DNA from: Fistulifera solaris
Taxonomy: Eukaryota > Bacillariophyta > Bacillariophyceae > Naviculales > Stauroneidaceae
Length of the DNA stretch: 64,000 nt
Assembly: GCA_030295235.1 (NCBI GenBank)
Contig: AP026131.1
Location: 558,001-622,000, forward strand
Reading direction: 5' to 3'
Shown here: positions 1 to 64,000 of the stretch, piece after piece
Layout: every line of letters starts with the position of its first letter
Position numbering within the stretch: the first letter of the stretch is position 1
Made by a program: the position numbers and the translations under genes
Notes under the pieces: generated by a model
Seen by the model: the letters and a program-made list of their open reading frames with translations, nothing else
What the model was told of the DNA's origin: nothing
Databases searched by the model: none

Positions 1-2045
1 GCGAGTTATGTCCTAAAGGAAATAGTGGACTACAAGAAAGAGTCGACGCGGTTCCGCATGAAGAGGCATTCGTGATCCACAACAACCGAAAGTATCCTAA
101 GCGGACTACCAAGGGATGGAAACTGTGTTGTCTATGGAATGATGGCACTACTACTTGGGAGAAACTGAAAGACCTAAAGCAGTCTCACCCTTTACAGTTA
201 GCGGAATTTGCTGTTGCGAGACAGATTGCTGAGGAGCCTGCTTTCTCATGGTGGGTTCCCTACACGCTCAAGAAAAGGACCAGGATTATTAAAGCGATGG
301 CTAAGCGCTACTTTCGTGTTACTCAGAATATGGGATCGCATTGCCAAAGACAGTCGAAGAAGCATTGGCGATTGATCGCGCTACGGAACTGACTTTTGGG
401 CAAAAGCGATTGAGAAGAGATGCGTCGCGGTAGCTAAGGCGTTTCAGATCCTTGATGAAGACGCTCCCAATCCTGCTGGTTTTACCAAGATTGGGGTTCA
501 CATGGTTTTCGATATAAAACCAGATTTCACACGGAAGGCCCGCCTCGTAGCAGGGGGGACACATGACGGATCCGCCGAGCTCGATTACCTATGCTACTGT
601 TGTATCGAGAGAAAGCGCGGATTGCCTTCCTACTTCGCGGCATTGAACGATTTGGACATTATGGCGGCAGATATTGGAAATGCGTACTTGAATGCACCAG
701 TTCGAGAACGAATCTTTATTATTTGCGGTGCCGAATTTGGTCCACAGTTCAAAGGTCGAAAAGCGAAAATCGTGAAAGCTCTTTACGGACTGAAGAGTTC
801 TGGAGCTGCGTGGAGGTCATATCTGAGTGAGTGTTTGCATGAGTCGTTGAGTTTTACACCTTGTCGAGCGGATAACGATGTATGGATACGGCCGGCACAG
901 AAAGCCGGATGGGACTAGTTACTACGAGTTGGTATTGGTCTATACGGATGACATCCTGTGTGTTTCTGTGGCGCCGGAAGCTATTCTATACAAGCTTGAT
1001 CAACACTTTCTTCTGAAAGAAGGTTCGATAGGCAAGCCAACTCGCTACTTGGGTTCGACGATTGGTCAGCATCAATTCCCGGGTGATGAAAAGCCTTGTT
1101 GGTCGATGAGTTCGAATGAATATGTGAAGGAAGCAATACGAACGTTTGTCTTTGGTTGGAAAAGCGAGATGAGGCTTTACCAAAGAAGGCGTCAAGTGTT
1201 TTACCACCGAAGTACCGTCCGGAGCTTGACATATCGCCGGAGTGCGATGACGACGAAATCCAGTTTTATCACTCGCAAATAGGGGTTTTACGGCTGGATG
1301 GTCGAGCTTGGAAGAGTTGATATTTGTGGTGAAGTTTCGATGCTTGCGTCTCACAGTGCGATGCCAAGGAAAGGCCATCTAGCTGCGGTTGTGCATGTCT
1401 TTGCATATTTGAAGTCACATGAAAGGTCTAAGATTGTGTTCGATCCTTCGTATGTCGAGCACGCCAGACAACCTAGACCTGATTGGAATGACTTTTACCG
1501 AGATGCTAAGCCTATGATTCCAACGGATTGTCCAAAGCCATTGGGTAAGCCTGTGCAAATAACGTGTTTCGTTGATGCTGACTTGGCGGGTGACCATGTT
1601 ACTCGTCGTTCCCGTACAGGTGTCTTGGTCTATTTGAACAGGTCATTGACAGTATGGTACAGCAAGAAGCAAACTTCGATTGAGACGTCGACATTTGGTG
1701 CTGAGTTTAGTGCTATGAAAACGGGCGGTCGAGTTAATCGAAGGTCTACGGTACAAACTACAGATGATGGGTGTGCCGGTAGAGGATCCTGCGGTTGTCA
1801 AAGGTGACAATATGTCGGTGATCAAGAACTCGAGTATTCCTGAATCAGTTCTGAAGAAGAAGTCCAATTCGGTGGCATATCACTATGCGTGGCCGAGTTG
1901 CGATGGGTATTGTTGATGTATCCTACGAGCCTCACGAAGACGAATTTGGCAGATATTCTGACGAAGATTCAAGCTGGGAATGTACGAGATCCACTGGTGA
2001 AGCGTATTTTACATCAGTGATGCAGGCGATAGGTCCCGATGCACT
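1..2045 (+). mobile_element. Ty1/Copia-type retrotransposon pol fragment, 5' cut by window edge, degenerate
   Basis: Three Copia pol parts appear in order. First, at about 72-330, is a chromodomain-like linker (WEKLKDLKQSHP, then EEPAFSWWVPY) that in Copia elements lies between integrase and reverse transcriptase. Second is reverse transcriptase at about 500-1150, with DIGNAYLNAP, ALYGLKSSGAAWR and the catalytic box YTDD (usually YVDD). Third is RNase H at about 1540-1880, with FVDADLAGD, SRSRTG-like and KKQTSIETSTFGAE segments. The reading frame changes at least four times (near 400-500, 890, 1150 and 1730), so no single ORF encodes pol. Gag, protease and the integrase core would lie left of the window. 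I could not delimit a 3' LTR. Some breaks may be assembly indels, but their density suggests a decayed copy. Copia elements of this kind are abundant in diatom genomes. Confidence 0.85.
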
Positions 2046-2127
2046 GGTTGGGTAGTTATGTTTACTATTCCGATGGGATGAGCCTCCTGGGGATAAGTTT
2101 TTCGTCCAGGTACAGTGATTGAAGTTT

Positions 2128-2201
2128 CAAGTTTGATACGTGGTTTTGACGTATTTTCCACGGACAAGTCGATGTGTGGTTTTGATGTATTTTCCACATG
2201 A
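2128..2201. repeat. Two tandem copies of a ~37-bp unit at the 3' side of the Copia element
   Basis: Two imperfect copies (2128-2164 and 2165-2201) share GTGGTTTTGA and GTATTTTCCAC. They follow the pol stop by about 80 bp, where the 3' untranslated region or LTR of the retroelement would be. Function unknown. Confidence 0.6.
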
Positions 2202-2760
2202 TGAAGGATGGATTCGATGAATGAATCGTCATGGTTTTTATGTTGTTTTTCCATGAAATAAGGGTTTATCGGTTATGAAGGACACGTTGAAGCCCTAGCT
2301 CGGGTCTCATCGTGAGGGGACCGAAATAACCGAGTGTAGTACAGACGGGGAAGCCTCCGTGGTAGATGTAACACTTGTAGTCATAATTTTTACACCACTG
2401 CCTTATTTCGATTTCACGATCTCTCCTTCACAATGTGTCATAGTGCCACTGTCACTGGATAATAAAACACCGAGCAAAGAAAGAAATAATATAAAATATA
2501 ATACAAGCGGTCATTCCCAATGGTCATTATTATTTGCCTTCTCTTGTTTTCCTCCACAACACGTAAAGGACAATCAAGCACTTGCATTCCAGCTTTGTGC
2601 CTCGACCTCCTATCCAAAGTAATTGGGTGTGAGAAAGCGGGCAAATAATCGAGGAAGATTGCGCACACGGTTTGAAAGGATCGCATCTGCTCGCAAGGGA
2701 TAAAGCATTTCCGATAGCTATTCATTTTTTCTTGCTTTGTTACCCAATCACAATCTCAAA
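2202..2760. other. Intergenic: possible LTR remnant and promoter of the LRR gene
   Basis: No ORF here has family features. The left part may be the remaining 3' LTR of the Copia element (no second LTR in the window to compare). The right part should hold the promoter of the LRR gene that starts at 2761. Confidence 0.4.
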
Positions 2761-5005
2761 ATGGCCGAAGAAGACTCAAGAAAGTCGCAATACCAGCGCA
2801 AGCTGGCTCGTCAACGTCAACTGGAGTTGATGGAAGCAGCTGCGATGGGAACTGTCCCGTCGATGCAGCTTGATTTGGGTTCGGGCGGCATCCGCTCGCG
2901 TGGTGGAAAAAATGGAGACGATCTTAGTTTCGTAGGAGACGAGCATCAACCGGTTGTTTACAGTCCAACCAACAAGCGCACCAGTCTGCGATTCTCTCCG
3001 AATAACTCGCCGACTGGCACAGGCAAAGCCACGTCCAATCCGTTCAAATCGCGCAGCGCGGAAGAAGCTTTTTCGATCAACCTGATGGATCACGATGCCG
3101 GAGTCTATCGAGAAGATAAGCCGCGAGGATCCATTTTCAATACCATGAGAAGCATGTTCCAGTTTCCTTCGGCTCAGAAGAAAGACGCCAGAATCTCGGA
3201 AACGATCAATTTGCACGATATGGAGGAGACGGATGCAGAAATTGACTACTTGGGAACGAAGCCGGATTGGTTGAAAGCCAGACGCGACGAAAGCCGTCGT
3301 GCCAGCCCCATGGCGGCTTTTTTCCGGGGGCTGCGGTCGACTTTGTGCGGGCCTTCTCTACCAGCTTCAGCAAACTTGGACACAACCGCGCCGTCGTCGT
3401 TTGCTGTTCATAGCCTTGTTCTGTACTGCTATTGTCGTCCTCACCTTCGTTCTAATGCACACCGACAATCCTGCCTCGAAATATTATCATCACTTTGTCA
3501 CGGAGCCGTACTTGCGAGCACAGAACACGGCGCGATTCAACGAAATCATGGACACCATCGTCATGGCCTCCGTCAGTCACACCAGTGTCTTCCAAGACTT
3601 GCTGAGTCCAGAATATCATGCGTTGCGATGGATCGCATACTCGGACGAAGCCAAGCTGGATCCGGCGGATCCTATGCTTTTGCAGCGCTATGCATTGGCG
3701 GTCGTCTTCTACAACTCCTTTATTACCTTTGAAACCATCGCCGGACGCCAGCAGCCCATCATTATCGGCGACAAGCAATGGGAAGGAGTGCCCAACCCTG
3801 GCTGGGTTCGCAAGGATTACTGGATGACTGAAAAAGGGCATTGTATGTGGTTCGGTATTACTTGCACGCCAAATGATGAAGATGAGAATCACTACGATGC
3901 GAACGCCCCCGTCGTGTCGTTGAATCTCACCAAGAACCACGTACTGGGGCCCTTGCCGCCTGAGTTGAAAGCTCTGGAGAGTTTAAAGAGCTTGGATTTG
4001 AGCCACAACAAAATCGAAGGGTCGATTCCTTGGCAAGTAGGAAGAATGTTTCACATCAAGACTCTTTACTTGCATCAAAACACCATTTCCGGATCGCTTC
4101 CAGGAGAAATCGGGTTCTGGGAAGAAATGCAAGATCTCAAGCTCGGAAACAATCTTCTTAAAGGTAGCATCCCGTCGGAACTGAACCGGTTGTACAATCT
4201 TGAGAAATTGGCCTTGGATCATAATCAATTCACGGGTCAGATTCCCATCGTGAAGTCGCTGACTAAACTTGAGCAGCTTTATCTTGACAATAACAAGTTT
4301 GCTGGCAACTTCCCGTTCACGTTAATCTTCCTGACGAATCTATTGGAGTTGAACATGAATGACAACCATCTAACAGGGACCCTTCCGGCCGAACTCGAGA
4401 ATCTACGGCACTTGCGAAATTTGCATTTGCAAAATAACAAGCTGCACGGTAAAATCCCGGACGCCATCTTCACAAGAATGCTTCACTTGGCCGAAATAAC
4501 ATTGGAGAATAACGCGCTGACGGGGGATCTGCCCGAAGATATGGGTTCCGAGCGACTTTTGCGAGTTGTTCGCTTCAATAACAATCAATTATCGGGATCG
4601 ATTCCTACTACATGGGATCAGATGATAACGGTTGAGATTCTACACTTGCACGAAAACAAACTAAAGGGAACCTTACCTCCGGCGATCGGTAATATGACGG
4701 CCCTTCAAGAGCTCTACCTTAACAACAACCAGTTGACTGGTATGATTCCTGAAGAGATCGGACAAGCAACGAACTTGAAGAGCCTCTTCATGGAGCACAA
4801 CGAAATTGGTGGACGTGTTCCAACGTCTATGGGCAAGCTGGAGAACTTGCGGACACTGCGTATGTTTGATAACAAGATCAGAGGTTTCGTGCCGGATGAG
4901 GTTTGTGATCTCTCTAGTTTTCACAAGCTGACCACTTTTTCCGCGGATTGTGCTCCATTTGTGGGTATCATCATGAAATGCGATTGCTGCACAAAGTGCT
5001 ATTAA
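2761..5005 (+). CDS. Single-pass membrane protein with plant-type leucine-rich repeats
   Basis: About 747 residues once one frame break is allowed. The first ~200 residues are a polar, probably cytosolic tail. One membrane segment follows (LLFIALFCTAIVVLTFVLM, near residue 215), then a spacer and about 13 LRRs of the plant extracellular form (LxxLxLxxNxLxGxIP), about residues 385-715. A Cys-rich cap ends the protein (CDCCTKC). A type II topology with an outside LRR domain is inferred. No kinase domain is present, so it is not a plant-type receptor kinase. The frame changes by +1 at 3318-3330, a stretch of six T and five G; the segments on both sides join sensibly, so I treat it as a sequencing indel. 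The start at 2761 is the ATG after an in-frame upstream ATG at 2737. A second LRR membrane gene lies at 48370-50001. Confidence 0.85.
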
Positions 5006-5548
5006 ATCTCTTAGCCAATCATTACGCATAATTCTCAAGTTGTTACGAAACGATACGAGACGTCTACTCACTCTTTTGTACTACGACGGCGCATCCTGAA
5101 GACTTCCGTCGCCTCAATATACATGCGAGCCGAAGCAGACTGTTCGTTATTGTCTCGATGAAAGGCAATTTAGTTCTTCTCCTAATGAGCGCTATGACCC
5201 TAGCATGTTAAAGGTGTGTTTCGAATGGATTGGATTCGTGCTCGGTCACGTAATACGACGTTCACCCAACGCCAGCAACCTGCTCAATTGTGATGTAAAG
5301 GATCATCAAAGCGGACTCTTGTCCAGAGACTACAAGCTAGGGCGTATGATGGCAAATAGTGTCACCGCACAAGCTGGAGGATTGAGGTCACAACACCCTA
5401 AAGGATTTGAAAGCACAGTATGTTCAATGTCAAAAATATTTATCATGCGACATCTAAAATATACTAAATTGGGAAAAGCAGAGAGGCTGATGTGAAATAT
5501 GTCGTGGGTCTGGCTGGAGGTATTGGCAAGGCGAGCAGTGATTCACGA

Positions 5549-5848
5549 CTAGTCAGCACTGCGGCTCGTCGGCATATCGGCATCCGCAGAGTCTAGTGAC
5601 TCCGTCAGTTCAAGCGCCTGATTGATGATGGAAATGAGATGCATTCTACGTTCTTCCCCTGTACGAGGTCGTGATGGAACTGAATTCATGGTCATAGTAC
5701 CATGTCTCGAAAGGGTGGGATCATTGCGGAACATGAGATATCTGGAATGGTATAAGGATGACTGGGCTTCGATGCCGTTTCTCGCGGCTGAACGCAGAGA
5801 TGCATCGCTTAGCGCTGTAAAAGTATCATGGGCTCTGCAAAATGACAT
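5549..5848 (-). CDS. Small ORF, uncharacterised
   Basis: An open frame of 99 codons on the minus strand, in a region with no other gene. The product is polar, Ser/Ala/Arg-rich, with a weakly helical end (ALELTESLDSADAD). I recognise no domain, signal peptide or membrane segment. It may be chance: the opposite strand is also open over most of its length. Confidence 0.2.
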   Translation of the reverse strand: MSFCRAHDTFTALSDASLRSAARNGIEAQSSLYHSRYLMFRNDPTLSRHGTMTMNSVPSRPRTGEERRMHLISIINQALELTESLDSADADMPTSRSAD

Positions 5849-6068
5849 TGCTTTCAGTCGATGTAGTTGTTAAAATTTCGTTTGATCTTTAAATGTGAGT
5901 GAAGCGGCGGACGTGGACGACGTCGAAAAGATTCATTTTCCGGACCAAGATGCATCACTCTCGGTCATCGAATGATGCAGACCCGCGACCCCTTTTACGG
6001 ATGCGGTACTTGATGACGCATAGAATCTTATTGGATGGGAAAAAGAAATGTCAAGTTAGTTAGATGTT

Positions 6069-6130
6069 GAAACTTAGCAGTTAGCAGTTAGCAGCGATCA
6101 GCGATCAGCGATCAGTGATAAGTGATAAGA
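6069..6130. repeat. Short tandem repeats (AGTTAGC, GATCAGC, GATAAGT units)
   Basis: Consecutive short units: three of AGCAGTT type, then three of GATCAGC, then GTGATAA pairs. This looks like slippage-grown simple DNA. Nothing indicates function. Confidence 0.7.
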
Positions 6131-6550
6131 TATTTAAGATCACAGATCAGACTGGTAACTTGCAGCTCGCAATTCGCTCTTTACAGAGGCCGCAGGCCGC
6201 AGCGTTAGCGTCAGCATTCAGCATTGAATGAGGAACTTGCTGTTTTCGTTTGTCTAGAGAATCTCATAGCTCATAATATCCAGCTTAGTATTTACGCGTT
6301 CCCTACAAAGTATGGAGGGACGAGTGACGAGGCTATAGCTTAGCGCTTAGCTATAGCTATGGCCTATCTCCTATCTCTGTCGCCTAGAAGGTTGTTGTTG
6401 TTTGGATGTTGGATGTCTGGGTCTCTGCTGGGTTTGGGTCTAGAGTCTCTAGACTATGTGTGGGCGTGTGGTGTGGGAGGAGGGAGGAGGGAGGGAGGTG
6501 AGAGAGAGATGATGTCTGATCGAAATAATGTTTCTAAGGAGACATTTGAC

Positions 6551-6660
6551 TCCCACTTACAGCTTGTATCATGTACATGTATCATGAATCATGATTCATG
6601 ATCATGCATCATGCATTATGCATGTTCGTGGTACCACGCACGGCCATGGCCAATGGCCAA
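6551..6660. repeat. Palindrome-rich patch built on ATCATG/GCATGA words
   Basis: Overlapping self-complementary words: GTACATGTA, ATGAATCATGATTCAT, ATGATCATGCAT, GCATAATGCAT-like, GTGGTACCAC and TGGCCATGGCCA-like. They could fold into several alternative hairpins. No ORF crosses it. A similar but weaker patch is at 34850-35130. Confidence 0.6.
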
Positions 6661-7575
6661 TGCCACTTTATGTCAATGTACAAAATCAGTGTCCCATCTT
6701 GCTACAATACTGTAGCCGACGAAGCGACGAAGGCCCAAGACCGGCTAGATTAGCTTCGCTTGAACCTTGAAGTTTGACTTGGTAATTATTTCAACTTTCA
6801 ATCCAAACTTCCCACTTTTTTCAACAATCGTTCACGGAATCAGGACCGAAGGCATTTTTCACTTCTGTCTTGTCATGATTCATGATTCTATGAACTTATC
6901 ACATCTGTTTTTAGCTTTTAAAACGATGTTATTCGTTTGAACATCTAGTTGTGTGTCGCTTCCTAAAAAACACCACAATTCGCAGTCTAGAGGTTGAACT
7001 ATTTTCAAGTAAATGCTGGACGAAAAGGTATCTCTAAACATAGTTGCCTGCTCGTCGACCTTAGAAGTGGCTTTCAATGAATTGGCAGTGGGACGTTGAG
7101 CAAGATACCTAAGGCAGATGTCCTAGTATGACATTAGATTCAACTCTGAGGTTTGTTCAGGAACGCTTGCAATTAATATTAGATGACAATCGCCATAAAT
7201 TAACCCTTGCTCGGCGCGAGCGAAGAAATAAAGTTACACTTCTCAGTTGCGTCTTGAAAAATAATAATTTCATACTCGTGATTGCAATGCAGTCATGAGC
7301 GAACGGTAATACACACTATACAGAGTAATATTTTTTTATAGCTTGAGCAATTTAACCTGAACCTTTACAAAATGCTTGAACAATGCCGACGACGATGAGG
7401 CGCCATTTGTGTTTTGTGTTTTGTGGCAGCTGTTAGCTTTATAATTTCGCATCGTCATGACAATTGATTAATGATTGATATTGCATCATTGGTTACTCTT
7501 TTACTTTTTTCAATCATCAGCACTAGTAAGAGCAGCAATGCAAGGAGTAGCTGTTTACGGCTTTCAACGAAGAGA

Positions 7576-8182
7576 ATGGAAGATAATTACGATCAGGAAG
7601 ACAACGACTGGAGAACGGTCGCTCCATCGAAACGGAACCGTGTCGCGCGTTTGCAGCCACTTCCCCCTCTGGTTTCAATCATTAGAAGCACCCAACAAAG
7701 AAACACAGTTCGAACCGTACATTTTAATGCTCATGGGACTTCCAGGGGCCGGAAAGTCGACCATTGCCGAAAAGTTACATGAACTAGAACCATGGAAATA
7801 CGTGCGCGTGAATCAAGACACATTAAAGAATCGAGAAGCCTGCCTGAAAGTCGCCAAGAAAGCTCTGAGTGAAAATAAATGCCCAATCATCGATCGATGC
7901 CACGTACAATTCATAAACCGTAAGCCGTTCTACGAATTGGCTGAATCGTTTCACGTACCTGTCGATCTACTGATTATTGATGCACCCTACTCCGCTTGCT
8001 TGGAACGCTGTCGACGGCGACAGAATCATCCGACACTATCGCCAGATGATGCCGGTTGGGTTATAACGAAATTCCAAAAGGACTGGGAAATGCCAGTAGG
8101 AAATGAAAAGATACGACAAATATGGACAATTTCAGGGATTGATGATCCCCGATTCCCGGACTTGTTTCGACGTTTGCTCTGA
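7576..8182 (+). CDS. Small P-loop kinase of the polynucleotide-kinase-like (AAA_33) type, copy A
   Basis: About 201 residues if the frame break is allowed. It has a Walker A (GLPGAGKST), a conserved NQDTL, then IIDRCH and IIDAPYSACLERC followed by a basic lid ending in NHPTL. This layout is typical of the kinase domain of PNKP and of fungal/plant relatives that phosphorylate polynucleotide or other small substrates; the actual substrate is unknown. The frame shifts +1 in CCCCC at 7663-7667: upstream residues (from ATG 7576) are in one frame, and WFQSLEAP onward in the next. The neighbour copy B aligns without a break at the same place and is one residue shorter, so an assembly indel is more likely than decay. 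An ORF starting at 7475 reaches the kinase domain unbroken, but its first ~65 residues do not match copy B. Confidence 0.75.
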
Positions 8183-8746
8183 GGTCGGCCGTAACAACGT
8201 CACATATTTTTGTGTTATAAGGGACCTGTGGTCAGTTGGGATTGATTTGAGGCAGCCGTATGTTGAAAAAAAGGAAGTCGACGTACTTTACGGTTAAGGA
8301 GTCCGCACAGCTTCTGATGCAGCGAAAACCTTTCGCGCAGACTGCAAATCAAGACGACCTGAACGTGTTTGCTTAGCTTGACTATATGCTATATCGGTCG
8401 ATCGGCAGTCCAAACGCAAACCCTGTCTACCATTACACGAGAATATGTAAGGTTTGTTGTTCGAATTGGCTTCTCAACTCGATGCGGGTCGATTTTGAGA
8501 GAGAAGATCTTTTGAGTTCTTTTTTTCATTTACGTGGTGTCGCTCCAAGCTTCAGTGCGGCGTATGCCAGCACGTTTTGTCGGGGAGCCAATAGGAACGG
8601 CGAAAACTAAGGGATCTGTAGTTGAGAACTGGTCAACAGTTAACAGGGTCAAAGAAAGCTGATGGTTTTATTGTCCATTCGCCACGCGGAAACGATTTTG
8701 AGTGTAGAGCACCAGAAGTGGTACATGACAGCTATCATTGACTAGA
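8183..8746. other. Intergenic between the duplicated kinases
   Basis: No gene recognised. The spacing of about 560 bp should hold the terminator of copy A and the promoter of copy B. Confidence 0.5.
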
Positions 8747-9349
8747 ATGGAAGGAACCAATAGTTATAAGAACGAGGGCTTGCATAATGCTTCCGACTTG
8801 AAGGGAGTTGACACGTTGCAATTACAGCAGCTTCCAGAATGGTATCAGAGCTTGGAAGCGCCCAGTCAAAACACCTTTGAGCCATTCGTTCTAATGCTTA
8901 TGGGGTTGCCTGGTTCTGGGAAGTCGACAATCGCCGATACATTTGTGGAACTGGAGCCCTGGAAATATGTGTGCGTCAATCAGGATACACTTGGAGATCG
9001 ACATGCGTGTCTGAAACTCGCCGAACAAGTTCTGAGTGAGAACAAGTGCCCCATCATCGATCGATGCCATGCCTCATTCAAGAATCGCATACCGTTTTAT
9101 GAGCTCTCGAAATCCTTCAATGTTCCTGTAGGTATTGTCATTTTCGACGCCCCATACACTGTTTGTGTGCAACGATGTCGCGAGCGGTATGATCATCCCA
9201 CGGTGTCGTCGGACGAGGCAAGCAAGATCGTAGGATGCGCGCGCAAGGACTGGAAGTTACCGGGGAAGAGTGACAACGTGCGACACGTATGGACTTTCTC
9301 CGTAATAGAAGACGCCAAATTTCCCAAATTGTTCCGGCGCTTGCTGTGA
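8747..9349 (+). CDS. Small P-loop kinase of the polynucleotide-kinase-like (AAA_33) type, copy B
   Basis: An intact frame of 200 codons. Walker A is GLPGSGKST (about residue 51), followed by the NQDTLGDR strand, IIDRCHASFKNR and FDAPYTVCVQRC with the lid sequence DHPTV. It is collinear with copy A from the WYQSLEAP segment to the shared C-terminus FRRLL, with clear divergence elsewhere, so this is an old tandem duplication. No targeting peptide is visible, so a cytosolic or nuclear place is likely. The fused aprataxin or phosphatase domains of some relatives are absent; it is a stand-alone kinase domain. The first ATG is at 8747. Confidence 0.8.
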   Translation: MEGTNSYKNEGLHNASDLKGVDTLQLQQLPEWYQSLEAPSQNTFEPFVLMLMGLPGSGKSTIADTFVELEPWKYVCVNQDTLGDRHACLKLAEQVLSENKCPIIDRCHASFKNRIPFYELSKSFNVPVGIVIFDAPYTVCVQRCRERYDHPTVSSDEASKIVGCARKDWKLPGKSDNVRHVWTFSVIEDAKFPKLFRRLL

Positions 9350-9785
9350 ATCGTATCATTATCGTCCCTTGAGAAATTCTTTCATTTGGTCTGGAGAAAG
9401 CAAGCCACCATCGGATAGTGAAGAAGAAGTGCAATGCATCGGATGAAATCCTTTCTATCAAATCATTCAAAGGGAGTATCAACACGACTAAAAGTTCAGA
9501 AGATGCCAATAATTTTTTAATAATTTACGGAGTACAGCTCAACCCGGCTCAACCGGAAGAATCATCATAATATCTTTGATATTTCCGGGACTGGAAAATT
9601 TTTGAGTCGCTATTCGCTGAACCTACATTGCATTGTACCCAGTATCGTATACGGAGTAGTAACTTTAGAACGTCAAAAATCTTTCGCAACAATGCGCATA
9701 GTGCGCACTGCGATGATCGCCGACATCGCGGCCACAATAAAGAGTGCACTTGAATATCATGTCAGTTCTTTTTTCTCACAAAACA

Positions 9786-12461
9786 ATGAAGATCTTTCTG
9801 AAATCGCTGCTAGTATTTATACTGTCACGCTCCTTCGCCCAAGCGGTCTCCTCTAATGGTAGTTTGAACGAGACAGAACTAGATTGTCAAGTTCGCGCCT
9901 TGACATTTCGTTACAGTCAATTTCTGCAGCCGTGGCGGTCGGATCTGGATCCATTGTGGCAGACTGTTTACGATGCGCTGGAACTGGATCGTTTGTGTCA
10001 CATTTCGTTTCCGGAAATAAAACTGCAGCCGAAATTTGCAAAGGCGGAAACGCAGCAACAACGAAAGCGAGAAACACCTTGTGCGACAGCGCATTGTATC
10101 TTTGTCGACCCGATCGCGAAAAATGACAACTTGGCTAGTTTAGATGGCTCAATGACTCGCCCTTATGCGACACTAGCACATGCTTTGCGGGCGGCTCGTG
10201 TCATTGATCGAATGCATCAAACGACAATCGTCCTTCGACAAGGCGTACATGCGTTGGAAGACACCATTTACTTGGGACAAAAGGATTCAGGTTTGCGAAT
10301 ACAAGGATATCCCAAAGAAAATGTTTGGATATCCGGAGCGGTGACACTACCTTCGGACTTGTCGTGGCAGCCATGGCATCACGATCCACACGTTTACTGG
10401 GCCAATTTAACGACGTTGCTGCAAGGGCGTTCTTTGCCGCATCTGCCGTCACTCTTTACTTCCGATGCCCGTTACGTTCGGGCCCGCTACCCGAATGGAA
10501 ACCCCGAAACAGCGCAATGGGGATACAGTTCACCGGATCGGTACAAATACTCACTAAAAGCCGATGATGTACTGGAATGGCACCGACCTCCACCGGGCGA
10601 GATTCCTACCTTTACGGTGGTGAATTTCAAAACAGATCCTCCGCCGGGCACTGCCATGAAAAATGATTCCACACATTTCAATGTGTATAGCACGGGTGAA
10701 GGCGGAGCATGTTCTGCCGTTTGGGGCAACGCTCCGAATTATTGGTGCAGCAATGCTTCCAGTGGAGGATGGGCGGAGCTCGAACGGGAATGTGCTGTGA
10801 CAGGACAAATACAAATACCCAACGGTCTGACGTACAACGAAACGTCAACTATCGGACAAAAACTAAACTCTTATCTTCGGAATAACAGTGAGCCGAGTCT
10901 TGCCGTTGGTGGGATCATTCATGCGTGGCACTCGCAGAGTTGGGCGATGCACATGTTTGAGATCGAGCAACACGATGCGAATGCAAGTTTGTATTTTACG
11001 CCGGGCTCTGGGAGTCAGGGAGCACGCAATTGGTGTCGATGCGATCAATGCGGCTATGCTGCGCACTGGTGTGGTCAGTATCAAGACCCGCCTTGGAACG
11101 ATACGCGCTTGATCTCTGGTACATGGATGTTGGAAAATGTCTTGCCAGAATTGGACTTCCCGGGTGAGTATTACTGGGACCCGGTGCAACAGCTACTTTA
11201 TGTTTATCCAAATAGCACCGATACGTGGGATGACTTACATTTTGCCGTGCTGGAAAACTTGGTCGTCGTCGATGGGGCTATATCAATCACGCTACAAGAC
11301 ATTGGTTTTCGACATAGCGCCGCAACGTACATGTCTCGCGAATGGTCTCCTCCCAGTGGTGGTGATTGGTCGATGCATCGCGGTGGTGCTGTTTGGATTC
11401 GCAACTCGGAAAACATTACCATCGATAGCTGTCTTTTCACCCGTTTGGATGGTACAGGCATCTTTTTGTCGAACTATACACGATATATAAGCATCCAGCA
11501 TTCCGAGTTCGCCTGGATGGGCGAAACTGCCATTGCTACACTTGGTCAAACAGATGGATACAACGCGACTCGCCAGCAATTCCCTCTCGCAACGAGAATA
11601 GAAGGCAATGTGATGCGTGAACTGGGCATTTATCAAAAACAGTCGTCCGCAGTTGGTCACACGTTGGCGGCAAACTCAGTTATTCAGAATAACATTATTT
11701 TCAATACAGCCCGCGCCGGCATTAATTTCAATGAGTTCATGGGAGGTGGCGATGCAGTTTTGAGAAATGTGTTGTGGAACACCTGTCGAGAGTCGGGCGA
11801 CCATGGTCCGATTAACAGCTGGGACAGGCAACAATACTGGTACGGGAGCGAATCGTGGCAGCAGCAGCGCCGGAAGATTGCCTTCAACTTGATCGTGGCA
11901 AACTATGGCGCATCCGAAGGTGTCGATAATGACGATGGCAGTAGCTGGTATCACGTCGCGCACAATGTATTTCACCAAGCAGAAGGTTTCAAAATGGATT
12001 ACGGCGGACACGATAGCATATTCGAGAAGAACACCGTTATCGCGTATCCTCACAAGCGACCGCGCGGAAGTGGGCCTAAGTGCGTGGCATTTGATTCATT
12101 TCTCCCCGGACATGGTCATATCGTGAGAGATAACATTTGCATCGTTCCTAACCAAGGACCGGAGCAGGCTTTAGTGCAACTAGCCGAATGCTCCAATTTT
12201 CACGGAATATTACAAAGGAACACTTACTATACGCCTTCGGGACAGGCATATTTGAAATGCAATTGGGATTCAAACGAGGCAGCAATTTCCTTAGACGAAG
12301 CGTCACTTCGTTTTGGCATCGAAGCGGAATCAACCGTTCACAAGACGCCTTTAATCGAAGAGATCGTGGCTTTAATAATCGCAACGCTTTTTCCGTCTCA
12401 TCCAAATGATGCCGACAACATCGACATGATTTTCCATTCTGGAGCAACTGCAATGGAATGA
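9786..12461 (+). CDS. Secreted right-handed parallel beta-helix protein
   Basis: About 891 residues from the ATG at 9786, which gives a clean signal peptide (MKIFLKSLLVFILSRSFAQA). After a spacer comes the entry motif of bacterial-type beta-helix proteins: GSMTRPYATLAHALRAAR, then TTIVLRQGVHALEDTIYLG and the GYPKENVWISGA strand. From about residue 470 the repetitive beta-helix core contains turns such as NITIDSCLFTRLDGTGIFLSN and VIQNNIIFNTARAGINFNE. A Cys-rich loop near residue 415 (CRCDQCGY) and many N-glycosylation sequons fit an extracellular protein. The fold is shared by pectate/alginate lyases, epimerases and phage spikes, but I cannot identify catalytic residues, so the substrate is unknown. 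Acting on cell-surface polysaccharide is an inference. No intron or frame break. Confidence 0.85.
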   Translation: MKIFLKSLLVFILSRSFAQAVSSNGSLNETELDCQVRALTFRYSQFLQPWRSDLDPLWQTVYDALELDRLCHISFPEIKLQPKFAKAETQQQRKRETPCATAHCIFVDPIAKNDNLASLDGSMTRPYATLAHALRAARVIDRMHQTTIVLRQGVHALEDTIYLGQKDSGLRIQGYPKENVWISGAVTLPSDLSWQPWHHDPHVYWANLTTLLQGRSLPHLPSLFTSDARYVRARYPNGNPETAQWGYSSPDRYKYSLKADDVLEWHRPPPGEIPTFTVVNFKTDPPPGTAMKNDSTHFNVYSTGEGGACSAVWGNAPNYWCSNASSGGWAELERECAVTGQIQIPNGLTYNETSTIGQKLNSYLRNNSEPSLAVGGIIHAWHSQSWAMHMFEIEQHDANASLYFTPGSGSQGARNWCRCDQCGYAAHWCGQYQDPPWNDTRLISGTWMLENVLPELDFPGEYYWDPVQQLLYVYPNSTDTWDDLHFAVLENLVVVDGAISITLQDIGFRHSAATYMSREWSPPSGGDWSMHRGGAVWIRNSENITIDSCLFTRLDGTGIFLSNYTRYISIQHSEFAWMGETAIATLGQTDGYNATRQQFPLATRIEGNVMRELGIYQKQSSAVGHTLAANSVIQNNIIFNTARAGINFNEFMGGGDAVLRNVLWNTCRESGDHGPINSWDRQQYWYGSESWQQQRRKIAFNLIVANYGASEGVDNDDGSSWYHVAHNVFHQAEGFKMDYGGHDSIFEKNTVIAYPHKRPRGSGPKCVAFDSFLPGHGHIVRDNICIVPNQGPEQALVQLAECSNFHGILQRNTYYTPSGQAYLKCNWDSNEAAISLDEASLRFGIEAESTVHKTPLIEEIVALIIATLFPSHPNDADNIDMIFHSGATAME

Positions 12462-14390
12462 AACCGAACTCACATGCTTCGACTCGGTTCGTGAAATATT
12501 GATTGATGAATTACACGGTGCACAACCAACGGATCAAAGCGACGACAGTTCGATCAACAATCAGCAATATTCGTTGAAGCAAAGATGAGTCTTTCACTCA
12601 CAGCTGCTGCTGCTGCGGTGCAGATGTGTATCATTGTTGGCCCGTCTTGAAAGGCTTCGAATGGACCAGATCGAAGATGTTTTCACCGGTTATCTTTTCG
12701 AGGCAAGAATTGAGACGAAACCTTTTGAATTAGGTCTAGGTCAGGCAACAAGTATAGCTGACATCTTCATTGCGGCAAAAGCAAAAGATCTACGATTATC
12801 TGAGTTTTATTGTTACTTCTAATGTAATAAACACATGAATGTTGCCCAGGCTGAGGCATAATTACAACATACATATTCGTTCCTTGTAGGAGCTGAATTC
12901 CACTTGCAAAGCGACTTCTAACAAAAGTAAAATCCCCAGTGCGAGTCCTATTACCCGCTAGGAGAGCATCGCGATAAAAGAATGTGCCGCCAGTTCCGCT
13001 TGTCCCATCCAGGCGTAGTAGCCGTCACTAAGGCCAAGCAACCTTTTTTGGTCGCCGTCAGATCCACAACACCAAGACCGGTCATGATTTGTTATACCAT
13101 CAAAGCGGCGCTTCCATCAGTTGACGGGCTCCACCCGGCCAGTCATCAAAATTTGTTGCCGTCTGCGGAATTTTGTTGATTGCTTTGTACGGTAGGCGTA
13201 CCGTTATCAAAAGAGTAAGTTCCTTTATTTTATTTCATTTGTTGAGAGTACTCGAGTGATTGTCGTTTGCCGACGGTGAAACGGCCGCAAAATAGGTTGA
13301 ATGATCAAAGCGTCCGCCGCTAAACCTGATAGGTAACAAGACTTTAGTGTCGCTGAAAAAGACTCCGTACAACTCGTAGATTGAGTCATCATCCCAATAA
13401 ATGTCGTCGACGTCTTCGAGCGGACTCCACGGCTATCTTTCCTGTTGCACTACGTCCATGTTTGATCCACGCAGTTTAGTTCTTGATCTTAAATGTTTCT
13501 GCATTCATTCGTTGATTTCCGACACGCTCGCCTTGCCAATCGCATTTAGTGTGATTATCAGAGTGTGACTCCTTTGTTTAACATGCTGTCTGGGGGTGTT
13601 TGTGGCATAATCGACAGGGACTAATTCTTGCAAATTTGTATTATTTTCATGATCAATCACTTGTCGATGACGGCCACCTCTACGTAGATGGTGAAGGTGA
13701 AAAAATGTTTGGGAAGTCTAGAAGATTGTTGATTGTTGATTGATGACTGATGACACAAGTCGACTTTATTTCGTGCGATCTTTGTCACATCAACGGGCCT
13801 CGGTAGACGCGCCATAACGGCAGGAGTGTCAAGTTATGCAGCATTTAACAGTAATTTAAACGCCTTTTGCGTAATTTTCGTCGTTATACCATCTCGTTGA
13901 TGAAGTTTGACAATAATCATTGTAGAATGCCGTGAAATGAAAGGTTTTTGGTCCTAAAATTGATTGTTGCGATCGAATGAAGTGGTTGCAAAAGAATTGG
14001 CCAAAATAATCATGGGCAACCCCATTGCATTTTTTTTGCAAATATTCACGGTTTGCTACACTAGCTCTTCAAAGTAGATCTCAGATGAGTCTTGAGGTAG
14101 AAGTAGATTAGACCTCGGAGCGGTACTTATGGAACACGACATGTCGGAGTGCGTATCGAAATTGTCCCTCAGGACGCACGGACAGACTGGACCCTCGTTC
14201 AGACTCGTGACTAAAATGAGTGCCTGTGAGTCGTACAGTATGTCTTCTACTACAATTGCTATAGTCCACGTCAGCATGTGAAAAATTGGACGATGCGAGA
14301 CGCGCGACGATCGAAACGCACCTTTATCATTCATCGTCTACCTCGTATTGTCTTCATTCTAGATATCATTATTGTTTAGTTTCCGCTGCA
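12462..14390. other. Gene-poor intergenic region, about 1.9 kb
   Basis: Only short ORFs without motifs (for example 12634-12822 + and 12982-13179 +). No tRNA-like or repeat structure stands out. The last few hundred bases should hold the promoter of the peroxidase gene. Confidence 0.5.
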
Positions 14391-15083
14391 ATGACCCGAT
14401 TTCTCCTTCTAACGCTTCTTTCCTTTCTGCTCTTGGCATGCGTCACCGTATTCGGAGCACCAGAAGCCGATCAACATGAGATGTGTTCCGAATGGGCCGA
14501 TCGAGGGGAGTGCGATTCGAATCCAGGTTATATGCTAATCAATTGTGCCACAAGCTGTGCTGCCGTGAGTTCACAGCAGGAAACTATCGCCGATTCCTTT
14601 TACGACTTATCCGCGAACGATATCCTGGGAAATCTCATTCCCTTTTCTCAATTCGCTGGCAAAGTTGTCGTTATGACGAATGTAGCCAGTTATTGCGGAT
14701 ACACCGAATCGCATTATCGTGGCTTGGTGCAATTGTGGGAGGTCGTCAAACACCAGCCTGTCGAAATTCTGGCATTTCCCTGCAATCAATTCGGTCAACA
14801 AGAACCGAAAAGTCCTCCCGAAATTCTGCAATTTGCGACGAACAAGGGCGTCGAATTCCGAATGATGGACAAGATTCAAGTGAATGGGCCTCAAACGCAT
14901 CCCGTTTATCAATACGTCAAGCACAGGACGGGTGTGAAAACCATTACATGGAATTTCGCCACATACTTTGTCATTGGACCGGACGGAAGTAGTGTCGAAG
15001 CGTATTCGGGTGTCGAACCGATGGCGTTACAGCCGATCATTGACGTCCTCTTGTCGGAAGACGAAACTGGTGAAGAGTTTTAA
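14391..15083 (+). CDS. GPX: Secreted glutathione peroxidase-like enzyme with N-terminal ShK domain
   Basis: 230 residues. A signal peptide (MTRFLLLTLLSFLLLACVTVFG) is followed by a short ShK/ShKT module (CSEWADRGECDSNPGYML, closing with NCATSC). The peroxidase domain shows the three family signatures: NVASYCGYT with catalytic Cys near residue 100, LAFPCNQFGQQEP near 130, and WNFATYFVIGPDGS near 185. The catalytic codon is TGC, so this is a Cys-type enzyme, not a selenoprotein. Cys-type GPXs usually reduce hydroperoxides with thioredoxin. The signal peptide indicates entry to the secretory route or, in diatoms, possibly the complex plastid, but no Phe is found at the predicted cleavage site. 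The ATG at 14391 is preferred over the upstream in-frame ATG at 14286 because it starts the signal peptide. Confidence 0.88.
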   Translation: MTRFLLLTLLSFLLLACVTVFGAPEADQHEMCSEWADRGECDSNPGYMLINCATSCAAVSSQQETIADSFYDLSANDILGNLIPFSQFAGKVVVMTNVASYCGYTESHYRGLVQLWEVVKHQPVEILAFPCNQFGQQEPKSPPEILQFATNKGVEFRMMDKIQVNGPQTHPVYQYVKHRTGVKTITWNFATYFVIGPDGSSVEAYSGVEPMALQPIIDVLLSEDETGEEF

Positions 15084-15356
15084 GATGGATAGCAATCGAA
15101 AGTTAGCTACGATAGCAGGTTTACTGTAGTCTGTTGCTAATATTAATTATTTGATAAGTTGAATTCTAATATTACAAAACAGCGGCCACTTCCGACGAAG
15201 TTGTTGCCAGTGATGACCACCGTAACTGTCAGCTTTTCAATATAAAAGAACGGAGTTAGCGCTTGGAAGAGGAGGTCAAGCTCGACGTGTAGGATTGTGG
15301 CGGATCTAGCCGACTGTGCGATCGTTGTGAATGTTTTGTATCCAATGAATCTATTC

Positions 15357-16478
15357 TCACAAATTCGCTTCCGCCAAAGCCTTTCCTGTTTTGGTTTGCG
15401 GTGATGGCAAAGTGGCACCGGGAGCCACGGCTAAAATATTACTCCAGTACCCCATTCGATAATGAGTTGACGGAAAGGCGTACTCCAGTTGAAAATACCA
15501 TTCGCAATACTCTTGCAGATCGTACAGGGGACGATACGCCGCCAAAGACTGCCAACCACGCGGTGCTGCGGAATCTGCCATTACCGGTAACGCATACAAT
15601 GTGTAGTTGTAGATCAAGAAATCTTCCAGCATTTCGACTCCTATGCATTCGTCAGGTTTGCCGGCCGACAAATCGATCCCGCGCGGCCAAAATTCCGTCA
15701 AGACGTATTGGATCTTGTGTTGCTCCAAACTCTCGGTCAAACCCGAAAATACGGTCGGTTCAAAGCCGTGTGTATCCACTTTGAGTATATACGCCTGCAA
15801 ATTGGGCAAAACAATATCATCCAATCGCATGGTCGGTACTTGAATGACTTGAAGACTGGTATCATTGTGTAACTGTTGCTCCGCCATGGCCCACAAATCG
15901 TGCCCTTCTTCTTGAACGCCTTTTCCCTGCGCAGAAACGAGAAACGGAACCACTTCTTCACTGGTACTTCCCGCCGCAACTTGATACAAATGAATCTTTT
16001 GCTGAAGATCGGTCGACGATTTCGCCACATCTTGTTCGACGCGTTGAAAGGAATTCGGAGACGGTTCGACACAGTGCACTTCGTAACCCACTTTCGCGGC
16101 ATTTATACATTGCGTCGCCCGGTGCATACCGACTTCCATTACGATTCCTGCCGCTTGTCCTTTTGAGATACCTTCTTGCAGGAGATCCTGAAACACTTGG
16201 TCGGCGGAGATTTCTATTATATCATCACGAAGAACTAACAGCCCCAGTGCCTTTTGCTTTTCTTGATGTGTTTCTAACATAATATGTAAAACTTCCCGTT
16301 CCTCTTCGGCATACATCATCACCAACACACAAAAAGTGGACATTAAAATCAGTCCGACTTTGAAAATGCTAACGGGGCCTCCTCGTTTTGCCGGTGGTTT
16401 CCGTCGCGGTCGTTTGAACGATGTTGTGTGATTTCCATTGTGCGGAAAAGACGATGTAAGGCTTGCATTTGGCGGCAT
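15357..16478 (-). CDS. FkbM-family methyltransferase, type II membrane protein, copy 1
   Basis: 373 residues, intact. A basic N-terminus (RPRRKPPAKR) precedes one membrane anchor (VGLILMSTFCVLVMMYAEEE, about residues 43-60), with the catalytic domain beyond. FkbM features: EVGMHRATQCINAAKVG in the place of SAM motif I, HCVEPSPNSFQRV (acidic residue after strand 2), and LKVDTHGFEPTVFSGL, matching the family's D-x-x-GFE motif. FkbM enzymes O-methylate sugars and other small substrates; the substrate here is unknown. A Golgi or ER location is inferred from the anchor. Motif I lacks the usual second Gly, in both copies. It is about half identical to copy 2 (17166-18227), with the same C-terminal segment (YWSNILAVAPGATLPSP), so the two are a tandem duplication. 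Confidence 0.85.
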   Translation of the reverse strand: MPPNASLTSSFPHNGNHTTSFKRPRRKPPAKRGGPVSIFKVGLILMSTFCVLVMMYAEEEREVLHIMLETHQEKQKALGLLVLRDDIIEISADQVFQDLLQEGISKGQAAGIVMEVGMHRATQCINAAKVGYEVHCVEPSPNSFQRVEQDVAKSSTDLQQKIHLYQVAAGSTSEEVVPFLVSAQGKGVQEEGHDLWAMAEQQLHNDTSLQVIQVPTMRLDDIVLPNLQAYILKVDTHGFEPTVFSGLTESLEQHKIQYVLTEFWPRGIDLSAGKPDECIGVEMLEDFLIYNYTLYALPVMADSAAPRGWQSLAAYRPLYDLQEYCEWYFQLEYAFPSTHYRMGYWSNILAVAPGATLPSPQTKTGKALAEANL

Positions 16479-17165
16479 TTCCTTTTGTGTCTACATATAC
16501 AATGACCCTATGAACGCTCTATGGCAACGACGACCTCCAAGAGAAGGAAGATGAGCACCATACCTGCTCCCACGCCGAACTGTGGATAAGATGGGGGCAA
16601 CGACGATTTCTCGCGCACTCCGATGAGAGAATGACAAAAGGCGCAATAAATTCGTGTTTCCTGTTGGCATGACTTTTTCTTGGTTCTCGTTTTATTGAAT
16701 GACGAAGCAGTACCGTGTGAGACATGGTTCACGACTAATCCGTGCGCAGCGTACTTATTACTCTACAGCTCCGAGAAAAGAGATGCTTTGAGTACATAAT
16801 CTTCAAGCTGATTCACGATCGTGACTCCCCGTCGTACGTAGAGGAGTGTGTGGAAATGGCGCGACATGGTTATTATCAGCGTAAGTGTAGACGGTATTTC
16901 ACGTGATTACCGGGTGCCCCAATCCCAAATACACACTTGAAAACCGGATTGCTATGGTGACCGAGATCCTGTCTTTACAAAAGACGGCTAGACGCTGAAC
17001 GCTTTTTGGCTAAACCAATCGCCAAAGATGTCCGGACCTACATAGACTACATCAGATCAAAATCAAAATATTGATAAACTAGGTCAACTTTGGCTCGTGA
17101 TCGCTGCGCTGCACTTTAAAAAGCCGTAGTCCTTTGATGCTTACCAGTTAATGTTAAAGCTAACA
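16479..17165. other. Intergenic between the FkbM paralogues
   Basis: No gene supported. An ORF of 74 codons at 16508-16732 (-) sits in the presumed 5' region of copy 1 and has no homology signal. Confidence 0.5.
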
Positions 17166-18227
17166 TTACAAAGTTGCCTTTCCGGTCAATGCTTTTCCCG
17201 TTTGAGTCTTAGGAGATGGCAAAGTGGCGCCAGGGGCGACGGCTAAAATGTCACTCCAATACCCCATTTTATAATCCTTCGAGGGAAACGCCCGTTCCAC
17301 ATAAAAATACCATTCACAAAAGGCTTGGACATTGTGCAAAGGACGTTGCGGCACGATACTGGTCCAACCGCGCGGGGCCAGAGGATGGGCGGCGACGGGC
17401 ATGGCGTACAACGTGTACCCGTATTTCAAAAAGGTTTCCAGTAGTTGAGCCCCAATGCATTCATTGGGTCGACCAGCCAACAGATCCATGCCACGCGGCC
17501 AAAATTCCGTCAAGACGTATTGAATTTTGTGTTGCGCCAAACTCTCCGTCAATCCGGAAAAGACCGTTGGCTCAAAGCCTTGTGTATCCACTTTCAACAA
17601 AAAGGCCTTTTCATTCGGAATGACAATGTCGTCGAGCTTTTTGGTCGGGACTTGAATGACTTGCGCTTTTGGGTCATTTTCTTGTTGCTTTTCTTCCATG
17701 GCCCACATATCGTGTCCACCCACGTGATCTCCTGTGCCTCCAGACGATGTGAAGGGAACAGTCCCTTCACTCGAGCTGGATGCCGCGACTTGATATAGAT
17801 GAATTCGCTCTTGAACGTCAGCAGGAGCTTTCAGAACGGCATTCTGTACGCGTTGAAAGGAGTTCGGAGAGGGTTCGACACAATGTGCGTGAAAGCCTGC
17901 TTTTGCCGCATTCATGCATTGAATCGCCCGATGCATGCCGACTTCCATGACAATGCCAGGGATGGGTGACTGTGAGGCTCCTTCTTCGAGAAGATCTCTC
18001 CAAACTTGCTCGGCGGAGATCTCTAAGATATTATCGCGAAGAACAAACAAGCTCTGTTGGTGGCTAGCTTCTTGTGCGGATTGAAGCAATTGATAGAGTG
18101 CTTCACGTTCTTCGGCGAAAAACATCACCCAGATTCCAAACATATACGTCCCCGCCAATCCCACTTTGATGATAATACCCAAGAGCGATTGCGCACCACC
18201 CCGTTGCTTATTCTTCATAGGAGTCAT
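17166..18227 (-). CDS. FkbM-family methyltransferase, type II membrane protein, copy 2
   Basis: 353 residues, intact. The plan is the same as copy 1: basic N-terminus, membrane anchor (KVGLAGTYMFGIWVMFFAEE), the altered SAM motif I (MEVGMHRAIQCMNAAKAG), HCVEPSPNSFQRV, LKVDTQGFEPTVFSGL and the TEFWPRGMDLLAG segment. Divergence from copy 1 is concentrated in the N-terminus and in the stretch before the VPTKKLDDIV strand. Retention of every core motif in both copies suggests both are functional. The ATG at 18227 is the first in frame. Confidence 0.85.
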   Translation of the reverse strand: MTPMKNKQRGGAQSLLGIIIKVGLAGTYMFGIWVMFFAEEREALYQLLQSAQEASHQQSLFVLRDNILEISAEQVWRDLLEEGASQSPIPGIVMEVGMHRAIQCMNAAKAGFHAHCVEPSPNSFQRVQNAVLKAPADVQERIHLYQVAASSSSEGTVPFTSSGGTGDHVGGHDMWAMEEKQQENDPKAQVIQVPTKKLDDIVIPNEKAFLLKVDTQGFEPTVFSGLTESLAQHKIQYVLTEFWPRGMDLLAGRPNECIGAQLLETFLKYGYTLYAMPVAAHPLAPRGWTSIVPQRPLHNVQAFCEWYFYVERAFPSKDYKMGYWSDILAVAPGATLPSPKTQTGKALTGKATL

Positions 18228-18619
18228 GGTAGCGAGCGGCTTTTCGAATTAAGTTGTTAACAAGGAGGCAAATACTACGATGTACCGCATGTTGTGTGCG
18301 CTCAGCGCTACCAGTATGCGCAAAAGAAGAAAAGAGCGCGATGAGGGCGGAATTCGTCCCCCTACATGATACGACTATATGAAAAGTAAGTATGGTTTAT
18401 AATGTTGGTTTATGACTGTCAAATATGACTGAGCAGAATGACCCAAATGTGAATCACGTACAATTCAATCACGAGAGCAGGCTTTAATTGGCTCGTGATT
18501 GAAATGCAGTCGCGGCGAAAACGGAAAACACTTTGGCTCTATACTTTGTAGTAGACCAGGAAAGCAATGAGCAGCACTGCCTTTTTTATTGCAACAAGGC
18601 TGCTTTTTAAAACAGCATC
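18228..18619. promoter_or_regulatory. Divergent intergenic region between FkbM copy 2 and TruA
   Basis: About 390 bp between genes transcribed apart, so it should hold both promoters. It contains one copy (18492-18511) of a dispersed 19-20 bp motif also found at 7274 and 50420. No core promoter element could be assigned. Confidence 0.45.
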
Positions 18620-19564
18620 ATGATACGATGCTTCTTTGTAATATACAAAATTGCTCTTCTAAGCGTCGCCCTGCAACAACCGCAACGCTATCGCGCACGT
18701 GTAGCGTACGATGGAGCCGGCTTTCACGGGTTTCAGTTGCAACCGGAAGGGAAACGCACCGTCCAAGGATGCTTGGAAGACGTGTTGGGGCAGCGATTGG
18801 GGCAATCGGTGCGATTGGTAGGGGCGGGACGTACCGATACGGGCGTACATGCTCGAGGTCAAGCGATTCACTTTGATTTGCATTCACCTTTAAGTGAGCC
18901 GCTGTCTCAGATAGAACATTCAATAAATGCCATGTTGCCGACCGACGTTTGTTTGTGGAACTTGTCCCTTGCCCCGACCGACGACACAGAAACAGCACAA
19001 CCGTCACAACAATATCTCTGGAACGTTCTTTACAATTCGGTGGGAAAGCTGTATTCGTATCGGTTGTGCTTAGCGCCAGTGATGAGTCCTCTCGAGCGAC
19101 ATCATCGGTGGCATCCAGATTCGTTGCATGGAAAAGCCGTTGATATACCTCTTTTGCAACGGCTATTGAATTATTATGAAGGTACACATGATTTTCGCGC
19201 TTTTGCGGGAGCCTTGGAAGCGAATCAACGTCGATCGGGACGGACAGTGTCGACCGTACGAACAGTTTACAGCGCGAACTGGATCGTGGAAGATGAGTCA
19301 CTAGGATACTATCGCATCGAGTTTCATTTACAAGGTGCTTTGTACAAGCAAGTGCGGAATATGGTAGGAACGGCCATCGATGCTAGTCGAAGTATAATCA
19401 CGGAAGAGGCCTTTCTAGATCTCTTGCACGGCAGCTCGGCAACAATTGAAAACGATCATCTACCAAAGAAACAACAGAAACGACGAGAAGATAACAAGTC
19501 TAAACCAGCACCTCCACAAGGATTGACATTAGAGCATGTTTACTTTGACGAAGAAGAATTCTGA
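18620..19564 (+). CDS. tRNA pseudouridine synthase, TruA family
   Basis: 314 residues. The TruA signature GAGRTDTGVHARGQA carries the catalytic Asp (near residue 78), after the strand YRARVAYDGAGFHGFQLQP. Later blocks are DFRAFAGA and FHLQGALYKQVRNMVGTAID, both typical of the RNA-binding face. TruA enzymes convert uridines 38-40 of tRNA anticodon stems to pseudouridine. The first ~20 residues are hydrophobic (FFVIYKIALLSVA) and could be a targeting sequence for an organelle; I do not see the diatom plastid motif. The C-terminus is Lys-rich. No introns. It converges with the WD40 gene on the other strand, with 219 bp between the stops. Confidence 0.88.
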   Translation: MIRCFFVIYKIALLSVALQQPQRYRARVAYDGAGFHGFQLQPEGKRTVQGCLEDVLGQRLGQSVRLVGAGRTDTGVHARGQAIHFDLHSPLSEPLSQIEHSINAMLPTDVCLWNLSLAPTDDTETAQPSQQYLWNVLYNSVGKLYSYRLCLAPVMSPLERHHRWHPDSLHGKAVDIPLLQRLLNYYEGTHDFRAFAGALEANQRRSGRTVSTVRTVYSANWIVEDESLGYYRIEFHLQGALYKQVRNMVGTAIDASRSIITEEAFLDLLHGSSATIENDHLPKKQQKRREDNKSKPAPPQGLTLEHVYFDEEEF

Positions 19565-19783
19565 TGCATGAAGATGTCTTTCAACGTTTTCGCGCCGCAC
19601 TCCCGTTTACGAGGGGAACTTTACCCCGTCTGCTGCAATGTCACTCAAAAGCAAGACTTTTGTACGGCATTTTAAGGACTGTGAATCATGATAGTGTTCC
19701 GGAGAAAGTACATGATGGGGTCGCTCGGAGCATCAAAGACAGTTCCCCCTTCACCTTAGCTATCGCGTCCCCGCAACAGATAC

Positions 19784-21173
19784 CTACTTGTCGTTTTCTT
19801 GTGTTGAGGCGCAATAACTCATATTTTGATCTCTTTGAACATCATCGATCAAGTGATACAGATGTAGACTTCCTGGCGGGGATGTATTACGCGCCGGATC
19901 GTCGTCATCGTATTCCTGTTCGGCGGGAAAGCGACGTTCTCCCGTCGAAACGGCCAACCACCTAGATCCATTACTCATTCGACGATAGGAGATACCATTA
20001 ATAGCACAAGAATGCTCTGCGTGTTCTGGCTGCGCGGCTAATGACGACGCGAGACGTATTTGGCCTCTTGGTTGACCATTCTGTGCATTGTAGAGACGCA
20101 CTGTACCGTCTCGTCCCCCGACGAACAGTGTATTATGTCCTGCATCGAAATCAAAACCCAATCGTTGGTTGGTATCACTGACTGTGCTATAACTCTGCAA
20201 TGCACCAGTCGGTGAGTTCATTGTTGAGTTGTCTTCGTCCTCGAGAGGTCGAAACATGCGCAAGTCCCATGCCAAAACGACATTGGAACGACGACTAGCG
20301 CTAAACATAGTATAAGCGTCATCAAATTGCAAATGTGTAACACCAGTTTGTGTCTTTTGCACGAGCCATTGCCATTTGGCGGACGATATCCATTCGTCTT
20401 CGGCGTTGTTGTTGTTTTGATCTGTGGATACCCAAAAACGTCGTTTCCGTTTCACGGAATGCTTCCCGTGCCCCACCAAAGATAGCCCTATCAGCACTTG
20501 GGAAGGTGGCTGTCGTACATCATACAAGTAAATAGATCCAGGAGCATACGTGCCGACCGCCAACAAGGCTTCGTGCTGTCGACTGTACGCCAGCGCCGAG
20601 ACGAGTCCTTTTGTCCATCCGTAGATCGTTTCGTATTCCCCAACTTCCAAACCGCTTGTGCTTGTCGTCCCGGACGATGTACATCAAACACATAGATACG
20701 CCGATCGGTACGAAAACCCCCGGCTACCAACGTTTGTCCGTGGGTGGGATGAAAAATGGCGACATTCGGTGCTTCGAGTTCGTCCAAGGCATTGTACGGA
20801 CAATAGGCGGCCCGGACTTTGCCGGTGTACGCATCGTACAAATGAACGGGTTGATCTCGACTGGTCGTCAAGAAACAGCATGTAGATGGATCATGTGATT
20901 GCATGTGCGGATACCACGCAAAGGAACGAATGGATTCGGCCCCGAACAGTGCAAGGCAGCTTTCCAGTCGGAATCAGTAAATGCATCCGCGGTATTGTAG
21001 AGTCGCAGTGTCTTTCCAATGGAAGTCAAGATGCAAGAGCCATCCGGCGAAAAAGAACATCCTTGGGGAAAGTCGTCGGCATGATTGGAAGGAATTGCTG
21101 TGGAGGTTCTTGTCAAGTCGCTCGCTTGGCCGTGCAACTTGGCCACCGCAGTTTCACCGCTAATCGGCATCAT
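19784..21173 (-). CDS. WRAP53: WRAP53/TCAB1-like WD40 protein
   Basis: About 463 residues after allowing two missing bases. The opening is the WRAP53 form of the first blade: FPQGCSFSPDGSCILT followed by KTLRLYN. Then come SIRSFAWYPHM, RDQPVHLYDAYTGKVRA and YNALDELEAPNVAIFHPT, which match the human protein's second and third blades, and later GVTHLQF, WDLRMF and GGRDGTVRLYN. TCAB1 binds the CAB box of scaRNAs and telomerase RNA and brings them to Cajal bodies; the same job here is inferred. Frame breaks fall in CCCC at 20940-20943 and CCCC at 20638-20641; one base added to each joins the blades exactly. WRAP53 homologues are seldom noted in diatoms. Confidence 0.82.
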
Positions 21174-21343
21174 TGATGATTTTGCTTTCGTTCTTTGTCA
21201 TCACAAGGTTGTAGTCTACAAATTTGTCTTCGAAATAGCATTAAAGTGCGTAGTATTTTTTATCATCGCGGCGACGATCACCCCATTTTCTCGAGAAATA
21301 CCAGTATCGCCTGCGAAAATCTCTCCGAGACGCTGTAATTAGT

Positions 21344-21956
21344 TTTTCACGTCTCCTGAAAATCTGGGAGAGTGGTATTTTGACGTGTCCCGAAGATCTG
21401 GGCGTTTGGTAATTTGACGTCTCCAGAAAATCAGCGTGTGCGGTATTTTGACGTCTACCGAAAATCTGGGTGAATGGTATTTTGACGTGTCCCGAAAATC
21501 TGGGTGGGTGGTATTTTGACGTGTCCCGAAAATCTGGGTTAGCGGTATTTTGACGTCTCCCGAAAATCTGGGCTTGCGGTATTTTGACATCTCCCGAAAA
21601 TCTGGGCGTGTGGTATTTTAACGTGTCCCGAAAATCTCTCCGAGACGCGGTAATTATTTTTTCACGTGTCCTGAAAATCTGGGAGAGTGGTATTTTGAGG
21701 TGTCCCGAAGATCTGGGAGTGCGGTGTTTTGACGTCTCCAGAAAATCAGCGTGAGCGGTATTTTGACGTGTCCCGAAAATCTGGGAGTGTGGTAATTTGA
21801 CGTCTCCCGAAAATCTGGGGGTGCGGTATTTTGACATATCCCGAAAATCTGGGAGTGCGGTATTTTGACATATCCCGAAAATCTGGGGGTGGTGTAATTT
21901 GACGTCTCCCGAAAATCTGGGAGTGAGGTTTTTCACGTGTCCCGAAAATCTGGGAG
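21344..21956. repeat. 34-bp minisatellite, about 18 units, with a 315-bp higher-order duplication
   Basis: Unit start points recur every 34 bp (for example 21484 and 21518). The core reads TGACGTGTCCCGAAAATCTG followed by a variable GnGnG and GGTATTT. A larger period is also visible: CGAAAATCTCTCCGAGACGC occurs at 21314 and again at 21629, 315 bp apart, with the same sequence of unit variants after each. Ten units keep TGACGT exactly and two contain CACGTG. The array fills most of the space between the divergent WD40 and BTB genes. Confidence 0.92.
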
Positions 21957-22079
21957 AGTCACACAGAAAAGATTATCTTCTGCGCTGCGCTGCCCGCAAA
22001 AATCTTTCCTCGCATTATACCCCTGCAGATACAGCTTTTAATTTTCTTCAACACAGTCATCCAAGAAGGCGCCACGACC

Positions 22080-23047
22080 ATGAACGAATTCGACAAGGAA
22101 CAGGAAGCAGCCCTCGATAAGGCACTCACGAATTTGCCGAAAATACTGGCCAAGCGTCTCAAGCTATTGGAGCAGCGCGAAGAAGAACTTCAAAAGTCGT
22201 TTGATCGATTGGAAAAGGAGAAAAAGAGTCTCGGCTGTGGTAATGCCAGCGATGTGATTCACTTGAACGTGGGGGGTACATTGGTAGCGACTTTGCGTCG
22301 AACTTTGACGTATGTAGAAGATTCAATGCTGGCGGCTCGATTTTCGGGACGCTGGGACGAAAAGCATCGAAAAAGATAAAGACGGAAACTTTTTCGTCGA
22401 TCAACGAGTCGAGATGTTTCTTCCCATGATCGACTATATTCGCAATAAGCAAAACGAGACTCCTTCCACTTATGCTCCGCAGTCTCCAGGATTGAGTGAT
22501 TTCGCTAACAATCAGAAAGATTATGGTGATTTTAAGCGGATGGTCGAGTATTTCGGCATGACTTTAGGAATCTATCCGGTTGAGTTGATAGATTACACTA
22601 CAGCTGATAAGAAGCGCATTGGGGAGACCGGTTCATCCTCCTTGCTTTTACGTTGCGTTCAGTGAGTGGGGCATTTGTGGCTTTCTTCCGAAAGGACATA
22701 CCAGGAAGATTAAGGGGTTCGAGGTCAAAATCGGTGACGCTACAAATTTACAAATCGGCTGGGTCAAAGGGCCCGTTGTTACCAAGACTGACGTTACCAG
22801 TCATTCCTCTTCGGTAGTTGTGGATGTCGCGAGAGCTGGTATTAGTTGCAACGGTACTTTTGAGTCGATCAGTAACAGTCTCCAAAGCGGAACTTTTGTG
22901 AAATGCAAGAATTATGGAAAGGAATGGTTCATTGACGGAGAAAAGCTTGTGGGAAACTGGAACAATACGTGGGAAACCGAAGGTGTCGTACCCGCCATGT
23001 CCGGTAAAGGAGAGTGGACGATCACTGCGGTGGAATTGGGACCTTAA
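22080..23047 (+). CDS. BTB/T1 (potassium-channel tetramerisation-like) domain protein with coiled coil
   Basis: About 321 residues after allowing two extra bases. Residues 1-55 form a charged coiled coil (LLEQREEELQKSFDRLEKEK). Next is a T1/KCTD-type BTB: DVIHLNVGG, TLVATLRRTLT, MLAARFSGRWDE and DGNFFVDQ, ending near FLPMIDYIRNKQ. The C-terminal ~140 residues form a beta-rich domain (GFEVKIGDATNLQIGWVKG ... GEWTITAVEL) that I cannot name. There are no channel segments, so it is a soluble KCTD-like protein; such proteins often act as oligomeric adaptors, for example for cullin-3 ligases. Frame breaks are at AAAA 22360-22363 and GGGG 22621-22624, both +1. Its start lies about 120 bp beyond the minisatellite. 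Confidence 0.8.
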
Positions 23048-23551
23048 GGTATGCAGATTATTGGGTATGGCGCCGATCGAACAACACCAAGTGATGCAAT
23101 ATCTCAGTAACGCACCTTTTCTTATCTACAACTTACGTAATTTACCCTGACCGCAGCTATTCTATTTGCGCTACCTGGTATAGATCACCACGATCTTTAA
23201 CTTCCGTTGAGGCTTATTGGGAGCAGCTCGTGCAACTAGGTAGGATTTTCTTAGACCGATGCGCTGACTTTTAAAAGGGATAGAGCTTTGACTAGGGGGC
23301 TAGACGATGCTTCTTTCTGTCTCTCAATCAAGATCAACATCTCTTGAGCTCGCGACTCGCGAGTCACAAGGATATTCAGATGCAAAGCGCGAAGCGTGAC
23401 TGGACCGTGACGTCTGCGTTGACAATTTTTTCGCGGGTTCGCGTTTTGTTATGTTCTTTTTCTCGTCGCACAAATAATAGTCTAATGTTCTCTTCGTTCG
23501 CAAAAATTGAAGTCGCCCGGTGTCGAATCGCTGCACTCAAACATCAGATTA

Positions 23552-24115
23552 ATGAACCATACAAAACAAATCATGACATCGCATTATCTTTTTCCTAATA
23601 TGAAGTATCAACCGGATGGGCTGGACGCAGTTCCTCATTCTCCTGCTCGGCACTCCAAAATAACATGGCATTCGATACCGCCACAAACTGAATGTTGTCA
23701 GGAACATCCAAATACAAATATGGCACACGGCCGTGTGCTTCCGAGGCAAGAAGAGCATTTTCGGCGGCCTACGTTCCTAGCTGATAACAAAGACAGATTG
23801 TTCAATGATTCGATATCCGATACCATTCAACACAAGTTCGTTCAAAAAGTGACACGACCTGAAGAATGGGATAGCAGAACTATGACGACATCAACCACCA
23901 TAACGACGTATGACTCCAGTGCACCATCATCTCTTAACTCCTGGTATGAGCGGACTCCCTTCGTACCCAAACAGAAGGAGGAATGGTACGGAGAACCGCT
24001 CGTACGCGTGCAATACAGATTCAGTGACGAGCTGCAGCAACTAAGGCACGAGAACGATATCTTAAGGTGGCAGTGCCAAGCACTTCAACAGCGAATGAAA
24101 AACAAATCTGTCTAG
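23552..24115 (+). CDS. Uncharacterised protein with C-terminal coiled coil
   Basis: Up to 187 residues from the ATG at 23552; other in-frame starts are 23507 and 23600. The middle is rich in Thr/Ser/Pro and looks disordered. The end (DELQQLRHENDILRWQCQAL) is a clear amphipathic helix, probably a coiled coil. No known domain. The long frame and the structured end favour a real gene. Confidence 0.5.
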   Translation: MNHTKQIMTSHYLFPNMKYQPDGLDAVPHSPARHSKITWHSIPPQTECCQEHPNTNMAHGRVLPRQEEHFRRPTFLADNKDRLFNDSISDTIQHKFVQKVTRPEEWDSRTMTTSTTITTYDSSAPSSLNSWYERTPFVPKQKEEWYGEPLVRVQYRFSDELQQLRHENDILRWQCQALQQRMKNKSV

Positions 24116-24614
24116 TTTGTATAGACGATCGTTTACATAGTTTTCACATGCTCCTTACTCCTATATCGTATGATTGTAAATATGATGCGACTACGTTGGC
24201 TTTCAACGTCCAAAATGGTTGTTGATTTCTTCCATGTTACAGCGTAACTAAATGTGAATGTAGGGAATAAAGGGAGATATGTCTAGATTTGAGCAGCTTC
24301 TCAGGGCGTAGCCGTATTTTCTCTAGAGGATAGAGGCTTGGTGATCTTCGTTTTCACTTTAGCACACGTCACAGCTCACAGCATGACGTCACTTGTAAGT
24401 GCCGTCTGTACTGCGGTGCGATATCGTTCCGCAACCAAGCAAAAAATATAATGAGAAGAAAAAAATATTATTGCACCGCACTTTCTTGCACACACACCGA
24501 TAATTCTGTCTATTCCTTTGATTATTGCTGCCATTCATCATCGTACATGGAAGAGAAAATCATCAAGAAACACTTCAAAAAGAGCATCCTGTCATATCAA
24601 ATTTCCCTTCAATC
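24116..24614. promoter_or_regulatory. Upstream region of AATF with a palindromic bZIP/CRE site
   Basis: TGACGTCA, a perfect CRE/bZIP palindrome, lies at 24384-24391, about 230 bp before the AATF start. No gene is seen in this interval. The same ACGT core repeats in the minisatellite at 21344-21956. Confidence 0.45.
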
Positions 24615-25447
24615 ATGACGAAAAAACGAGAAAGGACCTCTATTTTCGATGCGGTCCAAAGCATGGAAAAACAAGACGCGCAGGCGGCGCAACAGCGTCG
24701 GAAAACGACAGCCCGAGAACAAGTCAATAGCCAGGCAGCACTCTCGCAAACGAAAATCTTTCAGAGCCTAGTCGAATGTCGAATTCTACTGCAACGTAGC
24801 ATACAAAGCAAAAATCAGCAAGACGAATCAATCGACGAAGAACAATGCAATCAGCTACTGGTCGAGCTTTTGCGGGCGCGGCAGGTTTTATGTAGTACTG
24901 ATTCGGAAAAGAACTATGAAGAAATTGTTTCAAATCCAGAACAATTGTCACAAGTGTTGCAGTCCGAATACGAATCGCAACGAGATGAATGGAAGGAGGT
25001 GTTGGATCGCAGACATCAGAGCATTCGGTTACAATCGGGTGGCAGCAGCGGAACAAAATTTCTCGGCAAGCACAGTAGCGCCGTCGATGCATCTTTTGGC
25101 AGCAAGTCGAATCCGTTGTGCAACATGAAAAGCTACGTCGGCAACATCAAACCAGTCCTCAATCATTTGATGACGCAAAAGTGTATCAGCAACTCTTGAA
25201 AGATTTTGTGAGTCAGCATGCTTCTCAACACGATCAAACGACCGCTCAAGAACGGTTACGACCAAAACACCCGTCGACGAAAAAGAATGTGGATCGAAGG
25301 GCAAGCAAGGGACGAAAAGTGCGTTACGTGGTTCATTCGAGGTTGACGAACTTCACGTTTCCGCAAAATCGAACTACACAGACTATGCTGGACGCGGACG
25401 AGTGGTTTAAGAGTTTGTTTGGGGGCGTCGGAAATCGTGCCAGTTAA
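24615..25447 (+). CDS. BFR2: AATF/Bfr2 (TRAUB-domain) ribosome biogenesis factor
   Basis: About 277 residues. The N-terminal part carries the AATF helical domain (SQTKIFQSLVECRILLQRSI), the centre has EWKEVLDRRHQSIRLQ, and the C-terminus has the TRAUB signature: RRASKGRKVRYVVHSRLTNF, and WFKSLFG at the end. AATF/Bfr2 acts in the nucleolus in early 40S pre-rRNA processing. A single base is missing in TTTT at 25094-25097: adding it joins DASF to WQQVES, giving the conserved SFW-QVE block. The long acidic N-terminus of yeast and animal proteins is absent or very short. The ATG at 24615 is chosen as the first before conserved sequence. Confidence 0.85.
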
Positions 25448-25673
25448 ATAGAAAATGGTATTTATATTCATTTGGCAATTATGTTAAGTAGTTGGAAACT
25501 TCACGTAAGATCCCGAACGAAACATTCAAAGGAGAGCGTTCCACAAGTGTACAAAAGACTAACAACGAAGGGAATCGACTGCGGATTCCCAAACCTCCTG
25601 GGTAGACTTTACAATTATGAGGTTGAGATGTCATAAAAAATAACTCAGTCCGGGGAAAAGGACATAGTACCAC

Positions 25674-26447
25674 TCAAGTGTTTGACTTACTTTGAGCTAA
25701 CTGACATGCTAAATCGTGACAATCAATCGCAATCGCAATATCCAGAGGTAAACGACCCTCAAAATCACATTCGCGTGCGGCGGTCGGATTTAACTCGAGT
25801 ACCTTCTTTGCCAAAGTGACTAGCTCTTCAGTGTCGTCGTCATCGTCGCTATCATCCTTGACGCTGGGAGAAGTTAAGCATATCCGCCGCGTCGATTCCA
25901 TCGCAGCTAAAATGATGTGAAACGGTAAACGACCGATGGGATCAACATAAAAAGTCTCGTGCGAAAACTCTTGCAAGGCTTTCTGCAGTAACGAAAAGGG
26001 CATGCATGTCGGCCTTTGCAGGTACAACTGCAAGCACGCGTGTAATGTCGGAGTTTTGGGATGACATTCAACCACTTTAGTGGCTATCAAGCGCACGCAT
26101 TCCCAGCTAGCCTCAATTCTTGTTGTATTTTCTTCTCTGTGATAGCGCCGCCTTTCTTCTTGTCCCAGAATTGATTGCATCAGAACTTCCATGGGCGTTA
26201 AATCCGTGTCGGGGTCACGATAGACTTGAATAAGTGATAAGGGTAAAGCGTCAAGTATCCATCGAATTACTGCAGTGTCGGGCGTGGGACGATCGACTGC
26301 CATATACAAGTGTTGCGGCTCAATTCCATCCGGTGACACTTCGTTTACTGAAACGTCGCCACGAATACAAGCAAGAATCAAATCGCTCTGTAAATCGCTT
26401 GTGGCATCCGCCTCATCCGTACGTACCTCTCCATCTAAATAAAACAT
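25674..26447 (-). CDS. Ankyrin-like repeat protein, diatom type
   Basis: 257 residues as an open frame. Ankyrin-like pieces: GRLPFHIILAAME and CDFEGRLPLDIAIAIDCHD near the C-terminus, with weaker helical repeats before. An acidic loop (DDSDDDDDTEEL) separates the last two. No enzyme domain. The first exon may lie upstream: a donor near 26640 (MG/GTATTG) and an acceptor TTTATTTAG near 26435 would join an upstream frame (26718 down) in phase, making an intron of roughly 205 bp. That is longer than others in the window, so it remains a guess. Confidence 0.6.
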   Translation of the reverse strand: MFYLDGEVRTDEADATSDLQSDLILACIRGDVSVNEVSPDGIEPQHLYMAVDRPTPDTAVIRWILDALPLSLIQVYRDPDTDLTPMEVLMQSILGQEERRRYHREENTTRIEASWECVRLIATKVVECHPKTPTLHACLQLYLQRPTCMPFSLLQKALQEFSHETFYVDPIGRLPFHIILAAMESTRRICLTSPSVKDDSDDDDDTEELVTLAKKVLELNPTAARECDFEGRLPLDIAIAIDCHDLACQLAQSKSNT

Positions 26448-26814
26448 AGAGTTTTACTAGAATGGCCAAAGTTCAGTGTTGCATAGATTCCAATAAAGAA
26501 AATAAAGAAACGATGATATTGATCATGCCCGTAGCCGCTGCGACATCCGGTAGTGACGCGCCTAAGGCAATCCTACAAATCCTCGAATCCAGGACTTCAT
26601 TTCCTTCGCTTCCTTTAGAATCCGGCAATACAATACCCATTAAATCGTAGAACCCTTTTGTTGCAGACTTTGACTTCCTAGATATCAACAGTTCTACGAT
26701 TTCCCGTTCTTTCATCACGTTCAGTGTCTTCCCGGTCAGCCAGCGTCGCTATCACCGTTGCCAACGTCGCATTCTCTTATCCCGCACATATGATTGTTTC
26801 GACGTACAGCTAAC

Positions 26815-27140
26815 ACACAGTTTCCAGAATGTCTGAAACGTCCACAGCATTTCGGTCCACAATTTCTGGACCACAACAGAATTTCTGTAAGACCAGGAAA
26901 CCTTTTCCAGAATTTCTGGAATTTGCATTTTCTTTTGTTTTCGATTAAAACACAGCTCCCAGAATTTCTGGAACACGCACTTTCCTTCGTGATGATCTAT
27001 ATAACACCGTGTCCAGAAGTTCTGGAACGCCCACAGCATTTCGGTAAGATCGAAATGACTGGTCCAGATTTTCTGGACCACAACAGAATTTCTGTAGGAC
27101 CAGGAAACCTTTTCCAGAATTTCTGGAATTTGCACTTTCT
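26815..27140. repeat. Cluster of CCAGAA-n-TTCTGG palindromes with an internal ~110-bp direct repeat
   Basis: At least seven near-palindromes of the form TTCCAGAATTTCTGGAA or shorter occur in 320 bp (about 26822, 26860, 26906, 26951, 27012, 27063, 27112). The block 26821-26932 recurs at 27011-27140 with an 18-bp insertion, so the cluster grew by duplication. TTCnnGAA is the heat-shock-factor core. The patch lies between two minus-strand genes: upstream of the ankyrin-like gene and downstream of the ferric reductase-like gene. ORFs on both strands are products of the palindromes. Confidence 0.8.
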
Positions 27141-27538
27141 GTCGACAGTAGAAAAGACTAATTTACTCATCGGAACGTCAAAAGGATAACAATCGACATG
27201 TTTTTTTTTTTTTAAAGGCTGCGATCATTGTTGCTATACTGCTTATGCGAGAAACCTACAGAAGCAGAACTAGACGGTTGATTATCGTGTCTGACTTGTG
27301 ATTGAAGTATTTTCTCTATGCGCCTCATCAGAACGAGCACTGCACTTCGTGTGTGAGCGCTGCAATGCGCGGCAGTGCTGCGGGGAACGGACTCAGAAAC
27401 AATTGTGTTTATATTGACTACGATACTTTGTTGCAACATTTGCAAATGGTTTCTATTGTTCGGTGAACTCTTATTTGCGATGCAACGGTTATTTGCGACA
27501 GAGATGCCATAATAGATTCGAGTTAGGAGGTTAAGAAG

Positions 27539-30004
27539 CTAAGCTTCCATGGATTCGGCATGAAAATCAAAGCAGACTGCTTCGTCGGAATATACAATGC
27601 AAGCTTTTCGACAAAGTGCCGACAGTTTTTTCGGAGCACAAACGCAAACAGCCACACGATGTTCTCCTTTCTCTTTGGCTTCTTTCTTCATTTCAAGAAA
27701 GATTTTTTTGATATCGGGTCGTCCTCGACGAGCATAAGGAATATGAAATTCGCTTTCGGCCCCTGTATGGTACAACTGCATTTCCAGAATTTCCCCCAAG
27801 CTCTTATTGCATTCCGGGTCTCGGTCCCAAGGAGCGTTATTATCGGCGACCGATGTATCATCTGCCATGGCATCAAGATCATCGCCGCTTTCTTCGAATG
27901 TCATATTGCTGTTGTGTAAACGATCGGCGTCTTGGTCCATGAGTTCACTCAAACTCTCGTAAAAGCGGTCAAGATCATCATCTGTAGACGTTCCAGGTGG
28001 TAAAAGGCTCACGAGCTGTGAAAAGATGTGAGCCGAGTTTCGTTCGTAAGCGGATGTTTCACTTTCTGCATCCGCCCATTCATCGTCCCCCAAAGACTCC
28101 AAATCGACGGAACTCATGCGTCGGACGACCGGAGCTTCGGTCATCATTACTGGGTCTCGGTCCGTCCACACAAATTTGATCCTTTTCATGTTGCGACGTT
28201 TTCGGGCTTCTTCGAAGAGAAGTTGGTCGCAAATGGACTGCATAGGAGTGACTGTCAATAATATGAATAGAATTTGCGTTTCAGTCAGGGTATTACTCAG
28301 AGAAGCTTTTAAGACACGACGCAACAATAAGCTACTTACTTCCGATTCCGCCGCTGAATAGGATCACCATTTTGTATCTGTCTCCGAAGACATCAACACC
28401 TAGATTCCCGTACGGTCCTTCGATAAGAATGTCAACCTCCTTGCCCTGTTCTGCAAGCTTATACAGTGATGATGTCCAGTTGCCCGATCGACGAATGTGC
28501 AACGTAACATTCTTCATCTTGGGTGCGGAACTGATGGAGAACGGATGCCATTCGAGATACGAAAGTTCCGGAAGACACAGATAAATGTACTGTCCGGGAT
28601 TGTAATCGAAGCCTTCCACTTTTGGAAAACTCAGCTCGATAACTGTAGCACTGAGAGTCCGGATCTTGGCTTTGGTGGGGTAGCGGTGTCTAGCCATGAC
28701 AATCGATCGGAAGAAAAGATCAACTCCCCACGTACACGCCACGAGCAGTGGGATAAGAATGCCGGTATGAAAAATGCGCCCATCGCGATACCGCTTGCAC
28801 AAATGATGTGCATGTAGTAAAACAACTCGAATACTCGGCGACGGACAAGGGGGAGCGACGACATGATGATGAGGAAAAGAATGAGCGCCATGACGGATCC
28901 AGCAGTATTGACGGATCCCACGAATGAGGATGCTAGCTTTGCTCGAATCGTCGCATTGCTTGCCTGATAGCGAGGGTCGATGTAGAAGGCCCACGCATGT
29001 CCGATCGTACCAATCAGCGCGATCCGACCGCTAAGCTTATGGTAGTAAAGCGTCCGGTCAATTGGCATTCCGACCAGCGCAGTAATCAAGGAGTTTCTCT
29101 GAGCAAACGCAAAACACCCAATGAGAGCGGTTCGAGCAACATGACCGGTATAGATCACACTCGGGAACACGAACGTGTAAATGATCGCACTTGCTAAAGC
29201 TGTCCAAAACGGTAAAAGAAGGATAGCCTCTCCCCACGTCAAGTGGACGCCGAGTTTTCGTAAAGCGCGACTGCAGGGTAGCTTTTGTTGCAAGGGGTAC
29301 GACGCTCGCCAGCGATAGACATACCATTGCTTGCTGACTTCCATGAGCCGTGGAAATCGTTTCAAGAGAAAGTAAAGGGGTGGATACTCCAATGCCTGGT
29401 GCGGTCGATTCGGAAGAAGCGTTGGCGGTGCCACTTTTTGTGGTTTGTCTACACGCACGGGAGACGCCATCAAGTCACTCAAAGAGAGTTCCTTGTCATG
29501 GGGCCCTCCTTCAACGACAGTTCGAGAAAGATCACTTTCTTGCATTTCGTTTTCGGAAGTAGTGCTCGTCGCTTTCGTGCCACTATCACGTAACTTTGCC
29601 CTGCTTTCAATGTAAGAGAAAAACGCAAACGAGGATTGTCTTACTTGAGGAGGGACGCTGAAGGCAAACGGCATGCTTTCTGTGACAATTTGAATTTGAA
29701 TTTGTGGAAATATGCGTGCCAAATTTCCTCCGCCTATCGATATGTTTTTGTCGACTTTGTGAGGTTTGTGGTGCACGATCCGAACAACCAACACTTTCCC
29801 GTGCTTACTTTCTTGGAACCGAACGTTCTCCGCCGAACTCGAGACAAGTTGTTCTTTCGGACCAGGGAACATTTTTTGGAGTATACCCGGCAAACAAATC
29901 GCTACAATAAAGCCATTTTGAAAAAATAATGGTTCGCGTAGGGCACATGTAGGTGCTTGAGCGGGCGTAAGCTTAGTTTTTCGCGTTCTCGAGATTTCTG
30001 TCAT
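27539..30004 (-). CDS. Ferric reductase / NADPH oxidase-like transmembrane flavocytochrome
   Basis: About 792 residues with one intron (28252-28339, 88 nt) and one missing base. The membrane part (about residues 250-410) carries two haem pairs of H-x13-H: HKLSGRIALIGTIGH, and a second from MHIICASG to FFH. The second His appears only when one T is added in the run at 28770-28774, strong evidence that this break is an error. FAD binding: HPFSISSAP (near 480). NADPH binding: ILFSGGIG + ITPMQS, joined exactly by the intron. The end is CVCAPKKLS and FHAES, degenerate forms of the family's CGP and FHxExF. The enzyme moves electrons from NADPH across a membrane to ferric iron or oxygen; which acceptor is not decided by sequence. 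A long acidic insert (about 600-700) is unusual. Confidence 0.85.
28252..28339 (-). other. Intron in the ferric reductase-like gene
   Basis: Donor GTAAGT and acceptor TTGACAG, 88 nt. Splicing gives GGIG-ITPMQS, the expected nucleotide-binding motif. Confidence 0.9.
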
Positions 30005-30477
30005 TTGAAATTTGAAAACATGTATGTATAATATTGGGGCTCTTCAATATTGGCGGCGCTATGTCCCACGGCCTTGATAAGCCAGCAATTGACGATGTTG
30101 CATTGTGTTCGCAATTCAAGCCGACTCTGTGACCCTTCACAACTTGCCATCGGCAACTCTCGTTTCGGTTTTCTGTTGGAGGATGCTTGCGATCGGCATG
30201 TTGATGTTGATTTACGGGTTCTCACAAAAATGGCGGTCCGAGGTGGAGCTTTTCACTCGGAGTCTGCCCTACCGGTACTCAATTTTGCTTGTCTTCCTTT
30301 TCCGTTGCGCTCGTTTCTTAGTTAAATCTGAGTAGCGTTAAGACATCGGCAGACTGCAATGAGTGAAACGTGAAACAGAAACAAGCATTCGTGGTTCGTG
30401 GGCGCACCTTTCCTTTTGTCCTCGACCATTGACGATGAATGAGAAGTTCATAACCGTCACACGATACGCTGCTAACA
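30005..30477. promoter_or_regulatory. Divergent promoter region between ferric reductase and IDI-SQS
   Basis: About 470 bp shared by two genes transcribed away from each other. Small ORFs here have no motifs. No specific element was identified. Confidence 0.4.
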
Positions 30478-32974
30478 ATGACAAGGGATTATCCCTCGCT
30501 GCACATCTTTCTCCTACTTTTAGTCTGTTTCAATAGTTTGACAGTATTTGGAATTAGTGGCGATAGCAAGATGTCCGCTTCTTGGGGGAAAGGTTTATCA
30601 CAAAATGATTTGATGGAGAAAGACACTGTCTTGGTCGTAGACAATGACGACAATGTTATTGGGTCGGCTTCGAAAAAGAGTCTCACGTGTTCAGCAAGGA
30701 GCAGCCTCATGGCATCCTGCATCGAGCGTTTTCGATTTTCATCTTTGATGAGTCAGATGGCCGTCTCCTTTTGCATCAACGATCGGCGGACAAAATTACT
30801 TTTCCTAATGTACGAATTTGTCTCTCATGATTCCTGCATCATGCTACAAATGAATTGCACGCTAACGTTTGACTCTTTCTTTTTAAGGTATGGACAAATA
30901 CGTGCTGTTCGCATCCTTTGCATGGAATGACGCCGAATGAAGTCGATTCACCTTCTGACGTTAAAGATGGATCCGTTATGGGTATCAAACACGCTGCCGT
31001 CCGTAAATTGGTGCAAGAATTAGGGATCGACGCGAAAGACTTTATTCCGCAGATGAAATTTTTGACACGCCTCCACTATTGGGCCGCCGACACGATCACA
31101 CACGGGCCATCGTCCCCTTGGGGGGAGCACGAGGTTGACTACGTCCTTTTCTTGGTGGTTCCGAGCAAAGACGCCATTACCATTCGTCCTAATCCAGAAG
31201 AGATTCAAGCAGTTAAATGGGTCAGCGCTGATGAACTAGAAGGAATGTTGAAAGATAAAACGTGCTTGTTCAGTCCTTGGTTTCGTATCATTTACGAGAG
31301 ATTTATGAAGAATGCGTGGTGGAAAGATCTCAAAACAACCATGTCCACCGATAAATACGTTGATGTTGACACGATTCATCAATTTGATCCGCCAAGCGAA
31401 CACTTGGGTGGTGGAGGCATGGCGAGGCCCTTATTCGCCGCATTTGATGCAAGGTACGTTCATTGCTTGTTGCTTTTTTAAGCTCAATCGCTCGAGGAAA
31501 TCTCACAGGAAAATGGATTTCTAGTAAAAAACAGGGCGCTTACGGGAAAATCAAAACACATTCCGAATCCAAACTGAGTCAGTTAATGCGTCTAGACGAA
31601 GTGTTCGCTGCTGTTACTCTTCTTTATGTCTCTCCTTTGAAATCAAATCTTGGTGGCGAGTTTATTAAGAACACTTTCAACTCTGACGACTTGGCATTCT
31701 GTGATGAAATACTCGTGAAAGTCTCTCGGTCCTTTGCCGCCGTCATTCGACAGCTTCCCGAAGTCATGCTGGTGGACGTTTTAGTTTTCTATCTCATTCT
31801 GCGTGCCTTGGATACTATTGAAGATGACACGTCCGCATTCGATAGTCACGCAACAAAAGTAAGAATTCTCAAAGAGTTTTACAAGGCCTTGGATGATCCT
31901 AATTGGACCATGACTGGTGTCGGAGAAGGTGATGAGAGAAGATTACTCGAAGAGTTTCCGAAATGCCAGCGAATCTTTCAACAGCTGCAACCGGAGGCTC
32001 GCGATGTCATAAAAGATATCACCAAACGCATGGCTGACGGTATGGCAGATTTTGTTGCCAAAGACATGGGCCAAGGCACGGAGGACATGGAGCAGTACAA
32101 CCTATACTGCCATTACGTCGCTGGACTTGTAGGAGAAGGTCTCAGCAGGCTTTTCTCGGCATCGGGCCTCGAACACAAGAGTTTCGGCGAAGAGAAGCAT
32201 CTTTCCAATCAAATGGGACTTTTCTTGCAGAAGACGAACATTATCCGCGACTACCTCGAGGACTACGTAGATAAGAGGGCTTGGTGGCCGCAGACGGTGT
32301 GGAAGAAATACTCAGCAAGTGGTGACCTGGGATACTTTGCGAATCAAGCTGACGGTGAGGCGAGAAAGAAGGCACTCATGTGTCTGAACGAACTCGTTAC
32401 GGATGCATTAGAGCTTGTTCCCGACTGTCTGGCTTACTTGTCGAAATTAGAATGCGCCGAAATCTTCCGGTTTTGTGCCATTCCCCAGGTAATGGCGATC
32501 GCTACGCTAGACAAGTGCTTTGCTAATCCAGACGTTTTTACGGGCGTCGTCAAAATCCGAAAGGGTCTATCTTGCCGTCTCATTCTACAAACCAACACCA
32601 TTGCGGAGGTTCATAGCATTTTCAGTAGATTCGCTCGATCGGTACGAAGTAAAGCGCTGACGCAGCAACATCTCGGAGCAAACGACCCAAGTTTTGAACG
32701 AACAATTGCTAGTTGCGACAAAATCACTGCTCTAACAAAGGATGCTGCTAGTCTACAAGCGCAGCGACAGATGATCAGATTGTCCTCCACTGTCGCTCTT
32801 TTGGGGGCGTCGTTACTAGTGAAAGGCTCAGCGGGGCTTTTCGGCAAGAACAGGAGTATGGTGAGCACGGGACTTGCTTTGGCTGGAGGTATTTTATATT
32901 GGTATGGCCCGTGGACTGTAAACAGCAACCTCTTGAGTGCTCACGTATTAAAGGCAAGAAAGCAGCTTGGCTAA
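30478..32974 (+). CDS. IDISQS: Isopentenyl-diphosphate isomerase / squalene synthase fusion
   Basis: About 782 residues in three exons (introns 30810-30887 and 31454-31524). Residues to ~300 are a type I IDI (Nudix fold): HGILHRAFSIFIFDE, TNTCCSHP with the active-site Cys, and HEVDYVLFLVV. The second intron joins this directly to squalene synthase, which has the two Asp-rich motifs DTIEDD (near 395) and IIRDYLED (near 538), and two C-terminal membrane helices (about 718-778). IDI interconverts IPP and DMAPP; SQS condenses two FPP to squalene. One chain thus holds an early and a committed step of sterol synthesis, on the ER by its tail. The N-terminus is hydrophobic (FLLLLVCFNSLTVF), a possible second anchor. 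One A is missing in 30673-30677; adding it yields KKESHVFSKEQPHG. Confidence 0.95.
30810..30887 (+). other. Intron 1 of IDI-SQS
   Basis: Donor GTACGA, acceptor TTTTTAAG; 78 nt. Splicing gives ITFPN-VWTNTCCSHP, the conserved IDI core. Confidence 0.85.
31454..31524 (+). other. Intron 2 of IDI-SQS, at the domain junction
   Basis: Donor GTACGT, acceptor TTTCTAG; 71 nt. Splicing gives AAFDA-SKKQGAYG and keeps IDI and SQS in one frame. The position at the fusion point suggests how the two genes were joined. Confidence 0.85.
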
Positions 32975-33277
32975 TTAGATATTTGTCAAAAGTAAACTTA
33001 TTTTTATGTTGTTCATAACTGAGTGTGGACTTGCGAGTCGTGTTGATGACATCAGCCTCCTCGTTCGCTTTTCTTGGTAAAGTGCTGGTACAATTTTCGC
33101 GTAGCGAATGTACGCGGCGTCACGGGTCACGGCAAACCTCGTCCGCTCGCGCCAAGGAGGCGCGTTGTTGACACCAAACACACCACGCGTTTTCTTCTCC
33201 AATTATGAAAGCCGAAAATGGTAGAAGGCATTGTCTTCGGAGCTCGGTGAACGCTAAAACATCACTCGGCACGCAAA

Positions 33278-34707
33278 ATGAATACCATTATTCGGAATTG
33301 GACACGTCAGAGCACTCCCAGGTTCAGATTTTTCTATGCGAAGACATGCCCCTCGATTTCCCCGTCGGCTCGTCGTCGCTTTTCATCAGAGCCGCCTCTC
33401 ATCATCACAAACTCAGAGCAGCAATTAATTTTAGATCAAGCAAAGCAACCCCAGACGTCCGTGAGTCTTCAAGCTTTGATGCGCACTGGTCGAGGGGAGT
33501 TTTTACATAAAACCTTTGCCGAAGAAGAAAGGGAAAAGCATGCGGCCACACAGCTTGTTTTGATTCAAGTAGCCAGTTTCTTGCGACGTGAGCTACCCAT
33601 TCGTTTAGCTCATAGGATCCAGGATCTTGAAGGCGTACCGATCCTGAGAGACATGGAGAGTGTGCTAGCCGTACGTGACTTGTATATCAAATCATTTCTG
33701 GAAATAATGTCGTTCGACAACAAGATTCAGACGGCCGAGCAAGAAGCTGCTTTTGCGTTAATGCTGGAGAACATTTATGAGAGACATTCAAAGGTGCTTG
33801 TGCAGATGGCCCGAGGTGCATATGAATTTCGAAAGGCGGTGCGCGAAGAAAAGGGTCCTGGGCTGGAGCTTGAAGAAGAAATCCACCATTTCTTGGATCG
33901 CTTTTATCTTTGCCGAATTGGTATTCGCGTCTTGATCGGTCAATATTTAGCGCTTCGCCAACCACCCGTCGAAAACTATGTCGGAATCATCTGCTCCAAA
34001 ACTAGCCCGTATGAAATTGTGAAGCGGGCAATCGGTACGCTTACTTGTCATAGTTCTTCCTAATTTTGGCTCAATATCTCTAATGGCAATAATATCGTTC
34101 CTCAAATTCGTTTACAGATGACAGTGCTTTCATGTGCACGCGAAAATATGGGGACGCTCCGGACGTCATAATCAGTGGTAGCTTGAATCTCACGTTCCCT
34201 TACGCACCGACTCATCTTCGTAAGTCAGCTTCGCGCAATGTATCCTCTTGAGTTATTATATCTCAGTCTTACCTCCCTTGCATAGATTACATCATGCTAG
34301 AGTTACTGAAAAATAGTATGCGGGCAACGGTTGAATGGCATGGCATTGACGGTGACTTTCCAGACATTAAAGTAGTAATAGCGGACGGTGCTGAGAACGA
34401 AGACGTAGTCATCAAAGTTTCGGATGAAGGCGGTGGTATTCCGAGATCGAATACGAAAAAGATTTGGAGCTACCTGTTTACAACAGCCGACCCATCCGTA
34501 CAAGAGGGAATGGTTGGAACACCTCAAGGAATAGATCACGGTCGTGATGCTCCGCTGGCTGGGCTTGGATACGGTTTGCCGATTTCCAGATCTTACGCTC
34601 GATACTTTGGAGGTGACTTGTCTATCATGTCAATGGAAGGTTATGGTACCGATGCATTCGTATACCTAGCACGCTTGGGGAACACGAAGGAGCCTTTACC
34701 AATCTGA
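33278..34707 (+). CDS. PDK: Mitochondrial pyruvate (or branched-chain) dehydrogenase kinase
   Basis: 426 residues in three exons (introns 34035-34117 and 34220-34285), no frame break. The N-terminus is rich in Arg and Ser (RQSTPRFRFFYAK), a mitochondrial pre-sequence. Regulatory domain: ERHSKVLVQMARG and FLDRFYLCRIGIRVLIGQ. GHKL ATPase domain: LELLKNSMRAT (N box), SDEGGGIPRSNTKKIWSYLF (G1) and PLAGLGYGLPISRSYARYFGG (G2). The C-terminus (ARLGNTKEPLP) is like plant PDK rather than the animal DW tail. It phosphorylates E1-alpha of the pyruvate dehydrogenase complex and slows it. BCKDK is the close alternative; the plant-like end favours PDK. Confidence 0.92.
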
Positions 34708-35589
34708 TTATACATGGTAATTCTGGGATATAATCTAAAGTTGGTGACCAAGCCTGCTATTTGATTAGTGAGCAATCTTTTTCGTAGAGGAGGCATCTTG
34801 GTCATATGCTTGAGCGAAGATGAAAACTACAAAATCAACTTAGTCATGAATCATTAGCTAGATTGGCTAGCGCGAGTCATGAGTCTAATGATTAGAGCAG
34901 GAATCTGGGATCTGGAATATAAGAATTATTTGACGCCTATTTCCACTGCCAACCGAGACCCGAGACCGAGACCATGCCGAGACCATGCCGAGACCGAGAC
35001 GAGAACCGAGAACCAAACACCAAAGCTGATGAAATGACCGCTTGTTTGAAATTATTTTGGGCCTCATGACTCATGACTCGCCGAAGTCGGTGTTTTGTGG
35101 TCTATGGTCTATGGTCTATGATCTCTGTTCAAAGCCGGAACTGTTCGTGCCCGAACCCAAATCCAAATCCTTTCTACACTTTAAATAGTATAGTAAATTA
35201 GTCGACGACCAGTCATTCTTGGCCCATTTATGACTTTAAAAAAAGACCGTTCGCTATTCTCTTTGCCACACTAAAAACTTTATGTATCTGTTAATTGTTG
35301 GTTTAGAGTTTAGAATGCTTCGCGGTTCGCGGCACTGTCTTCTATTCTGGCATACGACAGTACGACGTACGACAGTCATTAAATGCCATAGTCGTACTAC
35401 GCGGAAGACCGAAGAATAGAGAATAGAGTCATGCTTCCTTGGATTTGAGTAGATTTTGTTTCATCCGATCTTCTTTGGCCGCCAGAAGAGGCGAATTTTT
35501 CGCGGATGGAGAAAGGCAAACTTTCCCATTTCATTCATTTCGCCGACAAGCCGAGTTTTGTATTCCCCCTCCTCATCCTTTTAACAAAA
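34708..35589. other. Intergenic with short internal repeats
   Basis: About 880 bp without a supported gene. At 34964-35022 GAGACC/GAGACCATGCC units repeat. At 35095-35121 GTCTATG is repeated three times. Short palindromes (TCATGACTCATGA) are also present. Confidence 0.5.
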
Positions 35590-36141
35590 ATGAGCGCTTT
35601 CACTACAGAACTAACCCTTCCTACAGAGTGGGATAACTCTACTAACATGATCACTGATGAAGAGCTTTCGGCTTCATCAAATGAGGAAGCGAGCCGGGTG
35701 TTCGAGCAGTGGCAATCCGATGACGACGACGTGCATGATTTGGACATCATGCAAGTGGATGAGCAACTCGGATCAAACCTTCTTGAAGACGAAATCTTTC
35801 ATGATCCTTGTGTCTCTCCCACTGGTCCTCTAGAAGAAATTGTGTACATGACGATTGAGGACGAAGACGTCGACCGCTTTTCACTAAGTCTCATGTCGGC
35901 CGTCGAAAACGACGCGACCAGCTCACTTCCTTTCGAAGAACGATACAAAGCCACACTTCAAAAACTTGCCTTTTCTATGAAACGAAGCCAAGAATCACGA
36001 AAGAGTCTCAAGGTCAAGACGGCTAAAACCGAACAGTACCCACGCATCAAGTCTGTCATCGGTGTTGTGTCGTCGATTGAGAAATCAACCGAGCAACTTC
36101 AGCTGTATCTGAACAATATCCAGTGTACCGGGGGCCATTAG
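35590..36141 (+). CDS. Acidic protein of unknown function
   Basis: 183 residues from the ATG at 35590 (an upstream in-frame ATG at 35506 is possible). The first half is very acidic (QWQSDDDDVHDLDIMQVDE). The second half has a basic helix (ERYKATLQKLAFSMKRSQES) that resembles a helical motif found in other diatom unknowns, from memory. It probably is a nuclear or cytosolic regulatory protein, but nothing in the sequence proves it. No intron or break. Confidence 0.6.
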   Translation: MSAFTTELTLPTEWDNSTNMITDEELSASSNEEASRVFEQWQSDDDDVHDLDIMQVDEQLGSNLLEDEIFHDPCVSPTGPLEEIVYMTIEDEDVDRFSLSLMSAVENDATSSLPFEERYKATLQKLAFSMKRSQESRKSLKVKTAKTEQYPRIKSVIGVVSSIEKSTEQLQLYLNNIQCTGGH

Positions 36142-37123
36142 CTGCTTGAAATTTCATATTATGTCATCTGACTTTTCCGTCGTTTACTCGACACAACCTT
36201 TCTCTCTCCAATATTGTATCTGCGTTGTCTGCCCACCAGCCAATTGCGTGCACACCTACAACATCTTTAATATTCTTTCTACTAGTCCAGTCTATTAACT
36301 TTTCACTATCACTTTTTATTCTGTCTAGATTGAAGAAAAGTTTATATTTTTGGAAAACTCTAGAGTTTAAATAAACTTGTTTGTCATCACATTTCCGTCT
36401 TTGTCACAGGGACGGGTCCACATCGCTTTTGCGTGGACGGTATGGACTGAAGGATTTTTCAGGTTCGGCCCTTGGCTGTCTTCCTAGACTATCCTTATCT
36501 CTAGAATCTAATAGAAAATCAAAGACCCCTCTAACATGCTTCGCCATCTGCCATCCGCCAGATCGCCAAACGTAGCGATTTGTCCGCAAAGAAAAACTGT
36601 AGGGAAGGCAGTGGTCACTAGGTTTTTCACTCTATCTTCCGAAAAGATAGTGCGTTATTTCTTTCTTTATCCAAACCCCATTGGCTGTGTTGTCTATCGT
36701 CTACCTTGTAGTGCCATAATGATCCATAATAAAGTTTGAAAGTTAAACTAAGAGCCCTTAGCAAGGCCCTTAGCACTTTTAGACATAAAGAGGACCAGCT
36801 AGGATCCCATCTTTTAGCTTTTACTCCGTACCAGGTAAACCTTTAGGCTTCGGCTCCCGCTTCCAGGTACCCTTTCACTTTGTTGATTCATTCAGACGCT
36901 TAGTATCACCTTTTGTCTAACGCATGACTAGGAACTAGGAGCTAGGAGCTAGGAAAGGAGCGCCGATATTCAAATAACGGAGTAAAACGGATCTCTGATA
37001 GACCAGAAACGTATAGCGTAAAATCAATGTATAAGCAAATCCAAATATAGTGTTTCACTTTGCATTGTTCAAAGAAATTCGACGCCCTGCGATTTGGAAG
37101 TAAGTTATGCAAGCGCAGAATCA
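36142..37123. other. Intergenic, convergent gene ends
   Basis: About 980 bp between converging genes. Contains TACGGAGTA (minus strand, 36822-36830) and small repeats (GGAGCTA near 36936-36953). No gene is supported. Confidence 0.5.
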
Positions 37124-38314
37124 TTAACGCAGCTGGTCTTCTACTAGAAAGGGTGTGTGTGTCGCGCTGTTCAGCTTCCGTCGTTCACGCCGCATTTCTC
37201 CAGCAGTGATCAGTGCATCGCCAGCAACTGTAAGACCTACAGTGCTTCCGATAACGAAGAAAGTGCCTCCAACGCCAACTGCCAACCATAGCGGTGCTGT
37301 TTTCCCAAGAAAGTCTACTGCCAGGGTTGAAAGCGACAATGAAATAACTCCCAAGATGGCCATTCGGGTGCGACGAGGAGTCCATACGTTTTGTATTACT
37401 GATCCTGATGGAGTTTTGTAAACTTCGGTCTTCGTCTTTCCCGCATCTAGCGAGTCGACGCAAGGATCGCTCGTCGATTTCCGAAAATTCAATGACACGT
37501 TTTCTTTACCGGTATAGTAGTGATCCTGAGGTAAGGTAAGATAAAGAACTTTTAACACGCCACTGACTGATCGCATCCGATGCCCCGGAAGCAAAACATC
37601 CTCGAGTAAAATGACATCTCCGGCTTCAAATGTTTGCGATTCGCCTGAATTCAACTCTATCACCAAAGGACTAAGAGCGATCGTCAATATTGGATGTCTA
37701 CCGTCCGTTCCACTCCATGAAGTTGGGGCTGGTGACAGGGCTTGTCGGAAGTACCCATTTTTCAAAGGAATCGACGAGGTTGTGGCGCCGCTAGCTCCGC
37801 AATCCCAATACGGAAGCGAAATTTGCTGTGGATGGTTGTCAAAGTGCACTAGTTTGTCATTAGGATCAATGTAGATTCGTCCCGATAAGGTAAACCCTTC
37901 TAATGAAGAATAATGCGTGTCTGAGTTGCCATGCTTCGAAGATCCGAAAGGGATATGATGGGTTGGGATTTTTGTTTCGTTCTCCTCTCGATCTGCATCG
38001 TTGGCTTCGTCGCGGTTACTTTGTTTAGCTGAGTCATTATCATTGCTTCCGAGGGAATGTGAAGAACTTGATCCCCATGGGCGCTTCCCTTGCGTTGTGT
38101 TCTCAAGTGTTGATGCCGTTTGAGCTGCTACTTCTTCCTGAGTGGGGACGGCATCATTTTCGTTAGTTGTCGTGTCGGCTAAATCAGTTTCAGTCGAAAG
38201 TGAGTCTCGTTCGATATATTTTTCTTCAGTAGGTCGGTGTTGATCCTCTGCGAGCGACACACACAGCAGTGTTGGGGACAGCATACAAAGGAGAATGAGG
38301 GCGATCTTCTTCAT
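37124..38314 (-). CDS. ER/secretory membrane protein with cupin-like domain
   Basis: 396 residues, intact. It starts with a signal peptide (MKKIALILLCMLSPTLLCVSLA). A long Ser/Asn/Asp-rich region to about residue 135 looks disordered and glycosylated. Then comes a beta-rich domain with a cupin-like strand pair (ESQTFEAGDVILLEDVLLPGHRM, near 235). Two membrane helices near the C-terminus (MAILGVISLSLSTLAVDFLG and LWLAVGVGGTFFVIG) are followed by a basic cytosolic tail. Whether the cupin-like fold binds metal is unclear, as the His set is incomplete. Function unknown. Confidence 0.7.
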   Translation of the reverse strand: MKKIALILLCMLSPTLLCVSLAEDQHRPTEEKYIERDSLSTETDLADTTTNENDAVPTQEEVAAQTASTLENTTQGKRPWGSSSSHSLGSNDNDSAKQSNRDEANDADREENETKIPTHHIPFGSSKHGNSDTHYSSLEGFTLSGRIYIDPNDKLVHFDNHPQQISLPYWDCGASGATTSSIPLKNGYFRQALSPAPTSWSGTDGRHPILTIALSPLVIELNSGESQTFEAGDVILLEDVLLPGHRMRSVSGVLKVLYLTLPQDHYYTGKENVSLNFRKSTSDPCVDSLDAGKTKTEVYKTPSGSVIQNVWTPRRTRMAILGVISLSLSTLAVDFLGKTAPLWLAVGVGGTFFVIGSTVGLTVAGDALITAGEMRRERRKLNSATHTPFLVEDQLR

Positions 38315-38702
38315 CTTTTCGAATGTGTTTTGATATTTGTATTTTCTCGGAAAATGAAGTTGCTGGATCAGGGGCGTCTTTTCGTAGCGTAGGAGATCTT
38401 CATGAAATGATTCATAAAAAGGATTTGATGCTTTGGCGTACCTATGGTATTAGGAGAGAAGAGCAATAAGAACAAAAATAAAGCGCGACGTCAAAACCTT
38501 TTCTGCGTGAAGCGGACGAGTTTTCTGTCGGGGGTAGCTTTCATTATTGAACTTGTAATTTGTAATAGTACGTAAAAAGTACTTTTAGAAGTCGTATCGG
38601 TATGTCTATAGTGACAAAAGACTTTTCTCTCTGCTACTGTAAACTAAGGCGGATAAACTTCGTCCTTCGAACAAGCCACTCGTTCAGAACAAAAATAACG
38701 CT
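38315..38702. other. Intergenic between the cupin-like gene and MRD1
   Basis: About 390 bp: promoter side of the cupin-like gene and 3' side of MRD1. No other feature was recognised. Confidence 0.4.
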
Positions 38703-41040
38703 TCAAATGTAATACATCAATCGAAACGAATCTTTTTTGTTCTTTGGCGGGGCTGCTATATCGCGCTCAGCCTTCGTTCGCAAAGAATCCATCTGGTTCG
38801 CTTCTTCATCCGTTGCAGCCCATTCAATGACTAAATGACGCCCATACAAATGGGTTCTCGACAGAGCCTTCATTGCTGCGACAGCCTCCTTGTTGGTTAG
38901 ATACTCGACAAAAGCGTAACCACGACTAGTACCATCGAACTTGCGGGGCATGCGGACCTTTTTAGATGACCCAGCGATCCAAACAATTGCATCAACTCCT
39001 TTCGATTCGCTTGGAACGGAACATTGCGCACTACAAGCTTAGTACTTTCCTTGGCCGAACTTATCAGCGGAGTTGACTTATGCTTGTCGGCTGCCGACGG
39101 TTTCACATCGAGTGCATGTCCATCTACTATTTTTCCGTGAAGAAGCTTCAAGGCTTTGCTCGCGGAATCAGGAGAACCGAATTCAATGAAGCAATAGCCC
39201 ATCGACTGACTCTCCGAGGAAGACGACCCTTGTTTTGTCGGACCTCGTTTCTGGGGTATGCGAATGCTGCGAATATCTTTCACATCTTGTGAAAGAAGTT
39301 TATGAAGAGTTGCCTCGGTCGTCTTGAAATTCAAGTTCTTTACGTAAAGGGTAGGCGTAATTGACACCTGAATATCATCTTCGTTCTCGGCCACTTCTTC
39401 GGCTACAACAGGATTAGCATCTAAACCGGATCTCTCCGGTTTGTCCGCGTCCTTTGTCACAGCTGTTAGAGGCGCCCACTCAAGATAAAGTGGTACGTTT
39501 TTAAACCTGCGAAAAGCGAGACGTCGAAAAGCTGACTTGGCGTCATTACCGTGGCTGTACTCAATCACGGCAAGAGTCTTTGACGGAGGAAGTATGATTG
39601 AAACAGGTTCTGCTCCTTTGCTGCTGAACATCTTCGCCAATTCATCTCTGGCAGTATCGTGTGGAAGATTTTTGACTAAAATTGCCACGTTACTGCGGGT
39701 TATGGTCGAAGTTCCAGATGGCGAAACCAAAGCATCCATGTCATATCCATGGTCAGCAAAAACTGGCGATTCTCCTCAATTATAGCCGTTTCAGCCAAGG
39801 CAAGACGAACCGCAGCGTCACCCCCTGTGAGCCCATCTTTCACTGCCATGATATCACCTTTCCGCAGACCCAAACGCACAGCCAAATTATCCACGACCGC
39901 ATCACCGCGCACATGACTTGCTGACCAGCCCGCCGATTCAGACAACGCTTTCCCTTTCCTTTCGGCTTCGGCCTTCTCTTTGTATCCTCCACCCTGATTT
40001 GAGTTGACGGATTTCGATATTGCTTCTCGAGCGGGAAGGATGTGTAATAATCTGCCTTGAAAATCGGTCCCGTCCAGATTCGACATGGCTGCCTCGGCGT
40101 CATTAGCCTTTTCAAACGTAACGAAACCAAAACCTTTACTGCGCTTTTGATCATCTGCAGGAATATGGCATTCTAGTATCGTTCCGAATGCAGAAAAGCA
40201 ATCCCTAATATCTTCTTCCGCAGCGGTGAATGGCAAGTTCCGAAGGAAAAGCCGATTCTTTGAAATTGATTCGCGTGCGTCTTCTTCGGTAATTTCCCGT
40301 GATTCGCCGCTTTCTTCCTCAGCTACTTTATCTTCTGCCATTGACTCCTGTGAAATCTTCTCGTCATCATTAAGTTCAGATTGATCAGTGGGAGGATCAT
40401 CGGCTTGGACTTTGTCAAAGTCGTCGACGGCTACCTTCTTCGATAGCAAAAAATCGAGATCCGACTGACGAGATTTTTTCTTTCAGCGGATCCGCGTCAT
40501 CTTCGCTATCAGATCCGTCAGTTGATTCCGAATCAGATGGCACTGGATCCGGTAGCAATGGTGGGGCGGTATCACCCTCCTTTTCCTCTTCGGCGTCGTC
40601 GTTAGCCCAAAATTTTCGCTTCGTTGTCACTTTGTGCTTTTCATGCAGGATTGGCGTGGCCTTCTCATGCTTTTCCTTCGATTTTTCCGTTTTTTCTATG
40701 GATTTTTCGGATTCGGAACTTTTTTCTTGAGTCTTTTCTTTTACCGATGTCGCAAATTCGACAAGCAGACGCGACGATTTGCAATAGCTTTTGTTTAGCT
40801 GTTCGACGCAATTGCTTGCTTGAGACTCCTCCAGAAAACCACAAAACGCTATACCTCGTGACTTTTTGCTTTTCGCATCTTTTAAAATCCTACAATCTGT
40901 AATCGTAGTGCCAGAGCCGAGTCGGTTCAACAAAAATTCCGTAAATCTGTCTCCTGAAAATCATGGGGGATGTTCTTGAGACATACCCTCGTTTTCAAGA
41001 CTTGGCCATTATCCGCAGAATATCTCTTTCTTTTCTCCAT
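38703..41040 (-). CDS. MRD1: MRD1/RBM19, multi-RRM pre-rRNA processing protein
   Basis: About 779 residues with five RRMs: RVCLKNIPHDF (near 18), RLFLRNLPF with KGFGFVTF (260-335), AILVKNLPHDT (445-515), TLYVKNLNFKT with MGYCFIEF (560-640) and KLVVRNVPFQ with GYAFVEY (670-745). The linker has the family hallmark SDLDFLLSKKV, and RRM2 is followed by LALAET and EENRQFL, as in yeast Mrd1. Mrd1 binds 35S pre-rRNA and U3 and is needed for 18S formation. Four frame breaks, in runs at 40957-40960, 40474-40479, 39758-39762 and 38959-38963; each one-base change joins conserved blocks. The true start is the ATG at 41040. A start near 40933 would lose half of RRM1. Confidence 0.88.
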
Positions 41041-41895
41041 TTGTTCGTCCAAAATTCAAGCACAATTATAAACCGTTTCTATCCGTCTAACTTGTTGATT
41101 TGTTATTCAAAAGGCAAAAGGACGTACAAACTATTGCAATTGTCACTATTTGTTTCTAAACAAATGAATGAATGGTGGGGGAACATTTTGTTTCGCGGCT
41201 ACAGCCATGGGGACCGCTACGACATCACTCTTTACAGTACGACATCTGGATTTCTGTGTAGTTGCATTTGCATTTTACATCCGCCAAACATGAGCCAAAC
41301 CTCAACGCCCACATGTCGCCTTTATTTATTTTGTCCGTTCCATCTTCCACCTTGCAACAAGAAACAAGGTGACGTGTTAGACACCCTTGGTGACGTGGGC
41401 TAGGGAGGACCTATGGGTTCGCGTTTTTCAATGACATCTTTAGGAACTACGGAATATGATCAAGTAGCTAGAGCTAGGCTGTAAACACAAAAAATAAGGT
41501 TGTCGATCAGCATCGCCCGTGTACCTGCCGCGGTAAACTATGTGAGAAGGATAAAATAGTCAAAGAGAGCAAACTTTGAAAACTTACCATAAGAAAATCT
41601 CTTAAAACGCCAAGCGGTCGATTTGATGTCGACTTGGGAATCTTGGTCGGATGACTTGACTGGATTATAAGATGAATACTTTTGCTATAAAGTACCGGTA
41701 AATGAATCTTCGTGTCATTTAGTTTATAAGCGTCTATGTAGCTTTAAGTGTGACGGCGATTCGTCCTTGATCATCGGATTCGGCAATGGTCAATGATCCC
41801 GGGTTCTTATATGCTCTCTATCTATATGTATGAATCTATCTGCAGATGCAGTAATGATGTCGGCACATCGGCTGAAATAGCAATGAAGTTTGCAT
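41041..41895. other. Intergenic upstream of MRD1
   Basis: About 850 bp. It should include the MRD1 promoter. ORFs on the plus strand (40963-41403, 41793-42050) are antisense to real genes or lack motifs. Confidence 0.4.
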
Positions 41896-42383
41896 TTACT
41901 TGCGCGTTGGCTGTCGCAATACGAAGCCGCGTGGCATGCGCAATGAGGGCGGAGCAGCTAAGGGTCGTCCTTCCGGAAGAAAGTGAGGAGGCCGGTATAA
42001 GGTCGGTGTTCGTTTCAGTGGTTGTAGGGGAAGCGTTGGAACTGATTTGACCGACGATACGGTGCGAACGGGACGAACGCGCTTTGATGCAATGCCGGCG
42101 GAAAAAACTGCCTCGTCTTCGTCATCGGTAATGGAAACGTGAGCCCTTGCCTCTTTTCCATAACCTTCACGGGAGGACGAGCTTTTACGGTTCGCAAGTG
42201 GTTGGTAGCGGGGTCTTTCGATGGTCCATCACGAAGCAATAGCAATGTCAGAGCTGCCGAGCTTTGCTGCTCTCCCACACGCTGTTTCTTCATCGCGGGT
42301 TCCGTAACATCTTGTTCCACAATAGCTGGGTTCGCAGGGCTAATTATTTTTGCCATCTTCTTTTGTTTGCTCTCAAGCTTCAA
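41896..42383 (-). CDS. Small basic, Pro-rich protein of unknown function
   Basis: About 162 residues after one missing base in CCC at 42144-42146. The first part (to KVMEKRQG) has a Lys-rich start and LTLLLLRDG. The second part is VSITDDEDEAVFSAG followed by a basic Pro/Arg-rich end (PTLYRPPHFLPEGRPLAAPP ... RQPTRK). Without the extra base the frame ends at 42015 with an unrelated tail. A nuclear role is a guess from composition only. Confidence 0.5.
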
Positions 42384-43027
42384 CTCCTGATTTTTCGCTT
42401 AATGAATGAGATCAGCGAATACTTTCGCGTGACATGCGGAATGCAATCGAAAAAAGTGATTTGCACTTGTCGCTTCCGGAGCACGCATCGGAGTTTGATG
42501 ACACAAGATTGCAACGCGGTTTTGGCGGCGGAGAGTGCTAGAAAAAATACGGCTACGCCTAGGAGAGTGTCTGAAGGCTGGTACAATGAGGATGAGTGTG
42601 AACGGAAACCGGCGGTTACAAGTTGCACCTGTGTCAAATCTTCACGAATCTATAAGAAGCCAGAAATTATGTACTCTTTCGACTATGGTAAGGTGCATTT
42701 TCATTCACAAAACTCCCGAGCTATAAAACACGTGAGGAAGGAATTGCGCCTAACAATCGTGCATTATCAGCTTTGTTCCCCCGGCTAGGATGAACTTTCA
42801 ATGGCTTCTGACATTGTATAAAGAAGAATCGAATGCAAATGGGACGTCCAAGTTGAAATGCTTTGACCCTCTCCGGACGGACGGCCGATTGAGATGACTT
42901 TAGATATTCCTGGTGTGGACGAGCAATCATCGCATTATTCGTTAACATCTAGAACAATCCTTAGCTACGCATAGACTCGCTAAGTAAACTTTTCTGTTCA
43001 AAACGATTTGCTTTTACTGGTTAAACA
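42384..43027. other. Intergenic
   Basis: No gene recognised. A long plus-strand ORF (42264-42788) overlaps the Pro-rich gene antisense and has no family features. Confidence 0.45.
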
Positions 43028-44020
43028 TTAGCGCACCTCGCCAAACCCACCGTCGTTCATCTCTCCATTCGCCGCACCCTCTTCTCCGCTTCCAACTGTA
43101 TTCAGCAGCTGACTTAACCACTTTTGCACGGTAGGATCGTTGTGCAAAGCTGGTCCAAAAGTATCGTCACGAAGCGTTTGTGGCAGACATGTTTTCAGTG
43201 CTTCTCGAGCCCTTGGATGATCCGCTAGTCGCAAGTAACAGCGAACAACATGCTTCAAGAGTCGAACGGAGGGTTGAATTTGCAGTAGTTGCACCATATT
43301 CGCGAGGACTGTCGAAACGGCGTAAAATCGCTCCGCGGTAGCACAGACGTAGTTCAGTCCAGTTTCTTCCAGTAATATCTTCTGCACGATAAAGGTCGCC
43401 ACCGTTTTGCTGAGTTCCGATCCTGTCTCCATAATTCGAAGACACAACGGGATTATTTCCGTAGACAACAAAAAGGAGATCACGTCCGCATCATCCACCT
43501 TGACCAACGCCCCAATGACTCCCAACGACGTCAATCGAAGATACTCAAAGGGCCGCGACTTGGACTGCGTATTGAGAAAGGGATACAAAAATAGGGGAAT
43601 TTGTGCGTTCAAAAATGGTTGACGCGTATCGGCATGCGAAGCGACACATTGAAGCAAGGCGAGTGCATTGCAGACGCGATTCGACGCATGTGCCGTCAAT
43701 GTCGGTGGAGTCAGCAACGGATAAATCGAAACGATTTCTTGCAGCAACGCAGCCACCGTTCCGACTGAATGCCACAAAATGGGAGCAAGTTCCGGAAAAC
43801 TTTCCCGTTTCTTCGATAATTCTAACAACACGATTTCTCTCTGAGAAGGCATTTTATTAGTAACAAAATTGCAAAACGGAAAGAAATACACCAAAGAGCG
43901 TGGCGTCACTCCAATGTCGCTCACCTGATCGGGGTCTGTTAATTGTTTTACCAGAGGTAAAAGTTCCTCCATCTCACCACTGGATGGGGTCAGCGCCATC
44001 GATTGCTGTAAAGTCGCCAT
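43028..44020 (-). CDS. CNOT9: CNOT9 (Rcd1/Caf40) subunit of the CCR4-NOT complex
   Basis: 302 residues after removing an 84-nt intron (43841-43924), close to human CNOT9 (299). Family blocks: [86 protein letters not shown] and [15 protein letters not shown]. These armadillo-like repeats bind nucleic acid and NOT1 in the deadenylase complex that starts mRNA decay. The intron is a multiple of three with no stop, so the unspliced frame reads through and adds 28 residues in the middle of the first conserved block. Splicing restores [17 protein letters not shown]. The ATG at 44020 begins MATLQQS; in-frame ATGs further upstream (44119) give a tail without conservation. Confidence 0.93.
43841..43924 (-). 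other. In-frame, stop-free intron of CNOT9
   Basis: Donor CAG/GTGAGC, acceptor TTCTCAG, branch-like TACTAAT; 84 nt, encoding no stop if retained. Confidence 0.88.
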
Positions 44021-44152
44021 GATTGAATTATCAAGTCTCTTTTGTAACAGGTAACAGTTGATTGTTTTAGCAATAATAAATGTTGCATGCCCTGCTCCTG
44101 CTCGCATCTCGCATTTCACTTCAGCCTTCAGTTCATTTCACACGATGTTGAG

Positions 44153-44343
44153 TGGTTTGACCGTCAACCGGCGTAACCAATTCATGACTAAACCCATTCG
44201 CAGAAAAAGTAATCTACACTTGGGACGACAGTCATGTTTTTGTATCAATGGTTTGACCGTCAACCGGCGTAGCTAGTTCATGACTAAAATCCAGTCGGAG
44301 AAAAAGTAATCTACACTCAGGACGATAGTCATATTTTTATACG
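44153..44343. repeat. Two tandem copies of a 96-bp unit upstream of PRP4
   Basis: TGGTTTGACCGTCAACCGGC begins at 44153 and again at 44249. The copies also share TTCATGACTAAA, AGAAAAAGTAATCTACACT and GACGA-AGTCAT-TTTTTAT. The block ends about 130 bp before the PRP4 start, so it may include promoter elements. TACGGAGTA follows at 44340. Confidence 0.85.
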
Positions 44344-44475
44344 GAGTACCAGTACGATTTTACTAAGGACACGATCACTCGTCATTTTTTGCGGCAGAAA
44401 AATAATGATCGACTGCGTTTTGTTTTTGATGCTGCAAATGATAGTCCCATTATTGTTGTAACTTGATTCCCCAGC

Positions 44476-45968
44476 ATGGATGTCGATGAATCACTGGATG
44501 AAGCAATACTACTGGGCTTGCAAGATGACACATTTGTAACGGAGGAACAGCGACAAGAAGCGGAAGCGGAACGTCGGCGGAAGCAACGCCAGCAACGTCT
44601 CCTTCAATTGCAAGCGGCCGAGGAAGCATCATCGCCACCCAACAAAGAAGAACCATCAAATCATGGTAGTATACCCGTACGCGAGCCGCTGAATCATTTC
44701 GCTGAAAAGAAGACGACATGAAGCAAAATGGAGAAGACGAAGACGATGAGTTTGATATGTTTTCAAGTTCAGTTTCTCCTGTCGGGCATTCTGACAAGAG
44801 CGGGGACAAGAATAGCAGCAATACTCATTCAAGGGGTGATCATAATCATCAAGAAGATTGGGATGATGCCGAAGGATATTACAAAGCCGTGATTGGCGAA
44901 ACAATTTCGGTTTTGGACGACTCGATTCGTTTGCGCGTTGCTGGTGTCGTCGGGAAAGGTGTCTTCAGCACTGTCATACAGTGTTCGACCATCAGTAACA
45001 CCAGTAGTACTTCGCTACCACCCATTGTCGCTTTGAAATGCATTCGACACAATGAGACCATGGCAAAAGCGGCAATGAATGAATTGCAAACTCTCCAGAA
45101 ACTAAAGGGAAGCCCCGGCATTGTTCCTCTCCTCTTGCCAACGACACTGACTCCTCTGGAACACAGAGGTCATGTGCTATTGATATTCACTTATATGGAA
45201 TACAACTTGCGTGATGTATTACAAAAATTTGGTAAAGGTGTTGGCCTATCTCTACCGGCTGTTCGGTCATACTTTGGACAATTACTAGCAGCCGCGACGC
45301 ATCTTCAAAAGCATGGCATCATTCACGCGGATATAAAACCAGACAATATTCTAGTTAGCTCAGACTTCAGTGTGGTGCAATTGGCGGATTTCGGTTCGGC
45401 CATTCACGTCAATTCGCCAGAACAAAGCCAAGTTACTCCTTATCTCGTGTCAAGATTTTATCGTGCTCCGGAGATTGTATTGGGCTTGACCCCCACTTTT
45501 GCCATCGACTTGTGGAGTATTGCTGTTTCAGTGGCGGAACTATTTTTGGGTGATGTTGTTTTCAGAGGCCGGTCGAACAACGAAATGCTGTACGAGTTCA
45601 TGCAACATCTGGGACCCTTTTCGAATCGAGTCATCCGACAACACCTGGTGCAATGCCAAAAGTTCCCCGACGTCGTACAGCAATTTCAGGCATCGGAAGG
45701 GGCGTACTATGTCTTCTTGCAGCAAACAGTAGATGCCGTGAGCGGTAATGCGGTACACAAGAGACTGTCACTGCAACCGACTACGGAGGAACAGAAATTT
45801 CCGCTGGCTACACCGTTGAAACAACGATTACTCAAAGCCAAATCAGCAAACGATTCGAAGAAAATAGTGTTTCAATTTGCGGACTTGTTGCAAAAGTGTT
45901 TGGCTTTAGATTCTTCGAAACGAATCCCACTCAAGGAAGCGTTACGGCACGAATTCTTTCAAAAGTAA
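44476..45968 (+). CDS. PRP4: PRP4-type protein kinase (PRPF4B), spliceosome-associated
   Basis: About 497 residues after one missing base in AAAA at 44705-44708. A charged N-terminus (EQRQEAEAERRRKQRQQR) is followed by DEFDMFSSS and EDWDDAEGYYKAVIGE, the region just before the kinase in PRP4 proteins. Kinase: GKGVFSTVIQ (Gly loop), VALKCIR (Lys), HADIKPDNILV (catalytic loop with Ala for Arg, as in PRP4), LADFGSA, and the activation segment TPYLVSRFYRAPEIVLG. PRP4 phosphorylates PRP6/PRP31 and is needed for B-complex assembly. The N-terminus is much shorter than the RS-rich animal one. ATG at 44476. Confidence 0.88.
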
Positions 45969-46063
45969 TATAGTAGTCTTTCCGAAAAACAACCTTAGAA
46001 GTTATGTTGCATTAAATCCGCGTAGATTACTAATATTTTGCGTTGATATACGAACTGTCTTTT

Positions 46064-46535
46064 TCATGCAGACTTCTTTTTCTTCGTGTAACGAAGAGCA
46101 CAGTACTGCACGATTCTACAGCACCGGGTCGAGCCAAAGAAATGTATTCAAGAGGATGACCCAAAGCACCGCCACCACCATCACAGACCGCCATTTCTCC
46201 TTCCACTTCAATTATGGGTACTTTGTGCACCAATTCCATCGCGTTGCTGCGATGCTTGCCGAGTTTGTACTGTAGAGAGCACAAGATGCGAGGGAACGAT
46301 AGGTGAGTATTTGTTGACATCGCTGCATAACACTTCTTGTGTTGAAGAACTACTTACCGGCGACTCCTTGTAAGAATGATTTTCTAAACGCTTCTCTTCT
46401 TTGCTTCCGATTAAATTCAGGGGAACTATGAACCGCCGGAGCCAAAGGAGGTCTTGACGCCATCGAACGGACGGCAACACTCGACACGTTTCGCGGTAAA
46501 AGTGCTTTGCGGGTGATTACCGTACAAAATTGCAT
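46064..46535 (-). CDS. NDUFS6: NDUFS6-like zinc subunit of mitochondrial complex I
   Basis: About 127 residues in two exons. Exon 1 (46535-46358) holds a mitochondrial pre-sequence (MQFCTVITRKALLPRNVSSV). Exon 2 has VPIIEVEGEMAVCDGGGGALGHPLEYISL and, after one added base near 46104, ESCKYCALRY with a Lys-rich end at 46064. The ligand set C-x8-H ... C-x2-C is that of NDUFS6, a small matrix-side subunit needed for complex I assembly. The intron donor is GTAAGT at 46357 and the likely acceptor CTCTACAG (exon 2 starts at 46269), but the phase does not fit by one base, so another small indel or a different splice site must exist. Without the added base, both final Cys are lost. Confidence 0.78.
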
Positions 46536-46981
46536 TTTGCTACTGCTCTTGACTTTAGACCTTTCAACTACAATCGGTGAAGACGTATTATGATGCTTTC
46601 ACTTACTAATTATCCCAGGTAAAAAGCACAAACAAGCAAATGAGATGTTCACAAGTTAGTTTCGTCGTCGCTGCTGCTTGCAAAACACTCACAATAACAA
46701 AACAAGCTCGCGACGCGGCGACGATGATGAGAATAGAGATTGTAAACGCGATGCGACATCCGCCAAACACAATCTCAGTGAATTATTTTTCACTCAGAAT
46801 TTCGGTCTGCCTGATTATTCGCTTCTGTGAAACATCTCTGTCTGTCTTTCCGTCGGTCATTTTATTGTAGAATAGACCACAAAACGCGGCGAAAACACAA
46901 AACATCATCGCGAAGAATGATTAATAACGCCAACATCATCCATCACTTTCAAACTACGAACAGGTCAATATCGTTAAAAGC
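46536..46981. promoter_or_regulatory. Divergent region between NDUFS6 and the plastid RimP-like gene
   Basis: About 445 bp between 5' ends. It should hold both promoters. No element was identified. Confidence 0.4.
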
Positions 46982-48121
46982 ATGCTTGCAAATCTAAGTT
47001 TCGTACTCTCATTGAGCCAGGTTTCTTTCCTGATAGGGCCGACGCTAGTATCGGCCTTCTCGGTTCAAATTCCGGCCCAGAGGACACCTCTTTCCTTAGA
47101 AGCGAAAAAGCCGAGTCTAGTCTCGGACCCATACGGTCCCTCACCTGACTTGCAGGTCAACAATATTGAGGAAATTGACGCCGCGGATGTTCCCGAGTTA
47201 CAGGAAATTATGAGGGCATCGGATTTGCCCACACCGATACCGCATCAGCCGTGGAGAAAGGGAGAATTGGCAGGTTGTGAAGCACCGATTGCCGCAGAGT
47301 GGCGACGTGAAGCGGAAGATATCATCTATAAAGCAGCGGAGCTAGTGGGCGGAGAAGTATTAGATGTCACGTGGTTTTTGACCGCTGTTTTGATTACCAT
47401 TGATCCAGATGTGCTGCCGGAAAATTACATGTTCGAGTCGGCCAGTACTGTCATTAACGTGAAGGAACCTAGAGATCCATTGTTTTTCGATCCGGCCGAT
47501 CCTAATCCAGAACCCATTTGGGATGATGAAGATGAAATTTTGTATCAACGACAAACACCGGAAGAAATTGCTGAAGCGAAGGATCGGTTGGCGCGGATGT
47601 ATGTGCCCAAAGATAAAGACGACGATTCCGACGAAGAACATATTCCAGACAGTGAGCCCAGGAAAGACGATCGTACCTTGTATATGAACGAAGAAACACG
47701 TAGTGAAGTCGCCATTAAGGTCACTGACGAAGCCCAGCTGAGAGAAGCGGAGAATGAACAGCCCATTGATGTGGACACAATTCGGATCAACACTGCCGCA
47801 ATATCAATTATCGCGGACGCTATTTTAAAGGCCTTGAAGGAAGAGGAAGACCGATTGCAAATTTTAACGCGACATGAGGTCGTCTTGAGCAGTCCAGGGC
47901 CACCAGATGTCATTGAAACACAGCGACAGTTTGATGCCTATCGCGGCACCCGTGTCATGGTAGAAACGAAAGACCCCTTTGACTCCAATCGGACATTGCT
48001 TGGGAAAATCGTTGACCGGAACTCGATGGATCTTATTTTGAATCAAAAAGGTCGGATGGTGACGGTTCCTCTCAATTTTGTCAAGTGTGTTCGCTTGCCA
48101 CCATCGAAAGTGGCAGCCTAA
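46982..48121 (+). CDS. Plastid-targeted RimP-like (DUF150) ribosome maturation factor
   Basis: 379 residues, intact. The N-terminus is a signal peptide ending in VSAF, followed by SVQIPAQRTPLSLEAKK: the diatom bipartite plastid sequence with Phe at the cleavage site and a basic transit stretch. RimP N-domain: WRREAEDIIYKAAELVGGEV and DVTWFLTAVLITI. The conserved switch SPGPPDVIETQRQFDAYRGT matches bacterial EVSSPG ... F-x-R-F-x-G, and the C-domain follows (LLGKIVDRNSMDLIL). RimP helps assemble the 30S subunit; here it would act on plastid ribosomes. Between the domains lies an acidic insert of about 150 residues (DKDDDSDEEHIPDSEPRKDD), not present in bacteria. Confidence 0.8.
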   Translation: MLANLSFVLSLSQVSFLIGPTLVSAFSVQIPAQRTPLSLEAKKPSLVSDPYGPSPDLQVNNIEEIDAADVPELQEIMRASDLPTPIPHQPWRKGELAGCEAPIAAEWRREAEDIIYKAAELVGGEVLDVTWFLTAVLITIDPDVLPENYMFESASTVINVKEPRDPLFFDPADPNPEPIWDDEDEILYQRQTPEEIAEAKDRLARMYVPKDKDDDSDEEHIPDSEPRKDDRTLYMNEETRSEVAIKVTDEAQLREAENEQPIDVDTIRINTAAISIIADAILKALKEEEDRLQILTRHEVVLSSPGPPDVIETQRQFDAYRGTRVMVETKDPFDSNRTLLGKIVDRNSMDLILNQKGRMVTVPLNFVKCVRLPPSKVAA

Positions 48122-48369
48122 TGACGATACTTCCAAGCCGTTGAAGCTAGGATGGCTTCTTTCCCTTTAAAAAATCGAGGAATTTGAAAATCTCATTGAA
48201 CGATATTGCTCAGCTCTTGTTGTACTTAAGATTAGAAACGCATCTTTTGAAGAATCCATCGTAGATGTAGCAACAAATTGTTCTTTATACTTCTTAAATT
48301 ATGCTCGCTTTTGTCTCTCGCGTAGTTGAGCCAAAGGACAGTCGCAGACATCTGAGACATCTACCTAAT

Positions 48370-50001
48370 TCAGCATCTGCCTCCGCTTTTGCAACAAACA
48401 CAACGGAGTTCGCAATCAGTAATGATCTCAACACCTGTTCCGCAAACTTCTTCTGGGATCGTGGTTATTTCGGTGAACTCAAGGAATATGGTTTCTGATG
48501 ACAAGAATAATCAATCAAGCATGAGTTTATGAAGAGACTGCCAACATATATTAACAGAAACGCCAGTGTGCTTACCGAGAAAGCCCAGAAAGGCGAATTC
48601 CAAGGGGAGCGTTCCCGAGAGCTGAGAAATTTCAAAGCTCAGTTTGTGAAGTTTGGGGCAGTTGCCTAACTCTGTCGGAATCGTTCCCGTAATCTGCGAA
48701 TCGCCGATGCGCACGTACTGCAGGTTCGTTAATAAGCCGATCGTCGTCGGAATGGTGCCCCAGAAATTGCCACCCGAAAAACTGATGGAATCTGGTGGAG
48801 TGTAAGTGCAATTTACTTGATGCTTCAAGGCAATCGGTTATGATAGTTTGGACACTTACCGAGATCTGTTATTACTCCAATCTCATCGGGCAAAGTTCCT
48901 TCAAATAGTGGACCATCGATCAACAGTTGACGAAGCTTGGTGAGCTTCGCGATTTCCGTGGGGATAGAGCCGCGAACTTTCGAAAAGCGCGTTTCGAAAT
49001 AGGTCAAGTTGGTCAAGTACCCGATTTCAGTCGGAATCGTCCCTCCCAAATCTGTGTCTTCTACATCCAAGTGCGTCATATTACGCCAGTGAAGGGCGAT
49101 GGGAAAGATGTCGCCTTCCAATCGATTCTTCGCAACGAGGAACTCGTTGATGTTGCTGAGCTTCGCGAGACTGGATGGAAGGCTACCGGTCAAAAGATTG
49201 CTGCTGATATCCAGCGTACGCAAGTTCGTCAGTGCACTCATCGCTGGACTGATAGAAGAAGTGAACTTGTTGGAACTGAGAAATAGTTGCTCTAGAGCGG
49301 CGTCAGATCAAAGGAGCATTATGTAGCGAAACAATAGTCCCAATTGCAATTTTCTTACCTAGGTTTGTCAGCGTTCCGAGAGAATCTGACGAAAGAGCCC
49401 CCTTGAGGTCGTTGTTTCGCAAGTCCAGGACAGTCAAATGAGTCAAAAGTCCAAGCTCTTTCGGTAATGAACCCGAAAGCTTTTGATCGCTCAAGTCGAG
49501 TGCAATGAGAGTTCCCTTCTCGTCGCAAGTCAAGTAGCCGATGTCGCATTCACTGACCGTACTATCGTCGAGAAGATCATGATATCCGCCACATGTGAAC
49601 AGAACAACGAGTAATGCATACAGCTGCAAGACTCGGTCTTTCGTCCTCACATTGAATTGGTCTTGCTTGTACGCTAGATACTGAAGCGCTTGAGAGGACG
49701 GCGAATCGAGACGAACGAAAGCTAAAGGTTCTGAGACATTCAACAGAATCGTCTGCAAGTCTTGAAGTCGTTCAAGCTTGGTCCTGGAGTAATCCGCTTC
49801 CTTCTTTCCAAGGAGCGGCAACGTAGCTGCGATGGCAAGCACGAACAGCGAAAGTACCCCCACGAGCGCCATAATCCATCGTCGCTGTTTATGATTCGCT
49901 TTCAGTGGCTGACTCGCGGTATCCTGCTGATCTTCTACCAAAGGCTGAGATCTGTTTTCTACCTCGGTCGAAACTGCCATATTGCCCCGTTCCCTTTCCA
50001 T
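48370..50001 (-). CDS. Second membrane LRR protein, four exons
   Basis: 457 residues with introns 49292-49358, 48792-48859 and 48453-48575. The cytosolic N-terminus (Gln/Ser-rich) is followed by one membrane segment (WIMALVGVLSLFVLAIAATLPLL, about 42-64), a spacer ending in a CDIGYLTCDEKG Cys pair, and about eight LRRs of the GxIP type (GTIPTEIGYLTNLT, GSIPTEIAKLTKL). The last exon encodes the Cys-rich cap (EEVCGTG ... CELRCVCCKSGGRC). All exon joints are in phase 1 and keep the LRR period. The plan is the same as the gene at 2761-5005, but with introns and fewer repeats. Function unknown; adhesion or signal perception is possible. Confidence 0.87.
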
Positions 50002-51094
50002 GGTCGTAATGAACGACGATACGTAAAATGAATGCAGTCATTGTCGATCGCTCTTGATCTTTTTTCAGCAGCGTAGTGGAGGCCTTTCTGAGGGAATACA
50101 ACCATGATTTATTATTTTACTTGATGTTGGTCGTTTTGATGTTCATTCGTTTTGCTGCGAAATTCTTGGTCAATCAGATCGTTGCATGCAGGTGGAAAAA
50201 TTTCATGACAAAACACAAGCTCGTGACTAATCCAGTCGTGACGGTTTCCAACATTAAACTTATTATAAAACGTTTTGACCATTCCATCAAGGGGACGATC
50301 ACATCGTTACAGCCAATCTTCTCAATAGAAAGATACTTTTCACTATATTTTGAAACAGTGCCTTGGGCTTACCAGGCGATCTTTTCATGATTCTTTCTGT
50401 ATAGAGCAAAATGATTTTCATGACTGAAATGCAGTCGTGGCGAAAAGTCGTCTTCTATTAAAGTCTATAGTAAAAAGAAAAAAGAGAGCACTTTACGGGG
50501 ATTTTCCACATAACGAGTCAAGCGCTGCATTGCAAATGCTGCTCTAGATATAACTGCATGAGATAACATACTAGTCTAGTCTATCCCACTTTTAGAACGA
50601 ACAAAGTTGCGGTAGCAGTTTGGTCCAAGAAAGTCAGTGTTCATGACTCAGTCGCATTCGTGGATGATTCGTCAATACACTTCCTCGTTATAGTAAATGA
50701 AGGGGGACGACAGGATTTTTAATTGCATTTCGTTTTCTTCGGTGAAGCGGCCATCATTCATCTTGATGGATCATGCATTCTTTAACCCTTTCAGATACAT
50801 CAGCGGCATCATGTGAATGCAACCTTTCATAATGATATACACGTCATAATGAACCTTGTTGCGCCTCGTGGCTATCATGAATCATGACCTTGTCCTTGAA
50901 GTACATATTGAGGTTATAGCGAATTTTGTCGCTCTGGATGGTCAAGGATCGCAAAAGAATCTCGCAAAAAAATGTGCGACGATCCGAAGAGAATGCCAAG
51001 GAGAAAAGAAAACAAACCCATTCGAATCATCATCTTTCTGTGAAAGGACATTCATTATCTTTTGATAAAGCACTTTCAATCTATCCTTCCATCA
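50002..51094. promoter_or_regulatory. Divergent intergenic region between LRR and PA28 genes
   Basis: About 1.1 kb without a supported gene. It contains a copy of the dispersed motif (50420-50438, perfect stem GACTG/CAGTC). Small ORFs (50076-50390) have no motifs. Confidence 0.45.
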
Positions 51095-51891
51095 TGTCTA
51101 AGCTTTCGGTAAGTCTCCTTGTTTCGGTGTGTCGTCTTTGCGCATGCAGAGCAGTTCGCCTGACGTTCTTTCGACTTTTCACAGGCCGTCCAAGAGACGT
51201 ACAAAAGAATGCACTTGCCTTGATTGCCGCGAGTCCGGCAACGGCACAGACTTTAGCATCGACCTACCAACAGCATTTCTCAACGAATATGGCGGGGGCA
51301 CGGGCCAAATATGCATCCTTGACGGGTTTAGTCAACGCGGAATTGGATCAAACGGTCGAAACGACCATTGATGCCGTAGATGCTGTCATGGACGATTTGA
51401 ATACTTTGATGCGCTACATCAGTCTCACTATTCCCAAAATGGAAGACGGTGGCAACTGGGGTGTTTCCATTCAGCTGGAAGCCATCAAAGCGATGCAAGA
51501 TGCGCAAGATAAGCTGACGAAAGGGGCCGAAGAAGTCTCCAAGTACGCAAGCAGTCGTGCCGATGTGTTGGAAAAGTGCAAATTTCCTTCGCAGACTGTT
51601 AGTGTCACCAGCAGCGATGGAACAAGTAATACTACGGAAAAGGGAGACGCGAAAGAAACCAGAAAGACGACGGAAACGAAGGAAACTACCACGTCCTTGT
51701 CCCCGGTCGAAGCCAGCTATCGTCAGGCGGCCGTGGTAGCCTGCGATGTGTTATATTACGGAAAAGCCAAGGGTCTCTTCCAATTGTGTCTGAGCTCGTA
51801 CTTGAACGCGATGGACTTTTGTGACAAGAATGCGGAGAAAATCGAGAAACCCAAGGGATCGACCGGTTCGGGTCCTTCTTCCATGTATTAG
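51095..51891 (+). CDS. PSME: PA28/REG proteasome activator subunit
   Basis: 240 residues after one missing base in AAAA at 51203-51206, a typical PA28 length. A tiny first exon (MSKLS) joins through a 75-nt intron (51110-51184) to AVQETYKK. The body is four long helices: RAKYASLTGLVNAELDQ, DAVMDDLNTLMRYISLTIPK (with the IPKMEDGGNWGV loop, near the activation loop of PA28), and YRQAAVVACDVLYYGKA. The C-terminus, EKIEKPKGSTGSGPSSMY, resembles PA28-gamma, whose final Tyr docks into the 20S alpha ring. A Thr/Lys-rich loop (about 170-195) matches the variable loop. PA28 opens the 20S proteasome without ATP. A heptameric assembly is inferred. Confidence 0.87.
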
Positions 51892-52049
51892 ACGAACAAA
51901 TAGATACTGTATTAGTCATCAACGATCGTCTGCTTCTAAATTAAGACTAATTTACTTCATTCGGAAAGTAATACTATAGATAGCGTCTTGTATTCTTGAA
52001 ATCCGAAGTTAACGTGTATTTATTTTGTTCACGTTTGTTAGTTCAAAAA

Positions 52050-52639
52050 TTAATGCTGAGGAGAACCATCTTCGTCTTCTCCAAGCGACATCATCCAATA
52101 AAGCCCTGCCGTCGCCGCCATTGCCACGCCAGCCACCCAAAACGAAAGACGCCGATTCTTTCGAGACGCTGCCATGCGCTGCTGAAGCGTCATGAGGTGA
52201 GACAGGGCGCCGGCCGTTTGATGCATGGTCTCGAGCGTCGTGTCGTGAATCTGCTGAATTCCCTCTTCTTGCTGGTTCACCACCATGGCGAGATCTCTTT
52301 GTATCTCATTCATGAATCTCATGGAGTGGTTGATTTCTCGGATGTTCTGTTCTCGCTCTTGCCAGACGGCGTGCTGAAAATCCACGGCCGTGAGACCGCG
52401 CTGTTCTTCGATTTCCACTACAAAGTCGTCGTTCACTTTGTATTCATCGTCAAGAGATGCATTGGCAAAAGCAAATCGTCACTGCGGTACGTGATGCACA
52501 AAGGAATGCCTTCTTCCACGTCTTCTTCAATCACTCGCGTGTGCGGCAGTCGAAGCGCTTTCCTCCAGTTCCATTTCTTTTTCGTCGGCGAGTCGAGGAA
52601 TGGTCGATTCGCGGCTAGATCAAACGCACTTTCATCCAT
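52050..52639 (-). CDS. SNARE protein (syntaxin-like Q-SNARE) with C-terminal anchor
   Basis: About 196 residues after one missing base in the A run at 52467-52470 (+ strand). SNARE helix: EREQNIREINHSMRFMNEIQ, then DLAMVVNQQEEGIQQIHDTT with the zero-layer Gln, then METMHQ-like heptads ending in LMTLQQRM. The tail anchor is FWVAGVAMAATAGLYWMM plus a short acidic end. Qa-type is favoured by MVVNQQEEGI, close to the syntaxin LVHEQGEMID, but the region before it (about 100 residues) is too short for a full Habc bundle. It acts in membrane fusion; the compartment is unknown. The ATG at 52639 (MDESAFD) is preferred to 52762. Confidence 0.75.
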
Positions 52640-53733
52640 GATTGTTTTTGTTGTTTTCGAATGTTGGGATGGTTCGTGTTGTGATGTGTTTCTGTTTTGT
52701 GAAAGGAAGAAGAAGAAAGCTCGTGTGATGCCGATGGGACGGGTTGGTCCCGAATCCGCCACGTCGTGCCAACTGGGTTGCTTGGGCCGTACCGGTACTC
52801 ACAATTTCAAGAGGACCTTCAAGGTGGCAAGCACCAAGTGTGCAGTTGGGCAACAAAAAGTGTGATTCAAATAAAAGATGGGAGTCCGCGGTGGGAGTTT
52901 AATCATTCGTAGAGTGATTGTTCTTCACTGTCGATAGACAACATGATTGAAGAAATGGTATTCTGACGTGTTGAACTTCCACAGAAGTTCGATAGGTGAA
53001 AGGATGCGAGTTAATCAAAATAGGTGCTGCGCTTCTTACGTCAAAACTTTTGTCGTTTTTTCAAAAGAAGATCTTGCACGGTTCTGTAACAAAGATTACG
53101 AAGTCGCTATCGCACAAGGAGAGTTTCGTCATTCAAAATCATCTTGGCTGTGTTGATGATGTCGCCTCGCAACATACTCAAAATCCCTCTTCGAAAACCC
53201 GATGTCCTCATGGTGATGTCGATCATACTGTCTCAAATATCGTCTGGAAAGCGAGTAGTCAATAGACATCTATCGTATTTGCCAAGGTGATGCCCGCATG
53301 GTATTGATGGATGCGGTCACAATAACACGATGACCAATTTTTTCCCTTTCGGCGGAGTGCAATCTTGTAAAAGATCCGTTTCACGATTCACTGTCGTACC
53401 GGATTTAATATCTATTAAGTATAAATGTGATCACGGACTTTTATATTTTTTATGATAACCGGTGTCGATTTTATTTTTCCGTTGAATTACACTATACCCC
53501 AGTCACATCAGTCATGTTTACATTTCGCGGTTTTGCGCAAAAAAAAAAAAAGAGGAGGCGGAGGAGGGAGTCATGCAGACGAAATGCGATGACAACCGAA
53601 ACGATCAATGATCGGAGACAAAAGCCGTCGCAACTCTTACTATCATTACCTCTGTTTTATATCCGAGGTTTTGTTACTAGCCCGTGTCATTAAAATATCT
53701 TACTTCTGTTTGTAGCAATACCATCACCAAGCC
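52640..53733. other. Intergenic, about 1.1 kb
   Basis: No gene supported. It contains a run of 12 A and then GAGGAGG-type purines near 53540-53570. The right end is the promoter side of the cyclophilin gene; the left end is the SNARE promoter. Confidence 0.45.
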
Positions 53734-55321
53734 ATGTCATTACGACCAGGTCGAGGACAAGGGTACCCTCCACCGCCGCCGAGAACGAATTCTGGTCAAT
53801 CGCCAGCTTACGGATCGACCTCGCCACCAGCAACCGCTGCGGCATCTCCATCTTCCGGAGGAGGACATGTCTATTCGGGTTATTCACAGCCATCGTATTA
53901 TGGCGGTTATTCGTACAATAACGGAAGCTCGTACGGTGCGAACACGGCGTATGCGTCATCGGCGGCCAATCCTCCAGCCTACGGATACTCGAGCTCGACC
54001 GCGTACGGTGGATACTCGGCACCCGCGGCCGCACCGGCTGCACCAGCGCCTACCAAGAGTCTCAGTAAGCGGCGAGGCGCCGGAGGGCGTATCAGTTCGG
54101 GAAATGGAGGAGGATTCGCTGTGTTGCAACAGGCTTGGATATGGACAACCTTGTTATCCGTAGTTCTTGGTGGATTGTGCATTCGATATAGGATGCAAGT
54201 GGGTCGACTGTGTGATGAACTAGAGGTTGATTCCATCGATATGGCCATGGCGAGGATAACGTCCATTATTTCCAGCGAACGGAGGGTGTCCGCGAATGTA
54301 CAAACGATCAAGGATTCATTGCGAATTGCGAATGAGCACAAAATTGCTTTAGAGAGGGACAACCGAAAGCTGCAAAATGAGTTGAAGGAAATGAAAGATC
54401 ATTACGAAAGCCCCGAGGCGCACGAAGAGCTGGATCGAATTATAGCTCGGGAAGAAGGATGGATCAAACATGTCGAGGTCTTACAAAAACGAACTCAACG
54501 AGAGTCAGCTCGGAGTGTGCAAGAAAAGTACGTATCGTGGTTGATTTTTGCTATAGTTGCTTGCACGCTGTGCAGCTCACATTGTTTTGAATCATAGGTT
54601 TGGACATGGTCCCTACCAGGTGGAGTTTGGAGTATTACTGCCGGGTCAAGTCGACGAGAACTATTTTGTGATCGAATTAGCTCCGCTTTCGGTTATGCCC
54701 CACGCTACACATATTTTTCTAGAGCAAGTGTCACACGGACTATGGGACAAGGCGTGGTTTTATATCAATGGTCCGCATATTATGCAAGTCGGACCACAGC
54801 CCGACGGAATGACGGAAGAGATGCCGTTGGAAGAATTGAGAGAGTTAGCCTTGCGTCCATTCAAAGAGAAGGCGTTGGAATCCCTGGCGTTCCCTGAATA
54901 TTCGGATGATTACGCACATGAACCGTGGACGCTAGGATTTACTGGTAGACCAGGTGGACCCGACTTCTACATCAACAAGGTGGATAACAGCGAGGCACAT
55001 GGACCTGGCGGCCAATATCAACACGATTTGGAAGAGTTTGCTGATCCATGTTTTGGCAAAGTCATCAAAGGATTTGATACGCTGGAAAATATTGCGAGAA
55101 CGCAAACGATCCTTGCTGGCGAATATCAATACTTTTTTGAGTTTCCTGTGCAGATCGTACGTGCTACCATTTTGGAAAGACCTATTCCTGCTGACATGGA
55201 GAGATTCAAAGGAAAAGGAGCTGGATTCGGTGGTATCCAGCTTGTGGGAGATGCAGCTGATCCTTCGAAGAAACCTCAGCGAATTCACAAACCTGTGTTC
55301 GATCATCAAGTAGCGCCGTAG
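53734..55321 (+). CDS. Membrane-anchored cyclophilin-like protein with low-complexity N-terminus
   Basis: 505 residues in two exons (intron 54528-54597, 70 nt). Residues 1-110 are rich in Pro, Tyr, Gly and Ser (YGGYSYNNGSSYGANTAY). One membrane segment follows (WIWTTLLSVVLGGLCI, near 135), then a coiled coil (about 190-270, KIALERDNRKLQNELKEMKD). After the intron begins a cyclophilin-like domain: FGHGPYQVEF, IELAPLSVMPHATHIFLEQV, FYINGP, FYINKVDNS and DPCFGKVIKGFDTLENI. The FxxF active site of true PPIases is not clear, so the domain may bind rather than isomerise. A type II topology in the Golgi or ER is inferred. Confidence 0.8.
54528..54597 (+). other. Intron of the cyclophilin-like gene
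   Basis: Donor GTACGT, acceptor AATCATAG, 70 nt. It joins SVQEK to FGHGPYQVEFG at the start of the cyclophilin domain. Confidence 0.88.
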
Positions 55322-55510
55322 TTTGAATTGCAGTGAAGCTGTATTTTTACCGCTTTGCTCACTGGCGACACTTTTCTCTGCATTTCAAGACTTTACGATA
55401 ATAGACTACTGTTGCTATTATTTAGTTCGTATCGAAAAAAATATGCGTAGGCAACGGTAGTGCGGGACATCACATTAACGCTTCTGCTTTTAACTTTTAA
55501 TAAAGAAACA

Positions 55511-58500
55511 TTATGCGGGTCGAATGAAAACCATTTTTCTGTATTGCTGATCTTGCTTTGCACCAATAAGCCGTGATACCTCGCTGGCAAGCATGAATGA
55601 GACATCTTGGCCGTCAATAGACACAAGAATGTCGCCAATGTTCACCTGGTCAAATAGAACACTGCTTTCTCGGATCGACTTGACCACCGGCGAACCATCT
55701 CCATTTGTTTCCAAAACCAAACCAAGAAATCCGCTTGGCGCCATGATTTCCCATTTTTCACAGATGGCATACTGTGCATTCAATGTGACATCGTCGGCAT
55801 CGGCGATTAACACAGGGGAGGTACATCGCGAAGATGTTTCATATGAATGAGATACTATGGAAGCTTCCGGTCGCTCAAGATACGCTTCTCGAAAGTCATA
55901 ATCAATGCTACGCGGTTCTAAGGTAGCAAAATCTGCCAAAGATCCCGAAACTCCTGGGGGTATCGGGTCACCTAGGCTGCTCATATCTTGAACGGTCTGT
56001 AATCCAATTTCAGACATGTAGTCATGAGCTTCATAAGCAGGCTTGGGGTAAGAGCCGGTATGTTCTTCTTGGTTCATCTGCTCCGCTAACTGAGCTTGTT
56101 TGCGGCGATTTCTCGATACAGAAAATACGAAAGTTCCGGCTAGCAGCGCAATAGCAGCAATTCCAACCAAAATGCCCACAATTACGCTTTCTGAACTTTT
56201 CGTTCCTCCGTCTGCCAAGGCAAGCTCTGTAGGGAGAATAATTTCGACGGATGTAACTTGATCCAATTCTGGACATGAAGTGCTTCGTAAGAAACGGACA
56301 AAAGCGTCCTTTTCATCTTGGGAATCAAAAGGACCACCGATGTATCTTCGCATGTCATGTACTGTCAGGAAAGACCTAATTTCAATCAGAACATCGAACG
56401 TATACGATATTGCTAACTTCTCGATGTTCAGCTCCTTCGTAGTATTTTGAATAAAGACGTCAAGAGTTTCGATCGTCTGTACCACTTCTTCCACTTCATT
56501 CCTCACGCTGTTTGCCACAAACTCTTCCACTGGCCGGACGCAGAGTGCCCTGTACGGTACTTCTTCCTCTTGTAACCGTCGAGAATCAAACTTTGCCAGT
56601 ACGACAATCCTTTCCGACAACAGGCTCATTTTTTCGTATAAAAAAGACGGGGTGGGAATAGCGGACGGCGCAGTGCTGGAAGTGGGCTGGAAGGATACAG
56701 ATGGCGACCCAGAAGGAGAAACACTAGGGACCAACGACGGCTGGGGTGACGGACCAAATGTAGGCGGTAGTGATGAGGAGACGAAGGGTTTGTCTTGTGT
56801 CACTGGTTGAGCAGCTGGACGGCGTGTAGGAGTATTGTTCGCCACTGGTGCCGTAGGGCGACTTACAGGTGGTGCAACAGGCTTGCTAACAGGAGCCCTG
56901 GTACGCACCGCGGTAGGGCGTGGCGGGGGATCTCTTGTTGGCGCAGGCACCGGAGGATCTCTTGTAGGCATAGACACCGGAGGATCTCTTGTAGGCATAG
57001 ACACCGGAGGGTCTCTTGTAGGCATAGACACCGGAGGGTCTCTTGTAGGCGCAGGCACCGGAGGATCTCTTGTGGGCGTAGGCACCGGAGGTTCTCTTGT
57101 GGGCAAAGCCACTGGAGACGAATCACCGTCTAGAAGAGAAAGAAACAACACGTGAGACATATCCTTCAGTGGCGAACAATACTCCTACACGCCGTCCAGC
57201 TACTCAACCAGTGACACAAGACAAACAGCCTTACCATTCGTAATGGACCGAGAAGGCGAGCGTGTTGGCGCAACTACTGGAGTCTGTGTGTCCGGAACTG
57301 GTGTTTCTGGAATACTCGTGGTCGCTGTAGGCGATGCTGTCGGATTATCAACAGGTTGTGCAACGGGAGTTGGAGTCGGCCGTGCAACTGGTGCTTTCGT
57401 AGGCGAAGGATTCACAAAACCATCATCATCTACATCTGGTGCAACATAGTCATCTTCATCTGTTGGCATGTCGTCGTCATCATCATCATCAACTTCATCG
57501 TCTCCATTTGTGGGGACTTCGCCTTCTGAAGTTGGATTATCGACTGGCGGAACAGACGGAACGGCGTCCGGCAATAGCTGCACAGGGGCACTGGTTTTCT
57601 CATTTGCCGTCTCACCTGATGGTGTTTCATTTGTATTAACTGCCGTTGGTTTACTGACAGGGGCTGCAACGGGGCTCGCGACCGGATACTGCAAAGTTGG
57701 TTGCGCTATCTCACTCGTAGGCGTTTCGTTTGTTGTCTCTGGCGTTAAATCACTTGTAGGAGATGCAACGGGGCGCGCAGTTCGGATATTAGTGGGAACG
57801 GGCAACGCAAAAGGAGCCGTCGGGGTCTCATATGAAGGCGTTTCGTGTGCAGTAGTTTCGAATGTTGCTCTTGGAGATGGTGCGCCGGTCGACACAATGT
57901 CCCAAATTGGTGCCGGTGTGGGGTATTGCTGTGGTGGTGTCACTGGAGAAAGAGTAGGTGGAGAGATAGGGACAAAAGTAGGCAAATGAGAAGGTGTTTG
58001 AGAAGGATTGAAAGTTGGATTTGTGGAGGGAATTTGCATTGGTTTCCAAAGAGATAGACGAATATTGAGTTCCGACAAGAGAGGGCGGTACGCTTTTCTC
58101 ACCGGGAATAGTCAATGTTGGTGTAACCAATGGTGCGCTGGACGATTGAATTGGTGGTGATATCGAGGGCGCCTGCGTTGCGGTAGGCACCGGTGCAAGA
58201 GTAAACACATCAATCGGTGGCGATTCCGATGGCGCCTCCGTTGCAGTACGCACCGGCGGAGGAGTCAACACAGTAGAACGCGAGGGGGACGGTTTGTTGG
58301 TTGCTGTTATCACCGGTGCAGCAGCCATGGCAATGGAAGGTTCAGGCGTTATATCATCCATTGCCGTGACCACGGGTGCGTTTTTTTTTTTTGTTGTAAG
58401 GATATCAGACACAGGAGAAGGATATGGTGCCGGAGAGATCGAAACAACTAGTGATTTTGCAATTGAAGTAGTCTTACCAGTACCAGATCGAGACCAGCTT

Positions 58501-59155
58501 AATGTCGGCGCCACAGATAAAGAGGGAGCCGTCGATGGATAAAGGGACACCGATGGTGCCGAGGATACGGTGGGAATCGTAGACGGATTCGCAGAAACGG
58601 ATGGTGCAGACGAGACTGATGGGCTGCTTGATAGCGTAGATTGCGAAAAAGAAACCTTACTTCGGATGGCTTGTTGACAGCAATTTTTGTGGGGAATGAA
58701 GGCAAAGTAGGCTTTACATCGGACAGTTCAGTCGACGGTGGAGGAACCGGGGGCGAAGGGGCAGTATTCTGCTTGGGGCTTTTGAGATGCCGCGAAAAAA
58801 CGAGTGCGTTCCCTTCGTCTCCTCCGGTCAAAATGGTGCGCGCACCTATTACTGTTGTAATCAAAAGCAACGTCAAAACAGGGAGGAAAGGCGACATGCG
58901 CTTTGAATTCCGTTTGAGATGGAAATCAGCTAAGTTGCATTCGTCACCGTCGCCTTTCATGCGGAATTCGACAGAAAGATGATCAATTGAAACATCATCA
59001 TCATGTCTCTGTACCAAGTTTACTGTGTTCGCCTTCGTTTCCGCCTCCATGGTCATCTGAACATCAAAACTGTCAGCCACATCCATCAGTTCTTGCAGTC
59101 TCCAATTCCTACCGCAGCACTTCTTATATTTTGGCGTCGTTTGCGAATCCTTCAT
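55511..59155 (-). CDS. Mucin-like Pro/Thr/Ser-rich membrane protein with C-terminal PDZ domain
   Basis: About 1179 residues with one intron (57130-57234) and two single-base breaks (58646-58650, one missing; 58043-58045, one extra). Order: a cytosolic N-terminus; a hydrophobic anchor (PFLPVLTLLLITTVIGA, near 95); a stalk of about 600 residues of P-T-x-P type (TPTPVAQPVDNPTASP) with an acidic patch (DDEVDDDDDDD); a 27-bp coding minisatellite (PTRDPPVSM); a folded region (about 680-830); a membrane helix (VIVGILVGIAAIALLAGTFVF, near 885); and a PDZ-like domain at the end (GFLGLVLE, IGDILVSIDGQDV). A heavily O-glycosylated stalk on the cell surface with an inner PDZ domain is inferred. Such a protein could link wall or adhesive mucilage to the inside. 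Function unproven. Confidence 0.75.
56788..57226. repeat. 60-bp inverted repeat, one arm in exon and one in intron
   Basis: Arm 1 is 56788-56847 and arm 2 is 57167-57226. They are reverse complements with a single mismatch in 60 bp (GAGCAGC versus GAGTAGC), 319 bp apart. Arm 1 is coding (the part VANNTPTRRPAAQPVTQDK), while arm 2 fills over half of the 105-nt intron and begins 8 nt after its donor. Confidence 0.93.
56930..57120 (-). repeat. 27-bp coding minisatellite, about 7 units
   Basis: Units of 27 bp encode PTRDPPVSM or PTRDPPVPA, in frame. Neighbouring units are nearly identical at the DNA level, so the array is recent and probably length-variable. Confidence 0.9.
57130..57234 (-). other. 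Intron of the mucin-PDZ gene, largely an inverted exon copy
   Basis: Donor G/GTAAGG at 57234, acceptor TTCTCTTCTAG ending at 57130, 105 nt. Splicing joins SITN to DGDSSPVALP in phase 1. Positions 57167-57226 are the inverted copy of 56788-56847. Confidence 0.85.
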
Positions 59156-59996
59156 GTGAAAGAATCTATCCGCTTCTTATTCTTCCGTCACCTCCTTGTA
59201 AGACCTTGCGTGCTTTTTGTATACTGGTAGTGCTCGCGTTCAAAAATGAGGGGACTTCCGAGACAATCCCCAATCCGCGTATGTATGCAATTAGGTCACC
59301 ATGTGTTTCGTACTTATTACTTTCACGAGTCAACACCATGTCTTTATTAGGAGATGGCCAATGCTTTTCCGTCTAATTAGACGCATAGAAATAGCAGTAT
59401 TAACGTCTGGTTAACGTTTAATATGAATACCATGGGCTGTCATACAATTCCTCCCGACAAACATTGTGAGTCACGCGTCTTCTCCCATTCAATTTCCGAT
59501 CGTGGATTGTCTTGCCATCAACCGCGAGAACCTACAGTATTCATTCCTAACAGTCCTTAGTACCGGTGTGCTACTCGACAGTACACTTTGGTATTATAGA
59601 ATTCCTTGTTACACTTCAACTCACGGTCCCGCATAACCACTATAACCATTGATTGCAACATCAAGTGGGCGAAGATTTTGCCGAGGATTTTGGGATCTTT
59701 TCCGTCATTCCGAAAGATCTCTTGTCGGGGGCTTTTTCTCAATTACGCATCAAATGGAATCAACTGGTGATTCACTTTGTTAATTGAAACATAAAACCTA
59801 CTAAAGAAAGGTTTTGTCAAGGTTTTGTCTCGCCGTGAGATCAATCAGAAGTATATCGCCGCGGACGACGACTCATCAGGCGTAAAACTCGTCACCGAGG
59901 CAACAAACCAATCTATCGACTTTGGCGTATATGATTCCTCGCCAACATACGCAGTCCATTTTATCGGATGTTACTTGCTTGTAATCAATACTAATC
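59156..59996. promoter_or_regulatory. Divergent region between the mucin-PDZ and MAPK-like genes
   Basis: About 840 bp between 5' ends. ORFs here have no motifs. It should hold both promoters. No element was identified. Confidence 0.4.
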
Positions 59997-61966
59997 ATGG
60001 AGACCTCAAATGAAAAAGATGACTCTGGCCGAGATACCTCGAAGGATAAAAAATCGTTTTCTTCCATTTCGGAAACCAAACATTTGCAATCCAGGCCCAA
60101 TGTCTCCCCCTATGATTCATTCGATCCATCTGCTCCCTTGCTTTCTTCGGGCGACACACAACCCACCAAACGACAAAAAGTAAGGGATTCTGAATCGCAA
60201 CTAAAAACTCCTGATACTGCTTCTGAAATCGGGCATTCTTTACTAAAAGAAGCCGGATTAGCTCACGATGAAACTATACACAACCCAACTTCTGTATCCT
60301 CTGAACTGAGTCCAGCATCGGCTGTTACAGATGTTCATTCTAATCGTGACAAAATGTCGTCTCCGGTCGGCAAAAACTATGATCCGGACGTTCCACGCGC
60401 TCCACCTTCGACCCCGGCGAGTCAATCCAATTTGGTGACATTCGATGGAAGTGCTACCCCTCTGCCGATACGAGCGGAAGTCATCAACTCTTCCAAACTG
60501 TTACAGCAACAGATGTTCCCGGAATTGGCCGAGACACCCGCCCCGACTCGTACCAGTGAAACCACGACTCTTACCGCCGCTATGACGGAAGACTTTTCCG
60601 AATGGGCGGTGGGAGATCGTTATCAAATGATGCGATTACTAGGTAGAGGGTCTTATGGAGAGGTAGCTCAGGCACTCGACTTATCAACAGGCAAACCGGA
60701 TGCCTTTGTTGCTATCAAGCGTATACGCTCCCCATTTGACCAAGAGATTGACGCAATACGACTGTACCGTGAGCTGCACATACTGAGACATATGCGGGGG
60801 CACCAGTGCATTATTCAACTACTGGACGTGGTGCAGCCGCCGACTGACGATATCGACGATTTTCATGAACTTTACCTTGTCTTTGAATATGTTGATACTG
60901 ATTTGTGGAAGCTTATCATGTCTCCTCAATATTTGACTACCGAACACATTCAAGCTTTTCTGTATCAGATGCTGTTGGCGTTGAAATACATCCATTCGTT
61001 CTCCGTCATTCATCGCGATTTGAAGCCTGGTAAGTCCCTTGTTCAACTTGGGCTCTACTTGACAAGTTAACTAATGCGCCTATACCACACCACAGCAAAC
61101 ATCTTGCTAAACGAAGACTGTTCTCTGAAAATCTGCGACTTTGGACTAGCGCGAATGGTTAGCTCAGAACAAAAACCAAGCGCCGCTAAGGACAATACAA
61201 GTAATGAGCCCTTAAAGTCTACCCTACCGCCACTGTTCCCAGTAAGTTCTTTGCATGGTCCTGGTCTTGTGACTGTGTTTCTAACGTTTGACCGGTGCAG
61301 AAACTCCCATTGACACGGCAGCTAACCAAGCACGTTGTCACTCGATGGTATCGTGCTCCTGAATTGATACTGGTACAACCATATACATCGGCGGTCGATA
61401 TTTGGAGTCTAGGTTGCATACTCGCTGAACTATTAAGTATGCAAGACGGAAACGTCCCTTCGTATGAAAATAGGAAGCCATTGTTTCCTGGCGGCGCCTG
61501 CTACCCGCTCTCTGGCGATGGTGCGGCATTAAAGAAGGACGAACGAATAGACCAGCTGAGTACGATCTTTGACGTCATCGGCTCCCCATCGGAAGAAGAT
61601 CTTCGATCTATTGGCAATGCGAGTGAATATGTTACTTCACTCGGAAAAAAGGAAGGGAAACCTTTCGAGAAGATATTTCCAGCAGCTTCGCCTAAGGCTA
61701 TCGACCTTTTAACGAAGATGCTTCAGTTCAATCCAGCCCGACGAATAACGGCGCATGATGCTTTGGAGCACGAATTCTTTCAAGGTATTCGGCAAGCTCA
61801 TTTGGAGAAGGAAGCTACAAGCGAAATCCGAGGACCAGATTTCATTGAATCAGATAACGTTGATCTAGTCCTGCTAAAAGGGCAATATTTGAGGAGGCGC
61901 GGTGGTACGCTTCACCTAAATAGCGACCGTAAGATTCATAGTCATAAATTCTACTTGCCATGGTAG
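59997..61966 (+). CDS. MAPK-like CMGC protein kinase with T-K-H activation motif
   Basis: 614 residues in three exons (introns 61030-61095 and 61242-61300). A disordered Ser/Thr/Pro-rich N-terminus of about 200 residues precedes the kinase: LLGRGSYGEV, FVAIKRIRSPFD, YLVFEYVDTDLWKLI, HRDLKPANILL (made by the first splice), CDFGLARM, and a long insert before TRQLTKHVVTRWYRAPELI. It is clearly of the MAPK group (DIWSLGCILAELL, the insert with LFPGGACYP, DLLTKMLQFNPARRITAHDAL). MAPKs are switched on at T-x-Y just before VATRWYRAPE; here the place reads T-K-H. So dual Thr/Tyr phosphorylation is not possible and activation must differ. No frame break. N-terminal SP/TP sites suggest regulation by other kinases. 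Confidence 0.88.
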
Positions 61967-62008
61967 ACAAAGGAAGTTTTTAAAAAGGATCTGCTAAAGG
62001 TCCCAAAG

Positions 62009-63802
62009 TCACACATTATTTCGTATTACATACTTCGCTAGTATCTCACCGTCAGGATGTTCACGTGCTATATGCAAGCCAAGAAGATAAGCTTTTCTCC
62101 TCTCTAAATCCGATTCCTTGGCGCTGTCTTCGAGTAGCTTCTGTATCTCTTCGCTCAGAAATCGGTCTTGCACAACGAAAACTTGTTGGTCTTTGGCGTA
62201 CCTACATACCGACTTTTGTTGAACGACGTTGTTAACTCCAGAGGAAGATGCAAACATGATTTGACCAGCCTCGATATCCTCACAACCCGAGTTACTGAGC
62301 AATTCAATAGCCTTTGACACAATACTTTCTTCTTCCCCTTTGTTAGGCGGTCGAGATGTCGCAAAGAACCATTCATCGTGCGTCTTCTGGATATCCATGT
62401 GGCCACCGCGTCGCAGGACTCGAAGAAGACGTGACGGTACAACTACCGGTTGTCGTCCCGGAAGCATGGATGTGGCCCAATCAAACTCATGTTCTAAACA
62501 AGGAAAGGCATTCTTCCCAAACTCGGTATTGAATCGAGTTGCCAGTGCTTTCGCTGCGATGCCCACACGGTCGAACTCGGGAGCCGCAAGTACTTGAGAC
62601 TCTAAGCAGTCGAAGTCCGTGTTCACATCATCGTCATAGGCGCCTTCGCTATCATCATCATTTTTACTTTCCGTGTCATACCCCAGCAACATCCTGTACA
62701 TGAGCCGCTTCGCTAAATTCAGATGCATTAACTTCGCATCAACTAAAATTTCGTGCCAAAGCTGCGCGTACGCAGCTCTCATTTCATCAAAATCAACAAT
62801 TTGGCCGTTCCATACAGGAATGGAATGCAAATTCATTCCAAAGAGTGCGACGCCACTCGATCCAATGCGTGGGTCCTTACCCCAGTGTGTAACATAGCGC
62901 CCATTGACAAAAACACTACCCGCGAAGGAAGCATCGAGTAAAAGCGTATGACCGGAGGGTGTAGCTGACACCGTTATTGGTGAACTTGGGTTCAGCTGTA
63001 GAAAGGAGGCCATGACAGCGTTAGCCATATCGTCAAATCTAGGCAAGTCCTGGACAGGAACTCGCAATTTTCCCTCAAGTGTTAGATGCATCCTGTTGAT
63101 TGTGTATGTTCGTTTCCTGCGTTTCGTCGGGCGTGACTCCCCACAACTAGGGCTGTTATCCATCTTTTCATTTGCTGTGTCTTTCTCTTGATCCGTAGAC
63201 GGTGTTTCTTTTGGCTCCTCCTCGTCGATTAACTCCGTGTCCGAGGGCTGTGTCATATCATGGTTGGCGACGGTCACGCAGAGACTCTTCGCAAACGGAT
63301 CCCCCACTCGGCTGCTCGAAAGCTGTGGCACCATCCCATCGTGTAGCGTCGAGTCCATCAAATCAAATTTGTATTTCTTCCCTCGGACCGAATACACTTC
63401 CAAGACGTACTTCGCACACGTGTCGTACAAACTCGCCAACGCACCGTACTTGACATCATCATCGAGACTACCGCCGAAACTAAGCATAGAGAGTTCTTCC
63501 GCCAGTACCGCTTCTTGTTTACCGGTCGGTGGCACACTCCGATATTCGGCAACGAATTTGTACATGACACAAGGCGGCATTTCTTCGGTATCGATGCCTT
63601 CCAATTCCGCCGGCGTGAGCGGTTCTTGGCTCGCATAGAGTAAACTGATGCGACCTAGCACTCCCGGCTGACTCGTCCAGCCATCATGTTCGTTCCTTTC
63701 GAGCTCTTCATCGGCCGACAGGCCTTGTGGCAAAGTCGATCTGAGATAGATCCAGGCGTTTCGGGAGTACTGTTGCTTGAAGGATAGCTTTTGTAATGGC
63801 AA
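62009..63802 (-). CDS. Conserved protein of unknown function
   Basis: About 597 residues as an open frame; the 5' end is not settled. I recognise no named domain. Notable blocks: RNAWIYLRSTLPQGLS; the region SGVALFGMNLHSIPVWNGQI followed by AAYAQLWHEILVDAKL; and TLLLDASFAGSVFVNGRYV. A Lys/Arg cluster (RPTKRRKRTY, near 240) may be a nuclear signal, and an acidic loop (DDDSEGAYDDD) is near 395. No signal or membrane segment. The first codon of this frame is TTG, so an upstream exon is likely; acceptor-like CCTTGAAG lies near 63845 and the first exon may be around 63900 or beyond the window. Confidence 0.6.
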   Translation of the reverse strand: MPLQKLSFKQQYSRNAWIYLRSTLPQGLSADEELERNEHDGWTSQPGVLGRISLLYASQEPLTPAELEGIDTEEMPPCVMYKFVAEYRSVPPTGKQEAVLAEELSMLSFGGSLDDDVKYGALASLYDTCAKYVLEVYSVRGKKYKFDLMDSTLHDGMVPQLSSSRVGDPFAKSLCVTVANHDMTQPSDTELIDEEEPKETPSTDQEKDTANEKMDNSPSCGESRPTKRRKRTYTINRMHLTLEGKLRVPVQDLPRFDDMANAVMASFLQLNPSSPITVSATPSGHTLLLDASFAGSVFVNGRYVTHWGKDPRIGSSGVALFGMNLHSIPVWNGQIVDFDEMRAAYAQLWHEILVDAKLMHLNLAKRLMYRMLLGYDTESKNDDDSEGAYDDDVNTDFDCLESQVLAAPEFDRVGIAAKALATRFNTEFGKNAFPCLEHEFDWATSMLPGRQPVVVPSRLLRVLRRGGHMDIQKTHDEWFFATSRPPNKGEEESIVSKAIELLSNSGCEDIEAGQIMFASSSGVNNVVQQKSVCRYAKDQQVFVVQDRFLSEEIQKLLEDSAKESDLERRKAYLLGLHIAREHPDGEILAKYVIRNNV

Positions 63803-64000
63803 AGGAAGATCGTTGGGGTTCGATTCACCTTCAACTGGTATCCTTCAAGGTTTGAAGTCAAAAGAAAGCGAGACAAAAAGGAAATGAGTTGAAAAATTGA
63901 GATAGCATCGACACAAGTTGTAACAAGGAAAGGAATGAGCGCACCAGGCAAACTTAGAAGTCGTCAAGTCTCCGAAAGACCATTGATGCGGCGGATACAC
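63803..64000. other. Window edge, probable first exon or promoter of the preceding gene
   Basis: Reading on the minus strand, this stretch should hold the start of the 62009-63802 gene. An in-frame stop near 63845 shows that the coding frame cannot simply extend. Confidence 0.35.

What the first reader, a model, noticed from the sequence alone, without database searches (positions are those of the whole stretch)
56788..57234. An intron made mostly of an inverted copy of a neighbouring exon
Seen: 57167-57226 is the reverse complement of 56788-56847 with 59 of 60 bases matching. The first lies inside a 105-nt GT-AG intron, 8 nt from the donor, and the second is coding sequence of the same gene. 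Inference: the intron was created or enlarged by a local inverted duplication. In the pre-mRNA the arms could form a 60-bp hairpin that buries the 5' splice site and loops out the PTRDPPV minisatellite (about 320 nt). That would be a built-in switch for splicing, or a source of double-stranded RNA. Near-identity means the event is recent.
Basis: partly seen in the sequence, partly recalled or inferred. Interest (0 to 1): 0.8.

Follow-up and report, generated by a model that had tools for sequence, protein, structure and literature searches.

The report
Inverted exon copy inside old intron
In one of the two parental gene copies of an oil-rich hybrid diatom, a small copying accident pasted a backwards 60-letter piece of a gene's exon into an intron that was already there; it looks real and fairly recent, but it is a known kind of mutation with no shown function.

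Summary
In detail: 57167-57226 is the reverse complement of 56788-56847 at 59 of 60 bases, inside a 105-nt GT-AG intron of a minus-strand gene. The genome matches Fistulifera solaris, an allodiploid diatom; contig C9 (the window) has a colinear homoeologous contig, C10. C10 has the same intron with the same donor and acceptor, but 69 nt long and without the inverted arm. So the event did not create the intron; it enlarged it by 36 nt. The arm shows the C9 state at all six sites where the exon differs from C10, so it was copied from the C9 exon after the lineages parted. No other copies were found, unlike two MITE-like hairpins nearby. Best reading: a short-range template-switch (templated-insertion) mutation. 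The predicted 60-bp hairpin is strong, but the 5' splice site lies outside the stem and is predicted only slightly less open than in C10; effects on the other splice signals are mixed. A splicing brake or self-silencing RNA is possible but unshown; no RNA data were available.

The parts
56788..56847 (-). Arm 1: exon sequence of the gene; the template of the copy
   Evidence: Shared with homoeolog C10 (54 of 60 identical; L007:4606-4665), so ancestral
57167..57226 (-). Arm 2: inverted copy of arm 1 inside the intron, C9 only
   Evidence: 59/60 reverse-complementary; absent from the C10 intron
57130..57234 (-). 105-nt GT-AG intron (donor GTAAGG at 57234, acceptor CTAG at 57130); orthologous intron in C10 is 69 nt
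   Evidence: Donor, acceptor and T-rich tract conserved in C10 with intron-like composition and divergence
57202..57202 (.). The only mismatch between the arms; C10 agrees with arm 1, so the change is in arm 2
57200..57202 (-). In-frame TAG if the C9 intron were retained; a second TAG follows at 57185-57187. The C10 intron is 3n long and stop-free
56924..57117 (-). 27-nt minisatellite encoding the PTRDPPV-type repeat, in the predicted hairpin loop; 7.2 units in C9, 54 nt (two units) shorter in C10
55511..59155 (-). Host gene region: a hydrophobic stretch near the N-terminus and another before the C-terminal tail (by eye), long P/T/S-rich middle, weak PDZ-like tail
   Evidence: ORFs; Pfam PDZ E 0.003, 18.3 bits, below the 23.2 cut-off; C9 carries two 1-bp indels against C10 and C10 one against C9

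Best explanation
A single local DNA-copying error. During replication or break repair, the polymerase working in the intron of the C9 copy switched to the exon sequence about 320 nt away on the opposite strand, copied about 60 nt of it, and switched back. The result is an inverted templated insertion that took the place of about 25 nt of old intron and made it 36 nt longer (69 to 105 nt, taking C10 as the earlier state). The intron was there before, and its donor, T-rich tract and acceptor were kept, so it is most likely still spliced and the change is close to neutral. Shown: the geometry, the presence of the intron without the arm in C10, the direction of copying, no other copy found in the genome. 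Inferred: the polymerase mechanism, that one event did it, continued splicing, neutrality.
For: Arms 59/60. C10 intron at the aligned place, 69 nt, same GT-AG, no arm. Arm 1 is in both homoeologs, arm 2 in C9 only; arm 2 shares the C9 state at 6 of 6 sites where arm 1 differs from C10. The 114-base intron query matches nothing but itself and the two arm-1 copies at E up to 10 (that search skips simple repeats and very common words), whereas two other local hairpins proved to belong to multi-copy, MITE-like families. Twelve nearby comparatively supported introns, chosen by me, differ by 0-9 nt between C9 and C10, so the 36-nt change is an outlier. The arms differ at 1 of 60 sites against 462 of 2138 (21.6%) fourfold sites between homoeologs. 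Template-switch events of this form are described: inverted copies, 65% lengthening the sequence, enriched in introns (PMC7954356, passages).
Against: Only one comparison copy (C10) exists here, so loss of the arm from C10 is made unlikely only by arm 2's match to C9 states, not by an outgroup. No clear junction microhomology: a 4-nt word on one side, seen in 1705 of 20000 random flank pairs; 2 nt on the other. At 60 nt it is long compared with the median of 12 nt (maximum 128) in apes, and its template is 319 nt away. Splicing is not shown by RNA; in C10 the frame runs open through the intron.
Confidence: 0.8

Rival explanations
1. Functional hairpin (an addition to the origin above, not an alternative to it): pairing of the intron arm with the exon arm in the C9 pre-mRNA slows splicing of this intron, giving a C9-specific retained-intron isoform with a premature stop, that is, a homoeolog-specific splicing brake.
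For: Predicted MFE -221.3 kcal/mol against a mean of -147.9 for 100 shuffles (z -11.7), with the long stem; the two arms alone pair at all 60 positions, -123.1 kcal/mol. The C10 counterpart folds at -94.6, z -2.3. With arm 1 present the T-rich tract (0.50) and the AG (0.09) are predicted less open than in C10 (0.76 and 0.19-0.20), and the U1 site slightly less (0.27-0.28 against 0.31-0.32). Retention gives TAG in C9 but stays open in C10. Intron retention is reported as prominent in the diatom Phaeodactylum (PMC5859163, passages).
Against: The U1 site is outside the stem; the GT (0.41-0.44 against 0.20-0.24) and the branch-like CTCAC (0.56 against 0.04) are predicted more open in C9 than in C10. 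Arm 1 is transcribed about 320 nt after arm 2, so splicing may be finished first (inference). Selection cannot be tested on one recent event.
Confidence: 0.12
2. dsRNA/antisense source (likewise an addition): the hairpin, or the excised intron acting as a 60-nt antisense, feeds a Dicer/Argonaute pathway against this mRNA and its homoeolog.
For: The genome holds RNase III domains in tandem (C7:135104-135910 and others) and Piwi-domain matches at 3 places. Antisense and inverted-repeat transgenes silence genes in P. tricornutum (PMC4247016 and PMC3145265, passages).
Against: No small-RNA data here. The cis hairpin exists only in unspliced RNA. The same P. tricornutum paper reports no canonical pre-miRNA-like hairpins.
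Confidence: 0.05
3. The segment is not an intron: in C10 it is coding (a stop-free frame of 1182 codons runs through it), and the insert broke the C9 reading frame, making C9 a decaying copy.
For: C10 segment is 69 nt (3n) without stop; of 8 differences in the 37-nt acceptor side, 5 fall on codon position 3, 3 on position 1, 0 on position 2. C9 has two 1-bp indels further upstream in the gene. A hydrophobicity scan did not set the would-be peptide apart: the highest 13-residue window of the region lies elsewhere.
Against: The 23 residues it would encode hold no P or T in a region with 34% P/T; 0 of 610 other 23-residue windows there have fewer than 3. T content 0.38, like nearby introns (0.35) and unlike flanking exons (0.19). 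GTAAGG and the pyrimidine-rich tract before AG are conserved.
Confidence: 0.08
4. Assembly or sequencing artefact.
For: Isolated 1-bp indels in coding frames in both homoeologs may be consensus errors.
Against: A fold-back chimera would mirror the sequence onward from the junction; here both flanks are colinear with C10 and 319 bases lie between the arms. The arms carry a private difference.
Confidence: 0.04

Closest known systems
Short-range template switch mutation (four-point model; PMC7954356 passages, PMC8794818 abstract and outline)
   Same: Reverse-complement copy of a nearby stretch inserted in one step, template kept in place, able to make an RNA hairpin; such events are enriched in introns in apes
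   Different: Longer (60 nt) than the ape median of 12 nt, within the maximum of 128; template 319 nt away; seen in a diatom through homoeologs
MMBIR-linked templated insertion (PMC8421209, passages)
   Same: Inserted inverted copy of a nearby template
   Different: That software looked for templates within 100 bp; clear flanking microhomology is not found here
Inverted-duplication origin of miRNA genes (PMC3237417, abstract and outline)
   Same: A gene segment and its inverted copy near each other
   Different: Here one arm is the living exon and the other sits in an intron of the same gene; no small RNA shown
Symmetrical stwintrons and derived introns, introner-like elements (PMC8469720, passages)
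   Same: Introns with long inverted repeats and double-stranded potential
   Different: Those repeats lie within the intron and the introns multiply; here the intron is shared by both homoeologs, no further copy was found, and it pairs with an exon

Membership tests
Short-range template switch mutation | Inserted stretch is the reverse complement of a nearby stretch on the same chromosome | tested here: met
   59 of 60, 319 nt between the arms
Short-range template switch mutation | Pre-event state lacks the inserted stretch; template unchanged | tested here: met
   C10 intron 69 nt without arm, arm 1 present; one comparison only
Short-range template switch mutation | Length within the reported range | tested here: met
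   60 nt; reported median 12, maximum 128
MMBIR-type templated insertion | Microhomology at the switch points | tested here: inconclusive
   4-nt word upstream, 2 nt downstream; 4 nt or more occurs in 1705 of 20000 random pairs
Spliceosomal intron | GT-AG ends conserved in the homoeolog, intron-like composition and divergence | tested here: met
   against: 3n and stop-free in C10
Spliceosomal intron | Removed from RNA | not testable with these tools
   No RNA reads
Introner / MITE insertion | Multi-copy element | tested here: not met
   Intron query: only itself and the two arm-1 copies (3 rows); the same kind of search with two other hairpins gave 81 and 82 match rows, inverted self-matches included
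Hairpin RNA / proto-miRNA locus | Long fold-back in one transcript | tested here: met
   Predicted fold only
Hairpin RNA / proto-miRNA locus | Small RNAs from the arms | not testable with these tools
   No small-RNA data

The most novel reading that the evidence does not exclude
A newborn cis-acting RNA hairpin, made by one template switch, that regulates one parental copy of a gene and not the other: the C9 pre-mRNA folds its intron onto its own exon, giving a stop-containing retained form or siRNAs, so that homoeolog expression becomes unequal through an intron mutation.
Probability: 0.08. Interest if true: 0.7.

Novelty: new member of a known kind. Interest (0 to 1): 0.32.

Why it matters
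Homoeologous chromosomes in one cell give a before-and-after pair for a mutation that is usually reconstructed between species. The case suggests how one event can put a 60-bp RNA stem into a gene, and it can be tested with ordinary data: homoeolog-resolved splicing and small-RNA reads would show whether such newborn stems do anything. As it stands it is a clear example of a known mutation class in an intron.

Tried and rejected
Intron created by the duplication: rejected, C10 has the intron. Transposon, MITE or introner: rejected, no further copy found while two other local hairpins belong to multi-copy, MITE-like families. Buried 5' splice site: little support from partition-function folding, with mixed results for the other splice signals. 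Junction microhomology as proof of mechanism: too weak. Hydrophobicity as a test of the coding alternative: did not discriminate. Circular RNA by flanking inverted repeats: considered and dropped, because arm 1 is in the exon and not in a downstream intron (inference).

Search for other local inverted repeats: in 212,000 bases of C9, 86 pairs of 22 nt or more were found and the 60 longest printed; 58 of these 60 lie in one palindrome array at C9:520855-522015, one is the focal pair and one the MITE-like pair at 451144. In 47,759 bases of C9 and 45,720 of C10 at a lower length limit of 15 nt, 2 and 5 pairs were found; besides the focal pair the longest is the MITE-like 29/29 pair in C10. A rate per genome was not estimated: the window was picked because of this feature. 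One search printed 39 candidate-intron rows, several per donor; I kept one row for each of 12 donors by judgement and dropped the rest. The fourfold count used every stop-free frame of at least 300 codons on either strand, so it may hold some false frames.

Full report
What is there. Window 56788-56847 and 57167-57226 are reverse complements at 59 of 60 bases with 319 nt between them. Read on the minus strand, the second lies in a GT-AG interval of 105 nt (57234 to 57130), starting after its first 8 nt, and the first lies downstream in the same gene's coding sequence. Between them are the end of the intron, the acceptor and a 27-nt minisatellite (56924-57117). Chance is excluded.

Where it comes from. 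The window is contig C9, 558001-622000, of a 51.7-Mb genome in 61 contigs. Two CRISPR target 23-mers published for Fistulifera solaris (PMC13276009, passages) each match this genome exactly twice, on contigs C38 and C39 and on C7 and C8, with no match for the reversed pattern. That fits F. solaris, called allodiploid in that paper, with 42 pairs of homoeologous chromosomes (PMC5935921, passages). C10 is the homoeolog of C9 here: eleven colinear blocks at 82-89% identity over about 48 kb. The species name rests on these matches, not on a label.

The homoeolog answers the main question. C10 has the same intron at the aligned place with the same GTAAGG donor and an AG acceptor, but it is 69 nt long and has no inverted arm. 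The donor-side 7 nt are identical and the acceptor-side 37 nt align without gaps (29 of 37 identical); between them C10 has 25 nt and C9 has 61 nt, which are the 60-nt arm and one more base. The intron therefore predates the event and was enlarged by it. Arm 1 is shared by both copies (54 of 60 identical). Arm 2 carries the C9 state at all six sites where C9 arm 1 and C10 differ, so it was copied from C9 after divergence; the one arm-arm mismatch (57202) is private to arm 2.

Is it an intron? No RNA is at hand. For: conserved ends; T content 0.38 in the C10 segment against 0.35 in twelve nearby comparatively supported introns and 0.19 in flanking exons; the 23 residues it would encode hold no proline or threonine, while 0 of 610 other windows of that length in the P/T-rich region hold fewer than three; 69 nt sits among neighbours of 59-96 nt (C9 lengths). 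Against: in C10 the segment is a multiple of three and stop-free, so one stop-free frame of 1182 codons runs through it; the 8 differences on the acceptor side avoid codon position 2; and a hydrophobicity scan did not set the would-be peptide apart. I put the intron reading at about nine in ten. If the intron is retained, C9 meets TAG at 57200-57202 and again at 57185-57187, while C10 stays open. The first TAG is made by the arm's private mutation, but the second is in the copied sequence anyway.

Age. The arms differ at 1 of 60 sites. Homoeologs differ at 462 of 2138 fourfold sites (21.6%; Jukes-Cantor 0.255). One change in 60 is about 7% of that distance; with the usual Poisson limits for a count of one (recalled, not from a call) the upper bound is a little over a third. 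Arm 1 is coding and partly constrained, and gene conversion between arms could make the event look younger.

Mechanism. A search of the genome with the intron (114 bases) finds only itself and the two arm-1 copies (that search skips simple repeats and very common words). As controls, the two next-longest local hairpins outside the palindrome array, C10:603723-603914 and C9:451144-451222, belong to repeat families with more than twenty matching places each. The insert is thus unlikely to be a mobile element. An inverted copy of a nearby template, with the template intact and some recipient bases lost, is the description of a short-range template switch (PMC7954356, passages; PMC8794818, abstract and outline) or an MMBIR-type templated insertion (PMC8421209, passages). 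Junction microhomology does not decide between them. The length is at the long end of what the ape study reports, and the template is further away than the 100 bp that the MMBIR software searched.

Consequence. The pre-mRNA is predicted to form the long stem (MFE -221.3, 100 shuffles -147.9 +/- 6.3; the two arms alone pair at all 60 positions, the mismatch being a G-U pair); the C10 counterpart gives -94.6, z -2.3, with 2 of 100 shuffles as low. The U1 site stays outside the stem: mean unpaired probability 0.27-0.28 with arm 1 included, 0.32-0.38 without, 0.31-0.36 in C10. For the other signals the full C9 stretch against the full C10 stretch gives: GT 0.41-0.44 against 0.20-0.24 and branch-like CTCAC 0.56 against 0.04 (more open in C9); T-rich tract 0.50 against 0.76 and AG 0.09 against 0.19-0.20 (less open in C9). 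So the prediction is mixed and does not speak clearly for a block. These are equilibrium folds and ignore transcription kinetics. RNA-interference domains exist in the genome, and antisense or inverted-repeat transgenes silence genes in P. tricornutum (PMC4247016, PMC3145265, passages; the original paper was not opened), so a dsRNA effect is possible, but nothing here shows it.

Host gene. By eye it has a hydrophobic stretch near the N-terminus, a long P/T/S-rich region, another hydrophobic stretch and a PDZ-like tail below Pfam's cut-off (E 0.003, 18.3 against 23.2 bits). A search with its C-terminal 401 residues gave 24 match rows, 17 of them on C15 or C16. C9 has a 1-bp deletion at 58647 and a 1-bp insertion at 58047 against C10, and C10 has a 1-bp deletion at L007:3620 against C9. 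Whether these are true frameshifts or consensus errors cannot be told here.

Print check. Searches for template switching with diatoms (3 papers listed) and for Fistulifera solaris with intron and inverted (8 of 12 listed) showed no title or abstract start describing this locus; only listings were seen.

Noticed in passing
C10:603723-603914 (L029:3224-3415): 192-nt element with 29/29 terminal inverted repeats, in a stretch unaligned to C9; 81 match rows genome-wide (inverted self-matches included), best other copies 98% identical: a MITE-like family.
   Followed up: partly
C9:451144-451222 (L013:1144-1222): About 80-nt hairpin element (24/24 arms, 31-nt loop) with matches at about 88-98% on many contigs: a second MITE-like family.
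   Followed up: partly
C9:520855-522015 (outside the window): Array of 23-25 nt palindromes of the type CTGGTCCAGAAATTCTGGACCAG, often about 52 bases apart.
   Followed up: no
window 58381-58392: Run of T in coding sequence, 9 nt longer in C9 than C10, adding three lysine codons on the minus strand.
   Followed up: no
window 58647, 58047; L007:3620: 1-bp indels between homoeologs in otherwise conserved coding frames; pseudogene signs or consensus errors.
   Followed up: partly
window 21344-21956: 34-nt tandem repeat, 17.8 copies.
   Followed up: no
G000 C7:135104-135910, C8:100748-101632, C19:328666-329542, C20:296783-297658: Pairs of neighbouring RNase III domain matches on what look like homoeologous contigs, Dicer-like in layout.
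   Followed up: no
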